From: Methylobacterium sp. NMS14P
GTDB taxonomy: Bacteria > Pseudomonadota > Alphaproteobacteria > Rhizobiales > Beijerinckiaceae
Direction of reading: 5' to 3'
Length of the DNA: 64,000 bases
Assembly (NCBI RefSeq): GCF_028583545.1
Contig: NZ_CP087106.1
Location: 4,026,501-4,090,500, forward strand
Shown here: piece after piece, positions 1 through 64,000 of the stretch
Layout: each line of letters begins with the position of its first letter
Numbering within the stretch: position 1 is the stretch's first letter
Made by a program: the position numbers and the translations under genes
Notes under the pieces: generated by a model
What the model was told of the DNA's origin: nothing
The model's database searches: none
What the model saw: the letters and a program-made list of their open reading frames with translations, nothing else

Positions 1-1119
1 CTTGACCATCGGCGCCTTGAAGAAGGTCGAGAGCTGCTCCTGCACGCCGCCGTCGCCGCGCTTGCTCGCGAGGTCGAGGACGCGGGCGATCTCGATGACG
101 AGCGGCGCGGCCAGGATCGAGTCCTTGCAGAGGAAGTTGACCTTGATCTGCATCCGCTGGCCCATGAAGCCGGTGACGTCGATGTTGTCCCAGGCTTCCT
201 TGTCGTCGCCGCGCGGCCGGTAATAGTGGATGTGCACGAGGTGATCCTCGACCGGGTAGCCGAGGATCGAGTCGAGCACCGTGCCCTTGGTGTTGAGCTT
301 CGACTGCAGGGAGTTCGGGTCGTTCAGGGCGAGACCGTCGCGGTTGCCGAGGATGTTGGTCGAGAACCAGCCGTCGACGTGCAGCGCGCGCGCCTTGAAG
401 GCGGGGGCCAGCACCGTCTTCATCATGGTCTGGCCGGTCTTGCCGTCCTTGCCGGCGACCGGGACGTTCAGCTCCTTGGCGAGGTCGAGGAGCGCCGGGA
501 CGTCGGCGGCGACGCTCGGGGTGAAGTTGGCGTAGGGGATGCCGCTCTTGATCGCCGCGTAGGCGTAGAGCATCGCCGGCGAGATCGCCTCGTCGCTCGA
601 ATCCAGGCCCTTCTCGAAGGCGGCCGTGGAGTTCAGGGTCGGGTCGTTGAGGTCGGGCCAGCGCTCCGTGGAGGCGAGGTTCACCACGACCACGTCGTCG
701 AGGTTGCTCTCCTTCTGGAAGCGGCGGAGGTCGTTGGCGATCACCGAGACCGCCTCGCGGTGGTCCTTGGCGACGATCCGATTCTGGCCGTCGATGTTCT
801 TGCAGAACTTGGCGCTGCCGACCGCCGGCCAGGGCGTGATGCCCTTCAGGGCCTGGGCGCCGTTCTCGATGTCGTCCTTCGAGAGCACGCCGTGCCCGCT
901 CGCCGCGGAGGCGAGGTCGTCGCCGTTCAGGTCCCAGCCCCCGAAGACGAGGTCCTTGTAGTCGGCCATGCCGGCCACCGAGAGACCGGCGAGCGGCAGC
1001 CCGTCGAGACGGTTGGAGCCGGATTTGATCATCTCGATGCCGGCGATGGCAGTGGTGGCGACAGCGCCCCCCATGCCAACGAACGCGACACCGACGCGGC
1101 GACCGGACTGCATGCTCAT
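1..1119 (-). CDS. ino1: Inositol-3-phosphate synthase (3' end outside window)
   Basis: NAD-dependent cytoplasmic enzyme that converts glucose 6-phosphate to 1L-myo-inositol 1-phosphate, the first step of inositol synthesis. The reading frame stays open for 373 codons and runs off the window start without a stop, so the C-terminus is missing. An N-terminal dinucleotide-binding loop VGVAFVGMGGAVATT lies near residues 9-23. Two family signatures are visible: TNILGNRDG near residue 256 and NFLCKDSILAAPLVIE near residue 328. The start is the ATG at 1119, with AAGGA about 12 bases upstream; a second in-frame ATG two codons later is possible. It is divergent from the transglycosylase gene. Family assignment is secure; the phospholipid or solute that uses the inositol cannot be told from here. 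Confidence 0.93.
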   Translation of the reverse strand, partial: MSMQSGRRVGVAFVGMGGAVATTAIAGIEMIKSGSNRLDGLPLAGLSVAGMADYKDLVFGGWDLNGDDLASAASGHGVLSKDDIENGAQALKGITPWPAVGSAKFCKNIDGQNRIVAKDHREAVSVIANDLRRFQKESNLDDVVVVNLASTERWPDLNDPTLNSTAAFEKGLDSSDEAISPAMLYAYAAIKSGIPYANFTPSVAADVPALLDLAKELNVPVAGKDGKTGQTMMKTVLAPAFKARALHVDGWFSTNILGNRDGLALNDPNSLQSKLNTKGTVLDSILGYPVEDHLVHIHYYRPRGDDKEAWDNIDVTGFMGQRMQIKVNFLCKDSILAAPLVIEIARVLDLASKRGDGGVQEQLSTFFKAPMVK

Positions 1120-1451
1120 CGGAAACTGATGTCCTTGTGCGGACGCGGGTGGCGTCTTGAAGGGTCCGTCCTGGGACGGAAGTTCGCCCCCCCGGGGCCG
1201 TACCTAACTGGCTCGGCAGTGCTGCGTTCCAAGCCGAATGCGACAACATTGCCCCACCGTCGTCCCGTGCGGGGCCGGTTCGCGGCGTTAACGCGGCCCT
1301 GAGGGGCAGGGTTAACCCTTCCTTGACCGTGCCACGCTTGGATCACGGCGCCGTCCCATTCTGGTCACGGCCGGCGTCGATAGGGCCGCCGCTTCCAGAA
1401 AAGCCGGCCGTCAGAGCCGGGCGGACGCAAGGACCAATCTGAAGAGGACCA
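1120..1451. other. Divergent intergenic region
   Basis: This 332-base region separates ino1 (leftward) from the transglycosylase gene (rightward) and must hold both promoters. It contains a perfect 12-base palindrome AGGGTTAACCCT at 1308-1319, followed at once by TTGACC at 1323-1328, which looks like a -35 element but has no convincing -10 partner at 16-18 bases. I see no gene in it. Confidence 0.4.
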
Positions 1452-2693
1452 ATGATGGGGGTTTTCCCGGAGCCGGCGCGTCGCGCCGACGACGTGAGCC
1501 GACTCGTGCCGCAGACCCTGAACGGTACGGGCCATATCGAGGATGAAGCCGTGGCGTGGCTGCCGCGGGCCGGACGCGAGACAGGGCGCCGGTCACTTCG
1601 CCGCACCGGCCTCGGCCGGATCTCCGGGACGCTGGCCCTCGGGCTCGTCGCCGGGTTCGGTCTGCCGCAGGCCGCCTTCGCGCCCGCCTATTTCGCGCCG
1701 GCCGCCCAGGCCCACGACCGGATCGACACCAGCCCGCGCGCCGCGCAGGCAATGACTCAACACGCGTCCGAGCCCACGGTTCCCGCAGCGGCGCCCGCGG
1801 AGGCGCTGGCGGCGCCGGCCGAGAACGCCTGGAACGGCCTGCCGGTGCCGGAGCAGGAGCCCGCCACCACGGCCCTGATCCAGGACGACCTCGCGGCCCT
1901 GCCGCGGGTCACGCAGGAGCAGGACGCGGTCAAGTTCGGCGAGCGCAGCGTGCCGCGCAAGGTGGTCGACACCATCGTCAAGGCCTCCGACGAGGCCGGC
2001 GTCGATCCCGTCTACATGATGGCGCTGGCCGACAAGGAATCGAGCTTCGACACCGACGCGAAGGCCGCGACGTCCTCGGCGCAGGGCCTGTTCCAGTTCG
2101 TCGCCCGCACCTGGCTGGAGATGATCCGCGATTACGGCGCGCGCTACGGGCTCGCCGAGGAGGCCGCCGCCGTGAAGGGCCGGGGTGCGGCGATCACCGT
2201 CGCGGGCAGCATGCGCGCCCGGGTGCTCGGCCTGCGCAACGACCCGCGCGTCGCCGCCCTGATGGCGGCCGAGCTCATCAAGCGCGACCGCGAGCGCATC
2301 GAGGCCCGGGTCGGGCGCGCGCTCACCACGACCGAGCTGTACCTCGCCCATTTCCTCGGCACCGCGAGCGCCGGGCGCTTCCTGTCGCTCTCCTCCGAGA
2401 AGCCCGGCGAGGTCGCCGGACGCGAGTTCCGCACGGCGGCCCGGGCCAATCGCAGCCTGTTCACCGAGAAGACGGGCGGCAAGCGCCGCAGCCTGACCGT
2501 GTCCGAGCTGCACGACCGGATCGACGGCATGATCGACCGGCGGCTGACCCGCTACAAGGGCGTGGCGGCGGTCGCCGAGGCGCTCGACAGGGCGCCGGCC
2601 CAGAGCGACGTCGCCGCCGTCGAGGAGACGGCCCCCGTGGCCGGCAACCGCCGCGTCGAGGTGACGGAAGCGCTGCCGCCGGACGGGGTGTGA
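1452..2693 (+). CDS. Lytic transglycosylase (SLT domain) protein, exported
   Basis: Predicted peptidoglycan lytic transglycosylase that cleaves the glycan strand between MurNAc and GlcNAc. The 413-residue protein has a long N-terminal region with a hydrophobic segment around residues 57-75, ending in an alanine-rich stretch, which suggests export or membrane anchoring. The SLT-type catalytic region is near residues 170-230: VDPVYMMALADKESSFD carries the expected catalytic Glu (KESSF), followed by SAQGLFQFVARTW, the typical GLFQ block. The C-terminal third has no family I recognise. The ATG at 1452 follows GAAGAGGA. The protein is longer than minimal SLT enzymes because of the disordered Ala/Pro/Glu segment between the hydrophobic region and the domain. 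Confidence 0.85.
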   Translation: MMGVFPEPARRADDVSRLVPQTLNGTGHIEDEAVAWLPRAGRETGRRSLRRTGLGRISGTLALGLVAGFGLPQAAFAPAYFAPAAQAHDRIDTSPRAAQAMTQHASEPTVPAAAPAEALAAPAENAWNGLPVPEQEPATTALIQDDLAALPRVTQEQDAVKFGERSVPRKVVDTIVKASDEAGVDPVYMMALADKESSFDTDAKAATSSAQGLFQFVARTWLEMIRDYGARYGLAEEAAAVKGRGAAITVAGSMRARVLGLRNDPRVAALMAAELIKRDRERIEARVGRALTTTELYLAHFLGTASAGRFLSLSSEKPGEVAGREFRTAARANRSLFTEKTGGKRRSLTVSELHDRIDGMIDRRLTRYKGVAAVAEALDRAPAQSDVAAVEETAPVAGNRRVEVTEALPPDGV

Positions 2694-2918
2694 GGACCCC
2701 GCCGGGCCGCCGGCTCTCCTGAGCGGACCGGATCGCGGCTTCGGCGCGCCGGATTCGCCGGACGGGCGGTCCTTCCTCTCCCGTCACCTGAGGGAGTCTC
2801 CCCCGCGTCGTCCCGGGATCCGGACGCGCCGGGGCGGATCGGGGGCGGATCGGGGGCGGTGCGGCGAGGTCGAGGCCGGTTCTCGCCCGACCGCCGAGGG
2901 GGCCTCATACCTCGGCTT

Positions 2919-2935
2919 TTAAGGCACTGTTAACC
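2919..2935 (+). promoter_or_regulatory. Candidate CtrA-binding site
   Basis: TTAA-GGCACTG-TTAACC matches the full CtrA consensus TTAA-N7-TTAAC of alphaproteobacteria. It lies 55 bases upstream of the DUF6894 gene start, in a non-coding stretch. The match is seen directly; binding and cell-cycle control are inference. Confidence 0.45.
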
Positions 2936-2989
2936 ATAGCAAGACCAATCCTGTCGGTAGACTACTTCTCTTAGAGACGCTTGGCGCCG

Positions 2990-3226
2990 ATGCCCCGCTA
3001 CTTCATCGACCTGCACGACGGCTCGCAGCCGATCCACGATGAGGTCGGGTTCGACCTGCCGGACCTGCCGGCGGCCCGCGCCAAGGTCACCCGCATCATG
3101 TCGGCGATCGCCCGCGACATGCTGCCGGACGTCGAGCGCCAGGATTACGTGGCCTGCGTCCGCGACGGCGTCGGCAAGGTGGTCTACCGGGCGCGCCTGT
3201 CCCTCGCCGCCGAGATGGTGGAGTGA
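2990..3226 (+). CDS. DUF6894 family small protein
   Basis: Small 78-residue protein starting MPRYFIDLHDG and containing DEVGFDLPDLPAARAKVTRI, the layout of the DUF6894 family that is present in many copies in Methylobacterium and related genera. Its function is not known. I chose the ATG at 2990 with AGAGA about 12 bases upstream; a TTG three codons earlier (2981) is the alternative. It has no signal peptide or membrane segment, so it is probably cytoplasmic. A CtrA-type site lies upstream and a short tandem repeat follows its stop codon. Confidence 0.75.
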   Translation: MPRYFIDLHDGSQPIHDEVGFDLPDLPAARAKVTRIMSAIARDMLPDVERQDYVACVRDGVGKVVYRARLSLAAEMVE

Positions 3227-3242
3227 GGCGGGCCCGCTCCGC

Positions 3243-3298
3243 GCCCCTGAGGTGCCCCTTGAGGCGCCCTTGAGGCGCCCTTGAGGCGCCCCTGAGAC
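3243..3298. repeat. Short tandem repeat, five 11-12 base units
   Basis: Five consecutive units of the form GCCCTTGAGGC (11 bases; the second unit has one extra C) run from just after the DUF6894 stop codon. The third and fourth units are identical; the first, second and fifth are variants. It is a minisatellite-like tract with no coding potential of its own. Confidence 0.8.
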
Positions 3299-3377
3299 GT
3301 CGCCGAAACCTCCCTGAGGCTCCGCGCCGCGCCGCGGCAGCGCTTGACCGGCCCCCGGTTCCGTCCATCTCGGCCCC

Positions 3378-4439
3378 ATGAAACGGCGCAGCCTGCTCAC
3401 GGTCGCGAGTGCGGCCACGGTCATGACGCTCGGCGGCGTCGGCTACGCCGCGCACCGGCGCGGCCGGAACCCGTACTATCGCGGCCCGACCTCCGACCAT
3501 TTCGACGGGTTGCGGTTCTTCCTGCCCGGTCAGTCCACCGACAAGGCGCTCCCCGACGTGCTGCGCTGGCAGGCCCGGCGGCAGCGCGAGCCCTGGCCGA
3601 AGAGCTTCCCCAGCCCCTACCCGGCCGACCGGCCGCCCGAGCGCGTCGAGGGCCTCCGGGTCGTGCTGATCGGCCACGCGAGCTACCTCGTGCAGGTCGC
3701 CGGCCGGAACATCCTGATCGACCCGGTCTTCGCCAAGCGCGCGAGCCCGGTCCGCTTCGCCGGGCCGAAGCGCGTCAACCCGCCGGGCATCGCCTTCGCC
3801 GACCTGCCGCCGATCGACGCGGTCCTGGTCACCCACAACCACTACGACCATCTCGACGGGCCTAGCCTCGCCCGGCTCTGGCAGGCGCACCAGCCGCTGA
3901 TCGTGGCGCCTCTGGGCAACGACACGATCCTGCGCGGCTACGACGACACGATGCATGTCGAGACCCGCGACTGGGGACAATCGGTCGATCTCGGCGACGG
4001 GCTGCAGGTCCACCTGACGCCCGCGAACCACTGGTCGGCCCGGGGCGTCAACGACCGGCGCATGGCGCTGTGGTGCGCCTTCGTGATCACCTCGCCCCGC
4101 GGCGTGCACTACCATGTCGGCGATACCGGCTTCGGCGACGGCGCGCTCTTCTCCGACGTGAGGGCGCGGTTCGGGCCGCCGCGCCTCGCGACGCTGCCGA
4201 TCGGCGCCTACGAGCCGCGCTGGTTCATGCAAGCGCAGCACGTCGACCCGGCCGAGGCCGTGAAGGTCCTCACCCTGCTCGGCGCCGAGCAGGCCCTCGG
4301 CCATCACTGGGGCACGTTCCAGCTCACCGACGAGGGCGTCGAGCGGCCCGTCGAGGCGCTGGCGGCGGCCCTCGGCGGGGCCGGCATCCCGGCCGAGCGC
4401 TTCGTCGCACTCAGGCCCGGCCAGGTCTGGGAGGCCTGA
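3378..4439 (+). CDS. MBL-fold metallo-hydrolase (NAPE-PLD/UlaG-like), Tat-type leader
   Basis: Metallo-beta-lactamase-fold hydrolase of 353 residues. The metal-binding motif THNHYDHLD lies near residues 154-162, preceded by the family's strand block VVLIGHASYLVQVAGRNILI. Further ligands are expected in HVGDTGFGDG near residue 250 and in GHHWGTFQ near residue 313. The overall arrangement resembles the NAPE-phospholipase D/UlaG branch, but the substrate is unknown. The N-terminus KRRSLLTVASAATVMTLGG looks like a twin-arginine signal or anchor, which places the enzyme in the periplasm. It stands between the DUF6894 gene and an orphan binding-protein gene without clear operon partners. Confidence 0.82.
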   Translation: MKRRSLLTVASAATVMTLGGVGYAAHRRGRNPYYRGPTSDHFDGLRFFLPGQSTDKALPDVLRWQARRQREPWPKSFPSPYPADRPPERVEGLRVVLIGHASYLVQVAGRNILIDPVFAKRASPVRFAGPKRVNPPGIAFADLPPIDAVLVTHNHYDHLDGPSLARLWQAHQPLIVAPLGNDTILRGYDDTMHVETRDWGQSVDLGDGLQVHLTPANHWSARGVNDRRMALWCAFVITSPRGVHYHVGDTGFGDGALFSDVRARFGPPRLATLPIGAYEPRWFMQAQHVDPAEAVKVLTLLGAEQALGHHWGTFQLTDEGVERPVEALAAALGGAGIPAERFVALRPGQVWEA

Positions 4440-4486
4440 ACCCCCGGGGCATCCGGGAGGCGCCGGCGGCCATCGGGCACGATGCG

Positions 4487-4504
4487 TGCATCATTCTGTA
4501 TGCA
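4487..4504. promoter_or_regulatory. Inverted repeat TGCAT-N8-ATGCA, possible operator
   Basis: A perfect 5-base inverted repeat with 8 bases between the arms lies about 90 bases upstream of the binding-protein gene. The shape would suit a dimeric repressor such as a GntR-type protein, but no regulator gene is adjacent, so the role is a guess. Confidence 0.3.
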
Positions 4505-4592
4505 GCATGGGGTGGAGGCCCGGGCCGCGCCGCCGCGCGCCGAGGGCGCGCGCCGTTCCGTGCGGCGCCCGCGCCTTCAGCCGAGAGACACG

Positions 4593-6212
4593 ATGGACCC
4601 GATCAAGCCGACACGCCGATCCCTGATGGCCGGGGGCGTCGCCCTGGCGGCGCTGGGGGCGGCGGGCCGCGCCGGCGCGCAGGGCGCGGCCTCCGGCACC
4701 CTGACCTACGGCATCTCCATGACCGACCTGCCGCTCACCACCGGCCAGCCGGACCGGGGCGCGGGCGGCTACCAGTTCACCGGGCTGACGCTCTACGACC
4801 CCCTGGTCGCCTGGGAACTCGACGTCGCCGACCGGCCCGGCAAGATGGTGCCCGGCCTCGCCACCGCCTGGGAGGCCGACCCGGCCGACTCCAAGGTCTG
4901 GACGTTCCACCTGCGCGAGGGTGTGGCCTTCCACGACGGCTCGGCCTTCGATGCCGACGCGGTGATCTGGAACTTCGACAAGGTGCTGAACAAGGAGGCG
5001 CCGCATTTCGACCAGCGGCAGGCGGCCCAGGTCCGCCCGCGCCTGCCCGGGGTCGCGAGCTACCGGAAGGTCGACGCCAAGACCGTCCAGGTCGTCACCA
5101 AGACGCCCGACAGCCTGTTCCCCTACCAGATGCTCTGGTTCCTGATCTCGTCGCCGGCGCAGTACGAGAAGGTCGGGAAGGACTGGGCGAAGTTCGCCTT
5201 CGCGCCCTCGGGGACCGGGCCGTTCCGGATGGGGCAGCTGGTGCCGCGGGTGCGCCTCGAGCTGCTGCCGAACGCCGGCTACTGGAACCCGAAGCGGGTC
5301 CCGAAGCTCGCGAAGCTGACCCTCGCCTGCGTGCCCGAGGACCTCGCCCGGGTGAACGCGCTCCTGTCCGGCAGCGTCGACCTGATCGAGACGCCCGCGC
5401 CCGACGCGGTGCCGCGCCTGAAGGCCGCCGGCATGCGGGTCGTGGGCAACGAGACGCCCCATGTCTGGAACTACCACCTGTCGATGGTGGAGGGGTCGCC
5501 CTGGCGCGACCTGCGCCTGCGCAAGGCCGCCAACCTCGCCATCGACCGCGCGGGCGTCGTCGAGCTGATGGGCGGCCTCGCCCAGCCCGCCGTCGGGCAG
5601 GTCCAGGAATCGAGCCCGTGGTTCGGCAAGCCGGGCTTCAGGATCCGGACCGACGTCGAGGCGGCGCGCAAGCTCGTCGCGGAGGCCGGCTACTCGGTGA
5701 AGAACCCCGTGAAGGCCACGGTCCTGATCCCGACCGGCGGCACCGGGCAGATGCTGTCGCTACCGATCAACGAGTTCGTCCAGCAGAGCTGGGCTGAGGT
5801 CGGCATCCAGGTGGAGTTCAAGACCGTCGAGCTGGAGGTGGCCTACACGGCGTGGCGCCAGGGCGCCGCGGATCCGAGCCTCAAGGGCGTCAGCGCCGGC
5901 AACATCGCCTACGTCACCTCCGACCCGTTCTACGCGATCCTGCGCTTCTACGATTCGCGGCAGATCGCGCCGAACGGCGTGAACTGGAGCCACTACCGCA
6001 ATGCCGAGGTCGACGCCCTCTGCGACAAGGTGAAGGCGAGCCTCGACGTGGCCGAGCAGAACCGGCTGCTCGCGCGCATCCACGAAATCGTCGTGGACGA
6101 CGCCGTGCAGGTTTGGGTGGTTCACGACACCAATCCGCACGCGCTGTCGCCGCGGGTGAAGAACTACGTCCAGGCGCAGCACTGGTTTCAGGACCTCGCG
6201 ACGCTCGCGTGA
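4593..6212 (+). CDS. Peptide-type ABC transporter substrate-binding protein (family 5), orphan
   Basis: Periplasmic binding protein of the DppA/OppA family (539 residues). The N-terminus PTRRSLMAGGVALAALGAAG is a Tat-type leader ending AGAQ. Family features are the early LTLYDPLVAWE and DPADSKVWTFHLREGVAFHDG blocks near residues 65-115, then the typical SGTGPF element near residue 208 and LRLRKAANLAIDRAG near residue 310. The ATG at 4593 follows GAGAGAC; upstream ATG codons have no ribosome site. No permease or ATPase gene is adjacent, so it must share a transporter encoded elsewhere or have another job. The ligand is unknown: a small peptide, opine, nickel or heme are all possible in this family. 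Confidence 0.85.
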   Translation: MDPIKPTRRSLMAGGVALAALGAAGRAGAQGAASGTLTYGISMTDLPLTTGQPDRGAGGYQFTGLTLYDPLVAWELDVADRPGKMVPGLATAWEADPADSKVWTFHLREGVAFHDGSAFDADAVIWNFDKVLNKEAPHFDQRQAAQVRPRLPGVASYRKVDAKTVQVVTKTPDSLFPYQMLWFLISSPAQYEKVGKDWAKFAFAPSGTGPFRMGQLVPRVRLELLPNAGYWNPKRVPKLAKLTLACVPEDLARVNALLSGSVDLIETPAPDAVPRLKAAGMRVVGNETPHVWNYHLSMVEGSPWRDLRLRKAANLAIDRAGVVELMGGLAQPAVGQVQESSPWFGKPGFRIRTDVEAARKLVAEAGYSVKNPVKATVLIPTGGTGQMLSLPINEFVQQSWAEVGIQVEFKTVELEVAYTAWRQGAADPSLKGVSAGNIAYVTSDPFYAILRFYDSRQIAPNGVNWSHYRNAEVDALCDKVKASLDVAEQNRLLARIHEIVVDDAVQVWVVHDTNPHALSPRVKNYVQAQHWFQDLATLA

Positions 6213-6310
6213 TCCGTCGGGATCTGTCTCGGAGGCGGCGAGGACGCGGGAGAATCGGGAACGATCGGCGCGAAGACGGGTTGGACCCCGAACGCACGAA
6301 GGAGAGTCCC

Positions 6311-6556
6311 ATGAAGACCCTGCTTGCCGGCGCCGTCCTGGCTGCCTCCCTGACGAGCGTCGTCCCCGCCGCGGCGCAGCGAATCGATATCGGTCCCGAC
6401 GGGCCGAGCGTGGACCTGCGCTCCCGCGCCCAGCAGGAGCGCGACTTCCGCCGCGAAGAGTATCGGGGCGACCGCGCCTATGACGAGGACCGCCTCTACC
6501 GTCGGCAGAGATTCGACGACGACCGCCCCGCGGTGCGCCGCGGCTACGGATACTGA
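6311..6556 (+). CDS. Small secreted basic/acidic protein, unknown
   Basis: An 81-residue protein with a clear signal peptide (MKTLLAGAVLAASLTSVVPAA, cleavage after AAA near residue 23). The mature part of about 58 residues is strongly charged: repeated Arg, Asp, Glu and Tyr, as in REEYRGDRAYDEDRLYRRQR. I recognise no family. AAGGAG sits just upstream of the ATG at 6311, and a strong hairpin terminator follows the stop, so it is a self-contained transcription unit or the last gene after the binding protein. It lies directly before lanmodulin; whether the two are functionally linked is unknown. Confidence 0.7.
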   Translation: MKTLLAGAVLAASLTSVVPAAAQRIDIGPDGPSVDLRSRAQQERDFRREEYRGDRAYDEDRLYRRQRFDDDRPAVRRGYGY

Positions 6557-6599
6557 ATCGCCGCGCGGATCGCCGTACGGCGACTGTGCGCCCTCTTCG

Positions 6600-6626
6600 G
6601 GGGCCGGCTCGCGCCGGCCCCTTTTT
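6600..6626 (+). terminator. Intrinsic terminator after small secreted gene
   Basis: GGGGCCGGC-TCGC-GCCGGCCCC forms a perfect 9-base stem with a 4-base loop, followed directly by TTTTT. It ends transcription before lanmodulin. Confidence 0.85.
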
Positions 6627-6751
6627 CTATGCCGATCCGCCGACGATGGCGCCGAGACATGCGATCCGCCCACAGGGTCGAATTTCGCACTTGCAGCACG
6701 GCGAGTCGGCGACTAGGAAGATCGAGCATCAAATTTCGGGAGCATCTGGCA

Positions 6752-7165
6752 ATGACCCTTCGTTTCATCAGTGGCTTCGCGGCGGTGACCCTCGCGGTGT
6801 GCGGCCTCTCTGCTCCGGCCGCGTTCGCCAAGCCGGTGAGCGGGGCGAGCGCCGTCAAGATGATCGACACCGACAACGACGGCACCGTCGACCTGAAGGA
6901 AGTGGAGGCGGTGGCCTCGGCGACCTTCGACCGTCTCGAGAAGGATTCGGACGGCACCCTCGACGCCCGCGAGCTGAAGGGCCGCCTGAGCCCGGCCGGC
7001 GTGAAGCAGGCCGATCCGGACAGCGACGGCACCCTCGACAAGAAGGAGTACCTCGCGGCCGTCGGCGAGCGCTTCAAGCTGGCCGATCCGGACAACGACG
7101 GCACGCTCGACGCCAAGGAGCTGAACACCAAGGCCGGCAAGGCTCTCCTCGCCCTCATCAAGTAA
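6752..7165 (+). CDS. lanM: Lanmodulin family lanthanide-binding EF-hand protein
   Basis: Periplasmic EF-hand protein of 137 residues. A signal peptide (residues 1-26, ending AAFA) precedes four EF-hand loops: DTDNDGTVDLKE (39-50), EKDSDGTLDARE (63-74), DPDSDGTLDKKE (88-99) and DPDNDGTLDAKE (112-123). The linkers are 12, 13 and 12 residues, the short spacing known from Methylobacterium lanmodulin and about half that of calmodulin; Asp is kept at loop position 9 in all four. The family's position-2 proline is present only in loops 3 and 4; loop 2 begins with Glu. Lanmodulin binds rare-earth ions with very high selectivity; here metal preference is inferred only. ATG 6752 follows GGGAG; upstream in-frame starts would hide the signal peptide. 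No lanthanide uptake genes are adjacent. Confidence 0.88.
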   Translation: MTLRFISGFAAVTLAVCGLSAPAAFAKPVSGASAVKMIDTDNDGTVDLKEVEAVASATFDRLEKDSDGTLDARELKGRLSPAGVKQADPDSDGTLDKKEYLAAVGERFKLADPDNDGTLDAKELNTKAGKALLALIK

Positions 7166-7174
7166 AACCGACCG

Positions 7175-7233
7175 GACGCTCCTGATGGAGCGTCGATGAG
7201 CAGGGCCCCCGCGGAGCTGACCGCGGGGGCCTT
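7175..7233 (+). terminator. Two hairpins after lanM
   Basis: GACGCTCC-TGAT-GGAGCGTC (7175-7194) is followed by GGCCCCCGCGG-AGCTGA-CCGCGGGGGCC (7204-7231) and TT. The second is an 11-base perfect stem. The T-tract is short, but the tandem hairpins directly after the stop codon make termination likely. Confidence 0.7.
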
Positions 7234-7526
7234 GCTGCGTTCGACCCGACGCTTCACCTTCGTCGGGCCGCGCCGTTCCATCGACTTTGCACGCCAAAGT
7301 TGTGGATCGGCGCGATTGTTCCTGAGCGCCGACTGCCGCGTCGGCCGCGACCGGGCGCCGGCGACAGCGCCCCCGTGTACCCTCGGGCGGCGCCGGCGGG
7401 TCGCCCGGCACCGGGTCTTACCCCTTCGAGAGCTGCGACGCTCGACCGCTCACCGGGCGCGCCCGGGGGGAGTTGACGGTTCGCAACCTGTAGGTGCACC
7501 CTCAAGCTGGTTGAGGGACCAACATA
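7234..7526 (+). other. Intergenic region before a small unknown gene
   Basis: About 290 bases with no gene I can support. Reading frames on both strands lack ribosome sites and have the arginine-rich composition of non-coding high-GC DNA. It presumably holds the promoter of the gene at 7527. Confidence 0.3.
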
Positions 7527-7814
7527 ATGCGCAACGGCTCACCAGAGGACGAAGCGAACGCGAGACGCCGCGCGGAACTGTGCGCGCTGGCCGACGGGCC
7601 CGACAGCGGTGCCGGGCGCGACGCCGGAATCGCGGATGCGGAGCCCACGGACCGGCTCGGCGAGCTCGGCGACGCGCTGCTCGCGGCCTATCAGCTGGCC
7701 GAGCAGGACGGCGACCCGCTGACCGTGGCGCTGCTCGGACAGGCGCTGCTGCGGACCGGGCGGCGCCTGGCGCGCGGCATGTCGCCCGCCGATGTCGGGA
7801 TCGCCTGCCACTGA
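7527..7814 (+). CDS. Small hypothetical protein
   Basis: A 95-residue predicted cytoplasmic protein, no recognised family. A good ribosome site (GAGGGA) lies 9 bases before the ATG. The N-terminal half is Asp/Glu/Arg-rich; the second half, LGELGDALLAAYQLAEQDGD and onward, looks like two amphipathic helices. Its 3' end faces that of the hydrolase gene. It is supported mainly by the ribosome site and composition. Confidence 0.55.
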   Translation: MRNGSPEDEANARRRAELCALADGPDSGAGRDAGIADAEPTDRLGELGDALLAAYQLAEQDGDPLTVALLGQALLRTGRRLARGMSPADVGIACH

Positions 7815-7847
7815 CGCCATTGCCGGGACGGCGCCGCGGCGGCCCGG

Positions 7848-8645
7848 CTACGCGCCCGGCGCGGCGCGGTCGAGGAAGGCCCGCAGGTAGCTGCCGACCG
7901 CGTCGGCGCGCTCGACGGCCAGCAGATGCGCCGCGCGCGGCAGCACGACGAGCTCGGCCTGGGCGATGCCGCCGCAGATCTCCTCGGCCATGGCCGGGGG
8001 CGTCGAGGGATCGTCGCGACCGGCGATCACCAGGGTCGGCGCGGTGATGGCGGCCAGCGCCGGCCGGAGATCCATGCGCCCGATCGCCCCGCAGCAGACC
8101 GCGTAGCCGGCCGAGTCGCAGGCCAGGAAGCGCTTGCGGACCGCCCGGACCGCCCCGGGGTCGCGCTCCGCGAAGCCCGGGGTGAACCAGCGTCCCAGCG
8201 TCGCCTCGACCACGGCCGCCGTCCCCTGGGCGCGCACGGTCGCGGCGCGCTCATCCCAGCTCTGCTGGCTCGGCAGGAAGGCCGCCGTCGCCATCAGGGT
8301 TGCGCTGAGCGCTCGCCCGGGATCGGCGCTCGCCAGCGCCTGCACGGTCATGCCGCCGAGCGAGAGCCCGACCAGATGGGCCCGGCCGATGCCCAGGGCG
8401 TCCAGCAGGCCCGCGAGGTCCCCGGCCAGATCCGCGATCACCGCGGGCCGGTCGCGCGTGTCCGATCCGCCGTGGCCAAGGGTGTCGTAGCGCAGCGTCC
8501 GGTAACGTCCCGCGAGGGCGGGCATCAGCGCGTCCCACATCTCGAGGGTCGCCCCCAGCGAGTTCGAGAAGGCGACGACCGGGGCGTCCTCGGGACCCTC
8601 GAGGTGGTAGCGGAGGCCGAGTCCTCCGACGGTGATCTGCGGCAT
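7848..8645 (-). CDS. pcaD: Alpha/beta hydrolase, 3-oxoadipate enol-lactonase-like
   Basis: A 265-residue alpha/beta hydrolase. The nucleophile elbow GLSLGG (Ser) is near residue 95, the Asp candidate is in VIAGRDDPSTPP near residue 207, and the His is in LPRAAHLLAVE near residue 236. Early blocks VVAFSNSLGA and YDTLGHGGSD match PcaD, which hydrolyses 3-oxoadipate enol-lactone in the beta-ketoadipate pathway. No other pca genes are nearby, so the substrate could be a different ester or lactone. The start at 8645 has GGAGAGAG upstream; an in-frame start 23 codons earlier lacks one and adds a non-family extension. Confidence 0.75.
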   Translation of the reverse strand: MPQITVGGLGLRYHLEGPEDAPVVAFSNSLGATLEMWDALMPALAGRYRTLRYDTLGHGGSDTRDRPAVIADLAGDLAGLLDALGIGRAHLVGLSLGGMTVQALASADPGRALSATLMATAAFLPSQQSWDERAATVRAQGTAAVVEATLGRWFTPGFAERDPGAVRAVRKRFLACDSAGYAVCCGAIGRMDLRPALAAITAPTLVIAGRDDPSTPPAMAEEICGGIAQAELVVLPRAAHLLAVERADAVGSYLRAFLDRAAPGA

Positions 8646-8726
8646 GCGGCTCTCTCCGGTCCGGGCTCTCGAGGATGTCACGCCGTCGGGGGCGGACATG
8701 GCGGGCATCGCCACCCCCGACAGCAG

Positions 8727-9020
8727 TCAGGCGCGGCCCAGGGGAATCAGGCCCCAGCCACGCTCGTGGAGGTAGTACAGCACGGTCATGGTCACGGTCT
8801 CGGTCGAGGCGATCGAGCCGGCGACCAGTACGCTTCCGGTGAACAGATAGGACAGCAGCAGCGTGTCGAGGCTCCCGACGACGCGCCAGCTCACGGCCTT
8901 GGCGATCGAGCGGAGGCGGCTGTCCCCGGACGGGGGGTGCGCCCGTCCGGGCGGCCTCGGGCGCGCGGCCATCACGGGTCGGGACGTTGTCGGCGGGCAT
9001 ACGGGCTCCCGGCTGTCCAT
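8727..9020 (-). CDS. DUF2061 family small membrane protein
   Basis: Up to 97 residues. The core from about residue 34 (RLRSIAKAVSWRVVGSLDTL) to YYLHERGWGLIPLG is the DUF2061 signature: a Ser-Trp-Arg block, two membrane segments and a Tyr-Tyr-Leu-His-Glu-Arg element. The function of the family is unknown. The N-terminal 30 residues are Pro/Arg-rich and neither the start at 9020 nor an internal ATG at 8972 has a clear ribosome site, so the true start is uncertain. It lies upstream of the hydrolase gene on the same strand. Confidence 0.72.
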   Translation of the reverse strand: MDSREPVCPPTTSRPVMAARPRPPGRAHPPSGDSRLRSIAKAVSWRVVGSLDTLLLSYLFTGSVLVAGSIASTETVTMTVLYYLHERGWGLIPLGRA

Positions 9021-9206
9021 CCGAGATACGCGCGGCGGCGCTGTCCATCATGGGCCGCGCATCGGATGCCGACCCGCCGGATCGCCCGGCGCGCGGATGA
9101 CGATGCCGCGAGCGCCGCGATCCGGATGACCGTCTTCAACATGGGCTAATGCGCCGCCGGCCGGGACGCCCGACAAGAGCGGTGGCTAGGCCAGAGGAGA
9201 TCAGCG

Positions 9207-9476
9207 ATGCACGAGCCTGCGATGGGCGACGCCGCGACCCGCCCGGCGGAATTCTGGGACTCGGTCGGCGGTCTGGTGACCGCGAAGGTCGAGCCGGTGA
9301 TCGGCCGCGCCGACAAGCAGCGCGGCCCGGTGATTGCCTACCTGCGCGACCTGGAGGCCCTCGCGCGGCGCCAGTGCAGCAGCCGCGAGACGGTCCAGAT
9401 CATCGCCTCGGGCCGGCGGCTTCTCGGGGACCGCAGCGAGATCGGGCCGCCGGACGGGCCGTTCACCCGCGCCTGA
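9207..9476 (+). CDS. Small hypothetical protein
   Basis: An 89-residue soluble protein with an excellent ribosome site (AGAGGAGAT) before the ATG. No recognised domain. The middle, PVIAYLRDLEALARRQCSSR, is likely helical. No signal peptide or membrane segment is visible. It faces the membrane-protein gene at 9534. Confidence 0.6.
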   Translation: MHEPAMGDAATRPAEFWDSVGGLVTAKVEPVIGRADKQRGPVIAYLRDLEALARRQCSSRETVQIIASGRRLLGDRSEIGPPDGPFTRA

Positions 9477-9533
9477 GCCGGGCACCCGGCGCCGCCGCGC
9501 GCGATTGCGCGGCGGACGCGGCCGGGCTGCCCA

Positions 9534-9917
9534 TCAGGGCCGCCCGCGGCCAGGCGGCCGAAGGGGCGCCGCGCGCGCCATCCGCGACCGGATCAGGTAG
9601 ATCGCCGCCGCAACCGCCCAGGCTGCGCAGGTCGGCGCCACCCATTGCTGCAGGTTCGGCAGCGACCAGCCGTACAGGAACTCGGCGCCGAGATGCGCCT
9701 GCACGGCGTCCCACCCGGCATGCTTGATGTCGTGTTCCCGCTGCCCGGCCTCGCGACCGTAGTAGTAGGTCGAGACCACGAGCGCCGCGATGCCTTCCGG
9801 CCGGGGGCTGCGCAGCAGGATCAGCGCGGCCGCGACCCCGGCGGTCTCGGGGATCGCCGTCAGCGCGTGGCTCATCGCCGGGTTCGCGACCATGAAGGCG
9901 ACGAGCGTTCCGAGCAT
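9534..9917 (-). CDS. Small membrane protein, unknown
   Basis: A 127-residue protein with about three hydrophobic segments: the N-terminal LVAFMVANPAMSHALTAI, then VAAALILLRS and a C-terminal APTCAAWAVAAAIYLI. Between them lies a conserved-looking polar block with YYYGREAGQREHDIKH. I recognise no family. It is the only supported gene between 9477 and 10067. Downstream of its start (plus-strand side, 9960-10000) is a short GCGCCGAGATCC duplication. Confidence 0.6.
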   Translation of the reverse strand: MLGTLVAFMVANPAMSHALTAIPETAGVAAALILLRSPRPEGIAALVVSTYYYGREAGQREHDIKHAGWDAVQAHLGAEFLYGWSLPNLQQWVAPTCAAWAVAAAIYLIRSRMARAAPLRPPGRGRP

Positions 9918-10067
9918 GGGCGGCGCTTACACCAATCCCGACGCGCCGTCTGCGACGGCCCGGATCCGCGCCGAGATCCGCGCCGAGATCCGCGACCGCG
10001 TTCGCGTCTGCATCCGCGGCCGCCGCCGCGCGGTTGACGGAGCGGGACCGGAGCATCGGAGCCGCGC

Positions 10068-10496
10068 ATGACCGACACCCACGAACTCGGCCGCTTCGTC
10101 ACCGCGCAGGAGGGCGTCTACGCGCAAGCCCTGGCGGAATTGCAGGCCGGGGACAAGCGCAGCCACTGGATGTGGTTCGTCTTCCCGCAGATCGCCGGGC
10201 TCGGCGCGAGCCCGATGGCGCAGCGTTACGCCATCGGGTCCCTCGCGGAGGCCGAGGCCTACGCGGCGCACCCGGTGCTCGGCGCGCGCCTGCGCGCCTG
10301 CACGGCGGCCGTCAACGCCGTCGCCGGCCGCTCGGCCCGCGCGATCTTCGGCGCGCCCGACGATCTGAAGTTCCGCTCCAGCATGACGCTGTTCGCCCGC
10401 GCCGTGCCGGGGGAGCCGCTCTTCGCCGACGCGCTGGCGCGCTACTTCGACGGCGTCCCCGATCCGCGGACGCTGGAGAAGCTGGGGGCCGGCTAG
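10068..10496 (+). CDS. DUF1810 family protein
   Basis: A 142-residue protein matching the DUF1810 (COG5579) family: an early LGRFVTAQEGVYAQALAEL helix, the signature SHWMWFVFPQIAGLG near residues 34-48, and DLKFRSSMTLFARA near residue 105. It is about the usual family length. Small and cytoplasmic, with no established function. It stands alone, followed by a palindromic repeat element. Confidence 0.85.
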   Translation: MTDTHELGRFVTAQEGVYAQALAELQAGDKRSHWMWFVFPQIAGLGASPMAQRYAIGSLAEAEAYAAHPVLGARLRACTAAVNAVAGRSARAIFGAPDDLKFRSSMTLFARAVPGEPLFADALARYFDGVPDPRTLEKLGAG

Positions 10497-10576
10497 CGCA
10501 GTTCCCGATCGCGTTGCGACGGCTTGGAGGGACGATGCCTTCGGCCGAGGCCGCGCCGTTCCTTCGCTCCCACGCC

Positions 10577-10671
10577 CCCTCTCCCGTGCGGGAGAGGGTT
10601 GGGGTGAGGGATGCGATCTCTCCGGACGGACCTGATGCCTCGCCCCTGTCCCTCTCCCGCGCGGGAGAGGG
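10577..10671. repeat. Palindromic repeat element, copy A
   Basis: Two GC-rich hairpins, CCCTCTCCCG-TG-CGGGAGAGGG (10577-10598) and CCCTCTCCCG-CG-CGGGAGAGGG (10650-10671), bracket about 50 bases. TTGGGGTGAGGG follows the first. The same paired-hairpin design recurs at 38580-38717 and 43766-43903, so it is a dispersed REP/BIME-like element between genes. Confidence 0.85.
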
Positions 10672-10743
10672 GACTCGCGCCCCGTGCGGCGCGGGCTCGG
10701 CGATCGCGGCCGTCCCGATCCGGTCGGGAACGGCCCTGGGGCC

Positions 10744-13212
10744 TCACCGGCCCCACAGCCCGACCCGCTCGGCGCGGGCCTGCTCCTCGGCGCCCAGGAG
10801 GTCCGGCGGCGCGTCCTCCGAGGCCCGCGCGCCGCCCGCCGCCAGGATCAGCCCGGCGAGGTCGTCGCCCTCGATGCGGCAGCGGGCCGTGGTCCCGTCG
10901 GACAGGCCGGTGCAGACCACCTCGCGGCGGCGCAGGTAGCTGGCGAGCTGGCGGGCGAGGTGGCCGCGCTCGCCGACCACGCCGAGGAGGCGCACGACCC
11001 GCCCGCGCAGGTTGAGGGTGCCGGTATCGATCACCTCCGGCACGCCGCGGACCTCGCCGGCCGCGGCCGGCTCGGCCGCCGGGGCGGGTGCCGCCGCCCG
11101 GGCCGGCTCGGCCCGCTCCGCCGAGGGGCGGGCCTTGCCCTTCGCGAGCTTCTCGGCGGCCCGCTGGACGAAGTCGTGGAAGATCCCGGCCGGCATCTCG
11201 CCGCCGAACATGCGGTTCATCGGGCTGTCGTCGTCGTTGCCGACCCAGATCCCGACCACGAGGTCGGGGGTCATGCCGACGAACCACGCGTCGCGGAAAT
11301 CCTGGCTCGTGCCGGTCTTGCCGCCGATGATCTGGCCGGGCACCCGCGCGGCGCGGCCGGTGCCGGATTCCACCACCGCCTGCAGCGAGTCGAGCATCAT
11401 GGTGCGCGGCTCCTGCGCCAGCATCGGGCCCGGGGCCGCGTCGGCGCGGACGTAGAGCGGCTGCGGCGCGGCCCCGCGGATCGCCTGGATGCCGTAGGAC
11501 TGGAGCGGGGTGCGCCCGGACAGGACCGAGCCGTAGGCGCGGGTCATCTCCAGGAGGCTCACGGCGCCGGAGCCGAGGACGAGGCTCGGCACGTTGGGCA
11601 GGTCCGACTGGATCCCGAGCTTGCGGGCGGTGGCGATCACCGCCGGGATGCCGACATCCTGCCCGAGCTGGGCCGCCACGGTGTTGATCGAGAGCGCGAA
11701 GGCGGTCCGCAGGGGCACGGGGCCCCTGTAGCGGCCGTCGTCGTTCTCGGGCTGCCAGTCGCCGATCTGGACCGGGCGGTCGACCATCACGGATTCCGGC
11801 GAGTAGCCCTTCTCGTAGGCTGTCAGGTAGGCGAGGAGCTTGAACAAGGAGCCGGGCTGGCGCTTGGCCTGGACGGCGCGGTTGAACTGGCTGTCCTCAT
11901 AGTCGCGGCCGCCGACCATGGCGAGGATCGCGCCCTCCTTCGACAGCACCACCATGGCGGCCTGGCCGACCTTGCGGCGGGCGCCGTCCTTGTCGAGGCG
12001 GCGGGCCACGACGCCCTCGGCGAGGCTCTGCAGGTCGAGGTTGAGGGTCGAGCGCACCGTCATGTCGCCGTCGGTGCCGGCGAGGCGCTTCACGTCGCCC
12101 GCGATCATGTCGAGGAAGTAGTTGGTGCCGGGCGGCGCCTCGGGCGGCGACTTCAGGGTTACGCTCTGCTTGCGCGCGGCGTCGGCCTCTGCCTGCGTGA
12201 TCGCGCCGGTCTCGACCATGGCCTGGAGCACCACGTCGGCGCGCTCCTTGGCGCCGCCGAGGTTGCGGGTCGGGGCGAGCTGCGAGGGCGCCCGCACCAG
12301 CCCGGCCAGCATGGCCGATTCCGGCAGGTTCAGGGCCTTGGCGGGCTTGCCGAAATAGCGCCGCGCCGCCGCGTCCGCCCCGTAGGCGCCGGCGCCGAAA
12401 TAGGCGGAGTCGAGGTAGCCGAGCAGGATCGCGTCCTTGCTCATCGTCGACTCGACCCGCAGGGCCAGGAAGGCTTCCTGCACCTTCCGCCAGAGCGTCT
12501 TCTCCTGGTTGAGGGAGGTCAGGCGGACGTATTGCTGGGTGATGGTCGAGCCGCCCTCGCGCACGCCGCCGCCGCGGACATTGCGCCACGCCGCCCGGGC
12601 GAGGCCGCGCAGGTCGATGCCCCAGTGGCTGTAGAAGCGGCGGTCCTCGATCGCCACGATCGCCTGGGCGAGGTGCGGCGGCAGGTCGGCCGCGGTGAGC
12701 TTCTGGCCGCGGAAGCTGCCGCGGGTGGCGAAGACCCGGCCGTCGTCGGCCTCGACGGTGATCGCCCGCTGGCCGGTCTCGACCACGGCGCCGCCCAGCG
12801 GCGGCAGGCTCACGAAGGCCGCGAACAGGTAGATCGCCAGCGCCAGGGCCGGCAGCAGGACCACCGCGGCGGCGGCCATCAGGGCCGGGTGCCGGCGGCC
12901 GAGGACCGGGTGCGCGCGCCGGCCCAGGACGCGCGCGTCCGTCTCGGCGACGGCGGGCGGGAGATCCGCCGGGGCCGGTCGCGCCCGTGCCCGCGCCGCG
13001 CGCTCCGCCGCGCGCGCCGACAGGGCCCGGCCGGTCCGCGCGAGGCCGAGCCCGGCCGCGGCGAGGAGGGTCCGGAGATGGCGCGCGAGGTCGCGCGCGG
13101 CGCGGCCGGCCTCGCGGGCGGCGAGCCGCGGGTCCGGGGCGTCGGCGGCGGGGTCCGGCTTCGGCGGTTTCGGCCCGTCGGCCGGGGCGCGTTCCGGCGC
13201 GTCGGGCGTCAT
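10744..13212 (-). CDS. Class A penicillin-binding protein (PBP1A type) with nuclease-like C-terminal domain
   Basis: Bifunctional peptidoglycan synthase, 822 residues. A long Ala/Arg-rich cytoplasmic N-terminus (about 115 residues) precedes one membrane segment (AAVVLLPALALAIYLFAAF). The glycosyltransferase GT51 domain shows AIEDRRFYSHWGID near residue 190 and GGSTITQQ near residue 220. The transpeptidase shows the active-site SLFK (in RQPGSLFKL), SIN, and KTGT (in GGKTGTSQDF). After an Ala-rich linker the last 100 residues, from GTLNLRGRVVRLLGV to AEEQARAERVGLWG, resemble a staphylococcal-nuclease fold, probably without catalytic residues. Start ATG at 13212. It is transcribed alone, toward a palindromic repeat. 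Confidence 0.9.
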   Translation of the reverse strand: MTPDAPERAPADGPKPPKPDPAADAPDPRLAAREAGRAARDLARHLRTLLAAAGLGLARTGRALSARAAERAARARARPAPADLPPAVAETDARVLGRRAHPVLGRRHPALMAAAAVVLLPALALAIYLFAAFVSLPPLGGAVVETGQRAITVEADDGRVFATRGSFRGQKLTAADLPPHLAQAIVAIEDRRFYSHWGIDLRGLARAAWRNVRGGGVREGGSTITQQYVRLTSLNQEKTLWRKVQEAFLALRVESTMSKDAILLGYLDSAYFGAGAYGADAAARRYFGKPAKALNLPESAMLAGLVRAPSQLAPTRNLGGAKERADVVLQAMVETGAITQAEADAARKQSVTLKSPPEAPPGTNYFLDMIAGDVKRLAGTDGDMTVRSTLNLDLQSLAEGVVARRLDKDGARRKVGQAAMVVLSKEGAILAMVGGRDYEDSQFNRAVQAKRQPGSLFKLLAYLTAYEKGYSPESVMVDRPVQIGDWQPENDDGRYRGPVPLRTAFALSINTVAAQLGQDVGIPAVIATARKLGIQSDLPNVPSLVLGSGAVSLLEMTRAYGSVLSGRTPLQSYGIQAIRGAAPQPLYVRADAAPGPMLAQEPRTMMLDSLQAVVESGTGRAARVPGQIIGGKTGTSQDFRDAWFVGMTPDLVVGIWVGNDDDSPMNRMFGGEMPAGIFHDFVQRAAEKLAKGKARPSAERAEPARAAAPAPAAEPAAAGEVRGVPEVIDTGTLNLRGRVVRLLGVVGERGHLARQLASYLRRREVVCTGLSDGTTARCRIEGDDLAGLILAAGGARASEDAPPDLLGAEEQARAERVGLWGR

Positions 13213-13373
13213 CGTGGTGCGTGTTCCGGGACCGGCCGATCCGGCCGACCGAGCCTTCTAAGCCGCATCCGTCCCGGTGTCGCGCCGGTGCGGGGTCGCG
13301 GGACGGGCGGCGCGTCGATCGCGCCGCGACCGTGTGGATCGGGTCACGGCGCCCGATCCGGTCCCGGGCCGGC

Positions 13374-14036
13374 TCACCGGCCGAGCGGCGCTCCCGGACC
13401 GGCGGCCCCGTGCTGGGCGCGCAGCTTGAAGGCCAGGATCAGCAGGAGGATGCCGAAAGCGAAGGTGTAGGAGCCGATCCACCACGTCAGCACCAGGGCC
13501 GACATGCCCGGGTTGATGAGCAGCGCGAGGCCGAACAGGATCGACACGACCCCGCCGAGGACGAGCCACCAGCGCCCGTAATGGAGGTGCAGGCGGAAGG
13601 CGGCGGCGATCATCAGGCCGCCGGTGACCAGCGCCCACGCGGCGAGCAGCAGCACGAACGCCCAGACGGCGGCGGCCGGCACCAGCACCGCGGCGACGCC
13701 CACGACGATGTCGACGAGCCCCTCGAGCAGCAGGAAGCCCCAGCGCTCGTGGCGCTGCGCGGCCCGGACCGCGCCGACGACGGCGACGACGCCGTCGACG
13801 AGCATGTAGGCGGCGAAGAACAGGACCAGCGAGAGCACGAAGGCGCCCGGCGCGATGAACGCGATCGCCCCGAACAGGATCGCGACGACGCCGCGCAGGG
13901 CGACGAGCCACCAGTTCCGTGCCAGCGCCGCGCTCATGGCGTCGAGGCGGGCCGCGCCGACGAGCGGGATGCCGGAGGGGGTGGTCGCCGGACCGGATCC
14001 GGGGCGGTTCGGCGTCGGGGATGGACTGCTGGTCAT
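13374..14036 (-). CDS. HdeD family membrane protein
   Basis: A 220-residue inner-membrane protein with about six transmembrane helices, in the HdeD/DUF308 family (acid-resistance membrane protein in enterics). The helices include WWLVALRGVVAILFGAIAF and WWLVLGGVVSILFGLALL, an internal repeat typical of DUF308 proteins. The first 40 residues are Ser/Pro/Gly-rich. The ATG at 14036 follows AGGAG; longer in-frame extensions upstream lack a ribosome site and are arginine-rich. Its role in acid resistance is inferred from the family name and is not shown here. Confidence 0.85.
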   Translation of the reverse strand: MTSSPSPTPNRPGSGPATTPSGIPLVGAARLDAMSAALARNWWLVALRGVVAILFGAIAFIAPGAFVLSLVLFFAAYMLVDGVVAVVGAVRAAQRHERWGFLLLEGLVDIVVGVAAVLVPAAAVWAFVLLLAAWALVTGGLMIAAAFRLHLHYGRWWLVLGGVVSILFGLALLINPGMSALVLTWWIGSYTFAFGILLLILAFKLRAQHGAAGPGAPLGR

Positions 14037-14231
14037 GGCGAACTCCTGGGCCTTGAGGCCGGGAACGGCAAAGGTTCCGGGCGCAGAACGCCGCAGTGCG
14101 GCATGCGTTCCTAGGCGGGCAGATCTGCGCGTGGAACCTTGGGCCTGCGGCCGGCTTGTGCTGCCTGAGGCGGGCGATGCGACAAGCCCGGTCACCCCCC
14201 GGGTGGCCGGCCCATCGGGCGACGACTTCCC

Positions 14232-15515
14232 ATGTTTGACGATCAGCGGCACCTCTCCGAGGACGAGGCGCGCCCGCGGCCGGCCGACGGCCGGGCCGTC
14301 GCACGCGAGCGCGACGTGCTCGATCTCGGCCGCGCCGCGCCGGCCGCGGCCGGCGGGACCGGTCGCGAGACCGCGCGCGAGCCCGGCGCGGAGCAGGCCG
14401 ACGACGACGCGCCCGAGGCGCAGGACGGGCACGCCGACGACGACGCGGCGGAGTCCGACGACGACGGCGGGGACGACGCGCGGCGCCCCAACGTCCTGCG
14501 CCGCCACCCGCTCGCGTTCCTGCTCGGCGCGCTCGCGGTCGTCGCGCTCTGCGTCGGGGTGTTCTTCTACTGGCTGCTGTACATGCACCCGTACGAGAGC
14601 ACCGACGACGCCTTCGTCGACGCGCGCAGCATCTCGATCCAGCCGAAGGTCGGCGGCTACCTGGTGGACGTGCCGGTCACCGACAACCAGCACGTCGAGG
14701 CCGGGCAGATCCTGTTCCAGGTCTTCCAGCGCGACTACGACATCGCCCTCGATCAGGCGAAGGCGCAGGTCGCCGCCGACGAGGCCGGCATCAAGAACAT
14801 CGACGCGCAGATCCAGGCGCAGTACGCCAACATCGACGTCTCCAAGGCGCAGGTCGCCACCGCCGAGGCGGCGCTGAAGTTCGCCCAGGAGGACGCGGCC
14901 CGCTACAAGGACCTCGCCGAGCGCGGCTCCGGCTCGGTCCAGCAGTCGCAGTCGGCGACCTCGACGCTGCAGCAGCGGCAGGCGGCCGTGCAGAGCGCCA
15001 ACGCCAGCGTGGTCGCCGCGCAGAAGCAGGTCGGCTCGCTCCAGGCCCAGAAGGCCTCGACCCAGGCGCAGCTCGGCCGCGACCGGGCGCAGGTCGAGCA
15101 GGCCGAGCTGAACCTCGGCTACACGACGGTCCGCGCCGTCCAGGGCGGCCGCGTCGTGCGGCTCACCGGCGGCGTCGGCCAGCTCGCCCAGGCCGGCCAG
15201 ACCCTGGCGATGTTCGTGCCCGACGACATCTGGGTGACGGCGAACTTCAAGGAGACGCAGATCACCGACATGCGGCCGGGCCAGCCGGTCGCCATCGAGA
15301 TCGACGCGTATCCCGGCCGCAAGATCCAGGGCACGGTCGCCTCGGTGCAGCCGGGCTCGGGCACCGCCTTCAGCCTGCTGCCGGCGCAGAACGCCACCGG
15401 CAACTACGTGAAGGTGACCCAGCGCATCCCGGTCAAGATCGTGGTCAAGTCCTGGCCGACGGACGTGTCGATCGGCCCGGGCATGTCGATCGTCCCGACC
15501 GTCACGGTGCGGTGA
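14232..15515 (+). CDS. emrA: EmrA/HlyD-type membrane fusion protein
   Basis: Periplasmic adaptor of a drug-efflux complex, 427 residues. A very acidic low-complexity N-terminus (residues 1-92, with many Asp and Glu) precedes one membrane segment, HPLAFLLGALAVVALCVGVF. Then come the barrel-sandwich/lipoyl half (STDDAFVDARSISIQPKVGG), a long coiled-coil hairpin rich in Gln, Ala and Lys (residues about 170-295), the second lipoyl half (LNLGYTTVRAVQGGRVV), and a beta-barrel ending in SIGPGMSIVPTVTVR. It overlaps the transporter gene by 4 bases, so the two are translated together. The acidic N-terminal tail is unusual for EmrA. Confidence 0.88.
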   Translation: MFDDQRHLSEDEARPRPADGRAVARERDVLDLGRAAPAAAGGTGRETAREPGAEQADDDAPEAQDGHADDDAAESDDDGGDDARRPNVLRRHPLAFLLGALAVVALCVGVFFYWLLYMHPYESTDDAFVDARSISIQPKVGGYLVDVPVTDNQHVEAGQILFQVFQRDYDIALDQAKAQVAADEAGIKNIDAQIQAQYANIDVSKAQVATAEAALKFAQEDAARYKDLAERGSGSVQQSQSATSTLQQRQAAVQSANASVVAAQKQVGSLQAQKASTQAQLGRDRAQVEQAELNLGYTTVRAVQGGRVVRLTGGVGQLAQAGQTLAMFVPDDIWVTANFKETQITDMRPGQPVAIEIDAYPGRKIQGTVASVQPGSGTAFSLLPAQNATGNYVKVTQRIPVKIVVKSWPTDVSIGPGMSIVPTVTVR

Positions 15516-17191
15516 GCGCAGTGGCCAGCCGGGGGAGCGCGGCCGCGCCCGGGCGCGGGCCGGGTGCGGGCAGACGGAACGGGGGCAAGGAGAACGGAAG
15601 CAAGCCCGGGTCCGGGAAGGCGCCGGGCGGCCACAATCCGTGGCTGATCGCCGGCGTGGTCGCGCTGGCGACCTTCATGGAGGTGCTCGACACCACCATC
15701 GCCAACGTGGCCCTGCGCTACATCTCGGGCGGGCTCGCGGTCGGCCCCGACGAGGCGGCCTGGGTGGTGACGAGCTACCTCGTCGCCAACGCGATCACCC
15801 TGACGGCGTCGAGCTTCCTGGCCAAGCGCTACGGCCGCAAGGCGTTCTTCATGTGGTCGGTGGCGCTGTTCACCGTGTCGTCGATCCTGTGCGGCTTCGC
15901 CTGGAGCCTGGAATCGCTGCTGCTGTTCCGGGTGATGCAGGGGCTCGGCGGCGGCGGCATGGCGCCGCTCGCGCAGTCGATCCTGGCCGATTCCTTCCCG
16001 CCGGAGAAGCGCGGCCAGGCCTTCGCGCTCTACGGGGTCGCCATCGTGGTGGCGCCGGTGATCGGCCCGACACTCGGCGGCTGGCTGTCCGACAACGCCT
16101 CCTGGCACTGGTGCTTCCTGATCAACGGGCCGGTCGGCGTCCTCGCCCTCGGGCTGATGTACTGGCTGATCGAGGACAGCGACGCGGCCAAGAAGGAGCG
16201 CCGCGCCCTGGTGCGCAAGGGCATCCGCTTCGACATCGTCGGCTTCGTGCTGGTCGCCCTGTTCCTGGGCTCGCTGGAGGTGATCCTCGACGAGGGCCAG
16301 CGGAAGGACTGGTTCGGCACCTCGACGCTGATGAACGTCTCCGGCGTGCTGATGGTCGTCTCGTTCATCGCCATGATCCCGTGGCTGCTGACGCGCGAGA
16401 ACCCGGTCGTCGACCTCCGCCTCATCGGCAACCGCCAGTTCGGCTCGTGCTTCCTGGTGATGATGTTCACCGGGGCGATCCTGATCGCCACCACGCAGTT
16501 CATCCCGCAGATCACGCAGGAATATTACGGCTACACCGCCACCCTGTCGGGCCTCGTCCTCGGCCCGGGCGGCATCGTCACGGTGGTGATGATGTTCCTC
16601 ACCGGCCGGATCTCGTCCTACGTCCAGCCGAAATGGCTGATCGCCACCGGCATGACCATCGTGGCGCTGGGGATGTACGACCTGACGCGGATCGACGGCA
16701 GCACGACCTTCGCGTTCTTCGCGTGGTCGCGGGTCTATATCGGCATCGGCCTGCCGATGGTGTTCCTGTCGATCACCTCGGCCTCGTACGAGGGGATCCG
16801 CAAGGACCAGACCGACCAGGCCTCGGCGCTGATCAACGTCGCCCGCAACGTCGGCGGCTCGATGGGCGTCTCCCTGGCGCAGAACATCCTGGCCTACCGG
16901 AGCCAGTTCCATCAGAGCCGCCTGGTGGAGAGCGTCAACCCGGCCTCGCCGGCCTACCAGGAGACCATGCGACAGGCGACGCAGTACTTCTCCGAGCACG
17001 GCTACGCCGGAATCGAGGCCCAGAACCAGGCCACGGCGTGGATCGGGAGCGTGCTCAGCACGCAGGTGGCCTACTGGGCCTACATCGACGTGTTCTGGGT
17101 GCTGGGCCTCGTCGCCGCCTGCGCGGTCCCGCTGGCCCTGAGCCTGAAGAGCGTCAAGCTCGGCGGCGGGGCGCCGGCCGGGGGGCATTGA
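15512..17191 (+). CDS. emrB: DHA2-family MFS efflux transporter (EmrB/QacA type)
   Basis: Inner-membrane proton-driven drug exporter, 559 residues and about 14 helices, partner of the preceding adaptor. Family motifs are FMEVLDTTIANVALRYI (motif D1), SSFLAKRYGRKAFF (motif A), LFRVMQGLGGGGMAPLAQ (motif B) and VVAPVIGPTLGGWLSD (motif C). The GTG start at 15512 overlaps the adaptor's stop codon (GTGA); a second GTG lies four codons in. The first 45 residues are Gly/Arg/Lys-rich and cytoplasmic. Substrate is unknown. The convergent rimM gene lies 68 bases beyond the stop. Confidence 0.92.
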   Translation: MSAVASRGSAAAPGRGPGAGRRNGGKENGSKPGSGKAPGGHNPWLIAGVVALATFMEVLDTTIANVALRYISGGLAVGPDEAAWVVTSYLVANAITLTASSFLAKRYGRKAFFMWSVALFTVSSILCGFAWSLESLLLFRVMQGLGGGGMAPLAQSILADSFPPEKRGQAFALYGVAIVVAPVIGPTLGGWLSDNASWHWCFLINGPVGVLALGLMYWLIEDSDAAKKERRALVRKGIRFDIVGFVLVALFLGSLEVILDEGQRKDWFGTSTLMNVSGVLMVVSFIAMIPWLLTRENPVVDLRLIGNRQFGSCFLVMMFTGAILIATTQFIPQITQEYYGYTATLSGLVLGPGGIVTVVMMFLTGRISSYVQPKWLIATGMTIVALGMYDLTRIDGSTTFAFFAWSRVYIGIGLPMVFLSITSASYEGIRKDQTDQASALINVARNVGGSMGVSLAQNILAYRSQFHQSRLVESVNPASPAYQETMRQATQYFSEHGYAGIEAQNQATAWIGSVLSTQVAYWAYIDVFWVLGLVAACAVPLALSLKSVKLGGGAPAGGH

Positions 17192-17259
17192 GGGCGGTCG
17201 CGGCCGGGGCGCCGCCCGGACGCCGGACGCGCCGCCGGCGCGAGGACCGGCCTTCGCCC

Positions 17260-17955
17260 CTAGCCCGGATCGTCGGCGGGCTTCTCGCCCGGCGCCGCGA
17301 ACAGGTCCTCCGGCGCGACCACGGTGACGCGGCGCTGCGCCACGTCGAGGACCGGCACGAAGGCCTTCGTGAAGGGCAGGAGCGCCGTGGCGCCGCCGTT
17401 CGGCGGTCGCAGTTCCAAGAGATCGCCGCCGCCGTAATTCGGCACGGCCACGATCGTCCCGACGAGGGTCCCGGTCTCGTCCACGGCCGCGGCGCCGATC
17501 AGGTCGGCGGCGTAGACCTCGTCGTCGTCCTCGGGCGCGTCCAGACGGTCGCGGGGAACGTACAGGGCCACGCGGTTGAGCGCCTCCGCGGCGCTGCGGC
17601 CGGAGACGCCCTTGACCCGGGCGATCAGCATGTCGGGCGACGGGCCGGGAGCGGGACGCACGTCGGCGAGCGTCAGCGTCCGGCCGTCGGCCGTCTGAAG
17701 GGTTCCGTAGCCGGCGATCGCCTGCGGATCGCCGGTGTAGGATTTGAGCCGGACCTCGCCGTTGAGGCCGTGCGCCCGCCCGAACTCGCCCAGCAGGACG
17801 AGGTCGGGATCGGGCGGCACGGGCAGCGGCGCCGGCCTGGGGGCCGGTGCCTTGGGCGAGGTCGCCGCGTCGGGCGCGATCTTGCCGATCGCCGAGCTCG
17901 TGCGGCCTCGGCGGCCGCCGTCGCGGGAGGTGGGCCCTGCGGGGCGGCGCGCCAT
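17260..17955 (-). CDS. rimM: Ribosome maturation factor RimM
   Basis: Assists 30S subunit maturation by binding S19 and the 16S head. 231 residues, longer than the usual 165-180 because of a disordered Pro/Ala/Arg N-terminus of about 50 residues. The RimM N-terminal barrel begins at [20 protein letters not shown] (residues 52-71). The PRC-like C-terminal barrel contains [12 protein letters not shown] and [12 protein letters not shown]. The gene is the last of the ffh-aroQ-rpsP-rimM block; trmD, which normally follows, is instead on the other strand at 23.7 kb. Confidence 0.93.
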
Positions 17956-17967
17956 GACCGGAGCGCC

Positions 17968-18330
17968 TTACGCGGCAGCGTCCTCGGCGGGGGCGGCGGC
18001 CTTCTCGGCGCGCTTGGCGGCGCGCTCCTTGGCCTTCTCGCCCGGCTCGGCCTTCTGCGGGTTGTTGCGGGTCGGGCGCTTGGCGAGGCCCGCCTGGTCG
18101 AGGAAGCGCAGGACGCGGTCGGTCGGCTGCGCGCCCTTGGCGAGCCAGCTCTGGATCTTCTCGTTGTCGAGCACGATGCGGGCCGGATCGTCCTTGGCCT
18201 TCATCGGGTCGTAGGCGCCGACCTTGTCGATGAAGCGGCCGTCGCGCGGGGCGCGGGCGTCGGCGACGACGATGCGGTAATAGGGGCGCTTCTTGGCGCC
18301 GCCGCGGGTGAGACGGATCTTGAGGGCCAT
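17968..18330 (-). CDS. rpsP: 30S ribosomal protein S16
   Basis: 120 residues; the conserved start [20 protein letters not shown] is diagnostic, followed by [18 protein letters not shown] and the block ending in [15 protein letters not shown] sequence. The C-terminus carries an Ala/Lys/Glu-rich tail, common in alphaproteobacterial S16. It lies 7 bases downstream of aroQ and 12 bases upstream of rimM on the same strand, so the genes are probably co-transcribed. Confidence 0.96.
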
Positions 18331-18337
18331 GGTCTGA

Positions 18338-18670
18338 CTACTTTCGCTGTTGCTCGATCTGGGACTCGTGGTCCGCCTTGATCGACTGGTGGTGCCGAAT
18401 GACTTCCTTGACCACGAAGGCCAGAAACTTCTCGGCGAAGTCGGGGTCGAGCTTGGCCTCGACCGCGAGCTTGCGGAGCCGGGCGACCTGACGGGCCTCC
18501 CGGTCCGGATCGGAAGGGGGGATCCCCTTTCGGGCCTTGAGCTCGCCGACCCGCTGCGTGCAGCGGAAACGCTCGGCGAGGAGGTGGATCAGCGCCGCAT
18601 CGAAGTTGTCGATGCTGTCCCGCAGGCGCGCGAGTTCGGGATCGACGGCCTGGGCCGCGAGCACGCTCAT
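18338..18670 (-). CDS. aroQ: Chorismate mutase, monofunctional AroQ type
   Basis: Converts chorismate to prephenate at the branch to phenylalanine and tyrosine. 110 residues, all-helical AroQ fold: [23 protein letters not shown] (helix 1 with the active-site Arg region), then the [10 protein letters not shown] block with the catalytic Lys, and [20 protein letters not shown] with the terminal helix. The start codon overlaps the ffh stop by 4 bases, which implies translational coupling. PheA, the next enzyme, is 41 kb away at 59.4 kb. Confidence 0.93.
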
Positions 18671-20238
18671 TTCTTCTTCCCCGGCATGAACCCGCCGAGA
18701 CCCGGCAGCTTCGGACCGCCGAGGCCCGGAAGCCCCGGGATCTTGGGCATCCCGCCCCCGCCCAGGCCCGGCGGCATCGGCGGCAGCTTGCCGCCGAACT
18801 GCTTCTCGAGCTGCGCGATCTGCTCCGGCGTCGGCTCCGGCATGCCGGGCGGGAGACCGGGCATGCCGCCGCCCATCCCGCCCATCCCGCCGCCGCCGAG
18901 GCCGAACATCGAGCCGAGCGCCTGCCCGATCCCGCGCTTGCCCTGGCCCATCGCCTTCATCATGTCGGCCATGGTCCGGTGCATCTTCAGGAGCTTGTTG
19001 ATCTCCGAGACGTCGACCCCCGAGCCCGCCGCGATGCGCTTCTTGCGGCTGTTCTTGAGGAGGTCGGGGTTCTTCCGCTCCTGCGGGGTCATCGACGAGA
19101 TGATCGCCCGCTGGCGCTTGAACATCTTCTCGTCGAGGTTGGCGCCCTCGACCTGCTTCTTGATCTGGCCCATCCCGGGCAGCATGCCCATCAGGCCGCC
19201 GATGCCGCCCATCTTCTCCATCTGGGCGAGCTGCATGGAGAGATCCTCCAGGTCGAACTTGCCCTTGCGCATCTTCTCCGCGGTGCGGAGCGCCTGCTCG
19301 TGGTCGATGGTCTCGGCGGCCTTCTCGACGAGCGAGACGATGTCGCCCATGCCGAGGATGCGGTTGGCGACGCGGGCCGGGTGGAACTCTTCCAGCGCGT
19401 CGACCTTCTCGCCGACGCCGACCAGCTTGATCGGCTTGCCGGTGACGGCGCGCATCGACAGCGCCGCGCCGCCGCGGGAATCGCCGTCCATGCGGGTCAG
19501 CACGATGCCGGTGACGCCGAGCCGCTCGTCGAAGGCGCGGGCGGTGTTGACGGCGTCCTGACCGGTGAGCGCGTCGGCGACCAGCAGCACCTCGTGGGGC
19601 CTCGTCGCGGCCTTCACCTCGGCGGCCTCGGCCATCAGGCCCTCGTCCACCGTGGTGCGGCCGGCGGTGTCGAGCATCACCACGTCGAAGCCGCCGAGAC
19701 GGGCGGCGTCCATGGCGCGCTTGGCGATCTGCACCGCCGACTGGCCGGCGACGATCGGCAGGGACTCGACGCCGACCTGCTTGGCCAGCACCGCGAGCTG
19801 CTCCATGGCGGCCGGGCGGCGGGTGTCGAGGGAGGCGAGCAGCACCTTGCGCTTCTCGCGGTCGGCGAGGCGCCGGGCGATCTTGGCCGTGGTGGTGGTC
19901 TTGCCCGAGCCCTGCAGGCCGACCATCAGGATCGGCACCGGGGCGGGGGCGTTGAGATCGACGGTCTCGGCGTCGGTGCCGAGCATCGCCACGAGCTCGT
20001 CGTTGACGATCTTCACGACCATCTGGCCGGGCGTCACCGACTTGAGCACGACGGCGCCGACGGCCTTCTCCTTCACCCGGTCGGTGAAGCCGCGGACCAC
20101 CTCGAGGGCGACGTCGGCCTCCAGGAGGGCGCGGCGCACCTCGCGCATGGCGGCGGTGACGTCGGCCTCGGTCAGGGCACCGCGACGGGTGAGCCCCGAG
20201 AGGATGCCTGAGAGGCGGTCGGACAGGCCTTCGAACAT
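18667..20238 (-). CDS. ffh: Signal recognition particle protein Ffh
   Basis: SRP54-type GTPase that binds signal sequences and 4.5S RNA and delivers ribosomes to FtsY. 523 residues. The NG domain has GLQGSGKTTTTAKIARRLAD (G1, about residue 107), DTAGRTT (G3), TRMDGDSRGG (G4) and GVGEKVDALEEFHP. The methionine-rich M domain spans about residues 300-430. The C-terminus is a Gly/Pro/Met tail with repeated GLGG and PGLPG units, longer than in E. coli. It overlaps aroQ by 4 bases. Confidence 0.97.
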   Translation of the reverse strand: MFEGLSDRLSGILSGLTRRGALTEADVTAAMREVRRALLEADVALEVVRGFTDRVKEKAVGAVVLKSVTPGQMVVKIVNDELVAMLGTDAETVDLNAPAPVPILMVGLQGSGKTTTTAKIARRLADREKRKVLLASLDTRRPAAMEQLAVLAKQVGVESLPIVAGQSAVQIAKRAMDAARLGGFDVVMLDTAGRTTVDEGLMAEAAEVKAATRPHEVLLVADALTGQDAVNTARAFDERLGVTGIVLTRMDGDSRGGAALSMRAVTGKPIKLVGVGEKVDALEEFHPARVANRILGMGDIVSLVEKAAETIDHEQALRTAEKMRKGKFDLEDLSMQLAQMEKMGGIGGLMGMLPGMGQIKKQVEGANLDEKMFKRQRAIISSMTPQERKNPDLLKNSRKKRIAAGSGVDVSEINKLLKMHRTMADMMKAMGQGKRGIGQALGSMFGLGGGGMGGMGGGMPGLPPGMPEPTPEQIAQLEKQFGGKLPPMPPGLGGGGMPKIPGLPGLGGPKLPGLGGFMPGKKK

Positions 20239-20256
20239 GTTCCTGACGCCCCGCCG

Positions 20257-20475
20257 TTACTGCTCGAGCCCGGCGCGCTCGACGCGGCGCGCCTGGAGGG
20301 CGGCCTCGAAGCCGCGCACGGCCTTGGCGAACTTGTCCCGGCATTCCGGGTTGCAGAAGCCGACCACGGCGCCGTTGTAGAGCGTCAGCGAGTCGGCCGA
20401 GATCGGCTTGCCCGACCACGGGCAGGTCTCGTTGATCGCGTCCTCGATCTTCAACGCTTCTTGATCTCGCGTCAT
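20257..20475 (-). CDS. Small zinc-ribbon/YHS-like protein
   Basis: A 72-residue protein with a Cys pair arrangement, TCPWSGKPI and then GFCNPECRDKF, about 25 residues apart; the spacing and the NPECRDKF block resemble YHS/TRASH-type metal-binding modules. Such proteins are seen in Rhizobiales, but I know no function. The ATG at 20475 is chosen over longer in-frame starts because it begins just before the conserved region. It lies 18 bases upstream of ffh on the same strand. Confidence 0.72.
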   Translation of the reverse strand: MTRDQEALKIEDAINETCPWSGKPISADSLTLYNGAVVGFCNPECRDKFAKAVRGFEAALQARRVERAGLEQ

Positions 20476-20774
20476 GCGGGTGCCTCGGCCGGCGGATCCC
20501 GTCATCGCCCATCGGCCAACACCCATCGCGCCCGAGGGCGCACACGCGCTGTCGGGCGTTGACCTCCGGCCTCGAGGGCCAGTCGGCTTGGCGTCGGTCG
20601 ATCGGCAACGGATCGGGAGGCCGGGGCGTAGCGGCAGCCGGCCGGAAAGTCAATTTTTCGGCCCGCCGGGCGCCGCAACGGTGCCAGAACGGGCCGCCGA
20701 TCGGTGTTAACCTTTACCGATCGTTAAGCATGTTGGGATTGTCTTCGGGCCATATTCGCTCAGGACGCCCGCCG
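20476..20774. other. Divergent intergenic region
   Basis: About 300 bases between two divergent genes. The right end has an AT-richer stretch, GTTAACCTTTACCGATCGTTAAGC at 20706-20729, read here in pieces: TTAA at 20707 and again at 20724, 13 bases apart. The spacing does not fit CtrA. An ATG at 20730 begins a 15-codon upstream extension of the coiled-coil gene. Confidence 0.3.
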
Positions 20775-21404
20775 ATGTCGGAACCCGCCCGCTCTCACTC
20801 GCCGACCGAGTCCGGCAGCTTTCCCACGACCGGTCCGCTCCGCGACTGGCTGACGGCGATGAAGGCCCAGGCGCCGGCCGAGGCCCGCGGCGAGGCGCGG
20901 CCGGCTGAGGTTCTGCCCGAGGCGAAGCGGCCCCGCGGCGCCGAGGCGGCGTGGTCGCCCCGCGTCGTTCCGGGCCCCGAGGCCCCGCGGGGCGCGGCCG
21001 AGGATCCCGACATCGCCGAGCTGATGGCCGAGAACCTGATGCTGAAGGCCAAGCTCCGCGTGGAGGCCGAGCGCCAGGACGAGCTGCAGGCCATCCTGGC
21101 CGACGAGATCCGGACCCTGCGCGAGCATATCCGCGACGAGATCGGCTCCCTGGAGGATCTCCGGGCCGAGCAGGAGGACGTCCGCGTCGAACGCGAGGAG
21201 TTCCGCGGGGAGCGGGAGCGCTTCCGGGCCGAGCGCGAGGAGCTGCGCGCCGAGCGGGACCGGGCAATCGCGGAGCGGGACGCCCTGCGGGCCGAGCGGC
21301 TGACCCTGGCCGGCGAGCGCGACGCCCTGCGCGAGGAGCGCGACCTGTGGCGCGCCCGGACCGAGGCGCTCGCCCAGCCGCTGTTCCAGTCCCAGCGGCG
21401 CTGA
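20775..21404 (+). CDS. Coiled-coil protein, unknown
   Basis: A 209-residue protein. The first 75 residues are Pro/Ala/Arg-rich and disordered. From about residue 76 onward it is a continuous coiled coil with heptad-like Arg/Glu repeats: EREEFRGERERFRAEREELR and ERDALRAERL-type units. No transmembrane segment or catalytic motif. The start could also be the ATG at 20730, 15 codons upstream. Such proteins are often structural or scaffold-like, but nothing here fixes a role. Followed by a clear hairpin at 21441. Confidence 0.6.
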   Translation: MSEPARSHSPTESGSFPTTGPLRDWLTAMKAQAPAEARGEARPAEVLPEAKRPRGAEAAWSPRVVPGPEAPRGAAEDPDIAELMAENLMLKAKLRVEAERQDELQAILADEIRTLREHIRDEIGSLEDLRAEQEDVRVEREEFRGERERFRAEREELRAERDRAIAERDALRAERLTLAGERDALREERDLWRARTEALAQPLFQSQRR

Positions 21405-21440
21405 GCGACGCCGACCGCATTTCCGGACCCTGAAACGCCG

Positions 21441-21466
21441 AAGGGCCACCCGAGAGGGTGGCCCTT
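21441..21466. terminator. Bidirectional hairpin terminator
   Basis: AAGGGCCACCC-GAGA-GGGTGGCCCTT is a perfect 11-base stem with a tetraloop. It is 37 bases after the coiled-coil stop on the plus strand and about 60 bases beyond the micro-ORF stop on the minus strand. T-tracts are short on both sides. Confidence 0.7.
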
Positions 21467-21524
21467 CCATTGCCGAACCGTGCTGTCCGGCGGAACTGTC
21501 CCGAGATCGGGTCTCTGACGCGTC

Positions 21525-21596
21525 TTAGAGCGACGCGCCGGAGGCGACGGTCCAGGTCCGATGAGCCGAGACACACGGCTGATGACAATGAGACAC
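21525..21596 (-). CDS. Candidate 23-residue micro-ORF
   Basis: GTG start at 21596 and TAA at 21525 encode a 23-residue peptide beginning MSHCHQPCVSAHRTW. A 14-base perfect Shine-Dalgarno sits 7 bases (GGAGG to GTG) upstream. The peptide has two Cys and three His in its first 12 residues. The unit is flanked by a plausible promoter and a strong hairpin, so a stand-alone RNA of about 190 nt is likely. It could be a leader peptide, a small regulatory RNA, or a ribosome-titrating RNA; no gene lies downstream on the same strand to be attenuated. Translation is inferred from the ribosome site alone. Confidence 0.5.
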   Translation of the reverse strand: MSHCHQPCVSAHRTWTVASGASL

Positions 21597-21597
21597 T

Positions 21598-21611
21598 GGA
21601 TCACCTCCTTT
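21598..21611 (-). promoter_or_regulatory. Extended Shine-Dalgarno AAAGGAGGTGATCC
   Basis: Reading the minus strand, 14 bases are exactly complementary to the 3' end of 16S rRNA (GGATCACCTCCTTT). Such a complete match is rare; most ribosome sites in this window match 4-6 bases. It serves the GTG at 21596. Confidence 0.75.
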
Positions 21612-21632
21612 CGTTGGTTGCGGGTGAAGCGA

Positions 21633-21661
21633 AGGTAGGTGGCCGCGCCCGGCTTGTGAAG
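21633..21661 (-). promoter_or_regulatory. Candidate promoter of micro-ORF RNA
   Basis: On the minus strand CTTCAC (21661-21656), a 17-base spacer and CTACCT (21638-21633) resemble an alphaproteobacterial housekeeping promoter. It would start an RNA near 21626, shortly before the extended ribosome site. Confidence 0.35.
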
Positions 21662-21724
21662 CCCCGCGCCTGCGCCCGTTTGTCCTCCCCGGCCCGGCGC
21701 TTCCCCGTCCCGGCGGCCGGGCGT

Positions 21725-22858
21725 ATGACGGGCGCCCCGAGGTCTGCCCGAACCGCCTTGAACGCGCCCTTCGCCAACCCGCCGCGCCCCGCCGACGAGG
21801 CCGCGCTCGATCCCGACGCGATGCGCCAGCCGCTCGGCAACGCGTGGTACTGCGTCGGGCAGTCCCGGAGCCTCGGCAGGGCGGGCGGCCGGTCGGCCCT
21901 GCGGGCCGTGGCGCTGAACGGCGAGCAGATCGTGCTGGGCCGCGCCCCCGACGGCACGCCCTTCGCGCTGCGCGACCGCTGCCCCCACCGCGGCATGGCC
22001 CTGTCGAAGGGCCGCTTCGACGGCGACACCCTGATGTGCCCGTTCCACGGCTGGCGCTTCGGCACCGACGGGCGCTGCCGCGACGTCCCGACCCTGTCGG
22101 AGCACGACGCCGCCGACTTCTCGCGCATCCAGGTGCAGCGCTTCCCCGTGCGGGAGAGCGCCGGCTTCCTCTGGGTCAACCCGCATCTCGGCCCGGCCGC
22201 CGGCGCGGTGCCGGAGGTGCCGGCGCTGGATTTCGAGCCGGCCGGCTCCCTCGTGGTCGAGCTGGAGGTCGAGGCCTCCTTCGACCTGACGACGCTGAGC
22301 CTCGTCGATCCCGGGCACGTCGCCTTCGTCCACGATTCGTGGTGGTTCCGGCCCTCGAAGCAGCTCCGCGAGAAGGTGAAGACATTCCAGCCGGTGCCCC
22401 ACGGCTTCGTGATGACGAGCCACGCGACCACGACGAGCTCGCCGGTCTACCGCCTGCTCGGCGGCGTCCCCGAGGTCGAGATCGAGTTCCGCCTGCCCGG
22501 CGTGCGGCTGGAGCGCATCCGCGCGGGGGCGAAGCGGGTGGCGAACTACACCTTCGCGACGCCGCTGACGCCGGACCGGACGCTGCTCACCAACGCCCTC
22601 TACTGGAGCATGCCGGCCCTGAACCTGCTCAGACCGGTCGCGCACCCGCTGATGCGGCAGTTCCTGACCCAGGACCAGCAGGTGCTCCAGCACGCGCAGG
22701 ACGGGCTCGACCGCAAGCCCACCATGGTGCTGTTCGGCCAGGGCGACCTGCCCTCGCAATGGTATTTCCGGCTGAAGCGCGAGGCCCTGGAATCGGCTCG
22801 CGACGGGCGCCCGTTCGTCAACCCGCTGGAGCGCCGCGAGCTGCGCTGGCGCTCCTGA
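21725..22858 (+). CDS. Rieske-type aromatic ring-hydroxylating oxygenase, alpha subunit
   Basis: A 377-residue oxygenase component. The Rieske [2Fe-2S] motif CPHRG...CPFHGWRF has the C-x-H-(16)-C-x2-H pattern, near residues 86-108. The mononuclear iron site is suggested by [12 protein letters not shown] near residues 196-207. It resembles VanA/PobA-type single-component-like oxygenases that demethylate or hydroxylate aromatic or lipid substrates. No reductase gene is adjacent, so electrons must come from elsewhere. The ATG at 21725 has only a weak ribosome site; a later ATG at 21821 directly before the Rieske region is an alternative start. Confidence 0.85.
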
Positions 22859-22865
22859 GGCGCCA

Positions 22866-23624
22866 CTACCGCGCCGTCGCGTCGTCGCGGCAGGGGCGGA
22901 CCGTCTCCGGCCTCGGGCGGGCGTCCGGCGCGGGCGCCGCGAACACCGCCAGGTAGGCCCCGTCCGCGAGCGGCTGGAAGCCGGTCTCGCGGTAGCCCGC
23001 GGCGGCGAGCTCGCAGCGCAGGAGCGCCGGCGGTGTGCCGTGCCGGGAGGGAACGGCGTCGGCATCGACGATCCCGACCCGGCCGCCCGGGCGCATCGCG
23101 GCGGCGAGGTTGTGGAGCAGACCGAAGGGCTGGGTGATCTCGTGGTACATGTGGACGAGGATCGCCGCGTCGACCGAGGCCGGGGGCAGGCGCGGGTCGT
23201 GCGGCTCGCCGCGCACGACCGTGACGTTCCCGAGCGGCCGCACCCGCGTCTCCAGGGCCGCCAGGTAGGACGGCGTCACGTCCTCGGCGAGCACGCGCCC
23301 GCGCGGCCCGACCCGGGGGCTCAGCCGCACCGCGTAGTAGCCGCTGCCGGCACCGATATCCGCCACCGTCTCGCCGGGCGCGATGCCCATCCCCCTGGCG
23401 ACCTGCTCGAACTCGCCGGCCCTGTCGCGCTCGGCCTCCGAGGACCAGCGCGGCGCGACGATCTCGGCCACGGGCCGGTCGGGCCTGGGGAAGGCGGCGG
23501 CGGGCGCACCCGGGGGCGCCAGGGGCTCGGCGGCGCGGACCGGGCCGGCCAATGCGGCAATGGCCGCGGCAGTGGCGGCAGTGGCGGCAGCGAGGAGGGC
23601 GAGGGCGCGGATCATGGCCGACAA
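22866..23624 (-). CDS. Exported class I SAM-dependent methyltransferase
   Basis: A 252-residue protein. The SAM-binding motif [15 protein letters not shown] lies near residues 88-102, and later blocks ([25 protein letters not shown]) fit class I methyltransferases. The first 31 residues, [18 protein letters not shown] and onward to VRAAEP, form a clear signal peptide, so the enzyme is predicted to be periplasmic. SAM is not normally available there, which makes the function unclear. A start at residue 4 (MIRAL) is also possible. It is convergent with the Rieske gene (8 bases apart). Confidence 0.8.
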
Positions 23625-23690
23625 CCCGCCGGGCGCGACGGCGGTGCCGGGCCCGTTGACCGTGCCGCACCCCGCGCGCCATCAAGCGCC

Positions 23691-24455
23691 ATGACGCGCG
23701 CGGACACGCCCTGGCGGGCCACGATCCTCACCCTCTACCCGGAGATGTTCCCGGGCCCGCTGGGCGTGTCCCTGTCGGGCGACGCCCTGGCGCGGGGCGA
23801 CTGGATCCTGGAGGCCCGCAACATCCGCGAGCACGGCCTCGGCCGCCACCGCTCGGTCGACGACACGCCGGCCGGCGGCGGGGCCGGGATGGTCCTGCGC
23901 TGCGACGTGCTCGGCGCCGCCATCGACGCCGCGGCCGTCGACGCCGCGACCAGGGCCGACGACCCGCGCCCGCGCCTGCTGATGTCGCCCCGCGGCCGGC
24001 CGCTCACCCAGGCCCGCGTGCGCGACCTCGCGGCGGGACCGGGCGCGCTGATCGTCTGCGGCCGCTTCGAGGGCGTCGACGAGCGCGTGATCGCCGGGCG
24101 CGGCCTCGAGGAGGTCTCGATCGGCGACTACGTGCTGTCGGGCGGCGAGATCGCCGCCCTGGTGGTGCTGGACGCCTGCGTGCGCCTCCTGCCCGGCGTG
24201 ATGGGCAAGATGGAATCCGGCGTCGAGGAGAGCTTCGAGGGCGGGCTCCTCGAGTACCCGCACTACACGCGCCCCCGCGACTGGGAGGGCCGCGCGATCC
24301 CCGATGTCCTCTCCGGCGGCAACCACGCCGCCATCGCCCGCTGGCGGCGGGCGGAGGCCGAGCGGATCACCGCCGAGCGGCGCCCGGACCTGCGCGGCGG
24401 GACTGTCGCCGGTCAGGCCGGCTCGAGGTCGATCACCGGGCCGTCGCGGTCGTAA
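23691..24455 (+). CDS. trmD: tRNA (guanine37-N1)-methyltransferase TrmD
   Basis: Methylates G37 next to the anticodon of tRNAs with 36-G. 254 residues. Family blocks are [19 protein letters not shown] at the start, [19 protein letters not shown], the trefoil-knot SAM loop [16 protein letters not shown] near residue 120, and [20 protein letters not shown] near residue 145. The C-terminus after ERRPDL is a short non-conserved tail that overlaps the small membrane gene on the opposite strand by 43 bases. The gene is separated from rimM, its usual operon neighbour, and reads in the opposite direction. Confidence 0.95.
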
Positions 24456-24592
24456 TCCAGCGGGTCGAGCTGCAGCGGCCGCGGCACGAGCCGCGGTGTC
24501 CGGCTCGCCAGCACGATGCGCGGTATTAAGGCCCCAATAACCAAGAGTAGAACGGACCAGACCGCCAATATCGCGGCGCTGTGGAAAGTCAT
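24413..24592 (-). CDS. Small single-pass membrane protein (59 residues)
   Basis: Starts ATG at 24592 with GAGGT 7 bases upstream and ends TGA at 24413. One transmembrane helix ([18 protein letters not shown], residues 6-23) is followed by a positive region ([17 protein letters not shown]) and an acidic C-terminus ([18 protein letters not shown]). No recognised family. Its last 43 bases overlap the 3' end of trmD on the other strand. Ribosome site, membrane segment and clean reading frame support it. Confidence 0.65.
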
Positions 24593-24720
24593 CGGCGCAC
24601 CTCAAACGCTACGCGGCACCTCATTAAGGCTAACGGGCCCGGCTTAATCGACTGTTCCCCGCCCTCCGGGCCACTGTCCCGGCCAGGGGCAGCGCGGCGA
24701 AGACTGCTGGCGGGACAGGC

Positions 24721-24783
24721 GCTTGCAAGCCGGCCGGTTTCGGCGCATGCGCGAGCCGGGACGCGCCTCCCCGCGGGAGCGCG
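24721..24783 (+). promoter_or_regulatory. Structured leader of serC
   Basis: Three inverted repeats lie within 65 bases just before serC: palindromes GCTTGCAAGC (24721-24730) and GCGCATGCGC (24743-24752), then a hairpin CGCG-c-CTCCC-CGC-GGGAG-CGCG (24762-24783). The ribosome site AAGGATGGA follows. A conserved alphaproteobacterial RNA element upstream of serC (the serC motif) is known; whether this is an instance needs a covariance-model search. Confidence 0.4.
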
Positions 24784-24807
24784 GCCCTCTGCAAGGATGG
24801 ATCCGCC

Positions 24808-25977
24808 ATGACCAGCCGCCCCACGCAGCGCCCGCGCGTGCCCCACTTCTCCTCCGGCCCCTGCGCCAAGCGCCCCGGCTGGACCCCGGCCGCGCTGGCC
24901 GACGCCGCCCTCGGCCGGTCGCACCGCTCCCCCGTCGGCAAGGCCAAGCTCGGCCGGGCGATCGACCTGACCCGCGCGGTCCTGCAGGTGCCGGCCGAGT
25001 ACCGGATCGGCATCGTCCCGGCCTCCGACACCGGCGCCGTCGAGATGGCGATGTGGACGATGCTCGGGCCGAAGCCCGTCGAGGTCGCCGCCTGGGAGGC
25101 GTTCGGCAAGGAGTGGGTCACGGACGCGCTGAAGCAGCTCAAGATCGCGCCCCGCATCCACCAGACCCCCTACGGCATCCTGCCGGACCTCGCGGCGATC
25201 GACACGAAACGCAGCGACGTGGTCTTCACCTGGAACGGCACCGCGGCCGGCGTGAAGGTGCCGGACGGCGACTGGATCGCGGCCGACCGCGAGGGCCTGA
25301 CGATCTGCGACGCGACCTCGGCGGCCTTCGCCCAACCCCTGCCCTGGGACAAGCTCGATGTCGTGACCTTCTCCTGGCAGAAGGTGATGGGCGGCGAGGC
25401 GGCGCACGGCATGCTGATCCTCTCGCCCCGCGCCGTGGCGCGGCTGGAGAGCCACACGCCGTCCTGGCCCCTGCCGAAGATCTTCCGCCTCACCAAGGAC
25501 GGGAAGCTGATCGAGGGCATCTTCAAGGGCGACACGATCAACACGCCCTCGATGCTGGCCGTCGAGGACTACCTCGACACCCTGGACTGGGCCGAGCGGA
25601 TCGGCGGCCTGCCGGCGCTGCACGCGCGGGCCGACGCCAACGCCAAGGCGATCTACGACTGGGTCGCGCGCACGCCCTGGATCGCGCCGCTGGCCGCCGA
25701 TCCCGCCACCTACTCGAACACGGGCGTCTGCCTCGTGATCGCCGATCCGGACGTGCTCGCCCGCGGCGACGCGGCGGTCTCGGCCTTCGCGGCGGGGATC
25801 GTCGAGCGCCTCGACCGGGAGGGCGTCGCCCTCGACATCGGCGCCTACCGCGACGCCCCGGCGGGCCTGCGGATCTGGTGCGGCGCCACCGTCGAGACCG
25901 CCGATCTCGAGGCGCTGACGCCCTGGCTCGACTGGGCCTTCGCGGAGGAGAAGGCGGCGCTGACGCGGGCGGCGTAA
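24808..25977 (+). CDS. serC: Phosphoserine aminotransferase SerC
   Basis: PLP enzyme converting 3-phosphohydroxypyruvate plus glutamate to phosphoserine, in serine synthesis; the same family also serves in vitamin B6 synthesis. 389 residues, of the alphaproteobacterial type. Family blocks are [15 protein letters not shown] at the N-terminus, [32 protein letters not shown], and the PLP-lysine block [15 protein letters not shown] near residue 193. serA, usually next to serC in Rhizobiales, is not adjacent here. A structured leader precedes the gene, and a palindromic repeat and a bidirectional terminator follow it. Confidence 0.95.
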
Positions 25978-26013
25978 ATGCTTCGGGTTTGATGCCCGGT
26001 CGCCGCTCCGTAT

Positions 26014-26106
26014 CGTCTTTGCGAGCGGAGCGAAGCAATCCAGGGCTTCGCTCCGATTCCGACCGCAGCGCTGCCCTGGGTCGCTTCGCTGCGCTCGCGA
26101 TGACGG
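26014..26106. repeat. Intergenic repeat with inverted ends, copy 1
   Basis: A 93-base element with inverted ends: CGTCTTTGCGAGCGGAGCGA on the left and TCGCTTCGCTGCGCTCGCGA followed by TGACGG on the right. A related copy is at 55807-55897. The right half, CCCTGGGTCGCTTCGCT, is almost identical in both. It is a non-autonomous, MITE- or REP-like element of the kind common in Methylobacterium intergenic DNA. Confidence 0.8.
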
Positions 26107-26116
26107 CCCGACGCGA

Positions 26117-26147
26117 AAAACCCCGGCCCTCTCGGAGCCGGGGTTTT
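26117..26147. terminator. Bidirectional terminator between serC and amtB
   Basis: AAAACCCCGGC-CCTCTCGGA-GCCGGGGTTTT: an 11-base stem with A and T runs on both ends, serving the two convergent genes. Confidence 0.85.
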
Positions 26148-26188
26148 CCTGTCCGCGGACGCGGCCCCGCGGGGCCGCGCCGTCCGTC

Positions 26189-27688
26189 TCAGTAGTTGTA
26201 GGCGCGCTCGCCGTGATCGGCGATGTCGAGACCCTCGCGCTCCTCCTCCTGCGTGACACGCAGGCCGATCGTCACGTCGACGAGCTTGTAGAGGATCGCC
26301 GAGCCGATGCCCGACCACAGGAGCGTCAGGCCGACCGCCTCGGCCTGGACGATGAGCTGGCTCATCATGTCGTAGGCACCGACGGCGAGCTCGCCCGGCT
26401 TCGAGGTGTAGTCGGGAATGCCGACGCCGCCGAGGTTCGGATCGACCAGGATGCCGGTCGCCAGCGCGCCCAGGATGCCGCCGACGCAGTGGACGCCGAA
26501 GACGTCCAGCGAGTCGTCGTAGCCCAGCGCGTTCTTCACCGTGGAGCACATCACGAAGCAGACCACGCCGGCGACGAGGCCGAGCACGATCGAGCCCATC
26601 GGGCCGGCGAAGCCGGAGGCCGGGGTGACCGCGACGAGGCCGGCGACCGCGCCCGACAGCATGCCGAGCAGGGACGGCTTGCCCTTGAGGGCCCACTCGG
26701 CGAACAGCCACGCCACCGCGGCGCCGCAGGTCGCCACGAAGGTGTTGAGCATGGCGAGGGCGGCGGTGCCGTTGGACTCGAGGTTCGAGCCGGCGTTGAA
26801 GCCGAACCAGCCGACCCACAGCAGCGAGGCGCCGATCATCGTCATGGTCAGGGAGTGCGGGGCGAGCAGGTCACGGCCGTAGCCGATGCGCTTGCCCATG
26901 ATCAGGCAGCCGACGAAGCCGGCGATGCCCGCGTTGATGTGCACCACGGTGCCGCCGGCGAAGTCGAGGGCGCCCTTCTGGAAGAGGAAGCCGGCGTCCT
27001 TGTTGACCGCGTCGAGGGCCGCCTGGGCGGTCGCCTTCGACGCGTCGTCGGTGGCGGCGGCCAGAGCCTTGGCGGCGTTGCCGACGGCGTCCGGGCCGGC
27101 CCAGTACCAGACCATGTGGGCCATCGGGAAGTAGATGATCGTGACCCAGAGGATCGTGAACACCACGAGCGCGGAGAACTTCATCCGCTCGGCGAAGGCG
27201 CCGACGATCAGCGCGGGCGTGATCATGGCGAACGTCATCTGGAAGCACAGATAGGCGTATTCGGGGATCACGACGCCGTTCGAGAAGGTCGCGACGGTCG
27301 AGTTCGCGTCGATACCCTTCAGGAACGCCTTCGAGAAGCCGCCGACGAAGTCGTTGAGGCCGCCGCCGCTGGTGAAGGCGAGGCTGTAGCCGTAGAACAC
27401 CCAGAGCAGGCCGACGATCGACACGATCGCGAACACCTGGGTCAGCACCGACAGCATGTTCTTGGTGCGCACGAGACCGCCGTAGAACAGCGCGAGGCCG
27501 GGGATGCTCATCATCAGCACCAGGGCCGACGAGATCATCATCCAGGCCGTGTCGCCCTTGTTGGGGATCGGCGAGGGCGGCGGCGAGGCGGCTTCCGGTG
27601 TCGGGGTCTGCGCGAGGGACGGCTCGATCAGGAGGGCGGCGATCGCCGCTCCTCCCAAGCCGAGCATGAGGGCATGACGAAGTTTCAT
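26189..27688 (-). CDS. amtB: Ammonium transporter AmtB
   Basis: Inner-membrane ammonium channel of 499 residues. A signal-peptide-like leader (ending SLAQ near residue 27) is followed by a short Pro-rich segment, then eleven helices. Family blocks are PGLALFYGGLVRTKNML (about residues 65-81), the FQMTFAMITPALIVGAFAER block near residue 150, DFAGGTVVHINAGIAGFVG near residue 220 and SLDVFGVHCVGGILGALATG near residue 395, which supplies the pore histidine. It lies 81 bases downstream of glnK in the usual glnK-amtB order; PII binding to AmtB is the family's standard control. An ATG at 27688 is preferred; a GTG two codons earlier is also possible. Confidence 0.96.
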   Translation of the reverse strand: MKLRHALMLGLGGAAIAALLIEPSLAQTPTPEAASPPPSPIPNKGDTAWMMISSALVLMMSIPGLALFYGGLVRTKNMLSVLTQVFAIVSIVGLLWVFYGYSLAFTSGGGLNDFVGGFSKAFLKGIDANSTVATFSNGVVIPEYAYLCFQMTFAMITPALIVGAFAERMKFSALVVFTILWVTIIYFPMAHMVWYWAGPDAVGNAAKALAAATDDASKATAQAALDAVNKDAGFLFQKGALDFAGGTVVHINAGIAGFVGCLIMGKRIGYGRDLLAPHSLTMTMIGASLLWVGWFGFNAGSNLESNGTAALAMLNTFVATCGAAVAWLFAEWALKGKPSLLGMLSGAVAGLVAVTPASGFAGPMGSIVLGLVAGVVCFVMCSTVKNALGYDDSLDVFGVHCVGGILGALATGILVDPNLGGVGIPDYTSKPGELAVGAYDMMSQLIVQAEAVGLTLLWSGIGSAILYKLVDVTIGLRVTQEEEREGLDIADHGERAYNY

Positions 27689-27769
27689 GGGCACGTGGCT
27701 CCCGGTCTCAAGTCCGTAGTGTTTCAGGAGGTCTGGGGATCGGCGGGCCCGGTCGGACCGGGCCGCGGA

Positions 27770-28108
27770 TCAGAGGGCGTCGGCGTCGGTCTCGCCGGTC
27801 CGGATGCGCACTGCCTTCTCCAGCGGCATCACGAAGATCTTGCCGTCGCCGATCTGGCCGGTCCGCGCGGCCCCCGCGATGGCGTCGATCACGCTGGACG
27901 TCAGGTCCGAGGCGACGGCGACCTCGATCTTCAGCTTGGGCAGGAAGCTGACCGCGTATTCCGCGCCGCGGTAGATCTCGGTGTGGCCCTTCTGGCGGCC
28001 GTAGCCCTTCACCTCCGTCACCGTCAGGCCGTGGACGCCGATTCCGGTGAGCGCGTCGCGCACCTCCTCGAGCTTGAACGGCTTGATGATGGCCATCACG
28101 ATTTTCAT
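27770..28108 (-). CDS. glnK: Nitrogen regulatory protein P-II (GlnK)
   Basis: 112-residue trimeric PII signal protein that senses 2-oxoglutarate, ATP and ADP and blocks AmtB when nitrogen is plentiful. MKIVMAIIKPFKLEEVRDAL at the N-terminus, T-loop KGHTEIYRGAEYAVSF with the uridylylated Tyr51, and the C-terminal GDGKIFVMPLEKAVRIRTGE are all present. A 7-base-stem hairpin GGCCCGG-TCGGA-CCGGGCC (27746-27764) lies between glnK and amtB and may reduce read-through. Confidence 0.97.
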   Translation of the reverse strand: MKIVMAIIKPFKLEEVRDALTGIGVHGLTVTEVKGYGRQKGHTEIYRGAEYAVSFLPKLKIEVAVASDLTSSVIDAIAGAARTGQIGDGKIFVMPLEKAVRIRTGETDADAL

Positions 28109-28409
28109 GGGCGACGCCCCCTTCGAAGTCCTTGGGAACCGTTGCCGTCACCCGACCTGCGGGACGAGCCGACCCGGACCGTCCGCAGGCTCGGGATGAC
28201 CCGCGGTCGAAGGCCGCTATTCAAGGACTATGCCAGACAAGCTTGGCCGGGAACATTTCCGCCGATCGTCATTTTGCCCATCGATTAGTCCGCCACGGCC
28301 AGATCGCGGGCATCGCTCGCCGCAACGGCGCACAACGATGAGGCACCCTGCCCGATTTCGTGCATTCCACCCTGTGGCGCACCGGCAACGCACGTCCGGG
28401 AAAGCCTCT
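28109..28409 (-). promoter_or_regulatory. glnK promoter region with weak sigma-54-like element
   Basis: Non-coding 300 bases upstream of glnK; no gene. On the minus strand TGGCAT-AGTCC-TTGA (28235-28221) has the -24/-12 spacing of sigma-54 promoters, but the -12 element has GA instead of GC. The region beyond 28300 toward tesB shows nothing else I recognise. Confidence 0.3.
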
Positions 28410-29309
28410 TTAATCCCGCGTCGGGCGGATCAGACCCTCCTGAGCCACCGACGCCACCAGGTTGCCGGCCCGGTCGAAGATCTGGCCCCGCGCGAAGCCG
28501 CGGGCGCCGCCCGCCACCGGGCTGTCCTGCGCGTAGAGCAGCCAGTCGTCGATCCTGACCGGTCGGTGGAACCACAGCGCGTGGTCGAGGCTCGCGGCCT
28601 GGATCGTCGGATCGAACACCGAGCGCGCGTGCGGGATCAGCGAGACGTCGAGCAGGGTCATGTCGGAGGCGTAGGCCAGCACGGCCCGGTGCAGCGCCGG
28701 ATCGTCCGGCAGCGCCGAGGCCGCGCGCAGCCAGACATTGAAGATCGGGTCCGGGGCCCGGCCACCCGCGCCGGCGGGGAGGTAGCGGTTCAGGTCGACC
28801 GGCCGCAGCGCGATCGGCCGCTCGCGGCCGAAATAGGCGGCGATCGCCTCCGGCATCCCGGTGCCGCCGGCGGCCGCGAGGGCCTTGCCGTCGAGGAGCC
28901 CCTCGGGTCCGGGCACCGCCGGCATCGCCGGCTGGTGCGTCAGCCCCTCCTCGACGACCTGATAGGAGACCGTCGTGGCGAAGATCGCGCGCCCGTGCTG
29001 GATCGCCTTGACCCGGCGGGTCGTGAAGCTCCGCCCGTCCCGGATCCGCTCGACCTCGTAGACGATGGGCGTGCGCGGGTCGCCGGGCAGCATGAAGTAG
29101 GCGTGGAGGGAGTGGGCGGGGCGGTCGTCCGGCACCGTCCGGGTCGCGGCGACCAGGGCCTGCGCGACCACCTGCCCGCCGAAGACGCGCCGCCAGCCCG
29201 TCCTGGGGTTCTGGCCGCGAAACAGGTCGACCTCCAGCCGCTCCAGGTCGAGGATGGCGATCAGCTCGGCGACGGCGTCCGTCATCGCGTCGGTGTTGGC
29301 GTCGGTCAT
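28410..29309 (-). CDS. tesB: Acyl-CoA thioesterase II
   Basis: Double-hotdog thioesterase hydrolysing medium- to long-chain acyl-CoA to free acid and CoA. 299 residues. Blocks LFRGQNPRTGWRRVFGGQVV near residue 30 and AHSLHAYFMLPGDPRTPIVY near residue 65 are typical, and the second hotdog has SLDHALWFHRPVRIDDWLLY near residue 245. The ATG at 29309 is chosen because it starts just before the conserved region; another in-frame ATG six codons later is possible. It diverges from the UbiH-type gene. Confidence 0.92.
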   Translation of the reverse strand: MTDANTDAMTDAVAELIAILDLERLEVDLFRGQNPRTGWRRVFGGQVVAQALVAATRTVPDDRPAHSLHAYFMLPGDPRTPIVYEVERIRDGRSFTTRRVKAIQHGRAIFATTVSYQVVEEGLTHQPAMPAVPGPEGLLDGKALAAAGGTGMPEAIAAYFGRERPIALRPVDLNRYLPAGAGGRAPDPIFNVWLRAASALPDDPALHRAVLAYASDMTLLDVSLIPHARSVFDPTIQAASLDHALWFHRPVRIDDWLLYAQDSPVAGGARGFARGQIFDRAGNLVASVAQEGLIRPTRD

Positions 29310-29407
29310 GACCCGCGGGGTTTCCGTTCGTTGCCCGCGTGCGACATAGGCTTTTCGGACGAACCAATCCACGCGTCCCGCGCGGGACCCCTAGGAGATC
29401 CGCCCCG

Positions 29408-30673
29408 ATGACGGCCGAGACGCCTCGCCCCGGCAGCCGCAGCCTCCTGATCGCCGGCGGCGGCCTGCCCAGCCTCGCCCTGGCGCTCGCCCTGAAGCAG
29501 GCCCACGGGCCGGCGCTGGCCGTGACGGTGATCGATCCGGGCGCCGCGGACCCCGCCCGGCATCGCGGCCGCGCCTACGCCCTCGCGGCGGGCGGGCGGC
29601 GGATGCTGGAGCGCCTCGGCCTGTGGGCCCGGGTCGCCGACGCGGCCGAGCCGATCGCCGAGATGGTGATCAGCGACAGTCGCCTCGCCGACCCGGTGCG
29701 GCCGGTCTTCCTGACCTTCGGCCGCGAGGCGGACGCCGAGCGCGACGACGGCGAGCCCTTCGCCCACATGATCGAGGCCGAGCCGCTCGCCGCGGCCCTC
29801 GCGGAGGGCTGCCGGGCGGCGGGGGTGGCGATCGTCGCCGCCGGGGTCGTGCGCGCGCTGCCGGAGGGGGCCGCGATCCGCGCGGCGCTCACCACCGGCG
29901 AGACCCTGCGGGGCGACCTGCTGGTGGCCGCCGACGGGGCGCGCTCGCGGCTGCGCGAGGCCGCGCGGATCGGCTGGGTCGGCTGGTCCTACCCGCAGGT
30001 CGGCATCGTGGCGACCATCGGCCACGCGCGGCCGCACGAAGGCCGCGCCTTCGAGCACTTCCTGCCCGCTGGCCCGTTCGCGATCCTGCCGCTGCGGGAC
30101 GGCGGTCCCCTGGGGCACCGCTCCTCCATCGTCTGGACCGAGCGGTCGGAGGACGCCGAGGCCCTGCTCTCCGGCGAGCCCGACGAGGTGCTCGCCGAGA
30201 TTGAGCGCCGGTTCACCCTGGATCTCGGCACGCTCGCGCTGGAGCACGGCCCGAGCCGGCATCCCCTCGCCTTCGGCATCGCCCGCGCCTTCCGCGCCGA
30301 GCGCCTCGCGCTGCTGGGCGACGCCGCCCACGTGATCCACCCGATCGCCGGCCAGGGCCTCAACCTCGGGCTCGCGGACGCCGCGGCGCTGGCCGAGGCC
30401 GTGACCGGCGCGCTGCGCCTCGGCCTCGATCCCGGCAGCCCCGACGTGCTGCGCGCCTACGAGCGCGCCCGGCGCTTCGACAGCTTCGCCATGGCGGCGG
30501 CCACCGACGGGCTGAACCGGCTGTTCTCGAACGACGCGCTGCCGCTGCGGCTCGCCCGCGACCTCGGCCTCGGCATCGTCGACCGGCTGCCGGGGCTGAA
30601 GCGCTTCTTCATCGGCGAGGCCGCGGCCGCGCGCGACTCGCGGCCCCGGCTGATGCGGGGCGAGCCGCTCTGA
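29408..30673 (+). CDS. ubiH: UbiH/UbiF-family FAD-dependent hydroxylase
   Basis: Flavin monooxygenase of the ubiquinone-biosynthesis family, 421 residues, probably hydroxylating the quinone ring. The FAD-binding loop IAGGGLPSLALALALKQ is near residues 15-31; GDLLVAADGARSRLRE (DG motif) is near residue 175; and ALLGDAAHVIHPIAGQGLNL (GD motif, second FAD contact) is near residues 300-318. Typical of UbiH, UbiF and VisC; which ring position it acts on cannot be told. AGGAGA precedes the start. It is convergent with the PAP2 gene 11 bases away. Confidence 0.88.
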   Translation: MTAETPRPGSRSLLIAGGGLPSLALALALKQAHGPALAVTVIDPGAADPARHRGRAYALAAGGRRMLERLGLWARVADAAEPIAEMVISDSRLADPVRPVFLTFGREADAERDDGEPFAHMIEAEPLAAALAEGCRAAGVAIVAAGVVRALPEGAAIRAALTTGETLRGDLLVAADGARSRLREAARIGWVGWSYPQVGIVATIGHARPHEGRAFEHFLPAGPFAILPLRDGGPLGHRSSIVWTERSEDAEALLSGEPDEVLAEIERRFTLDLGTLALEHGPSRHPLAFGIARAFRAERLALLGDAAHVIHPIAGQGLNLGLADAAALAEAVTGALRLGLDPGSPDVLRAYERARRFDSFAMAAATDGLNRLFSNDALPLRLARDLGLGIVDRLPGLKRFFIGEAAAARDSRPRLMRGEPL

Positions 30674-30684
30674 GGCGCCCGACG

Positions 30685-31638
30685 TCAGGCCCGTCCCGGA
30701 GCGGGGCCGCCCTCGGGCGCGCCGGGGCGGAGCGCGTCGGCGGCCCGCCGCCGACCGAGCGCCCGCGCGGCGCAGATGGCCAGGACGGCGATGACCAGCC
30801 CGGCGATCACGTCAACGAAGTAGTGGCCGCCGTCGATCGGCGTGGCGGCGATCAGGAGAGCGTTCACGGCCAGGGCCGGGATCCGGGCCGCGCGCAGGTG
30901 CCAGAAGGCCCAGATGTAGAGGGCCCCCAGCGCCGCGTGGAAGCTCGGGAACGTGATGATGCCCTCGACGTGGTCGAGGTTGATCGTCCGGAGCGTGCCG
31001 TCGCGCAGGCCGGTCAGGTCCGCGACGTGGACGTAGGACGCGGCCGGGTGCAGGTCGGGGAAGTCCGCCGGTGACAGGCCCAGGTACACGAAGTTCGCCA
31101 GGGCCGGCGTCAGCGCCGAGACCAGGACCGTCACCGTGCCGGCGAGGGCGAAGGCGAGGACGAAGTCCTGCAGCGCCCGCAGCCGGCCGCTGAAGCCCAG
31201 CAGGATGACCGCCAGCATGGTCTGCAGGATCAGGCTCCGGTAGGCGAGCGACAGCGCCAGTCCGAGCCGCGGATGGCCGTCCACGAAGGTCAGGTAGGCG
31301 CGCCAGTCCAGGCCGAGCCGCCGGTCCCAGGCGTCGAATGTCGAATCCCAGAGCGGGCCGCCGGTGCTCGCGACCGCGTACGACAGGGCGGCCGCGCAGG
31401 CGCTGAAGGCGATGACCTGCGCCAGCGCGCTGAGCGTCGCGGCGATGCGCGGCTCGGGGCGGCGCGTGCGGTAGACCTGCGCCAGGGCCTCGAGCCCGCC
31501 GCAGGCCCCGAGGGTGACGAGGGCGCTGTCCCAGGCGAAGTGCAGCCCGGCGACCGCCATCCAGACGACCGTGGCGACCAGCGTGGCGGCGATCAGGGGC
31601 CACGCGCCGACGCCGCCGCGCGGGCGCTCAGCGAACAT
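30685..31638 (-). CDS. PAP2-superfamily membrane phosphatase/transferase
   Basis: A 317-residue inner-membrane protein with about seven helices. The PAP2-type active-site blocks are FPSFHAALGALYIWAF near residue 230 and TPIDGGHYFVDVIAGLVIAV near residue 270, with a His in each. The arrangement fits the PAP2_3 branch, which includes lipid phosphatases and inositol-phosphorylceramide-type transferases. Substrate is unknown. The location next to an acyltransferase and glycosyltransferases suggests an envelope-lipid role. MFAERP start has no competing upstream ATG. Confidence 0.82.
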   Translation of the reverse strand: MFAERPRGGVGAWPLIAATLVATVVWMAVAGLHFAWDSALVTLGACGGLEALAQVYRTRRPEPRIAATLSALAQVIAFSACAAALSYAVASTGGPLWDSTFDAWDRRLGLDWRAYLTFVDGHPRLGLALSLAYRSLILQTMLAVILLGFSGRLRALQDFVLAFALAGTVTVLVSALTPALANFVYLGLSPADFPDLHPAASYVHVADLTGLRDGTLRTINLDHVEGIITFPSFHAALGALYIWAFWHLRAARIPALAVNALLIAATPIDGGHYFVDVIAGLVIAVLAICAARALGRRRAADALRPGAPEGGPAPGRA

Positions 31639-31712
31639 CGGGGCCCCTGGCGTGTGGCGCTGTCATCGAGGGTCTTGCGGCCGGAATGCGGGCGGATGGT
31701 CCCGCACAAGTC

Positions 31713-32768
31713 TTAAGGATCCGCCCCGGACAAGCCCGGCCTCGGCGCGGTGTCCGGCGCCCGCGCGCGACGCCGGCGGCCGGCGAGCCCGTCGACCAAA
31801 CCGTCGACGACGCTGTCGGCGGCCGCGCGGACGGCCCGGATCGGCCCGCGCAGCCCGCGAGCCGCGATCAGGTGCAGGGGCAGGCCGATTGCGGCGAGCA
31901 GCACCAGGAGGTCCCACCGGTCCCAGGCGGGCCAGTGCGGCGCCAGCAGGAGGAATAAGCCGCTCACGATGTAGAGCTCGAAGCTCGCCCGCCCCAGCAG
32001 GCCGGCCGCGGCGCGCGGCGGGCCGCGCAGCCGGCCGGCGACCGCCAGCGCGAACGCCGAGCCCGCCGCGGCCGTCACGGCGAACAGCGCCGGGTCGCCG
32101 TACTGCCCGGTCGCGACGTGGACGAAGTTCCGCGGCGCGCAGAGCAGGAGCACCACGAGGCCGAGGGCGCCGAGCAGCGCCGACACGTCGAACGCGCGCC
32201 GTCCGAGCCGCCGGCCCGCGACGTAGAACGGCAGGGCGCCGACCAGCGCGTGGACCTGCCAGAACGGGAACGCCCGCGCGCTGCAGATCCACGAGAGGGC
32301 CAGGGCGCCGCCCAGGACGACCCAGTCGCCGCCCGGAAAGGCCGCCGCGCGCGCCGCGGCGTCGATCACCCGCACCAGCCCCAAGGCGACCAGGAACCAG
32401 AGCACGCCCAGGCCGAAGTGGCGGCCGTACAGCGCGTCGCGGAGCGCGTCCCCCGGCGACAGAGTGCCGTCGACGGCCCGGAGGACCAGCGCGAGGGTGC
32501 CGAACGCCAGCGCCACCGCGACGAGCTTCAGCGCGGAGCGGCCGGCGGCGGCGAGACCCGCCTCCCCCTTGATCCGGTCGACCATCCCGCAGAGCAGGAA
32601 GAAAAACGGCATGTGGAAGGCGTAGATGACCCGCCAGACCGCGAGGGCCGGCCCCGGCTCGGGCCCCGACGGGCCGTAGAAGACGGGCTGCAGCAGGTGG
32701 CCGGAGAGGACCAGCAGCACGGCGAGGCCGCGCGCGGCGTCGAGCTGCAGGTCGCGGGGTGGGGCCAT
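31713..32768 (-). CDS. Acyltransferase 3 family membrane protein
   Basis: A 351-residue integral-membrane acyltransferase of the OafA/ExoZ type, which acetylates or acylates surface sugars. The N-terminal block LDAARGLAVLLVLSGHLLQP (with the family His) and FHMPFFFLLCG near residue 52 are diagnostic; about ten helices follow. The start at 32768 directly precedes the conserved region; a start 21 codons upstream is also possible. The C-terminal tail is Arg/Ala-rich. Lies between PAP2 and the anchored cupin, all on the minus strand. Confidence 0.82.
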   Translation of the reverse strand: MAPPRDLQLDAARGLAVLLVLSGHLLQPVFYGPSGPEPGPALAVWRVIYAFHMPFFFLLCGMVDRIKGEAGLAAAGRSALKLVAVALAFGTLALVLRAVDGTLSPGDALRDALYGRHFGLGVLWFLVALGLVRVIDAAARAAAFPGGDWVVLGGALALSWICSARAFPFWQVHALVGALPFYVAGRRLGRRAFDVSALLGALGLVVLLLCAPRNFVHVATGQYGDPALFAVTAAAGSAFALAVAGRLRGPPRAAAGLLGRASFELYIVSGLFLLLAPHWPAWDRWDLLVLLAAIGLPLHLIAARGLRGPIRAVRAAADSVVDGLVDGLAGRRRRARAPDTAPRPGLSGADP

Positions 32769-32901
32769 CGGGTCGGTTCGCGGCGTCGGAACTCCGATGA
32801 TGCCGCGCCGAGCCTTAGCAAGCCGTGTCACCGGATCGCGCGATTCAACCTAGACTGCGCCTCTTCGGCTCAGCGCGTCGGGAGCCAGAGGCGCCCGCGC
32901 C

Positions 32902-33405
32902 TCAGCCGGTGACGAGCGCCCGCGCCCGGCGCAGCCAGCGCAGGGACGCCTCGACCAGGGTCGGGCTGCGGTGCTTGAGGATCGCCGATTTCAGCAGCGT
33001 CCGGGGGACTTCCCAGAGCTGGACGGACCCGACCGGGAAATGCGCCACGTCGCCCGGCGTCAGGTGATGGCGGCTGCCGTCGGCGTCGGTGACGAAGACC
33101 TCGCCGTCGAGGATGGTGATGATCTCGTCGGCGTGGTGGGTCCAGCGGAACGTGCTGGCCGTGGTGCGCCACAGGTAGACCTGCGCGCTCCCGTCATGGG
33201 TCTGCGAGACCTCCGCGACCTCGGTGACGGGGTCGCCGGAGACGACCCAGGCCGCCGGGATCGGCGCCGGGGCGAAGGCGGCGCCGCCCGACCGGACCGC
33301 CGTGCTGGCGACGGGGCGGCCCTGCTCGTGCAGCCGGATCTCCGCCGCGAGGCCGATCAGGGCCAGGCCGGCCAGGATGGCGGCAGCGGCGAGCAGCTTC
33401 TTCAC
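32902..33405 (-). CDS. Membrane-anchored cupin-domain protein
   Basis: A 167-residue protein beginning at a GTG (33405) with GGGGAG upstream. A leader (KKLLAAAAILAGLALIGLAA) anchors or exports it. The cupin barrel spans about residues 75-145: THHADEIITILDGEVFVTDA then LTPGDVAHFPVGSVQLWEVP. The cupin type resembles small EutQ/DUF861-like barrels that bind a metal or small ligand. Function unknown. Confidence 0.75.
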   Translation of the reverse strand: MKKLLAAAAILAGLALIGLAAEIRLHEQGRPVASTAVRSGGAAFAPAPIPAAWVVSGDPVTEVAEVSQTHDGSAQVYLWRTTASTFRWTHHADEIITILDGEVFVTDADGSRHHLTPGDVAHFPVGSVQLWEVPRTLLKSAILKHRSPTLVEASLRWLRRARALVTG

Positions 33406-33547
33406 GGTCGGCTCCCCACCCCGGCGCGGTCGAATCCGCCCGCGCATCCCCCTCGAAGGGGTAGAGGCTCGGACTGTCCCGTTCCAGCCCGCCGGGCCGA
33501 ACTTCGCGCGTTTAGCTTAACCCGGGCGCGCCGGCTCCGCGGGCCGC

Positions 33548-35080
33548 TCAGGCCGCGTCCGCCCGGCGCTCGGTGATCCAGCGCGTCGCGTCGGCCCGCG
33601 GGGCGACCACGTCGGTGTCGATGCGCAGCTGCGGGCTGTAGGCCGGATCCTCCGCGACGACGTCGCCCCAGCGGCGCAGGAAGCGCGCGATCTGCGAGCC
33701 CGGGGCGAAGCTGGTCTGCCGCGAGGCGCTCTCGTGGTGCGCCATCTCGGCGAAGGGCGTGTAGACGATACGGTAGCCGAGCTGCCGCATTTTCAGGCAC
33801 AGGTCGACGTCGTTGAAGTCGAGGGCGAAGCCCTCGTCGAAGCCGTTGACCGCCTCCAGCACCGCCTTGCGGGTGGCGAAGAGCGCCCCGGTCACCGCCG
33901 AGCAGTCGCGCTGCGTCAGGGCCCAGTCGCCGTAGGTCGGCTCGGCCGCGTCCCGGTTGTACCAGGGGTGGGCGAACACGTCGAAGATGCCGCCGGTCAT
34001 GCCGGCATGCTGGATCTTGCCCGTGGGGAACAGCAGCCGGCCGCCGGCGCCGCCGACGCCGCGGTCCAGCGCGAAGGTCAGGAGCGCCTCGATCCAGCCG
34101 GGCCGGCGCACGACGAGGTCGTCGTTCATCAGGATGACGAGGTCGGTCTCGGCCGCGCGCCAGAGCGTGTTCATCTTGGCCGCGTAGTTGAACCGCTCGC
34201 CCGGAGCCCGGGTCGTCAGCAGGCGGGTCACGGTGAAGCGGTCGGAGCGGCCGCGATAGATCGCGTCGTCGGCCACGTCGTCGCCGATCAGCACGCGGAT
34301 CCGGTCGGCCGGGTAGGTGCTGCGGCTGAGACTGTCGAGCAGGTTGATCACGTGGGGCTTGGCGCCCTCGACGGCGCGGCCCTGATCGTCCTTCGGGCGG
34401 CTCTGGTTGGTCGGCACCACCAGGGTCACGGCCGGCCGCGCGTCGAGGCTCCGGCGGATCTCCAGCGTGTCGGCGGTCAGCCCCGGGGCGGCGCGCAGCG
34501 GCATGCCGGAGGTCTCGAACCAGCGGTCGAGGGCGTGGGCGCGCGCCGTGCGCGTCGCCTTCGGGCGTTCCAGCGGCGAGGCGATCAAGGTCTGGGGGAT
34601 CCGGTCGATGCCGATCCCCGCGGAGATCGCGCCGAGCAGGAAGCGGAACCACGCGGCGCTGCCGTGGCGCAGGCCGAAATCGGGGCTCAGGCCGGCCAGG
34701 GTCGAGACGCGGATCAGCAGCGGGAAGCCGATATAGTCGTCGGCCATGAGGAGGGCCGGGTTGAAGGCCGGCTTGCAGTGGACGCTGCGGACCTGGCCGG
34801 CGCCGTCCACCACGGCGTCGTCGCCGTAGAAGATGCCGATATCGGGCCGCTCCGCGAGCGCGCACGTCAGGCGCGCCGCGAGGTCGGGGCGCAGCTCGGA
34901 GGCCGCGGGCGCGACGAAGATCGCCCGGCAGGCGGGGAACTGGCCGGCCGCGACCTGGCCGAGCCGGCGCTCGTCGAGGGGGCGGAGTTGCGCGTCGAGG
35001 GGCAGCGGCAGGATCGCGTCCGGCCACGGGAGCGTGCCCCACGAGGCCGACGGCGTCGGGACCGGTTTCTTCTTCAACAC
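33548..35080 (-). CDS. Glycosyltransferase family 2 protein
   Basis: A 510-residue cytoplasmic or membrane-associated glycosyltransferase. The GT2 fold begins near residue 215 at VTLVVPTNQS, unlike most GT2 enzymes, which start at the N-terminus. The DxD-type motif is NDDLVV near residue 310, and FDEGFALDFNDVDLCLKMRQ near residue 410 is the acceptor-side block typical of rhamnosyl- or O-antigen transferases. The N-terminal 200 residues contain a second incomplete GT-like part with GIFYGDDAVVDGAGQ. Directly downstream (20 bases) of the large glycosyltransferase, so probably co-transcribed. Confidence 0.85.
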   Translation of the reverse strand: MLKKKPVPTPSASWGTLPWPDAILPLPLDAQLRPLDERRLGQVAAGQFPACRAIFVAPAASELRPDLAARLTCALAERPDIGIFYGDDAVVDGAGQVRSVHCKPAFNPALLMADDYIGFPLLIRVSTLAGLSPDFGLRHGSAAWFRFLLGAISAGIGIDRIPQTLIASPLERPKATRTARAHALDRWFETSGMPLRAAPGLTADTLEIRRSLDARPAVTLVVPTNQSRPKDDQGRAVEGAKPHVINLLDSLSRSTYPADRIRVLIGDDVADDAIYRGRSDRFTVTRLLTTRAPGERFNYAAKMNTLWRAAETDLVILMNDDLVVRRPGWIEALLTFALDRGVGGAGGRLLFPTGKIQHAGMTGGIFDVFAHPWYNRDAAEPTYGDWALTQRDCSAVTGALFATRKAVLEAVNGFDEGFALDFNDVDLCLKMRQLGYRIVYTPFAEMAHHESASRQTSFAPGSQIARFLRRWGDVVAEDPAYSPQLRIDTDVVAPRADATRWITERRADAA

Positions 35081-35099
35081 GGGTCGCGTCTCCGGGGCT

Positions 35100-38000
35100 T
35101 CAGGACCGTTCGGCGGCCAGGAGGCGGGTCAGGCTCGCCTCCATGGCCCGCGCCACCGCGCCGATGGACAGCCGCTCGCGGATGCGCGCGCGGGCGGCGG
35201 CGCCGATCCGGGCCGCGTCGCCCCCGGTCACCGCCCGGGCCGCGTCGTTGAGGGCTCGCGTGAGGTCCGCCTCGTCCACCTGGCCCCACTCGGCGCCGCG
35301 CAGGTACGGGCCGTAGGTCTGGTCGAGGGCCGTGACCTCCGCCTTCACGGGGAAGCCGCAGGTGGCGTCGAGGAAGTCGCGGCAGCCGCCGTAATCGGTG
35401 GCGACCACGACCTTGCCCATCTCCATCGCCTCGGCGATCGTCAGGCCGAAGCCCTCCGAGGAGTGCGACGAGGCGTAGACCGCGCAGAGGTCGAACAGCG
35501 CGCCGAGCTCGTTCTGGGAGAGCGGCTGGTCGATCACCACGACGTCGCCGGACGTGCCCACGAGGTCGAGGAGCTTCTTGCCCTCCTCGGGCAGGTCGAA
35601 CACGTGCTTGGTCTTGAGCACGAGCTGCCAGCCGGCCTGCCCGAGGCCCGCCGCCCGGAAGGCCCGGATCAGCGCGTGCGGGTTCTTGCGGGCGAGGTAG
35701 CTGGAGCCGTCGAAGGCGTAGAGGATCACCCGCCTGGACGGGTCGATCGCGAAGGCCTTGCGCAGGTTCGCCTTGGCGGCGGCGCTCACCGGCTCGCCGG
35801 CCTCGTTCTCGACCACGTAGGGCACGACGTCGACCGGGATGTCGGTGATCTGCCGGAAGATCGCCGCGCAGAACTCCGTCGGCGCCCAGATCGCGTCGAG
35901 CCCGTCGACGGTCGGCAGCCAGCCGCCGGGCACGTGGGAGGTCTCCCAGACGAACAGCCCGATCTTCAGCCGCGCCTCCGCGGCGATCGCCCGCTGTCGG
36001 TCGCTCATCAGCGAGTGCCAGCTGTCGCCGTTGAAATGGACCAGCGCGACGTCGGCGGGCCCCGAGAAGGTCCGGGCCTGCCACGCCGGCGCCACCCGGG
36101 CGTGGACGTGGAACGGCCGCTCCATCGGGTGGACGTTCAGCGCGAAGGGGGTCCGATGCAGGGCGCGGGCGTAGCTCCGGGCCGCGACGCCGAGGCCGTT
36201 GGCGTAGTTCATCGGCGAGACGTAGGCGACGCGCAGCGGCCGCTCCGGCGCCCGGGGCCGGCGCAGGTCCGCCCAGACCCGCGCGCCCGGATACGTGTAG
36301 GTCACGTCGAGCCGGTCGAGGTCGAAGCCGCGCTCGGCGATCGCCTCCCGCACCGCCGCCCCGCCGATCGCGGCGTGCTCGCCCAGCAGCGAGCGCTTCA
36401 CGAACGGGAAGCCCTGGCTGAGCATGTTCTCCCAGTCGAACAGGGTGCGGTTGTTGCGCGGGTCGTTGACCAGCGACATGTGCTTGTTCTGGGCCGAGAA
36501 CAGGCTGCGCATGCCGAGCCCGGCCGCCCGCATCCGCTGCGAGAAGGTCAGCTCGTACTCGGTGATGACCGCGTTCTTGTCCGGCCAGTTCGCCACCGAC
36601 AGGAGGAAGTGGTTGAACGCGTAGGAGGACAGGCAGCGCCGCTTCAGGGCCAGGAAGAAGCTCTGGAGGTGGTGGCTGTAGTAGAAATTGTCGGCCAGCC
36701 CGATCACCGCCTCCGGAAAGGCGTCGATCTTGGCGAGCAGGCCGGCGAAGTCGTCGCGGTCGAGGGGTCCGACGAGGCTGTCATTGGCGAGGTAGAGCGT
36801 CTCGGAATCGAGGAGGTCGGTGTCCTCCAGGAGGATATGCGCCCAGGCGGCGAAGTCGAAGCCGCTGTTCTCGCGCAGGTAGACCGAGGCGCAGAGATCC
36901 AGGATCGCCTGCGGCACGGCGTTCTTGTGCTGGTCGGCGGCGATGATCAGGACGAGGTCGGTCCCGTTCTCCGCGAAGGCCCGCAGGTAGGGCTCGACGT
37001 GGCCGCGGATCCGCCCCTCGGGGCAGTGGGTGATGAACAGGGCCGTGCGGCCGTGCCGCCGGGGTTCGCGCTTCAGGCAGGAGAGGCGCGCGTCCGAGGC
37101 TTCCGGCACCGCGGCCCCGGGGACGCGGCGGGTCAGGCGGCCCGCCTCCAGGCCGGTGGTGACGTAGTCGATCAGCGGGTTGAGGCCGAGCGCCGCGACC
37201 TTCGGGTAGCGGGCGCGGTACCAGGGCGCGTCGAAGCGCGGCGACGGGCTCGTCGTGCGGCCGCCGTCGGCGAGGAAATGCGCCAGCGGATTCTGCCCGG
37301 CCGCGTCGCCGGCCGCGGCGTCGAGCAAGTAGGTCTCGGTGTACCAGCGCGTGTCGAACCAGGGCCCCGGATCGAGGCCCTCGGCGGCGCCGTGCTCCAG
37401 GTAGTGGACCAGCGGGTTGAGGCTGTCGGCCCGCACCGCGGCGGACTGGGCCGCGTACCAGTCGGGGTCGAACAGCGGGTGGGGCGCGTAGCGGCGGTAG
37501 CCGCCGGCCATAACGTAGTGCTCCAGGGGCTCGAGCCCGCTGGTCTCGGCCTCGGGGCAGCGCTCCCGGTAGAAGGCGGCGTCGAACAGGCCCGACCGGC
37601 GGATCAGGTCGACGTGCCGCGACAGGCCGGCGAACTCCTCCGGGTTGCGCAGGTAGCCCTGCTTCCGGCCGGTCTCGAAGAAGTGGCTCAGCGCGTTGCC
37701 GCCCGCCGCCCGGGCGTCCGGGTAGCGGGACAGGTACCAGGCGGTGTCGAACTGAGGCGACGGGTCGGTGTCGCCCCGCGACAGGAAGTCGGCGAACGCC
37801 CGGGCGCGGTGCTCCGCGCCGCCGAGGTAGCGCGTCGCGTACCAGTCCGGGTCGAACAGCGGGTTGGGGCGGATGCCCGTCGCGGCGCCGCGGTCGAGGT
37901 AGTGGAGCAGCGGGTTGGTGCCCTCGGCCCGGAGGCCCGGGACGGAATCGAGGTAGAGGTCGCCGTGGAACAGCGGGTGAGGCCAGCGCCCCTCGCGCCC

Positions 38001-38246
38001 GCCATGGACCGCGTAGTGCACCGCCGGATCGATCCCCTCGCCGACCACGTCGGGGTAGCGCCTCGCGTACCAGGCCGGGTCGAACAGGCCGGATTCCTTG
38101 ACGGCACGGACGAGGTCCGCCTGACGGGGCTCGCCGCGGCGGTGGCCCTTAAGGCGCCGGGTCAGCGGGCGCGCGAGGGATTGCGCCGCGCCGGCGAGGC
38201 CGGCCTTCTCCGACGATCCGACGACGAACACATCTCGAAGGCGCAT
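35100..38246 (-). CDS. Large glycosyltransferase: FD-x-x-WY repeats, RgpF-like and GT4 domains
   Basis: A 1048-residue protein in three parts. Residues about 35-400 hold roughly ten FD-x-x-WY repeats of about 35-45 residues, each with a WY block and mostly an NPL-x-HY-like block (for example LFDPDWYATRYLGG, PRFDAPWYRARYPKV). Residues about 425-700 look like the rhamnan-synthesis RgpF family (RTALFITHCPEGRIRGHVEP, LYLANDSLVGPL). Residues about 730-1045 are a GT4-type glycosyltransferase (RVAYVSPMNYANGLGVAARS, then SSHSSEGFGLTIAEAMEMGK with the EGFG/E motif). ATG 38246 is chosen because the upstream extension is arginine/proline-rich. Predicted role is assembly of a surface polysaccharide; the sugar is unknown. 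Confidence 0.85.
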   Translation of the reverse strand: MRLRDVFVVGSSEKAGLAGAAQSLARPLTRRLKGHRRGEPRQADLVRAVKESGLFDPAWYARRYPDVVGEGIDPAVHYAVHGGREGRWPHPLFHGDLYLDSVPGLRAEGTNPLLHYLDRGAATGIRPNPLFDPDWYATRYLGGAEHRARAFADFLSRGDTDPSPQFDTAWYLSRYPDARAAGGNALSHFFETGRKQGYLRNPEEFAGLSRHVDLIRRSGLFDAAFYRERCPEAETSGLEPLEHYVMAGGYRRYAPHPLFDPDWYAAQSAAVRADSLNPLVHYLEHGAAEGLDPGPWFDTRWYTETYLLDAAAGDAAGQNPLAHFLADGGRTTSPSPRFDAPWYRARYPKVAALGLNPLIDYVTTGLEAGRLTRRVPGAAVPEASDARLSCLKREPRRHGRTALFITHCPEGRIRGHVEPYLRAFAENGTDLVLIIAADQHKNAVPQAILDLCASVYLRENSGFDFAAWAHILLEDTDLLDSETLYLANDSLVGPLDRDDFAGLLAKIDAFPEAVIGLADNFYYSHHLQSFFLALKRRCLSSYAFNHFLLSVANWPDKNAVITEYELTFSQRMRAAGLGMRSLFSAQNKHMSLVNDPRNNRTLFDWENMLSQGFPFVKRSLLGEHAAIGGAAVREAIAERGFDLDRLDVTYTYPGARVWADLRRPRAPERPLRVAYVSPMNYANGLGVAARSYARALHRTPFALNVHPMERPFHVHARVAPAWQARTFSGPADVALVHFNGDSWHSLMSDRQRAIAAEARLKIGLFVWETSHVPGGWLPTVDGLDAIWAPTEFCAAIFRQITDIPVDVVPYVVENEAGEPVSAAAKANLRKAFAIDPSRRVILYAFDGSSYLARKNPHALIRAFRAAGLGQAGWQLVLKTKHVFDLPEEGKKLLDLVGTSGDVVVIDQPLSQNELGALFDLCAVYASSHSSEGFGLTIAEAMEMGKVVVATDYGGCRDFLDATCGFPVKAEVTALDQTYGPYLRGAEWGQVDEADLTRALNDAARAVTGGDAARIGAAARARIRERLSIGAVARAMEASLTRLLAAERS

Positions 38247-38903
38247 GGTCAGGTCCGGATACGCGGGAAGCCCGCAAAGCTGCCCACGCCGCGATCCGCG
38301 AGAGACATCAGAGGGTTCGGCCGGTCCGGCGGTCGCGGGTGAGGATCGCCCCGGCTTGGGCGCCTTCCTAAAGGTCCGGGTCGCCCACGCCAAGAGCGGG
38401 GGCGTCTCCGGGACGCGCGCGACCGTCCCGGTCGGGGTCGCGCGCTCGGCAGGCGCATCGGCTCGCCGCGAGGCGGGCCGAGCGCGCGACGATATCTCCG
38501 ACCATCGCACTCTTCATCATGGACCTTCAGGACGCACGCATCGGGACCGGAACCGCGGCGACCGAACGAAGGGCGGATCCCCTCTCCCGTGCGGGAGAGG
38601 GACAGGGTGAGGGATCAGGTCTGTCCGAGAAGGGCGCGACCTCACGGCGCTTCGAGGGCGTTCTCCATCCTGACACGTCCCGTCCCTCACCCCAACCCTC
38701 TCCCGCTCGGGAGAGGGAGCCCGTCGCGCCCGGCCGGAATTCCGGTGTCCGACATCGTGGGCGGGTCCGACCTCGGCGAGGGCGTCCGACGTCGCGAAAT
38801 CGGCCGCGAGAGAGCGTGCGGCGATCCCGACCTTGCCAGCCCGGCACCTGAAGCCCCACACTTGCGGGATTGGCCGGCGGGTCCCGCGGGGCCCGGGCAG
38901 GAG
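38247..38903. other. Long intergenic region with repeat element
   Basis: The gap between the divergent glycosyltransferase and moxR holds repeat copy B (38580-38717) and otherwise no gene I can support. Reading frames in it lack ribosome sites. The promoters of both flanking genes must lie here. Confidence 0.5.
38580..38717. repeat. Palindromic repeat element, copy B
   Basis: Hairpins CCCTCTCCCG-TG-CGGGAGAGGG (38580-38601) and CCCTCTCCCG-CT-CGGGAGAGGG (38696-38717), with ACAGGGTGAGGG after the first and CCCTCACCCCAA before the second, so the two ends are inverted copies. 138 bases in all. Confidence 0.85.
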
Positions 38904-39920
<1,017 letters not shown>

Positions 39921-39922
39921 CT

Positions 39923-40834
39923 TTGGTCGCGACGAACGCCCTCGACGCCGGCAGGCGCACCCCCGGCCGGCGCGAGAGCGAGGGCGCGACCGCCCTCTCC
40001 GACAAGATGCCCCGCCTCGTCCTGGAGGCGCGCCGCGTGTCGAGCCTGCTGGCCCACGGCCTCCACGGCCGCCGCCGCGCGGGGCCGGGCGAGAGCTTCT
40101 GGCAGTTCCGCCCCTTCGTCACCGGCGAGGCCGCGGCCCGCGTCGACTGGCGCCGCTCGGCCCGGGACGACCGGCTCTACGTCCGCGAGCGCGAATGGGA
40201 GGCGGCCCACAATATCTGGCTGTGGATCGACCGCTCGGCCTCGATGGGCTTCGTGTCGGACCTCGCGTCGGCCCCGAAGATCGAGCGGGCGCTCGTCCTC
40301 GGGCTCGCCCTCGCGGACGCTTTCGTGGAGGGCGGCGAGCGGGTCGGCCTGCTCGGGCTGACCCGCGCGAGCGCGTCGCGGGGCATCGTCGAGCGCCTGG
40401 CCCAGGCGCTCGTGGCCGACCACGCGGGCCTGACCCAGGACCTGCCGCCCCGGGCCAGCCCCGCCCGCTTCGACGAGGTGGTGCTGATCGGCGACTTCCT
40501 CACCGAGCCCGACCGGATCGCCGCCTCGGTGCAGAGCCTCGCCGGCCGCGGCAGCCGCGGCCACCTCCTCATGGTGGCGGACCCGATCGAGGAGACCTTC
40601 CCGTTCACCGGCCAGGCCGTCCTGCACGACCTCGAGGGTGGCCTCAGCCTCGATATCGGCGACGCCGACGCCTGGGGCGCGCGCTACCGGGCCCGGATCG
40701 CCGAGCACCGGGCGGCGCTCGCCGCCATCGCCCGCGGCCAGGGCTGGACGCTGACGATCCACCGCACGGACCGGCCGGCGAGCGAGGCGGCCCTGCGGCT
40801 CGCCACGCTGATCGCCGCCCGCGGCACCGAGTGA
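39923..40834 (+). CDS. DUF58 domain protein (VWA-like)
   Basis: A 303-residue protein. The DUF58 signature PFVTGEAAARVDWRRSARDD is near residue 65, followed by the VWA-like block LWIDRSASMGF near residue 95 with an imperfect MIDAS (DRSASM). Proteins of this type are the usual partner of MoxR ATPases. It begins two bases after the moxR stop, most likely at the TTG 39923; GTG or a later ATG (40010) cannot be excluded. Function is unknown beyond the MoxR link. Confidence 0.85.
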   Translation: MVATNALDAGRRTPGRRESEGATALSDKMPRLVLEARRVSSLLAHGLHGRRRAGPGESFWQFRPFVTGEAAARVDWRRSARDDRLYVREREWEAAHNIWLWIDRSASMGFVSDLASAPKIERALVLGLALADAFVEGGERVGLLGLTRASASRGIVERLAQALVADHAGLTQDLPPRASPARFDEVVLIGDFLTEPDRIAASVQSLAGRGSRGHLLMVADPIEETFPFTGQAVLHDLEGGLSLDIGDADAWGARYRARIAEHRAALAAIARGQGWTLTIHRTDRPASEAALRLATLIAARGTE

Positions 40835-40841
40835 GGCCGCC

Positions 40842-43661
40842 ATGCTGGGTCTGACCTTCGCGGCGCCGCTGGCGCTCGCCGCCCTGATCGGCCTGCCGGC
40901 CCTGTGGTTCCTGCTGCGGGTGACCCCGCCGCGCCCGCGGCGGATCAACTTCCCGCCGCTGAAGCTCGTCGCCGACCTGATCCCGCAGCGGCAGACCCCG
41001 GCGCGCACGCCGCCCTGGCTGCTGATCCTCCGGCTCCTGATCGCCGCCGCCCTGATCCTCGCGGTGGCCGGCCCGGTCTGGAACGCCGGGGGCGTCGGGG
41101 CCGGGGGCGGGCGCAGCGCGCTCCTCGTGCTCCTCGACAACGGCTTCTCCGCCGCCCACGACTGGCGCGACCGCCTGCGCGTCGCCACCGACGCGGTGGA
41201 GGGCGCCGCCCGGGACGGCCGCCCGGTGGCGGTGATCGGCCTCGCCGACGCCCCCGCGGCCTTCGAGGCGAAGACGCCCGCCGCCGCCCTGGAGCGCCTG
41301 CGCGCCCTCGCGCCGCGCCCGATCCTCCCCACCCGCGACGCGCACCTCGCGACGATCGAGACCTTCCTCGACAAGAACCGGGGCGCCGGCCTCGTCTGGA
41401 TCAACGACGGCGTCGCCGGCGCGAACGACACGCGCTTCGCCAAGGGCCTCGCCGACCTCGCGGGCGACAAGGGCGCGGCCCTCACGGTGCTGCGGGCCGA
41501 CAGGCCGCCGGCCCTCGCCCTGACCGCCACCGAGAACGCCGGCAAGCTCGTGACGCACGCCCTGCGGGCAGCGCCGAACGGGCGCGATTCCGGGGTGATC
41601 CGGGCCCTCGACCAGAAGGGCCTGCCGCTGGCCGAGCGCGACTTCGCCTTCGCGGCCGACGCCACCGAGGCGGACGCGACCTTCGAGATGCCGGTGGAGC
41701 TGCGCAACAGCATCAGCCGGCTGGAGATCGCGGGCGAGCGCTCGGCCGGCGCCGTGGTGCTGCAGGACGAGCGCGGCAAGCGGCGCCGGGTCGGGCTCGT
41801 GTTCGGCGGCACCCTCGACCAGGCGCAGCCTCTCCTGGCGCCGACCTACTACCTGTCGCGGGCGCTCCAGCCCTTCGCCGACGTGCAGGAGCCCCGGGGC
41901 GCCAAGGGCACGGCGGAGTCGATCAACCAGCTCCTCGACAATCAGGTCTCGGTCCTCGTGCTGGCCGATGTCGGCGCGCTCGACGAGAAGACCACCGCGC
42001 GGATCGAGAGCTTCGTGAAGGACGGCGGGATGCTGCTGCGCTTCGCCGGCCCGCGGCTCGCCGCCGGCAACGATCCGCTGGTGCCGGTGCGGCTGCGGCG
42101 GGGCGGGCGGACGCTCGGCGGCACGCTCTCCTGGGACAGCCCAAAGACCCTGGCGCCCTTCCCGCCCGAGAGCCCCTTCGCGGGCCTGACGCCGCCGGCC
42201 GATATCGGCGTGCGCCGCCAGATCCTGGCCGAGCCGGACGGCGACCTGCCGAACCGGACCTGGGCGTCGCTCCAGGACGGCACGCCGATCGTCACCGCGC
42301 AGAAGCGCGGCCAGGGCACGATCGTGCTGTTCCACGTGACCGCCGACACCACGTGGTCGAACCTGCCGCTCTCCGGCCTGTTCATCGACATGCTCCGGCG
42401 CGTCGTGGCGCTGGCCGGTGCCGCGGCGCCGGTCCAGGGGGACGCGACGCGGGCCGCGGCCCCGGTGCTCGCGCCGCGGGTGACGCTGGACGGGTTCGGC
42501 GCGCTGGGCTCGCCGCCGGCCTCGGCCACCGCGGTGTCGGCCGACTACGCCGACCGGGCGAACCTTGAGCATCCGCCGGGCTTCTACGGCCCGCCGGACG
42601 GAGGCATCAGCGTGAACGCCCTGAAACCGGATGACCGGCTGCAGCCCCTCGACACCGCGGCCCTCGGCGGCGCCCGGTTCGGGTCGCTCGCCGGGGCCGA
42701 GACCCTGGACCTGCGGCCGAGCCTGTTCACCCTGGCGCTGCTGCTGCTGGCCCTCGACACCCTGGCGGGGCTGTGGCTCGGCGGCTTCCTGCGCCGCGGC
42801 GGTCTGGCGGCCCGCCTGCGCGGCCGACCGGCCGTGCTGGCCCTCGCCGGCCTGGTCCTGCTCGCCGCCCTGCCAGCGCGCCCGGCCCGCGCGGAGGAGC
42901 CGCCCGCCAACCGGCCGAACGGCATCGAATCGGCGCTGGTCACGCGCCTCGCCTACGTGATCACGGGCGACGCCGCCGTCGACGAGGCGAGCCGCACCGG
43001 CCTCACCGGCCTGACTCAGATGCTGGCCGCGCGCACCGCCCTGGAGCCCGGCGAGCCGGCCGGAATCGACCCGGCGAAGGACGAGCTGGCCTTCTACCCG
43101 CTGATCTACTGGCCGATCGCCCCGAACCGGCCGCAGCCCTCGGACGTCGCGATCCGCAAGATCGACGCGTTCATGCGCAACGGCGGCACGGTCCTGTTCG
43201 ACACCCGCGACGCGCTCACCGCCCGGCCGGGCGGGCCGCCCAGCCCGGAAGGGGCCTATCTCCGGAAGATGCTGGCGACGCTCGAGGTGCCGGAGCTGGA
43301 GCCGGTGCCCCTCGACCACGTGCTGACCAAAGCCTTCTACCTCGTGGACAGCTTCCCCGGCCGCTACGCCACGGGCCAGACCTGGGTGGAGGCGCTGCCG
43401 CCCGCCGCCGAGGGCGCCGAGCGCCGACCGGCCCGCGCGGGCGACGGCGTGAGCCCGATCATCATCACGGGCAACGACCTCGCCGCCGCCTGGGCGGTGG
43501 GGCGCCGGGGCGAGCCGCTCTACCCGGTCGTCGGCGGCGACCAGCGCCAGCGCGAGATGGCGTTCCGCGGCGGCGTGAACATCGTGATGTACACGCTCAC
43601 CGGCAACTACAAGGCGGATCAGGTCCACGTGCCCGCGCTGCTGGAGCGGCTGGGGCAGTGA
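40842..43661 (+). CDS. BatA-like/DUF4159 membrane protein
   Basis: A 939-residue membrane protein. Two N-terminal helices with the BatA-type block (PALWFLLRVTPPRPRRINFP) are followed by a VWA-like domain (LLVLLDNGFSAAHDWRDRL), then a long soluble domain and a membrane segment around residues 635-655. A second hydrophobic segment and the DUF4159 domain follow from about residue 690 to the end (SALVTRLAYVITGDA, ELAFYPLIYWPIAP). It starts 8 bases after the DUF58 gene. A typical member of the MoxR/DUF58 gene cluster in alphaproteobacteria; biochemical role unknown. Confidence 0.87.
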   Translation: MLGLTFAAPLALAALIGLPALWFLLRVTPPRPRRINFPPLKLVADLIPQRQTPARTPPWLLILRLLIAAALILAVAGPVWNAGGVGAGGGRSALLVLLDNGFSAAHDWRDRLRVATDAVEGAARDGRPVAVIGLADAPAAFEAKTPAAALERLRALAPRPILPTRDAHLATIETFLDKNRGAGLVWINDGVAGANDTRFAKGLADLAGDKGAALTVLRADRPPALALTATENAGKLVTHALRAAPNGRDSGVIRALDQKGLPLAERDFAFAADATEADATFEMPVELRNSISRLEIAGERSAGAVVLQDERGKRRRVGLVFGGTLDQAQPLLAPTYYLSRALQPFADVQEPRGAKGTAESINQLLDNQVSVLVLADVGALDEKTTARIESFVKDGGMLLRFAGPRLAAGNDPLVPVRLRRGGRTLGGTLSWDSPKTLAPFPPESPFAGLTPPADIGVRRQILAEPDGDLPNRTWASLQDGTPIVTAQKRGQGTIVLFHVTADTTWSNLPLSGLFIDMLRRVVALAGAAAPVQGDATRAAAPVLAPRVTLDGFGALGSPPASATAVSADYADRANLEHPPGFYGPPDGGISVNALKPDDRLQPLDTAALGGARFGSLAGAETLDLRPSLFTLALLLLALDTLAGLWLGGFLRRGGLAARLRGRPAVLALAGLVLLAALPARPARAEEPPANRPNGIESALVTRLAYVITGDAAVDEASRTGLTGLTQMLAARTALEPGEPAGIDPAKDELAFYPLIYWPIAPNRPQPSDVAIRKIDAFMRNGGTVLFDTRDALTARPGGPPSPEGAYLRKMLATLEVPELEPVPLDHVLTKAFYLVDSFPGRYATGQTWVEALPPAAEGAERRPARAGDGVSPIIITGNDLAAAWAVGRRGEPLYPVVGGDQRQREMAFRGGVNIVMYTLTGNYKADQVHVPALLERLGQ

Positions 43662-43765
43662 TGAGTTCGGACACACTTCTCGAGGCCGCATCCTCGCCCC
43701 ACGCGGCGCGCCCGCAGATCCGGAGCGCGCGGTCGGTGATGCGGCAGCAGGACGGAGCGCGGGTC

Positions 43766-43903
43766 CCCTCTCCCGTGCGGGAGAGGGACAGGGTGAGGGG
43801 TGAGACCTGTCCGGACGTGGCGCGTCCAGTCAGTGGGTCGCTCGCGCGCTCGGGACGGAAGCGTCGTATCCCTCACCCCGACCCTCTCCCGCACGGGAGA
43901 GGG
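43766..43903. repeat. Palindromic repeat element, copy C
   Basis: Hairpins at 43766-43787 and 43882-43903 with the same sequence and outward-facing flanks as copy B, again 138 bases. It sits inside the MoxR cluster and separates the DUF4159 gene from the next gene by 334 bases. Confidence 0.85.
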
Positions 43904-43995
43904 CGCCCGTCGCATTTGGCCGAACCGTTGCGTGAGCGTGGCGGTGCGAGGAATGAGGCGCGGCGTCGCCTCACGGATCCGGAGCGCTCCGCCCC

Positions 43996-46077
43996 ATGCT
44001 GAGCCTCAGCTTCACCCCGCTCCTGCCCTGGCCGGCCATCGCCGTCCTGGGCGCGATCGTCGCCGTCCTGGCGGTGTTCGCCGTCCTGGCCCGGGGCCGG
44101 ACCGCGCTGCTGCGCGTCCTCGTCCTCGCCCTGGTGCTGGCGGCGCTGACCAACCCGGCGCTGGTGCGCGAGGACCGTGAGCCCGTGAAGGACGTGGCCG
44201 CCATCGTGGTCGACCGGTCCGGGTCCCAGCAGCTCGGCGATCGGCCGCAGATGACCGACGCGGTCCGCGCCGAGTTGCAGCGCCGGTTCGGTGCGCTCAC
44301 CGATATCGAGCCCCGCTTCATCGACGTTCCCGATTCCAAGGACGGAGACGACGGCACCAAGCTGTTCACGGCCCTGAGCCAGGCGCTGGCCGACGTGCCG
44401 CCGGAGCGTCTCGCCGGGATCGTGATGCTCACCGACGGCGTGGTGCACGACGTCCCCGCCTCCCTGGCCCAGCTCGGCATCAAGGCGCCGCTCCACGTCC
44501 TCGTCACCGGACACCCGGACGAGCGCGACCGGCAGATCAAGCTCTTGGAGGCGCCGCGCTTCGGCATCGTCGGCAAGGACCTGACGATCCGCGCCGAGGT
44601 CATGGAGCGCGGCGGGACCGGCCACGCGGTCGTCACCGTGCGCCGCGACGGCGAGGAGATCGGCCGGCGGGACGTCGCCACCGACAAGCCGTTCTCCCTG
44701 AACCTGCGCATCGAGCACGGCGGCCCGAACGTGGTGGAGATCGAGGTCGAGCCGCTGCCGGGCGAGCTCACCACGGTCAACAACCGGGCGGTCCTGCCGA
44801 TCGAGGGCATCCGCGAGAAGCTCCGGGTTCTGCTGGTCTCCGGCGAGCCTCACCAGGGCGAGCGGACTTGGCGCAACCTGCTGAAGTCCGACGCCAACGT
44901 CGACCTCGTCCACTTCACCATCCTGCGCCCGCCGGAGAAGCAGGACGGCACGCCGATCTCGGAACTCTCCCTGATCGCCTTCCCGACGCGCGAGCTGTTC
45001 GTCCAGAAGATCAAGGACTTCGACCTGATCATCTTCGACCGCTACGCCAACCAGAGCGTGCTGCCGCAGGCCTATTTCGACAACATCGTCCGCTACGTCC
45101 GCGAGGGCGGCGCCCTGCTGATCGCCGCCGGCCCCGAATTCGCCGGACCGGCCAGCCTCGCCCGCACGCGGCTCGCCGGCATCTTGCCCGGCGACCCCGA
45201 CGGCCGGGTCGTCGAGAAGCCCTACAAGGCGGCGCCGACTCAGGTCGGCCAGCGCCACCCGGTGACCCGCGCCCTGCCGGGCTCGGACGCGAACCCGCCG
45301 GCCTGGGGCGACTGGCTGCGCATCGTCGAGGCCCGGACCCGGCCGGGGATCCAGCCGATCCTGTCGGGGGCCGAGGGCCTGCCGCTGCTCGCCCTCTCGC
45401 GCGAGGACAAGGGCCGCGTCGCCCTGCTCCTGTCAGACCACGCCTGGCTCTGGGCGCGGGGCTACCAGGAGGGTGGCCCCTATCTCGACCTGCTGCGCCG
45501 CCTCGGACACTGGCTGATGAAGGAGCCGGCCCTGGAGGAGGAGGCGCTGCGCGCCCAGACCACCGGGCGCGGCCGCGAGGTGCGGGTCGAGCGCCAGACG
45601 ATGGCGGACCAGGCCGAGCCGGTCACCGTCACGGGCCCGACCGGCAAGGTGACGACGCTGACGCTCAAGCCCCAGGAGCCCGGCCTGTTCACCGCGACCT
45701 TCGACGCGGAGACCCTAGGCCTGCACACCCTGCGGTCGGGCAACCTCGTGGCCTTCGTCAGCGTCGGGCCGGCCAACCCGCGCGAGCTCGCCGACGTGTT
45801 CAGCGACACCGAGCGCCTGAAGGCCGTGGCCGACGGGTCGGGCGGCTCGGTCCGCCGGGTCGCCGAGACCGGCGGCATCCAGGTGCCGCGTCTCGCGCTG
45901 GTGCGCGGCGGCCGCCTCGCCGGCAGCGACTGGATCGGCTTCCGTCCGAGCGACAGCGCCAACATCCGCGGCGTCGAGGTCTACCCGCTGGCGCTCGGCC
46001 TCGCGGCGCTCGCCGCGCTGGCGGCCGCGCTGCTCGCCATGTGGCTGGTCGAGGGCCGCCGGGGTCGGGCGGCGTGA
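43996..46077 (+). CDS. VWA/GATase-like membrane protein of the MoxR cluster
   Basis: A 693-residue inner-membrane protein. Two N-terminal helices (residues about 10-55), an extracytoplasmic region with VAAIVVDRSGSQQLGD (VWA-like) near residue 70, then a glutamine-amidotransferase-like fold block from LRVLLVSGEPHQGERTW near residue 275 to PEFAGPASLARTRLAGIL near residue 380. A final helix (YPLALGLAALAALAAALLAM) ends it. Similar proteins close the MoxR-DUF58-DUF4159 clusters of Rhizobiales. A repeat element separates it from the DUF4159 gene. Role unknown. Confidence 0.82.
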   Translation: MLSLSFTPLLPWPAIAVLGAIVAVLAVFAVLARGRTALLRVLVLALVLAALTNPALVREDREPVKDVAAIVVDRSGSQQLGDRPQMTDAVRAELQRRFGALTDIEPRFIDVPDSKDGDDGTKLFTALSQALADVPPERLAGIVMLTDGVVHDVPASLAQLGIKAPLHVLVTGHPDERDRQIKLLEAPRFGIVGKDLTIRAEVMERGGTGHAVVTVRRDGEEIGRRDVATDKPFSLNLRIEHGGPNVVEIEVEPLPGELTTVNNRAVLPIEGIREKLRVLLVSGEPHQGERTWRNLLKSDANVDLVHFTILRPPEKQDGTPISELSLIAFPTRELFVQKIKDFDLIIFDRYANQSVLPQAYFDNIVRYVREGGALLIAAGPEFAGPASLARTRLAGILPGDPDGRVVEKPYKAAPTQVGQRHPVTRALPGSDANPPAWGDWLRIVEARTRPGIQPILSGAEGLPLLALSREDKGRVALLLSDHAWLWARGYQEGGPYLDLLRRLGHWLMKEPALEEEALRAQTTGRGREVRVERQTMADQAEPVTVTGPTGKVTTLTLKPQEPGLFTATFDAETLGLHTLRSGNLVAFVSVGPANPRELADVFSDTERLKAVADGSGGSVRRVAETGGIQVPRLALVRGGRLAGSDWIGFRPSDSANIRGVEVYPLALGLAALAALAAALLAMWLVEGRRGRAA

Positions 46078-46225
46078 CGCGGCCCCGCGGCGGGCCGGGC
46101 GCGGCGCGCGTGCGGTCCTGTGCGGTGGCGCATGGTCGACGGGTGGCCGCCCGCGTCCTATGACCCTGGTACTCTCGAGACGCCCGCGCCGCGCGCGGGC
46201 CCGACGCAACGGAGACAGCCTGCCC

Positions 46226-48151
46226 GTGACAGCGCAGACCGTGACTGGACGCCTCCTCGCCGCGACGCTCCTCGTCGCCTGCCTCCAGCTCGCCCCGGCC
46301 CGTGCGCAGGAACCGGCCGCGATGCCGTCGACGCCGCCCACCGTGCCGGCCACCCTGCCGGCCGCCAACGGCCAGTGGACCCACGCGATCACGCTGATGG
46401 GCCAGCCGAAATACGGCCCCGACTTCAAGCATTTCGACTACGCCGACCCGGCCGCGCCCAAGGGCGGGATGGTCCGGTTCGGGGCCCAGGGCGGGTTCGA
46501 CAATTTCAACATCGTCGTCGCCGGCCTGAAGGGCGACCTCGAGAACGGCATCCAGCAGATCTACGATCCGCTGATGACCGAGTCGTCGGACGAGCCGTTC
46601 ACCTCCTACGGCCTGCTCGCCGAGGCGGTGCGGATCGCCCCCGATCTCGGCTCGGTCTCGTACCGGCTGCGCGAGAACGCCCGCTGGCACGACGGCAAGC
46701 CGATCACGCCCGAGGACGTGGTCTGGTCCTTCGACGTGCTCAAGGCCAACAGCCCGTTCTACGCCGCCTACTACCAGACCGTGGCCAAGGCCGAGGTGAC
46801 CGGGCCGCGCGAGGTGACCTTCACCTTCACCGAGACCGGCAACCGCGAGCTGCCGCAGGTGATCGGGCAGCTGCGCGTCCTGCCCAAGCACTGGTGGACC
46901 GCCAAGGACGCCAACGGCAAGCCGCGCAGCGTCACCGAGACGACCCTGGAGCCGCCGCTGGGCTCGGGCCCCTACCGCCTCGCGAAGTTCGAGCCGGGCC
47001 GCACGACCACCTACACCCGCGTGCCCGATTACTGGGGCAAGGACCTGCCGGTGAACGCCGGGCGCTACAACTTCGACACCGAGCGCTATGAGTACTTCCG
47101 CGACGGCACCGTGCTGGTCGAGGCGCTGAAGGGCGATCTCTACGATTTCCGGGTGGAGAACATCGCCCGGAACTGGGCGACCGCCTACGAGGATTTCCCG
47201 GCCGTGAAGGAGGGGCGCCTGATCAAGGAGGCGTTCCCGGAGCGCGGCATGGGCATCATGCAGGCCTTCGCGTTCAACACGCGCCGGGACAAGTTCAGGG
47301 ATCCGCGCGTCCGCCGGGCCTTCAACCTCGCGATGAACTACGAGGAGATGAACAAGGCCCTGTTCTACGGCCTGTACAAGCGGATCAACTCCTACTTCTT
47401 CGGCTCGGAGCTGGCCTCCTCGGGCCTGCCGGAGGGCGAGGAGAAGGCGATCCTCGAGAGCGTCAAGGACAAGGTCCCGGCCTCGGTCTTTACTACCCCC
47501 TACGCCAACCCGGTCAACGACGGCCCCGAGGCGGTGCGCAAGAACCTCCGCGAGGCCGTCGGCCTGCTGCGCGAGGCCGGCTACGAGCTGCGCGGCGGCA
47601 AGATGGTCAGCAAGGCCACCGGCGAGCCGCTGACCGTCGAGTTCCTGGAGTTCCAGAACACCTTCGAGCGGGTCATCCTGCCATTCGCGGCGCAGCTGAA
47701 GCTGATCGGCATCGACGCCACCCTGCGGGTCATCGACCAGGCGCAGTACCAGAACCGCGTCCGCAACTTCGACTTCGACGTCACCACGGCGTCGTGGGGC
47801 GAGTCGCTCTCGCCCGGCAACGAGCAGCGCGAGTACTGGGGCTCGGCGGCGGCCGACAAGCCGGGCTCGCGCAACCTGATCGGGATCAAGGATCCCGGCA
47901 TCGACGCCCTGATCGAGAAGGTGATCTTCGCCAAGGACCGGCACACCGTGATCGCGGCGACCCGGGCCCTCGACCGGGTGCTGCTCGCCCACGACTACGT
48001 CGTCCCGCAATGGTCCTCCGACCAGCAGCGGACGCTGCGCTGGAACCGGTTCGGCCACCCGGCGATCCTGCCGCTCTACGCCAGTTCCGGCTTCCCGACG
48101 ACGTGGTGGTACGACGAGAAACTCGCCGCCAAGACCGGGGCGCCCCGTTGA
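46226..48151 (+). CDS. yejA: YejA-type peptide ABC substrate-binding protein 1
   Basis: Periplasmic binding protein of the YejA branch, 641 residues from the GTG at 46226. A signal peptide (GRLLAATLLVACLQLAPARA) precedes KYGPDFKHFDYADPAAPKGG near residue 60, the YejA hallmark. Then come VSYRLRENARWHDGKPITPE and RYEYFRDGTVLVEALKGD blocks. The GTG has GGAGA about 10 bases upstream; an ATG 22 codons earlier has no ribosome site and would put an arginine-rich stretch before the signal. The Yej transporter imports microcin C-like peptides in enterics; here the ligand is unknown. Confidence 0.87.
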   Translation: MTAQTVTGRLLAATLLVACLQLAPARAQEPAAMPSTPPTVPATLPAANGQWTHAITLMGQPKYGPDFKHFDYADPAAPKGGMVRFGAQGGFDNFNIVVAGLKGDLENGIQQIYDPLMTESSDEPFTSYGLLAEAVRIAPDLGSVSYRLRENARWHDGKPITPEDVVWSFDVLKANSPFYAAYYQTVAKAEVTGPREVTFTFTETGNRELPQVIGQLRVLPKHWWTAKDANGKPRSVTETTLEPPLGSGPYRLAKFEPGRTTTYTRVPDYWGKDLPVNAGRYNFDTERYEYFRDGTVLVEALKGDLYDFRVENIARNWATAYEDFPAVKEGRLIKEAFPERGMGIMQAFAFNTRRDKFRDPRVRRAFNLAMNYEEMNKALFYGLYKRINSYFFGSELASSGLPEGEEKAILESVKDKVPASVFTTPYANPVNDGPEAVRKNLREAVGLLREAGYELRGGKMVSKATGEPLTVEFLEFQNTFERVILPFAAQLKLIGIDATLRVIDQAQYQNRVRNFDFDVTTASWGESLSPGNEQREYWGSAAADKPGSRNLIGIKDPGIDALIEKVIFAKDRHTVIAATRALDRVLLAHDYVVPQWSSDQQRTLRWNRFGHPAILPLYASSGFPTTWWYDEKLAAKTGAPR

Positions 48152-48165
48152 CGGGCGGTCCCGGG

Positions 48166-50013
48166 ATGCCGACCCGGCGCGGGCTGGTCCTCGGGGCCGG
48201 CGCCCTGGCGGCGATGCCGCCGTGGCGCCCCGCCCGGGCGGCCGACGGCGCCGAGCGCCACGGCCTGTCCAGCTTCGGCGAGCTGAAATACGGCCCGGAC
48301 TTCGCGCATTTCGACTATGTGAACCCGATGGCGCCCCGCGGCGGCCGCTTCTCGGCGCAGCTCGCCGCGACGACCGGCAACCAGTCGCTCAACACCTTCA
48401 ACACGCTCAACATCTTCGTGCTGCGCGGCGACGGGGCCGCCGGCATGCCCCTGACCTTCGACAGCCTGATGGTCCGGGCCCTCGACGAGCCGGACGCCCT
48501 CTACGGGCTGGTGGCGCGCGCCGTCACGGTCAGCCCGGACGGCCTGACCTACACGTTCGCCCTGCGCCCGCAGGCGCGGTTCCACGACGGCTCGCCGCTG
48601 ACGGCGCGGGACGCGGCCTTCAGCCTCAAGCTCCTGCGCGACAAGGGCCACCCCGAGATCGCCGAGGTCATCCGCCCCATGACCGACGCCCGGGCCGAGG
48701 GCGACGGGCGGCTCGTGGTGACCTTCGAGCCGGGCCGCGCCCGGGACCTCCCGCTGCTCGTCGCGCAGCTGCCGCTCTTCTCCGCCGCCTACTACGCCGG
48801 CCGGGACTTCGAGGCCTCGACCCTGGAGGCGCCCCTCGGCTCCGGTCCCTACCGGGTCGGCGCCGTCGATCCGGGCCGGTCCATCGGCCTGGAGCGCGTC
48901 CCGGATTACTGGGCCGCCGAGCTGCCGGTGAACGTCGGCCAGAACAACTTCGACGCGATCCGCTACGAGTATTTCCGCGACCGCACCGTGGCGTTCGAGG
49001 CGTTCAAGAGCGGCGCCTTCACGTTCCGCGAGGAGTTCACCGCCCGGGTCTGGGCCACCGGCTACGACTTCCCGGCGATGAATGAGGGCCGCGTGGTCCG
49101 CGAGACGGTGCCGGATGCGCGGCCGAGCGGCACGCAGGGCTGGTGGATCAACACCCGCCGCGCGGCGTTCCGCGACCCGCGGGTGCGCGAGGCGATCGGC
49201 CTGTGCTTCGATTTCGAGTGGTCGAACCGCAACCTGATGTACGGCGCCTACGCGCGCACGGCCTCGTTCTTCGAGAATTCCGACCTCAAGGCGACCGGCA
49301 AGCCCTCGGCCGAGGAACTCGCCCTGCTGGATCCGTTCAAGGACCTGCCGCCCGAGGTGTTCGGAGAGGCCTGGGCGCCGCCGGTCTCCGACGGGTCCGG
49401 CCAGGACCGGGCCCTCCTGAAGCGCGCCGACGCGCTCCTGCGGGAGGTCGGCTGCACCCGCCAGGGCGGCAGCCTGCTGCTGCCCGGCGGCCAGCCCCTG
49501 ACCCTCGAGTTCCTCGACGAGGATCCGGTCTTCCAGGCGGTCACGCAGCCCTTCATCCGCAACCTGGGGCTGCTCGGGATCAAGGCGAGCCTGCGCACGG
49601 TCGACCCGTCCCAGTACCAGGCGCGGCTGAAGGATTTCGACTTCGACGTCACGCCGCGCCGCTACAGCAGCGGGCTCACCCCCGGCGCGGAGCTGCGCGA
49701 GACCTACGGCTCCCGGTCCGCCGGGACCGCGGGCTCCAACAACCTCTCGGGGATCGCCAGCCCGGCGGTCGACGCGCTGCTCACCGCCGTCGCCGACGCG
49801 AAGTCGCGGGCGGACCTGACCACCGCCTGCCGGGCCCTGGACCGGGTCCTGCGGGCCGGGCGCTACTGGGTGCCGATGTGGTACGCCTCGACCCACCGCC
49901 TCGCCCTCTGGGACGTGTACGGCCGCCCGGCGGCGGCGCCGAAATACGACCTCGGCGCCCCCGGGACGTGGTGGTTCGACGCCGACAGGGCCAAGCGGAT
50001 CGGGCGGGACTGA
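48166..50013 (+). CDS. yejA: YejA-type peptide ABC substrate-binding protein 2
   Basis: A second, diverged YejA-type protein, 615 residues. RRGLVLGAGALAAMPPW at the start is a Tat-type leader, unlike the Sec-type leader of the first copy. ELKYGPDFAHFDYVNPMAPRGG near residue 42, RYEYFRDRTVAFEAFKSG near residue 265 and FDFDVTPRRYSSGLTPGAE near residue 490 align with the first. It starts 14 bases after the first gene's stop, so the two are in one operon. Duplicated receptors probably bring in different ligands. Confidence 0.86.
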   Translation: MPTRRGLVLGAGALAAMPPWRPARAADGAERHGLSSFGELKYGPDFAHFDYVNPMAPRGGRFSAQLAATTGNQSLNTFNTLNIFVLRGDGAAGMPLTFDSLMVRALDEPDALYGLVARAVTVSPDGLTYTFALRPQARFHDGSPLTARDAAFSLKLLRDKGHPEIAEVIRPMTDARAEGDGRLVVTFEPGRARDLPLLVAQLPLFSAAYYAGRDFEASTLEAPLGSGPYRVGAVDPGRSIGLERVPDYWAAELPVNVGQNNFDAIRYEYFRDRTVAFEAFKSGAFTFREEFTARVWATGYDFPAMNEGRVVRETVPDARPSGTQGWWINTRRAAFRDPRVREAIGLCFDFEWSNRNLMYGAYARTASFFENSDLKATGKPSAEELALLDPFKDLPPEVFGEAWAPPVSDGSGQDRALLKRADALLREVGCTRQGGSLLLPGGQPLTLEFLDEDPVFQAVTQPFIRNLGLLGIKASLRTVDPSQYQARLKDFDFDVTPRRYSSGLTPGAELRETYGSRSAGTAGSNNLSGIASPAVDALLTAVADAKSRADLTTACRALDRVLRAGRYWVPMWYASTHRLALWDVYGRPAAAPKYDLGAPGTWWFDADRAKRIGRD

Positions 50014-50017
50014 CGCC

Positions 50018-51124
50018 ATGCTCGCCTACATCCTGCGCCGCATCGGCCTGATGATCCCGACCCTGTTCGGGATCATGCTGATCACCTTCACGATCGTGCA
50101 GTTCGCCCCCGGCGGCCCGGTGGAGCGGGTGCTGTCGCAGCTGCAGGGCCAGCGCGACGGGGCCATGTCCCGCGTCACCGGCGGGTCGGGCGACCTCGGC
50201 GGCGCCAGCCGGCCGTCGGGCGGCGGCGGCGACGCCAGTTCCCGCTATCGCGGCGCCCAGGGGTTGAGCCCGGAATTCATCGCCAAGCTCGAGAAGCAGT
50301 TCGGCTTCGACAGGCCGGCACCCGAGCGCTTCGCCAAGATGCTGTGGGACTACGCCCGGTTCGATTTCGGCCGCAGCTACTTCCGCGACGTCACGGTCAT
50401 CCAGCTGATCAAGGAGCGCCTGCCGGTCTCGATCTCGCTGGGCCTGTGGATGACGCTGCTGTCCTACGCGATCTCGATCCCGCTCGGCATCCGCAAGGCG
50501 GTGGCCGACGGCACGCGCTTCGACCGCGCGACCTCCTTCGTGGTGATCATCGGCTACGCGATCCCGGGCTTCATGTTCGGGCTGATGCTCATCATCCTGT
50601 TCGCCGGCGGCTCGTTCTACCAGTGGTTCCCGCTCCGCGGCCTGACCAGCGAGGGCTGGGAGAGCTTCTCGCCCTGGCACAAGGTGACCGACTACGCGTG
50701 GCACATGGTGCTGCCGCTGACCGCCCTGGTGATCGGCGCCTTCGCCACCTCGACCCTGCTGACCAAGAACTCGTTCCTCGACGAGATCCGCAAGCAGTAC
50801 GTGCTGACCGCGCGGATGAAGGGGCTGTCCGAGCGGCGCGTGCTCTACGGGCACGTGTTCCGCAACGCCATGCTGATCGTGATCGCGGGCTTCCCCGGCG
50901 CCTTCATCTCGGCCTTCTTCACCGGCTCGCTGCTGATCGAGACGATCTTCTCCCTCGACGGTCTCGGCGAGCTGTCGTTCCGGGCGATCGTCGGGCGCGA
51001 CTACCCGGTGGTGTTCGCCACGCTCTACATCTTCTCGCTGCTCGGGCTCGCGGTGAACCTGCTGTCCGACCTGATCTACGTCTGGATCGACCCGCGGATC
51101 GATTTCTCGGCCCGGGCGACCTGA
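50018..51124 (+). CDS. yejB: YejB-type ABC transporter permease
   Basis: Inner-membrane permease of 368 residues with about six helices. The N-terminus AYILRRIGLMIPTLFGIMLI is typical for YejB/DppB. A Gly/Ser-rich insert (residues about 48-78) is followed by LSPEFIAKLEKQFGFDRPAP and a C-terminal EAA-type loop, MKGLSERRVLYGHVFRNAML. It starts 4 bases after the second YejA gene. The partner permease YejE and the ATPase YejF, normally next, are not in this window. Confidence 0.92.
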   Translation: MLAYILRRIGLMIPTLFGIMLITFTIVQFAPGGPVERVLSQLQGQRDGAMSRVTGGSGDLGGASRPSGGGGDASSRYRGAQGLSPEFIAKLEKQFGFDRPAPERFAKMLWDYARFDFGRSYFRDVTVIQLIKERLPVSISLGLWMTLLSYAISIPLGIRKAVADGTRFDRATSFVVIIGYAIPGFMFGLMLIILFAGGSFYQWFPLRGLTSEGWESFSPWHKVTDYAWHMVLPLTALVIGAFATSTLLTKNSFLDEIRKQYVLTARMKGLSERRVLYGHVFRNAMLIVIAGFPGAFISAFFTGSLLIETIFSLDGLGELSFRAIVGRDYPVVFATLYIFSLLGLAVNLLSDLIYVWIDPRIDFSARAT

Positions 51125-51136
51125 GCGGGCGGGCCG

Positions 51137-51628
51137 TCAGGCCTCCGGCAGGCTCGCGGCGCCGGTCGGCATCGGCGGCTCGCCGCCCGGAGGGCCGGCC
51201 AGGCCCAGCAGCGCCGCGATCGCGTCGCCGTCCGGCGCGCCGAGGAGATCCGCCAGGGTGTAGCGGTCGAGGACCGCGAGGAACGCCGCCAAGGCCTCCC
51301 CCAGCACCCGCCGGAGCCGGCACGGGGCCGTGATGGCGCAGGCCCCACCGCCGAGGCATTCGACCAGCGCCAGGTCGTCCTCGGTCTGGCGCACCACCGC
51401 GCCGACGACGATCTCCTCCGGCGGCTTCGCCAGCCGGAGGCCGCCGCCCCGGCCGCGGATCGTCCGGATCAGGCCGAGCCGACCCAGCTGGTGGACCACC
51501 TTGGTCAGGTGGTTCTCCGAGATGCCGTAGGCGCGCGCGATCGCGGCGATCGAGCTCTGCTGGGGCTCGTGGAGCCCGACGTAGATCAGCGTGCGCAGCG
51601 CGTAATCCGTGTAGCGGGTCAGGCGCAT
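51137..51628 (-). CDS. nsrR: Rrf2-family nitric-oxide-sensing repressor NsrR
   Basis: A 163-residue Rrf2-type regulator with an iron-sulfur cluster that is destroyed by NO. The wHTH is near residues 1-65 (YALRTLIYVGLHEPQQSS, YGISENHLTKVVHQLGRLGL). Cys91, Cys97 and Cys103 in ECLGGGACAITAPC match the three-cysteine ligand set of NsrR. The C-terminal 30 residues are a Pro/Gly-rich tail. It is divergent from hmp, and two NsrR-type operators lie between the genes. Confidence 0.92.
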   Translation of the reverse strand: MRLTRYTDYALRTLIYVGLHEPQQSSIAAIARAYGISENHLTKVVHQLGRLGLIRTIRGRGGGLRLAKPPEEIVVGAVVRQTEDDLALVECLGGGACAITAPCRLRRVLGEALAAFLAVLDRYTLADLLGAPDGDAIAALLGLAGPPGGEPPMPTGAASLPEA

Positions 51629-51746
51629 CTCAACTCCAGAAGACGATCTCTGCCGCGGGGCGATGCGATCTCCACCGCGGTCTGAGTCCGTACCCCCTGC
51701 GGAGGACCGGCACCACCAGCGACGCGTGGACGGACCTCGTCGCTAT

Positions 51747-51769
51747 AAGATGTATTTTCGTTGCACCTT
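51747..51769. promoter_or_regulatory. NsrR operator 1
   Basis: AAGATGTA-TTTTCGT-TGCACCTT has the 8-7-8 layout of the known NsrR site (AAGATGCA-N7-TGCATCTT) with two changes. It is about 50 bases upstream of the hmp start. Confidence 0.7.
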
Positions 51770-51786
51770 TTCCAAGGGCGCGCTAA

Positions 51787-51809
51787 AAGAAGCATGTCGT
51801 ATGCACCTT
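51787..51809. promoter_or_regulatory. NsrR operator 2
   Basis: AAGAAGCA-TGTCGTA-TGCACCTT, same 8-7-8 layout, starts exactly 40 bases after operator 1 and so lies on roughly the same face of the helix. It ends 12 bases before the hmp ATG. Confidence 0.65.
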
Positions 51810-51821
51810 TTGAGCTGTGCC

Positions 51822-53063
51822 ATGCCCGCGCCCCTGTCCCCCGCCACCGTCGCTCTCATCAAGGCCACCGTACCGGCCCTGGAGGCCCACGGCCTCACCA
51901 TCACGAAGCGCATGTACGAGCGCCTGTTCGAGGACGCGGCGATGCGCGACCTCTTCAACCGGTCCCACCACGGCGAGACCGGCGCGCAGCCGAAAGCCCT
52001 GGCCCAGGCCGTGCTCGCCTACGCCCGCAACATCGACAATCTCGGCGTCCTGGCGGGCGCGGTGGAGCGCATCGCGCAGAAGCACGTCGCCCTGAACATC
52101 CTGCCGGAGCACTACCCGCACGTGGCCGACGCCCTCCTCGGCGCGATCGGGGACGTCCTCGGCGAGGCCGCCACGCCGGAGATCGCCACCGCCTGGGGCG
52201 AGGCCTACTGGTTCCTGGCGGAACTGCTGATCGGCCGGGAGGCCGCGATCTACCGCGACCACGCCTCCAAGCCGGGCGGCTGGAACGGCTGGCGCGACTT
52301 CGTGGTCGACAGCGTGACCCAGGAGAGCGAGACGATCCGCTCCTTCGTCCTGGTGCCGGCCGACGGCGGCCCGGTGCTGCGGCATCGGCCGGGCCAGTAT
52401 CTCGGCTTCCTCCTGGACCTGCCGGGCCGCGGCGTGCTGAAGCGGAACTACTCGGTGTCCTGCGCGCCGAGCGACCGGGCCTACCGCATCACCGTCAAGC
52501 GCGAGGCGGCGCCGGGCCGCCCGGCCGGGATCGCCTCGAACTGGCTGCACGACCACGCGCGGCCCGGCACCGTGCTGAAGGTCGCCGCCCCCGCGGGCGA
52601 CTTCAGCCTCGACGCCGAGAGCGACGCGCCCGTGGTGCTGGTCAGCGGCGGGGTCGGGCTGACCCCGATGATCAGCATGCTGGAGACCATCGCGGCGGAC
52701 AGTCCGGACCGGCCGACCTGGTACGTGCACGGCGCCCTATTCGGCCGCGTGCACGCCCTGCGCGACCACGCCCGGTCGCTCGCGGCGCGGGCCCGCGGCA
52801 CGAAGCTCGTGACCTTCTACGCGGAGCCCGAAGCCGCGGACCGGCCGGGTGAGCACTACGACGTCCAGGGCCTGATCACCGCGGACTGGCTCGCGGAGCA
52901 CACGCCGCACGACCGCGCGACCTACTATCTGTGCGGTCCCAAGCCGTTCCTGCGCGATCTCGCCACCGGCCTGCTGCGCCGCGGCGTCCCGGCCGAGCGG
53001 GTGAAGTTCGAGTTCTTCGGCCCGGCCGACGAGCTCTTCGAGGAGCCCCGTCGGGCGGCCTAG
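51822..53063 (+). CDS. hmp: Flavohemoprotein (nitric oxide dioxygenase) Hmp
   Basis: Converts NO and O2 to nitrate using NAD(P)H. 413 residues: a globin domain (1-140) with the proximal His in AQKHVALNILPEHY near residue 85 and Tyr29-type TITKRMYERLF, then an FAD-binding domain (RHRPGQYLGFLLDLPG, RNYSVSCAPS) and an NAD-binding domain (SGGVGLTPMISMLETI, YLCGPKPFLRDL). The ATG at 51822 follows operator 2; an upstream in-frame ATG at 51801 lies inside that operator. The final base triplets overlap the AraC gene's end by 4 bases (CTAG). Confidence 0.96.
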   Translation: MPAPLSPATVALIKATVPALEAHGLTITKRMYERLFEDAAMRDLFNRSHHGETGAQPKALAQAVLAYARNIDNLGVLAGAVERIAQKHVALNILPEHYPHVADALLGAIGDVLGEAATPEIATAWGEAYWFLAELLIGREAAIYRDHASKPGGWNGWRDFVVDSVTQESETIRSFVLVPADGGPVLRHRPGQYLGFLLDLPGRGVLKRNYSVSCAPSDRAYRITVKREAAPGRPAGIASNWLHDHARPGTVLKVAAPAGDFSLDAESDAPVVLVSGGVGLTPMISMLETIAADSPDRPTWYVHGALFGRVHALRDHARSLAARARGTKLVTFYAEPEAADRPGEHYDVQGLITADWLAEHTPHDRATYYLCGPKPFLRDLATGLLRRGVPAERVKFEFFGPADELFEEPRRAA

Positions 53064-53866
53064 GCGCCGCGGAGCGGGTGGTCCGTGCCGAACACCCGCG
53101 CCACGGTCGTCCGCAGCGCTTGCGCGCTCCGGTAGCCGACGGCCGCCGCGACCGCCCGCGGCGGCCGCCCCTCGGCCGCGAGCGCCAGCGCCCGGATCAC
53201 GCGGGCCCTGGCCCGCCAATCGCCGAAGCTGAGGCCCGTCTCCGCGCGGAACCCGCGCGTGAGCGTGCGCCGGCTCGCGCCGGCACGGTCGGCCCAGGAG
53301 TCGAGATCGGCCTCCGAGGCCGGATCCTCGATCAGCGCGAGGCAGACCCGGCGCAGGCGCGAGTCGCGCGGGAGCGGCAGCGCGAGCGGCGTCGCGGGGG
53401 CCCGGCCGATCTCGTCGAGCACCAGGGCGGCGAGGTGGCCGCCGCGACCGTCGACCGCGTACAGCACCGGCTCCTCCGCCAGCGCCGTGAGCGCGGAGGC
53501 CAGGAGCCGCGACACCGCGATCACCCGGCAACTCGCCGGGAAGGACCGGACCGCGGCGGGATCGAGATAGGCCGAGCACATCGCGACGGCGCCGTGGGTC
53601 GCGACCGCGTGCGGCAGAAGCGGCGGGATCCAGAGGGCGTGCCCCTCGGGAACGACCCAGGTGCCGTCCTCCGCGAACGCCATCATCAGCCCGGACGTGG
53701 CGTAGAGCAGCTGCGCGCGGGGATGGAAGTGCCGGGCGAGATGCATCCCGGCCGCGTAGGTCTTGGGCATCACCGCGACCGGGCGGGGCACGTCCTGATA
53801 GTCGGCCGCCTCGGTCGACCGCCCCGCGGCGCGCGCCTCCGTCAACATTGGCCCGTTCGCGTACAT
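53060..53866 (-). CDS. AraC-family regulator with cupin N-terminus
   Basis: A 268-residue transcription factor. The N-terminal cupin-like region (AGMHLARHFHPRAQLLYATSG near residue 40 and VVPEGHALWIPPLLPHAVAT) precedes the AraC helix-turn-helix (DSWADRAGASRRTLTRGFRA, then SFGDWRARARVIRALALAAE) at residues about 175-260. The architecture resembles NimR-type regulators that control an adjacent exporter. It is divergent from the MFS gene at 53929, so it probably controls that gene. Confidence 0.88.
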   Translation of the reverse strand: MYANGPMLTEARAAGRSTEAADYQDVPRPVAVMPKTYAAGMHLARHFHPRAQLLYATSGLMMAFAEDGTWVVPEGHALWIPPLLPHAVATHGAVAMCSAYLDPAAVRSFPASCRVIAVSRLLASALTALAEEPVLYAVDGRGGHLAALVLDEIGRAPATPLALPLPRDSRLRRVCLALIEDPASEADLDSWADRAGASRRTLTRGFRAETGLSFGDWRARARVIRALALAAEGRPPRAVAAAVGYRSAQALRTTVARVFGTDHPLRGA

Positions 53867-53928
53867 ATCCGGCCCAACACCGCCATCGGGTCAGGCTATC
53901 AGGGGGTCGTCCCGGAGGATACGCCGCG

Positions 53929-55125
53929 ATGGATTCGGATACGCTGTCCCGCCGCACCCTGCGCTTCGTGAACGTCGCGCACGCCCTCGACCATTTCGTG
54001 CTGCTGATCTACCCGACCGCGGTCATCGCCATCGCGGCCCAGACCGGGCTCGGCTACGGCGAGCTGATCGGGCTCGCCACCGGCGCCTTCGTGGCCTTCG
54101 GCCTGTGCTCGCTGCCGATGGGCTCACTCGCCGACCGGTTCGGGCGGCGCAACATGCTGGCGGTGTTCTTCTTCGGCTACGGCCTGTCCTGCCTCGGCGT
54201 CGCGACCGCCTCGACGCCGCTGGGCTTCGCCCTCTGGCTCTGCGTCCTCGGGCTCGCCTCGGCGATCTACCACCCGGTCGGCTCGGCCATGCTGGTCACC
54301 CACGCCCGCCGGCTCGGGCACGATCTCGGCATCAACGGCGTCTGGGGCAATCTCGGCGCGGCCTCGGCCTCCGGCCTGACCGCGCTGCTCGCCGCCACGG
54401 TCAGCTGGCGCGCGGCCTTCGTCGTTCCCGGCCTCGTCTGCCTCGCCTGCGGGGCCGCCTTCGTGGCGCTGGTCCCGGGCGACGGCGACGCCGCGGGGAG
54501 GAAGGCCGCCGGCGCGGCGGTGATCCCGGTCACCCGGCCCTGGGCGCTCATGGCGATGTTCGCCCTGTCGATCTTCGCGGGCGGCCTGACCTTCAACCTG
54601 ACGACGATCAGCCTGCCCAAGGTGATCGACGAGGGCGTCGGGCAGGCGCTGCCCCTGGCGCTGACCGGCTCGATCGCCACCGGCGTCTTCCTGTTCGGCG
54701 CCCTGATGCAGCTCGCCATGGGCCGGCTGATCGACCGCTACAGCCTGCCGTCCCTGTTCGTGGCCCTGTCGGTGCTGCAGCCGCTGGGGCTCGGGATCGC
54801 GGCCGTCTCCACCGGCCTGCCGCTGCTCGCCGGGCTCGTCCTCGCCATGACGGCGATCTACGGGCAGGTGGTGATCAACGACGCGATGATCGCCCGCTAC
54901 GTGCCGCCCGCCTACCGGGCCCGCGCCTACAGCGTGCGCTACTTCGTGGGCTTCACGGCGAGCGGCTTCGTGGTGCCGGCGATCGCCCTGCTGCACGACC
55001 GCGGCGGCTTCGCGCTGGTCCTCGGCGTCGCCTCCGCCTGCGGCGCGGTGATCTGGCTCGCGGCCCTGGGCTTCCTGAGGCTGACGCAGGGCGGCGAGCG
55101 GCCCGCGCTGGCCGCCGCCGAGTAG
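53929..55125 (+). CDS. MFS transporter, divergent from AraC regulator
   Basis: A 398-residue twelve-helix exporter. The N-terminal HALDHFVLLIYPTAVIAI block fits the fosmidomycin-resistance-like branch (DHF motif), and SLPMGSLADRFGRRNMLAVF is the MFS motif A. CGGAGGAT precedes the ATG. Divergent promoter shared with the AraC gene (62 bases). The substrate is unknown. Confidence 0.87.
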   Translation: MDSDTLSRRTLRFVNVAHALDHFVLLIYPTAVIAIAAQTGLGYGELIGLATGAFVAFGLCSLPMGSLADRFGRRNMLAVFFFGYGLSCLGVATASTPLGFALWLCVLGLASAIYHPVGSAMLVTHARRLGHDLGINGVWGNLGAASASGLTALLAATVSWRAAFVVPGLVCLACGAAFVALVPGDGDAAGRKAAGAAVIPVTRPWALMAMFALSIFAGGLTFNLTTISLPKVIDEGVGQALPLALTGSIATGVFLFGALMQLAMGRLIDRYSLPSLFVALSVLQPLGLGIAAVSTGLPLLAGLVLAMTAIYGQVVINDAMIARYVPPAYRARAYSVRYFVGFTASGFVVPAIALLHDRGGFALVLGVASACGAVIWLAALGFLRLTQGGERPALAAAE

Positions 55126-55189
55126 CGCGACGGTTTGCGGGTCCGGCCCGGCGCTGCTACGCGGCGCCCGTCCGATCCGCGAGTACCCC

Positions 55190-55693
55190 GTGACCGACCT
55201 GTCCCTCGTCATCCGGCCGGAGCGGCCGGAGGATGCCCCCGCCATCGAGCGCCTCCACGCCCGGACCTTCGGCCCCGGCCGCTTCGCCCGCACCGCCTAC
55301 CGCCTCCGCGAGGGCGCGGCCGAGCGGATCGATCTCGGCATCACCGCCTCGGTCGGCAGCTTCCTCGTCGGCTCGGTCCGGATGGGTCCGGTGCGGACCG
55401 GGGCGACGCCCTTCGTGATGCTCGGCCCCCTGGCGGTCGATCCGAGCTTCGAGGGTCGCGGCATCGGCGGCACCCTGACCCGCGCGGCGATCGACGGGGC
55501 CCGGCGGGCGGGCGAGGGCCTGGTGATCCTCGTCGGCGACGCGCCCTACTACGCCCGCTTCGGGTTCACCTCGGTTCCGCCCGGGCGCCTGACCCTGCCG
55601 GGGCCGGTCGACCCCGCGCGCCTGCTGTGGCTGGAGCTCGCCGAGGGTTTCGGCGCCGGCGCGTCGGGCCTGATCGAGTCGGTCCGGACCTGA
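55190..55693 (+). CDS. GNAT-family N-acetyltransferase (YhbS-like)
   Basis: A 167-residue acetyl-CoA-dependent acetyltransferase beginning at GTG 55190. The acetyl-CoA loop is LAVDPSFEGRGIGGTLTRAA (R/Q-x-x-G-x-G/A) near residues 82-101; APYYARFGFTSVPPG near residue 120 is the YhbS-type C-terminal block. Substrate unknown. It is 64 bases downstream of the MFS gene and may be co-transcribed. Confidence 0.88.
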   Translation: MTDLSLVIRPERPEDAPAIERLHARTFGPGRFARTAYRLREGAAERIDLGITASVGSFLVGSVRMGPVRTGATPFVMLGPLAVDPSFEGRGIGGTLTRAAIDGARRAGEGLVILVGDAPYYARFGFTSVPPGRLTLPGPVDPARLLWLELAEGFGAGASGLIESVRT

Positions 55694-55806
55694 AACGGGG
55701 TCCCGAAGGGCGTGCCTCAGCTCTCGGAAGGTGATTTCGGTCCGCACCGGGCCGGTGCTTCTGCATGCAGGTGAATGGCTCAGCTCAACCCACACGCAGG
55801 CGCTGT

Positions 55807-55897
55807 CGTCGCGAGCGACGGCGAAGCGATCCCGGCAGCGCCGCACGTGCCGATGGCGCGCTGACCCTGGGTCGCTTCGCTACGCTCGCGATGACGG
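55807..55897. repeat. Intergenic repeat with inverted ends, copy 2
   Basis: Same element as at 26014-26106: CGTCGCGAGCG and GCGAAGCGATCCCGG on the left, CCCTGGGTCGCTTCGCTACG and CTCGCGATGACGG on the right. The middle differs. Confidence 0.75.
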
Positions 55898-55964
55898 AGG
55901 AGCTGACGGGTCCGTCGAGCAGCGAACACCTCCGGGGCCGGCCCTCGACCTTTCGAAGCCCCGT

Positions 55965-57146
55965 TCAGGCCCGCCGGAGCGCCAGCGCGGCGATCAGCCC
56001 GGCCGCGAGCAGCGCCAGCGCCACCGGCGTCGCCGAGGTCGCGGGCCACGCGGAGGCGGCGGCCGTGAACAGCGCCCCGAACGTCATCTGCGTGAAACCG
56101 TAGAGGCTGGAGGCTGACCCGGCCGCGTGCGGGTCGACGTTCATCAGCCCCGCCACCGCGTTGGGGCTGAGCAGGCCGACGCCCACCGCGTAGGCGAAGA
56201 GCGGCACGATCAGGCTGACCACGCCGAGCATGCCGGTGCGGTCCACGATCAGCAGGGACACCGCCGCGACGATGCAGAGGAGATTCCCGCGCCGCGCCGC
56301 CTTGCGGATCGGCACCCGGGCGGCGAGCCGGCTCGCCAGGACGGCGCCGCCGACCATGCCGAACACGACGATCAGTGAGTCGAAGCCCACCTCCTGCGAG
56401 GAGCGCCCGAGCCGGTCCACGAGGAGGAACGGCGCCACCGCCAGGAAGGCGTAGAGGCTGGTGCCGCCGCAGGCCCCCGCCACCAAGTAGGCGCGGAACA
56501 CCGGGACCCGCACCAGCCGCAGGTAGCCGGCCAGAACCGCGACGAAGCCCGGCAGCGCGACCTTGTGGCGGTTGGTCTCGGGCAGGGTGAAGACCACGAG
56601 CGCGCCCAGCACCGCGACGAGGCCGGCCAGCACCACGAACACGGCGCGCCAGCCGAAGGCCTCGTTCACCACGCCGCCGATCGCCGGGGCCAGCGCGGGC
56701 GTGAGCGTCATCGCGGTGGTGAGGATCGCGAGCTTCCGGGCCGCGTCCTCGCGGGTCGAGACGTCGCGGACCATCGCCCGGCCGATCACCAGCGAGCCGC
56801 AGGCGCCGAGCGACTGCAGGACCCGGGCGACGAGGAGGACACCGATGTTCGGCGCGGGGATCGCGAGCAGCAGCCCGGCGAGGTAGAGGCCGAGTCCGCC
56901 GATCAGGATCGGGCGCCGCCCGTACCGGTCCGAGAGCGGCCCGTAGAGGAGCTGACCGCCCGCGAGCCCGATCAGGTAGACGGTGATCGTCAGCTGGGCG
57001 CCAGCGGCGTTGGTGCCGAGGTCGACGGCCGCCGCCGCGAGCGCCGGCACGAAGATGTGCAGCGCCACCGTACCGGTCATGGTCACGGCGACCAGGAGCG
57101 GCAGGGGGGCCCGGCGCTCCGTCACATCGGGACTTCGATCAGCCAA
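55965..57146 (-). CDS. Bcr/CflA-type MFS drug efflux transporter
   Basis: A 393-residue twelve-helix MFS protein of the Bcr/CflA branch (bicyclomycin and chloramphenicol exporters). Motif A is GGQLLYGPLSDRYGRRPILI near residue 60, and LVARVLQSLGACGSLVIGRA near residue 108 is the branch's motif B region. The gene stands alone between a repeat element and the cytochrome gene. Confidence 0.9.
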   Translation of the reverse strand: MADRSPDVTERRAPLPLLVAVTMTGTVALHIFVPALAAAAVDLGTNAAGAQLTITVYLIGLAGGQLLYGPLSDRYGRRPILIGGLGLYLAGLLLAIPAPNIGVLLVARVLQSLGACGSLVIGRAMVRDVSTREDAARKLAILTTAMTLTPALAPAIGGVVNEAFGWRAVFVVLAGLVAVLGALVVFTLPETNRHKVALPGFVAVLAGYLRLVRVPVFRAYLVAGACGGTSLYAFLAVAPFLLVDRLGRSSQEVGFDSLIVVFGMVGGAVLASRLAARVPIRKAARRGNLLCIVAAVSLLIVDRTGMLGVVSLIVPLFAYAVGVGLLSPNAVAGLMNVDPHAAGSASSLYGFTQMTFGALFTAAASAWPATSATPVALALLAAGLIAALALRRA

Positions 57147-57289
57147 GGGGTCCTACGCGGTTCTCGAGCCGGCAGGATGCCGGGGCGCGGCCGCCTTAGA
57201 GCAAGGGCCGCGCCCGGAGCCATGCCGGCGGAACGCGCCAGACACGCGAGGGGCGGGACCGTCCCCGGCCCCGCACCCGGCGGTGCGGC

Positions 57290-58261
57290 TTACTCCTTCG
57301 GCAGCGGCTGCGGCGTCGGCAGCGGCGCGTTCAGATCCTTGGTCGGGCCGCCGACCTCGAGATCCTTCGCCCGCTCGACCGCCTCGGGATTGGCCTTCGC
57401 GGCCGGCTCCTTGGCGGCCGGCGCCGTCGGCGCGGTCGGCTCGGCGGGGATCATGCTCGAGGGCTGGCCCTGCTGGTCGCTGTCGTGGGCGCTGGCCGGC
57501 GGGGCCGGCGCGTTGCGGTCGCTCGACTCGCCGGTCGTGCGCGGGCTGCCGGGCGACTTCGCCTCGACCGGCTTGGCGGTGCCGGTATCGGCGGGCTTGG
57601 CCGGGCTGTCCTTGCCCTCGGACGCCTTGCCGGCGGCGGGCTTGTCGGCGGACGGCTTGTCGGCGGCGGGCTTGTCCTCGGGCTTGGCCGCGGCGGGCGC
57701 GGCCGCCGGCGCGGCGTCGCTCTTCTCGACGGCCGGCAGCGGCTTCGGCGATTCGGCGAGCGTCCGCAGGTAGGCGATGACGTTGGCCCGCTCCTGCGGC
57801 GCGGCGATGCCCGCGTAGGCCATCTTGGTGCCCTTCACGTAGGCCTTCGGGTTCGTGAGGAACTCGTCGAGGTCGGCGTAGGTCCAAGTGCCGCCCTTCT
57901 CCTTCATGGCCGCCGAGTAGTCGAAGCCCGCATGCGCGCCCTTCGACCGCTCGACGATGCCGTACAGGTCGGGGCCGACCTTGTTCGGGCCGCCCTTCTC
58001 GAAGCTGTGGCAGGCGTGGCAGGCCTTGGTGCCGGCCTCGCCCTTCTCGACGTTGGCGCTGGCGAGGCGGACGGCGATCGGCTCGACCTTGGCCTCGGTC
58101 GCCGCGGATGCGGCCTGGGGCTGCGGCTCGGGCAGATCGTAGCCGGCATTGCCCGCCGGCTTCGGGTGGTAGATCAATTCGGCGACGAAACCCGATCCGG
58201 CCGCGAACAGAAGGGCGCCGAGGACCGCACCCAGGACCTTGTTCACCTCGAACGAGTTCAT
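57290..58261 (-). CDS. cycM: Membrane-anchored c-type cytochrome with long low-complexity tail
   Basis: A 323-residue class I cytochrome c of the CycM type, which carries electrons to terminal oxidases. An N-terminal anchor ([20 protein letters not shown]) is followed by the heme motif CHACH at residues 81-85 and the axial Met in [11 protein letters not shown] near residue 145; the cytochrome fold ends near [11 protein letters not shown] (about 171). The last 150 residues are Ala/Pro/Lys-rich with repeated KPAADKP-type units, unlike the 180-residue rhizobial CycM. The order cytochrome-kdsB-pheA is the same as in other Rhizobiales. Confidence 0.9.
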
Positions 58262-58604
58262 GCTCTTCTCGCAACTCGGCCGTGCCGAACGCGCGCCTGA
58301 CACGGGCGAGCGGGCTCGGACACCGGACATTGGAAGATTTCGAGGTTGCCTTAGCGGTTCCGGGCGGTTCCTGACAATGCCGCAAGGGCGTTCCGCGTCG
58401 CTCCGGCGCAGGATTGTTCCACCGAATTGCCCAGCTTGTCACCGGGTGGCACCTTTTCTCCACCGCGGCCCGGCCGCACCCCAGCCCACTGTCCAGCCCT
58501 CGACCCGGCCCGCTTCCAGGGGACGACAACCGGGGGCCGGCCTGTTAAGCAGCCGGCCGCCTCCCGCCGCGGCCCCCGATCCGCGCATCCGGATCCGAAT
58601 CTCG
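58262..58604. other. Divergent intergenic region
   Basis: 343 bases between the cytochrome gene and kdsB. No gene, repeat or strong hairpin is visible; the two promoters must lie here. Confidence 0.4.
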
Positions 58605-59348
58605 ATGTTCGATCCCCTGGTCCTGATCCCGGCGCGCCTCGCCGCGACCCGCCTGCCGAACAAGCCGCTGGCCGACATCGCCGGCGAGGCCATGATCGTC
58701 CATGTCTGGCGCCGGGCCGTGGAGGCCGGCATCGGCCCCGTGGTGGTCGCCACCGACACGGTGGAGATCGCCCGCACGGTCGAGGCCGCGGGCGGCCTCG
58801 CGGTGATGACCCGGGCCGACCACCCGTCGGGCTCCGACCGGCTCGCCGAGGCCCTGGAGATCGTCGATCCGGAGGGCCGCCACGACGTGGTCGTCAACGT
58901 GCAGGGCGACCTGCCGACCATCGACCCGGCGATCATCGGCGCCTCCGTCGCGCCGCTCGCCGACCGCACCGTCGACATCGTCACCCTCTGCGCGCCGATC
59001 ACCGATCCGCATGAGGCCGACAATCCCAACGTGGTCAAGCTCGTCGGCCACGCTGTCGGTCCCGGGCGCCTGCGCGCCCTCTACTTCACCCGCGCCCGCG
59101 CCCCCTGGGGCGACGGTCCCCTCTGGCACCATATCGGCCTCTACGCCTACCGGCGCACGGCGCTCAGCCGATTCGTCGCCTTGCCGCCCGGCGAGCTGGA
59201 GGTGCGGGAGAAGCTGGAGCAGCTGCGGGCCCTCGAGGCCGGCATGCGCATCGATGCCGCCATCGTCGACGACCTGCCGCTCGGCGTCGACACCCCCGCC
59301 GACCTGGAACGGGCCCGCGCCCTGCTGCAGGGCCGGCGCCTGAACTGA
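58605..59348 (+). CDS. kdsB: 3-deoxy-manno-octulosonate cytidylyltransferase KdsB
   Basis: Activates Kdo with CTP to CMP-Kdo for lipid A-core synthesis. 247 residues, the normal length. [20 protein letters not shown] at residues 7-26 is the nucleotide-binding signature, and [18 protein letters not shown] near residue 105 is the family's second block. It is followed after 24 bases by pheA. Confidence 0.95.
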
Positions 59349-59372
59349 CCCGACGAACGAATCCGCGCCGCC

Positions 59373-60230
59373 ATGACCGACCGCACCATCGCCTACCAGG
59401 GTGAGCCCGGGGCCAACTCGCACATCATCTGCGCGGAGGCCTACCCGGACTGGACGCCCTTCCCCTGCCCGACCTTCGAGGACGCCTTCGCGGCGGTGAC
59501 GGAGGGTCGCGCCCAGCGGGCGATGATCCCGATCGAGAACTCGATCGCGGGCCGCGTCGCCGACATCCACCACCTGATCCCGATCTCGCCGCTGCACATC
59601 GTGGCCGAGCACTTCCTGCCGATTCACTTCCAGCTGATGGTCCTGCCGGGCACGAAGCTCGAGGCGCTGAAGAGCGTCCACAGCCACGTCCACGCGCTGG
59701 GCCAGTGCCGCCGGATCATCCGCCGGCTGGGCCTGAAGGCCGTGGTCGCCGGCGACACCGCCGGGGCGGCGCGCGAGATCGCCGAGATCGGCGACCCGAG
59801 CCGGGCGGCTCTGGCGCCCGCCCTCGCCGCCGAGGTCTACGGCCTCGACATGCTGGAGCGGGACGTCGAGGACGAGGCGCACAACACCACCCGGTTCGTG
59901 GTGTTCTCCCCCGAGGCCGAGCCGGTCGCCCAGGGCACCGAGCCCTGCGTGACGAGCTTCGTGTTCCGCGTCCGCAACATCCCGGCCGCCCTCTACAAGG
60001 CGCTCGGCGGCTTCGCGACCAACGGCGTCAACATGTCGAAGCTCGAGAGCTACATGGTCGACGGCGAGTTCACCGCCACGCAGTTCTACGCCGAGGTCGA
60101 CGGCCATCCGGAGGATCCGGGCCTCAGCCGCGCGCTGGACGAGCTCGGCTTCTTCTCGCGCGAGCTGCGGGTGATCGGGACCTACCCGGCCCACCCGTTC
60201 CGCGAGGCGGCGCGGCCGGCGGCGGAGTGA
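59373..60230 (+). CDS. pheA: Prephenate dehydratase PheA
   Basis: Converts prephenate to phenylpyruvate in phenylalanine synthesis; monofunctional type with a regulatory ACT domain, 285 residues. IAYQGEPGANSHIICAEAYP at the start, the NSIAGRVADIHHL block near residue 60, and the TRF motif in EAHNTTRFVVFSPEAE near residue 172 mark the catalytic part. The ACT domain (residues about 190-275) has GVNMSKLESYMVDGEFTATQ, where Phe binds. Its partner chorismate mutase is aroQ at 18.3 kb. Confidence 0.95.
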   Translation: MTDRTIAYQGEPGANSHIICAEAYPDWTPFPCPTFEDAFAAVTEGRAQRAMIPIENSIAGRVADIHHLIPISPLHIVAEHFLPIHFQLMVLPGTKLEALKSVHSHVHALGQCRRIIRRLGLKAVVAGDTAGAAREIAEIGDPSRAALAPALAAEVYGLDMLERDVEDEAHNTTRFVVFSPEAEPVAQGTEPCVTSFVFRVRNIPAALYKALGGFATNGVNMSKLESYMVDGEFTATQFYAEVDGHPEDPGLSRALDELGFFSRELRVIGTYPAHPFREAARPAAE

Positions 60231-60234
60231 GCCC

Positions 60235-61017
60235 TCACTCCCGCCGGAGCACCCGGTCGGCCGCCAGATCCGACCAGAAGCCCGGCCGGAAGTCGCGCTT
60301 GAGCGCCTCGGGATCGTAGACGGTCTCGACCCAGGTCAGGAAGTCGAGGCCGTTCGCCTCGCCCTCGAGGCGGTACCGGGCGAAGAACGCGTCGAGGATG
60401 CCGGTCTTGGCGAAGCGGAGATGGCCGTAGCGGGCGGAGAGCTGCCGGGCGGCCTCGGCCACCGGGCGGCCCTCGTGCAGGATCAGGTACAGGGCCGAGG
60501 CGAGGCCGGCCCGGTCGGCGCCGGACTTGCAGTGCATCACGGCCGGGTACTCGATGCCGGCGAAGAACGCCTTGGCGCCCAGGATGGTGGCCCGGTCCGG
60601 CGCCTCCCGCGAGCGGAGCACGAACTCGACGAGCTTGAGCCCGTGGCGCTCGCAGGCCTCGCGCTGCAGCGGCCACGACCCGTGCTCGCGCCCGCCGCGC
60701 AGGGAGATGATCGTCCGCACCCCCTCGGCCCGGAAGCGGGCGAGCTGGTGGGGGCCGGGCTGGGCCGAGCGCCAGAGGGCGCCGGCGCCGACCCGGTGCC
60801 GGTTGAGATAGGCGAGGCGGAAGACGCCGTGGTCCATCAGCAGCATGTTGGCCCAGGCCATCAGCCGGTCGCCGGGACCGGCGATCGGCCGCTCGAAGCG
60901 GGCGATCCGGGCCATGCGGCGCGCGTAGCGCGTCTCGGGCTTGAGGAAGCGGTTGAACAAGGCCGTGCTGCCGAGGGAACGAGCCCGGGCTCTACCAGCC
61001 ACCCGCCGGCCCGGCAA
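60235..61017 (-). CDS. Protein tyrosine phosphatase-like protein
   Basis: A 260-residue cysteine-based phosphatase. The P-loop HCKSGADRAGLAS near residue 165 has the C-x5-R pattern, with the general-acid candidate Asp upstream. The WRSAQPGPHQLARFRAEGVR block near residue 85 is like dual-specificity and eukaryote-like phosphatases in Rhizobiales. N-terminus is basic, with two stacked Met codons, so the start is uncertain. Substrate (protein, lipid or inositol phosphate) is unknown. Convergent with pheA (4 bases). Confidence 0.82.
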   Translation of the reverse strand: MPGRRVAGRARARSLGSTALFNRFLKPETRYARRMARIARFERPIAGPGDRLMAWANMLLMDHGVFRLAYLNRHRVGAGALWRSAQPGPHQLARFRAEGVRTIISLRGGREHGSWPLQREACERHGLKLVEFVLRSREAPDRATILGAKAFFAGIEYPAVMHCKSGADRAGLASALYLILHEGRPVAEAARQLSARYGHLRFAKTGILDAFFARYRLEGEANGLDFLTWVETVYDPEALKRDFRPGFWSDLAADRVLRRE

Positions 61018-61169
61018 TTCGCGGGCCGGCAGACGACGGGCCGGCGGGCCACGCCCCGGAGCCGGCGCGATCCGGCGCCGTTCTTGCCTTCACTCCGCCC
61101 GGATCGGCATCGAACCTGCGCGGGCCGCGCGAGTTATCCGCCGGTCGGACGACGGGAGGCCCGAAGCCC

Positions 61170-61676
61170 ATGAGCACGCGCACCACGAGCATCCGCCGGG
61201 CCCGCGAGGCCGATCTCGGCGGCTTGTCCAAGGTGTTCGATGCGTCGTGGCGCGAGGCCTATCGCGGCATCATCCCGGGCGTCGCCCTGGAGCGGCTGAT
61301 CTCCACCCGGGACCGGGCGTGGTGGCGGGGCGCCCTGCGCCGCGGGCGGCCGATCGCGGTGGTCGAGACGGGCGACCTCGTCGTCGGCTACGCGGCCTAC
61401 GGGCGGACGCGCAGCCGGTCGCTCGGGACCGAGGCCGAGATCGACGAACTCTACCTGCTTCCGGAGTACCAGGGTGTCGGCCTGGGCCGCCGCCTGTTCC
61501 GGGCGGTGCGCAACGACCTCGCGGATCACGGCCTCGCGCGGCTCGGCGTGTGGAGCCTGGAGGACAACGCCCGCGCCAGCGCCTTCTACGAGGGGCTCGG
61601 CGGCGTCGCCGGCCCGCGGGTGCTGGACCGCGTGGCGGGCCTCCCGCTCCCGAAGGTCGGGTTTCTCTTCGGCTAA
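61170..61676 (+). CDS. GNAT-family N-acetyltransferase
   Basis: A 168-residue acetyltransferase with the acetyl-CoA loop ELYLLPEYQGVGLGRRLFRA near residues 92-111 and LGVWSLEDNARASAFYEGLG near residues 128-147. The substrate is unknown. Stands alone between the phosphatase and ppa. Confidence 0.87.
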   Translation: MSTRTTSIRRAREADLGGLSKVFDASWREAYRGIIPGVALERLISTRDRAWWRGALRRGRPIAVVETGDLVVGYAAYGRTRSRSLGTEAEIDELYLLPEYQGVGLGRRLFRAVRNDLADHGLARLGVWSLEDNARASAFYEGLGGVAGPRVLDRVAGLPLPKVGFLFG

Positions 61677-61787
61677 CGTTTTCCAGCGCTCGTTGCCGGG
61701 CCGCACCATCGACTGATTTGCTTTGCTAGGCCGCGCCTCTAAGAGATCCGGGAAGCGGACGAGACCGCATTCCGGAAGCGACACGCC

Positions 61788-62321
61788 ATGAAGATCGACG
61801 CCATCCCGCTCGGCAAGAAGCCGCCGCACGACGTCAACGTGATCGTCGAGGTGCCGCTCGGCGGCGAGCCGATCAAGTACGAGATGGACAAGGATTCCGG
61901 CGCGCTGGTCGTCGACCGGTTCCTGTACACGCCGATGTTCTACCCGGGCAATTACGGCTTCATCCCCCACACCCTGTCGGGCGACGGCGATCCCTGCGAC
62001 GTGCTGGTGGCCAACACCCGCGCGGTGCTGCCGGGCGCGATCATCAGCGCGCGCCCCGTGGGCGTCATGGTGATGCAGGACGAGGGCGGCGAGGACGAGA
62101 AGATCATCGCGGTGCCCTCGCGCCACCTGACCAAGCGCTACGACCGGGTCGAGAACTACACCGACCTGCCCGACATCACGATCCAGCAGATCCAGCACTT
62201 CTTCGAGCACTACAAGGATCTGGAGCCCGGCAAGTGGGTCAAGTTCGTCCGCTGGGGCGACAAGGAGGAGGCCCACCGGCTGATCGAGGAAGCGATCGAG
62301 CGCGGCAAGGCCAAGAAGTAA
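61788..62321 (+). CDS. ppa: Inorganic pyrophosphatase
   Basis: Soluble magnesium-dependent pyrophosphatase that drives biosynthetic reactions, 177 residues, the usual bacterial length. [18 protein letters not shown] near residues 65-82 is the family signature with a Cys in place of the common aliphatic residue; [19 protein letters not shown] and [18 protein letters not shown] are further blocks. Confidence 0.95.
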
Positions 62322-62327
62322 GGGCGG

Positions 62328-62357
62328 CCCGGCCGCTCCCGCCCGGGAGCGGCCGGG
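62328..62357. terminator. Hairpin between ppa and the hexapeptide gene
   Basis: CCCGGCCGCTCCC-GCCC-GGGAGCGGCCGGG is a perfect 13-base stem between convergent genes. There is no T-run, so termination is likely but not certain. Confidence 0.55.
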
Positions 62358-62361
62358 GGCG

Positions 62362-62895
62362 TCAGCCGTCGATGCGGCGCAGCCCGGCCCTGTAGCGCCG
62401 GGCATTCTCCACGTAGCGCAGGGCGGCCTGCCGCAGACCCTCGATCGCGGCCTCGTCGAGGGTGCGCACGGCCTTCGCCGGCGCCCCGACGATCAGGCTG
62501 TGATCCGGGAATTCCTTGCCCTCGGTGATGAGCGCGTTGGCGCCGACGAGGCAGCCGCGCCCGATCCGGGCTCCGTTCAGTACCGTCGCCCCCATGCCGA
62601 CGAGGCTACCGTCCCCGATGGTGCAGCCGTGCACGATCGCCCCGTGCCCGATCGTGACGTCGGTCCCGATCACGAGGGGAAAGCCGGGATCGACGTGCAT
62701 GATCACGCCCTCCTGGACGTTAGTGCGATCGCCGATGCGGATCGGCTCGTTGTCGCCGCGCAGGGCCGCGCCGAACCAGATCCCGACATCGAGGCCGAGA
62801 TGCACGCGGCCGACCACCTGCGCGTCGGGCGCGATCCAGACCCGGTCGGGGTCGGCGAGGTCGGGGACGTGGTCGTCGAGGGCGTAGAGCGGCAT
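62362..62895 (-). CDS. Gamma-carbonic-anhydrase-like hexapeptide protein
   Basis: A 177-residue left-handed beta-helix protein built from hexapeptide repeats (VNVQEGVIMH-like, IGHGAIVHGCTIGDGSLVGM). The three His ligands of the gamma-CA metal site are suggested by the single His of the GVIMH block and the two in GHGAIVHG. Members range from carbonic anhydrases to PaaY and CaiE; activity cannot be fixed. The C-terminus is a helix. Confidence 0.88.
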   Translation of the reverse strand: MPLYALDDHVPDLADPDRVWIAPDAQVVGRVHLGLDVGIWFGAALRGDNEPIRIGDRTNVQEGVIMHVDPGFPLVIGTDVTIGHGAIVHGCTIGDGSLVGMGATVLNGARIGRGCLVGANALITEGKEFPDHSLIVGAPAKAVRTLDEAAIEGLRQAALRYVENARRYRAGLRRIDG

Positions 62896-63052
62896 GGCGG
62901 CCTTTCAGAGGGAGCGGTCGTCCCGACCGCGCGGCGCGGCCGGGATCGCGACAGATGACGCGCCTCGCCTGTCGCGGGAATGGTACGGCGCGTCCAGGCT
63001 GCCAATGCTAGGCTGGCTCCGCAAGCAGGCGCGGCCCGGATCGGAGACAGAG

Positions 63053-63331
63053 ATGGCACGGCTCCCGATCCTGATCGGTCTGACGGCGCTCCTGCTGACG
63101 CAGGGGGCCGGAGCCGCGGATCTGCGGGAGGCCGCGCCCCTCGGCCGGTTCCGGGCGACCTGCGAGGATCTCGGGACTTTCTGCTTCGCCGACGCCTGCG
63201 GCGGCGATCAGATCGCGGCGGCCCAGGGCTGCCGGGCGCGCTGCCCGAGCGCGTCGATCGTCGAGGTCGTCCCGGCCGCCTGCCCGCTATCCGACGGTCG
63301 GCCCGTGACGATTCTCCGGCGCCGAGGCTGA
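63053..63331 (+). CDS. Small secreted cysteine-rich protein
   Basis: A 92-residue protein. A signal peptide (ARLPILIGLTALLLTQGAG, ending GAA near residue 23) is followed by about 70 residues with six Cys (RATCEDLGTFCFADACGGDQ, QGCRARCPSASI and VPAACPLSDG), which probably form disulfides. No recognised family. CGGAGAC lies upstream of the ATG at 63053; an upstream in-frame extension would hide the signal. Confidence 0.7.
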   Translation: MARLPILIGLTALLLTQGAGAADLREAAPLGRFRATCEDLGTFCFADACGGDQIAAAQGCRARCPSASIVEVVPAACPLSDGRPVTILRRRG

Positions 63332-63440
63332 GCCTCGGCCGCGGGTGGATTGCCGGGTGAAATATCGGACGTCCGCGGCAACGAAACGCGGACCGCGGCA
63401 TTGACCGTTTCGAACAGGTGAACAACGGGGACGCGGACAG

Positions 63441-63656
63441 ATGCTCGCGAACGCGCGCGATGCCCGCCGGAGCACGACGCTGACCAGCGATCTGCGCCCG
63501 CCCGAAGCGGGCCCGAACGCCGATCCCGTCCTGTACGGCGTCGCCGCCGGCTTGGCGGCCCTGTTTCCGCCGGTTGTGCCGCGATCGGAAGCCGCGCCCG
63601 AACCGCGCCGCGCCTCCGCGAGCAGCCGAGCGCCGGATACGACCGGCACGCGATAG
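63441..63656 (+). CDS. Small hypothetical protein
   Basis: A 71-residue protein from ATG 63441, with a weak ribosome site. The only hydrophobic stretch is VLYGVAAGLAALFPPVV near residues 30-46; the C-terminus is Pro/Arg/Ser-rich. Real-gene status is uncertain. Confidence 0.4.
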   Translation: MLANARDARRSTTLTSDLRPPEAGPNADPVLYGVAAGLAALFPPVVPRSEAAPEPRRASASSRAPDTTGTR

Positions 63657-63685
63657 AGCCCGGCCTGCCCGACGCGGACTCCGCC

Positions 63686-63850
63686 TCAGGCGGCGAGCCG
63701 GACGACGAGGAGGACCGTCGCCAGGAGCGGAACCGCCGCGGCGAGCCACAGGGCACCGGGATGAAAGCCGTCGGGCCCCGAGAAGCGCGAGGTCCGCGTC
63801 ACCGCGGGACGCAGGGGATCCCCGCGTCCGATCCCGATCCCGACTGGCAT
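63686..63850 (-). CDS. Small single-pass membrane protein (54 residues)
   Basis: Starts ATG at 63850 with GAGGAGG 6 bases upstream and ends TGA at 63686. The N-terminal 32 residues are Arg/Gly/Pro-rich and polar, and the C-terminal 22 form a helix (LWLAAAVPLLATVLLVVRLA). No recognised family. The strong ribosome site and the membrane segment support it. Confidence 0.6.
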   Translation of the reverse strand: MPVGIGIGRGDPLRPAVTRTSRFSGPDGFHPGALWLAAAVPLLATVLLVVRLAA

Positions 63851-63945
63851 CCGTGGCCTCCTCGATACGCGAGGAGTGAGCCTCGACGCCCATCAAGGGT
63901 GTCTGAATCGGCGGCCGTCTTCGTCCGGCGTGGTGAACCGGTCCT

Positions 63946-64000
63946 TAAAGGGCCCGGTCGAACTTCAGCTCGCCGTTCGGGCTCTTGAGCACGAGCTGCG
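63946..64000 (-). CDS. 3' end of a gene cut by the window end
   Basis: On the minus strand the frame reads QLVLKSPNGELKFDRAL followed by a TAA at 63946. Composition looks like real protein. Nothing upstream is visible, so the product is unknown. Confidence 0.35.

Follow-up and report, generated by a model that had tools for sequence, protein, structure and literature searches.

The lanmodulin (LanM) gene that we describe here, from a 64,000-nucleotide stretch of the Methylobacterium sp. NMS14P genome (hereafter the window), is one of two in that genome, and its product is of a type that is common in the genus. The two copies fall into different clades and differ in the number of EF-hand loops with proline at position 2 (Pro2) and in the elements upstream of the genes; in the open-access literature surveyed, we have not seen such a pairing reported. 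We consider it highly probable that the window protein is a genus-common periplasmic LanM, one of two paralogues, that would hold about four lanthanide (Ln) ions and serve as a lanthanide buffer or shuttle.

The lanM gene and its product

The first-pass annotation had read the open reading frame at 6752..7165 as a LanM with a Sec signal peptide, four EF-hands, linkers of 12, 13 and 12 residues, Asp at position 9 (Asp9) of every loop and two departures from the expected loop pattern (that is, Thr2 in loop 1 and Glu-Lys at the start of loop 2), which left Pro2 to loops 3 and 4. Translation reproduces all of these residues and spacings, and the locus has the following features.

6305..6556, + strand: small upstream protein of 83 amino acids with a signal-peptide-like start, without a Pfam match (open reading frame)
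6599..6622, + strand: terminator-like stem between the small upstream gene and lanM (one found by scan against a shuffle mean of 0.6, weak alone)
6690..6717, + strand: CTTG-N20-TAGG, a conserved, putative promoter-like element (clade W conservation)
6738..6742, + strand: GGGAG, resembling a ribosome-binding site, 9 bases ahead of the ATG (by eye)
6752..7165, + strand: lanM, lanmodulin of 137 amino acids plus stop, clade W (translation, family model, tree, predicted fold)
6752..6829, + strand: signal peptide, residues 1-26, AFA ahead of Lys27 (read by eye)
6866..6901, + strand: EF1 loop DTDNDGTVDLKE, residues 39-50, Thr2 (translation)
6938..6973, + strand: EF2 loop EKDSDGTLDARE, residues 63-74, Glu1 and Lys2 (translation)
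7013..7048, + strand: EF3 loop DPDSDGTLDKKE, residues 88-99, Pro2 (translation)
7085..7120, + strand: EF4 loop DPDNDGTLDAKE, residues 112-123, Asp1 and Pro2 (translation)
7204..7231, + strand: 11-bp stem 3' of lanM, without a T tail, a possible terminator (by eye; absent from the scan output)

The signal peptide is of the Sec type by eye, as the annotation had it (Arg4, a hydrophobic stretch and AFA before Lys27), and residues 1-30 have AlphaFold block-mean pLDDT values of 43-47. The protein carries the hallmarks published for LanMs (four EF-hands in fewer than 200 residues, 12-13-residue spacing and at least one Pro2; PMC10232371), and a domain search matched EF-hand_1 to four of its stretches. 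The NCBIfam LanM equivalog NF053806.1 matches it with an E value of 6.6e-56 (188 bits, against a cut-off of 135), the Protein Data Bank entries 8fns and 6mi5 for the LanM of Methylorubrum extorquens AM1 (Mex-LanM) match with E values of approximately 4e-36, and structure comparison places the predicted fold as the LanM three-helix bundle. Sequence, family model and predicted fold thus support the identification of the gene product as a lanmodulin, in agreement with the first reading.

Loop types in clade W and across the genus

LanM was found in 110 of the 111 genus genomes searched. The matches number 160 when summed by hand, and the 150 that were listed form the sample used here; our trees were built on just 99 or 107 columns, and many inner forks are therefore unresolved. 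The window protein falls in a clade of 43 of these 150 listed proteins, clade W, the branch of which has an SH-aLRT support of 98 (100/98 without the columns of loop positions 1 and 2), and its named relatives include the proteins of Methylobacterium sp. UNC378MF (97% identity) and M. fujisawaense (93%). Clades W, R and A form one branch each, group S is scattered (two changes) and eight rows were kept as a mixed group; R, A, S and the rest were assigned by hand from the 150-protein tree. Whether the changes in loops 1 and 2 are fixed in a clade, a question raised by the annotation, can be answered in the affirmative: EF2 opens with Glu-Lys and has Asp9 in 43/43 clade W proteins, and EF1 opens with Asp-Thr in 42 (Asp-Ile in the other), with Asp-Pro at the start of both EF3 and EF4 in every member. 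In nine of the 43 (L036, L037 and L039-L045), Gly6 of EF1 is replaced by Ala or Ser, which may represent a weakening first loop; the window copy keeps this glycine.

In the genus as a whole, position 2 of EF1 is Thr in 112 of the 150 listed LanMs and Pro in 37, EF2 has Glu1 in 112/150, and Pro2 occurs in EF3 of 133 and in EF4 of 149. Loop spacing is 24/25/24 in 139/150, and in each of the remaining 11 one loop was missed by the pattern, with no conflicting spacing. Pro2 in all four loops is found in 32 of the 150 (that is, in 32 of 40 rows on the extorquens side and in 0 of the 110 others), so that the annotation's premise of Pro2 as the family norm describes the extorquens side and not the rest of the genus. 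Its description of loops 1 and 2 as atypical stands relative to Mex-LanM and falls within the genus, where Thr2 in EF1 and Glu1 in EF2 are the norm; Thr2 and Lys2 in the first two motifs had also been published for the LanM of M. aquaticum 22A by Fujitani and others (PMC9260416). Mapped onto the 150-protein tree, EF1 Pro2 requires at least one change, EF2 Pro2 three, EF2 position 1 five and EF3 Pro2 six.

A database sample leaning to the window protein's clade (n = 120; the window protein and 119 of the 120 nearest of 2782 matches, P0071 having been dropped as too short) has Asp-Thr in EF1 of 102 proteins and Glu1 in EF2 of 79. Outside the genus, 12 LanMs exceed the family cut-off, and EF2 Glu1 occurs in one of them, from the sole genome of the same family; in this small sample the residue looks rarer. 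We do not claim that EF2 Glu1 is restricted to the genus or family, given that two proteins from environmental assemblies classified no further than order or phylum (L226 and L227) carry Glu-Lys as well and that many database proteins are without a named source. Some LanM-like proteins lie further from the pattern. One from a genus genome (L137; G090 C133:72544-72933) lacks Pro2 throughout, its loops starting with Asp-Thr, Glu-Lys, Asp-Gly and Asp-Thr, and so falls short of the Pro2 hallmark. Three from Burkholderiales-type environmental assemblies (L230, L231 and L232) have, by eye, Pro2 in all four loops and linkers of 14, 12 and 15 residues, with Ser at position 9 of loop 1 in L232.

A second lanmodulin with different upstream sequence

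The window genome (6.88 Mb, three contigs) contains a second LanM, L002, at C1:4866225-4866620 on the minus strand. It resembles the window protein in EF1 Thr2, EF2 Glu-Lys and linkers, and differs in overall sequence (62% identity), in its neighbours, in its upstream element and in having a single Pro2, in EF4, its loops starting with Asp-Thr, Glu-Lys, Asp-Thr and Asp-Pro. L002 belongs to clade R (19 rows on one branch of the 150-protein tree, support 100/98), which among the listed proteins occurs only alongside clade W, in 19 of the 43 clade W genomes. Two or three LanM matches per genome are found in 45/111 genus genomes by hand count. The open-access listings and passages surveyed, those of PMC8561711 and PMC12482762 included, do not mention a Methylobacterium genome with two LanMs. 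PMC8561711 treats lanM as part of the lut cluster and reports nearly all genes of that cluster as conserved in the genera concerned, a statement that does not bear on copy number.

The sequences upstream of the two clades differ consistently. CTTG-N20-TA[CG]G precedes 43/43 clade W copies at constant spacing, and mononucleotide shuffles yield it in 61 of 4300 cases even when the spacer may range over 16-24; it is found upstream of 0/19 clade R, 1/18 clade A, 0/22 group S and 2/48 other copies. Conversely, GGGAAC lies upstream of 16/19 clade R copies, usually with TT approximately 17 bases further on, and of none in W (0/43), A (0/18) or S (0/22), with 3/48 among the others; in a narrower upstream stretch it is present in 15 of 19, against 87 of 3800 shuffles. 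This clade-wise conservation is partly shared descent, as the copies within a clade are related, although a large part of the sequence around the elements varies. The clade R element resembles a general-stress sigma factor promoter, and we make no claim of such a promoter at these copies. A generic sigma-70 scan of 6500-7320 found no promoter. As the upstream elements are clade-specific, the paralogues are likely to be under different control, including, judging by these motifs, the window copy and L002.

The two genes could nevertheless be redundant, with the clade R copy drifting and the window copy doing the work. The lower number of Pro2 loops in clade R (one in 14/19, two in 5/19) and its presence in only part of the clade W genomes (19/43) would fit such drift, whereas the retention of four loops with Asp9 in all 19 clade R proteins, the GGGAAC element that separates R from W and the placement of R on one well-supported branch speak against it; we regard redundancy as possible, if rather unlikely.

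Gene neighbourhood and other lanthanide-related genes

Both lanM copies (at C1:4033252 and C1:4866225) lie outside the lut cluster, for which a permease homologue (84% identity) and a LutH-like receptor (40%) were found at C1:3061901-3066222; a second LutH-like receptor (40%) is at C1:4827316-4829922. These two TonB receptors (L276 and L277) are each 40% identical to LutH of M. rhodesianum, one neighbouring a lut-type ABC transporter, with no lanM there, and the other adjoining a gene for a PaoC-type aldehyde oxidoreductase. The genome also encodes four PQQ alcohol dehydrogenases above the family cut-off, and two residues past the presumed catalytic Asp, three of them have Asp and one has Ala, a difference that we take to distinguish the lanthanide type from the calcium type.

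A homologue of the 83-amino-acid protein encoded upstream in the window adjoins lanM in 35/43 clade W loci (the copy in G027 was read with two TGA codons). We considered and set aside the idea that it is an obligate partner of lanM: its family has matches in 65/111 genomes, some of them multi-copy and some in genomes without clade W, and in the window the terminator-like stem separates the two genes. The other neighbours of lanM in the window (a family 5 solute-binding protein, a beta-lactamase-fold protein, an alpha/beta hydrolase, DUF2061 and DUF1810 proteins and a penicillin-binding protein) have no evident link to lanthanides. The 33 named loci that are of clade W type by identity include some that end at contig edges; 22 of them carry the solute-binding protein, 23 the penicillin-binding protein and 27 the 83-amino-acid protein.

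Metal binding and proposed function

Among the characterised LanMs close to the window protein is that of 22A, which is induced by La and becomes more compact in its presence (PMC9260416). Each molecule bound 3.65 La, a value that was measured at 1.7 mM LaCl3 and is no proof of tight binding by EF2; deletion of its gene led to aggregation and periplasmic La deposits, without a growth defect on methanol. The two proteins share Thr2 in loop 1, Lys2 in loop 2, a signal peptide and a gene unlinked to lut, and they differ in length (134 versus 137 amino acids) and in surroundings, the 22A gene lying among genes for purine biosynthesis, a hemolysin, an adenylate cyclase and MucR; Pro2 occurs in two of the four loops of the 22A protein (PMC12603986). 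From its published description, 22A LanM would belong to clade A and not to W. Mex-LanM shares fold, linkers and Asp9 in all four loops with the window protein (62% identity over the mature domain), and differs in having Pro2 in all four loops, Asn1 in EF4 (Asp1 in the window protein) and its gene inside the lut cluster; with two Pro2 loops and a gene away from that cluster, the window LanM stands outside the extorquens-type subgroup. Hans-LanM of Hansschlegelia quercus (8dq2) has the same fold, with Lys2 in EF1 and Pro2 in one of four loops, and is otherwise more distant (40% identity; Asn1 and Glu9 in EF1-EF3); it is a metal-sensitive dimer (PMC10232371).

The annotation had further proposed that metal selectivity or stoichiometry may be altered. 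Fewer bound ions seem unlikely, as the 22A protein with Thr2 and Lys2 bound its 3.65 La. In Mex-LanM, replacement of Pro2 with Ala is cited as lowering Ln/Ca selectivity while Ln affinity is kept (PMC12603986), and a change of Asn108 in EF4 to Asp raised Gd stoichiometry from approximately 2.2 to 3.8 (PMC11561317), this Asp being the natural residue in EF4 of the window protein. Given these data and loops of the genus-common type (EF1 Thr2, EF2 Glu1, EF3 and EF4 Pro2, EF4 Asp1), the window protein would be expected to hold about four Ln and, if its selectivity differs at all, to discriminate less well against Ca2+ than Mex-LanM with its four Pro2 loops. Such an altered Ca2+ selectivity is possible, by analogy, because of the effect of the Pro2-to-Ala replacements.

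One doubt concerns EF2. In Ca-binding EF-hands, conservation is described as usually strongest at Asp1 (PMC12603986), and Glu1 could for this reason weaken the loop; if Glu1-Lys2 abolished tight binding there, two or three ions would be held tightly and selectivity would be unlike that of Mex-LanM. In Mex-LanM this loop is regarded as one of the more tightly binding sites (PMC10232371), and the loss of Gly6 from EF1 in nine clade W proteins suggests that loop decay may occur in the clade. The two EF2 positions also seem to change together: in a co-variation set of 280 sequences, compiled without lower-scoring database proteins and reduced to 262 distinct rows (141 from the genus, 109 from the database and 12 from outside), Glu1 and Pro2 occur together in 0/176 EF2 loops with Glu1, against Pro2 in 58 of the 86 others. 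Over seven independent pairs on the tree, however, three to five change as expected and none in the opposite direction (sign test, p 0.06-0.25), so that the exclusion of Pro2 by Glu1 is suggestive only. Raw counts also associate EF2 Glu1 with EF4 Asp1 (166/176 versus 66/86, Fisher p 6e-5), yet we reject compensation between the two loops in favour of shared ancestry, as of the seven independent pairs a mean of 1.4 change in one direction and 0.6 in the other, with no difference in the rest and a median p of 1. Against a crippled EF2 stand the 22A protein, a Lys2 relative with its measured La content, and the retention of both Glu-Lys and Asp9 in EF2 throughout clade W, a constancy more in keeping with a working loop than with a decaying one; we hold a crippled loop to be unlikely.

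A more elaborate reading takes the W and R copies as a two-lanmodulin system with distinct promoters and distinct Ln/Ca discrimination, one serving as a buffer at low supply and the other responding to high Ln or stress, with EF2 Glu1 as a recurrent design that excludes Pro2. It gained slightly in our estimation because the upstream elements proved clade-specific, and we still treat it as speculative and improbable as a whole. That the window protein is a calcium-responsive EF-hand protein merely resembling LanM is very improbable: in its favour, two loops are without Pro2, and calmodulin-type loops often have Lys or Thr at this position (PMC12603986), but it is opposed by the short linkers (spacers are approximately 25 residues in Ca-responsive EF-hand proteins; PMC10232371), the retention of Pro2 by EF3 and EF4, the predicted LanM fold and the score against the LanM equivalog.

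We therefore return to a genus-common periplasmic LanM as the preferred reading. The protein would be exported to the periplasm of a Methylobacterium with lanthanide-type alcohol dehydrogenases, where binding of Ln in the four EF-hand loops would convert it from a disordered state to a compact three-helix bundle. Holding approximately four lanthanides, and possibly discriminating less strictly against Ca2+ than Mex-LanM does, it may buffer or shuttle periplasmic lanthanides and may divide this labour with the second copy.

Implications

The window LanM is of the genus-common type, and its loop pattern had already been described for its relative 22A. What changes is the picture based on M. extorquens, which is corrected here in that the all-proline LanM is a minority form in the genus (32/150 listed proteins). 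The resulting natural series, from four Pro2 loops to none, lets the part played by proline in Ln/Ca selectivity be tested. Genomes with two natural LanMs that have unlike loops and unlike upstream elements would make the role of LanM in vivo testable by single and double deletion; it is this paralogue pair that is the part worth testing.
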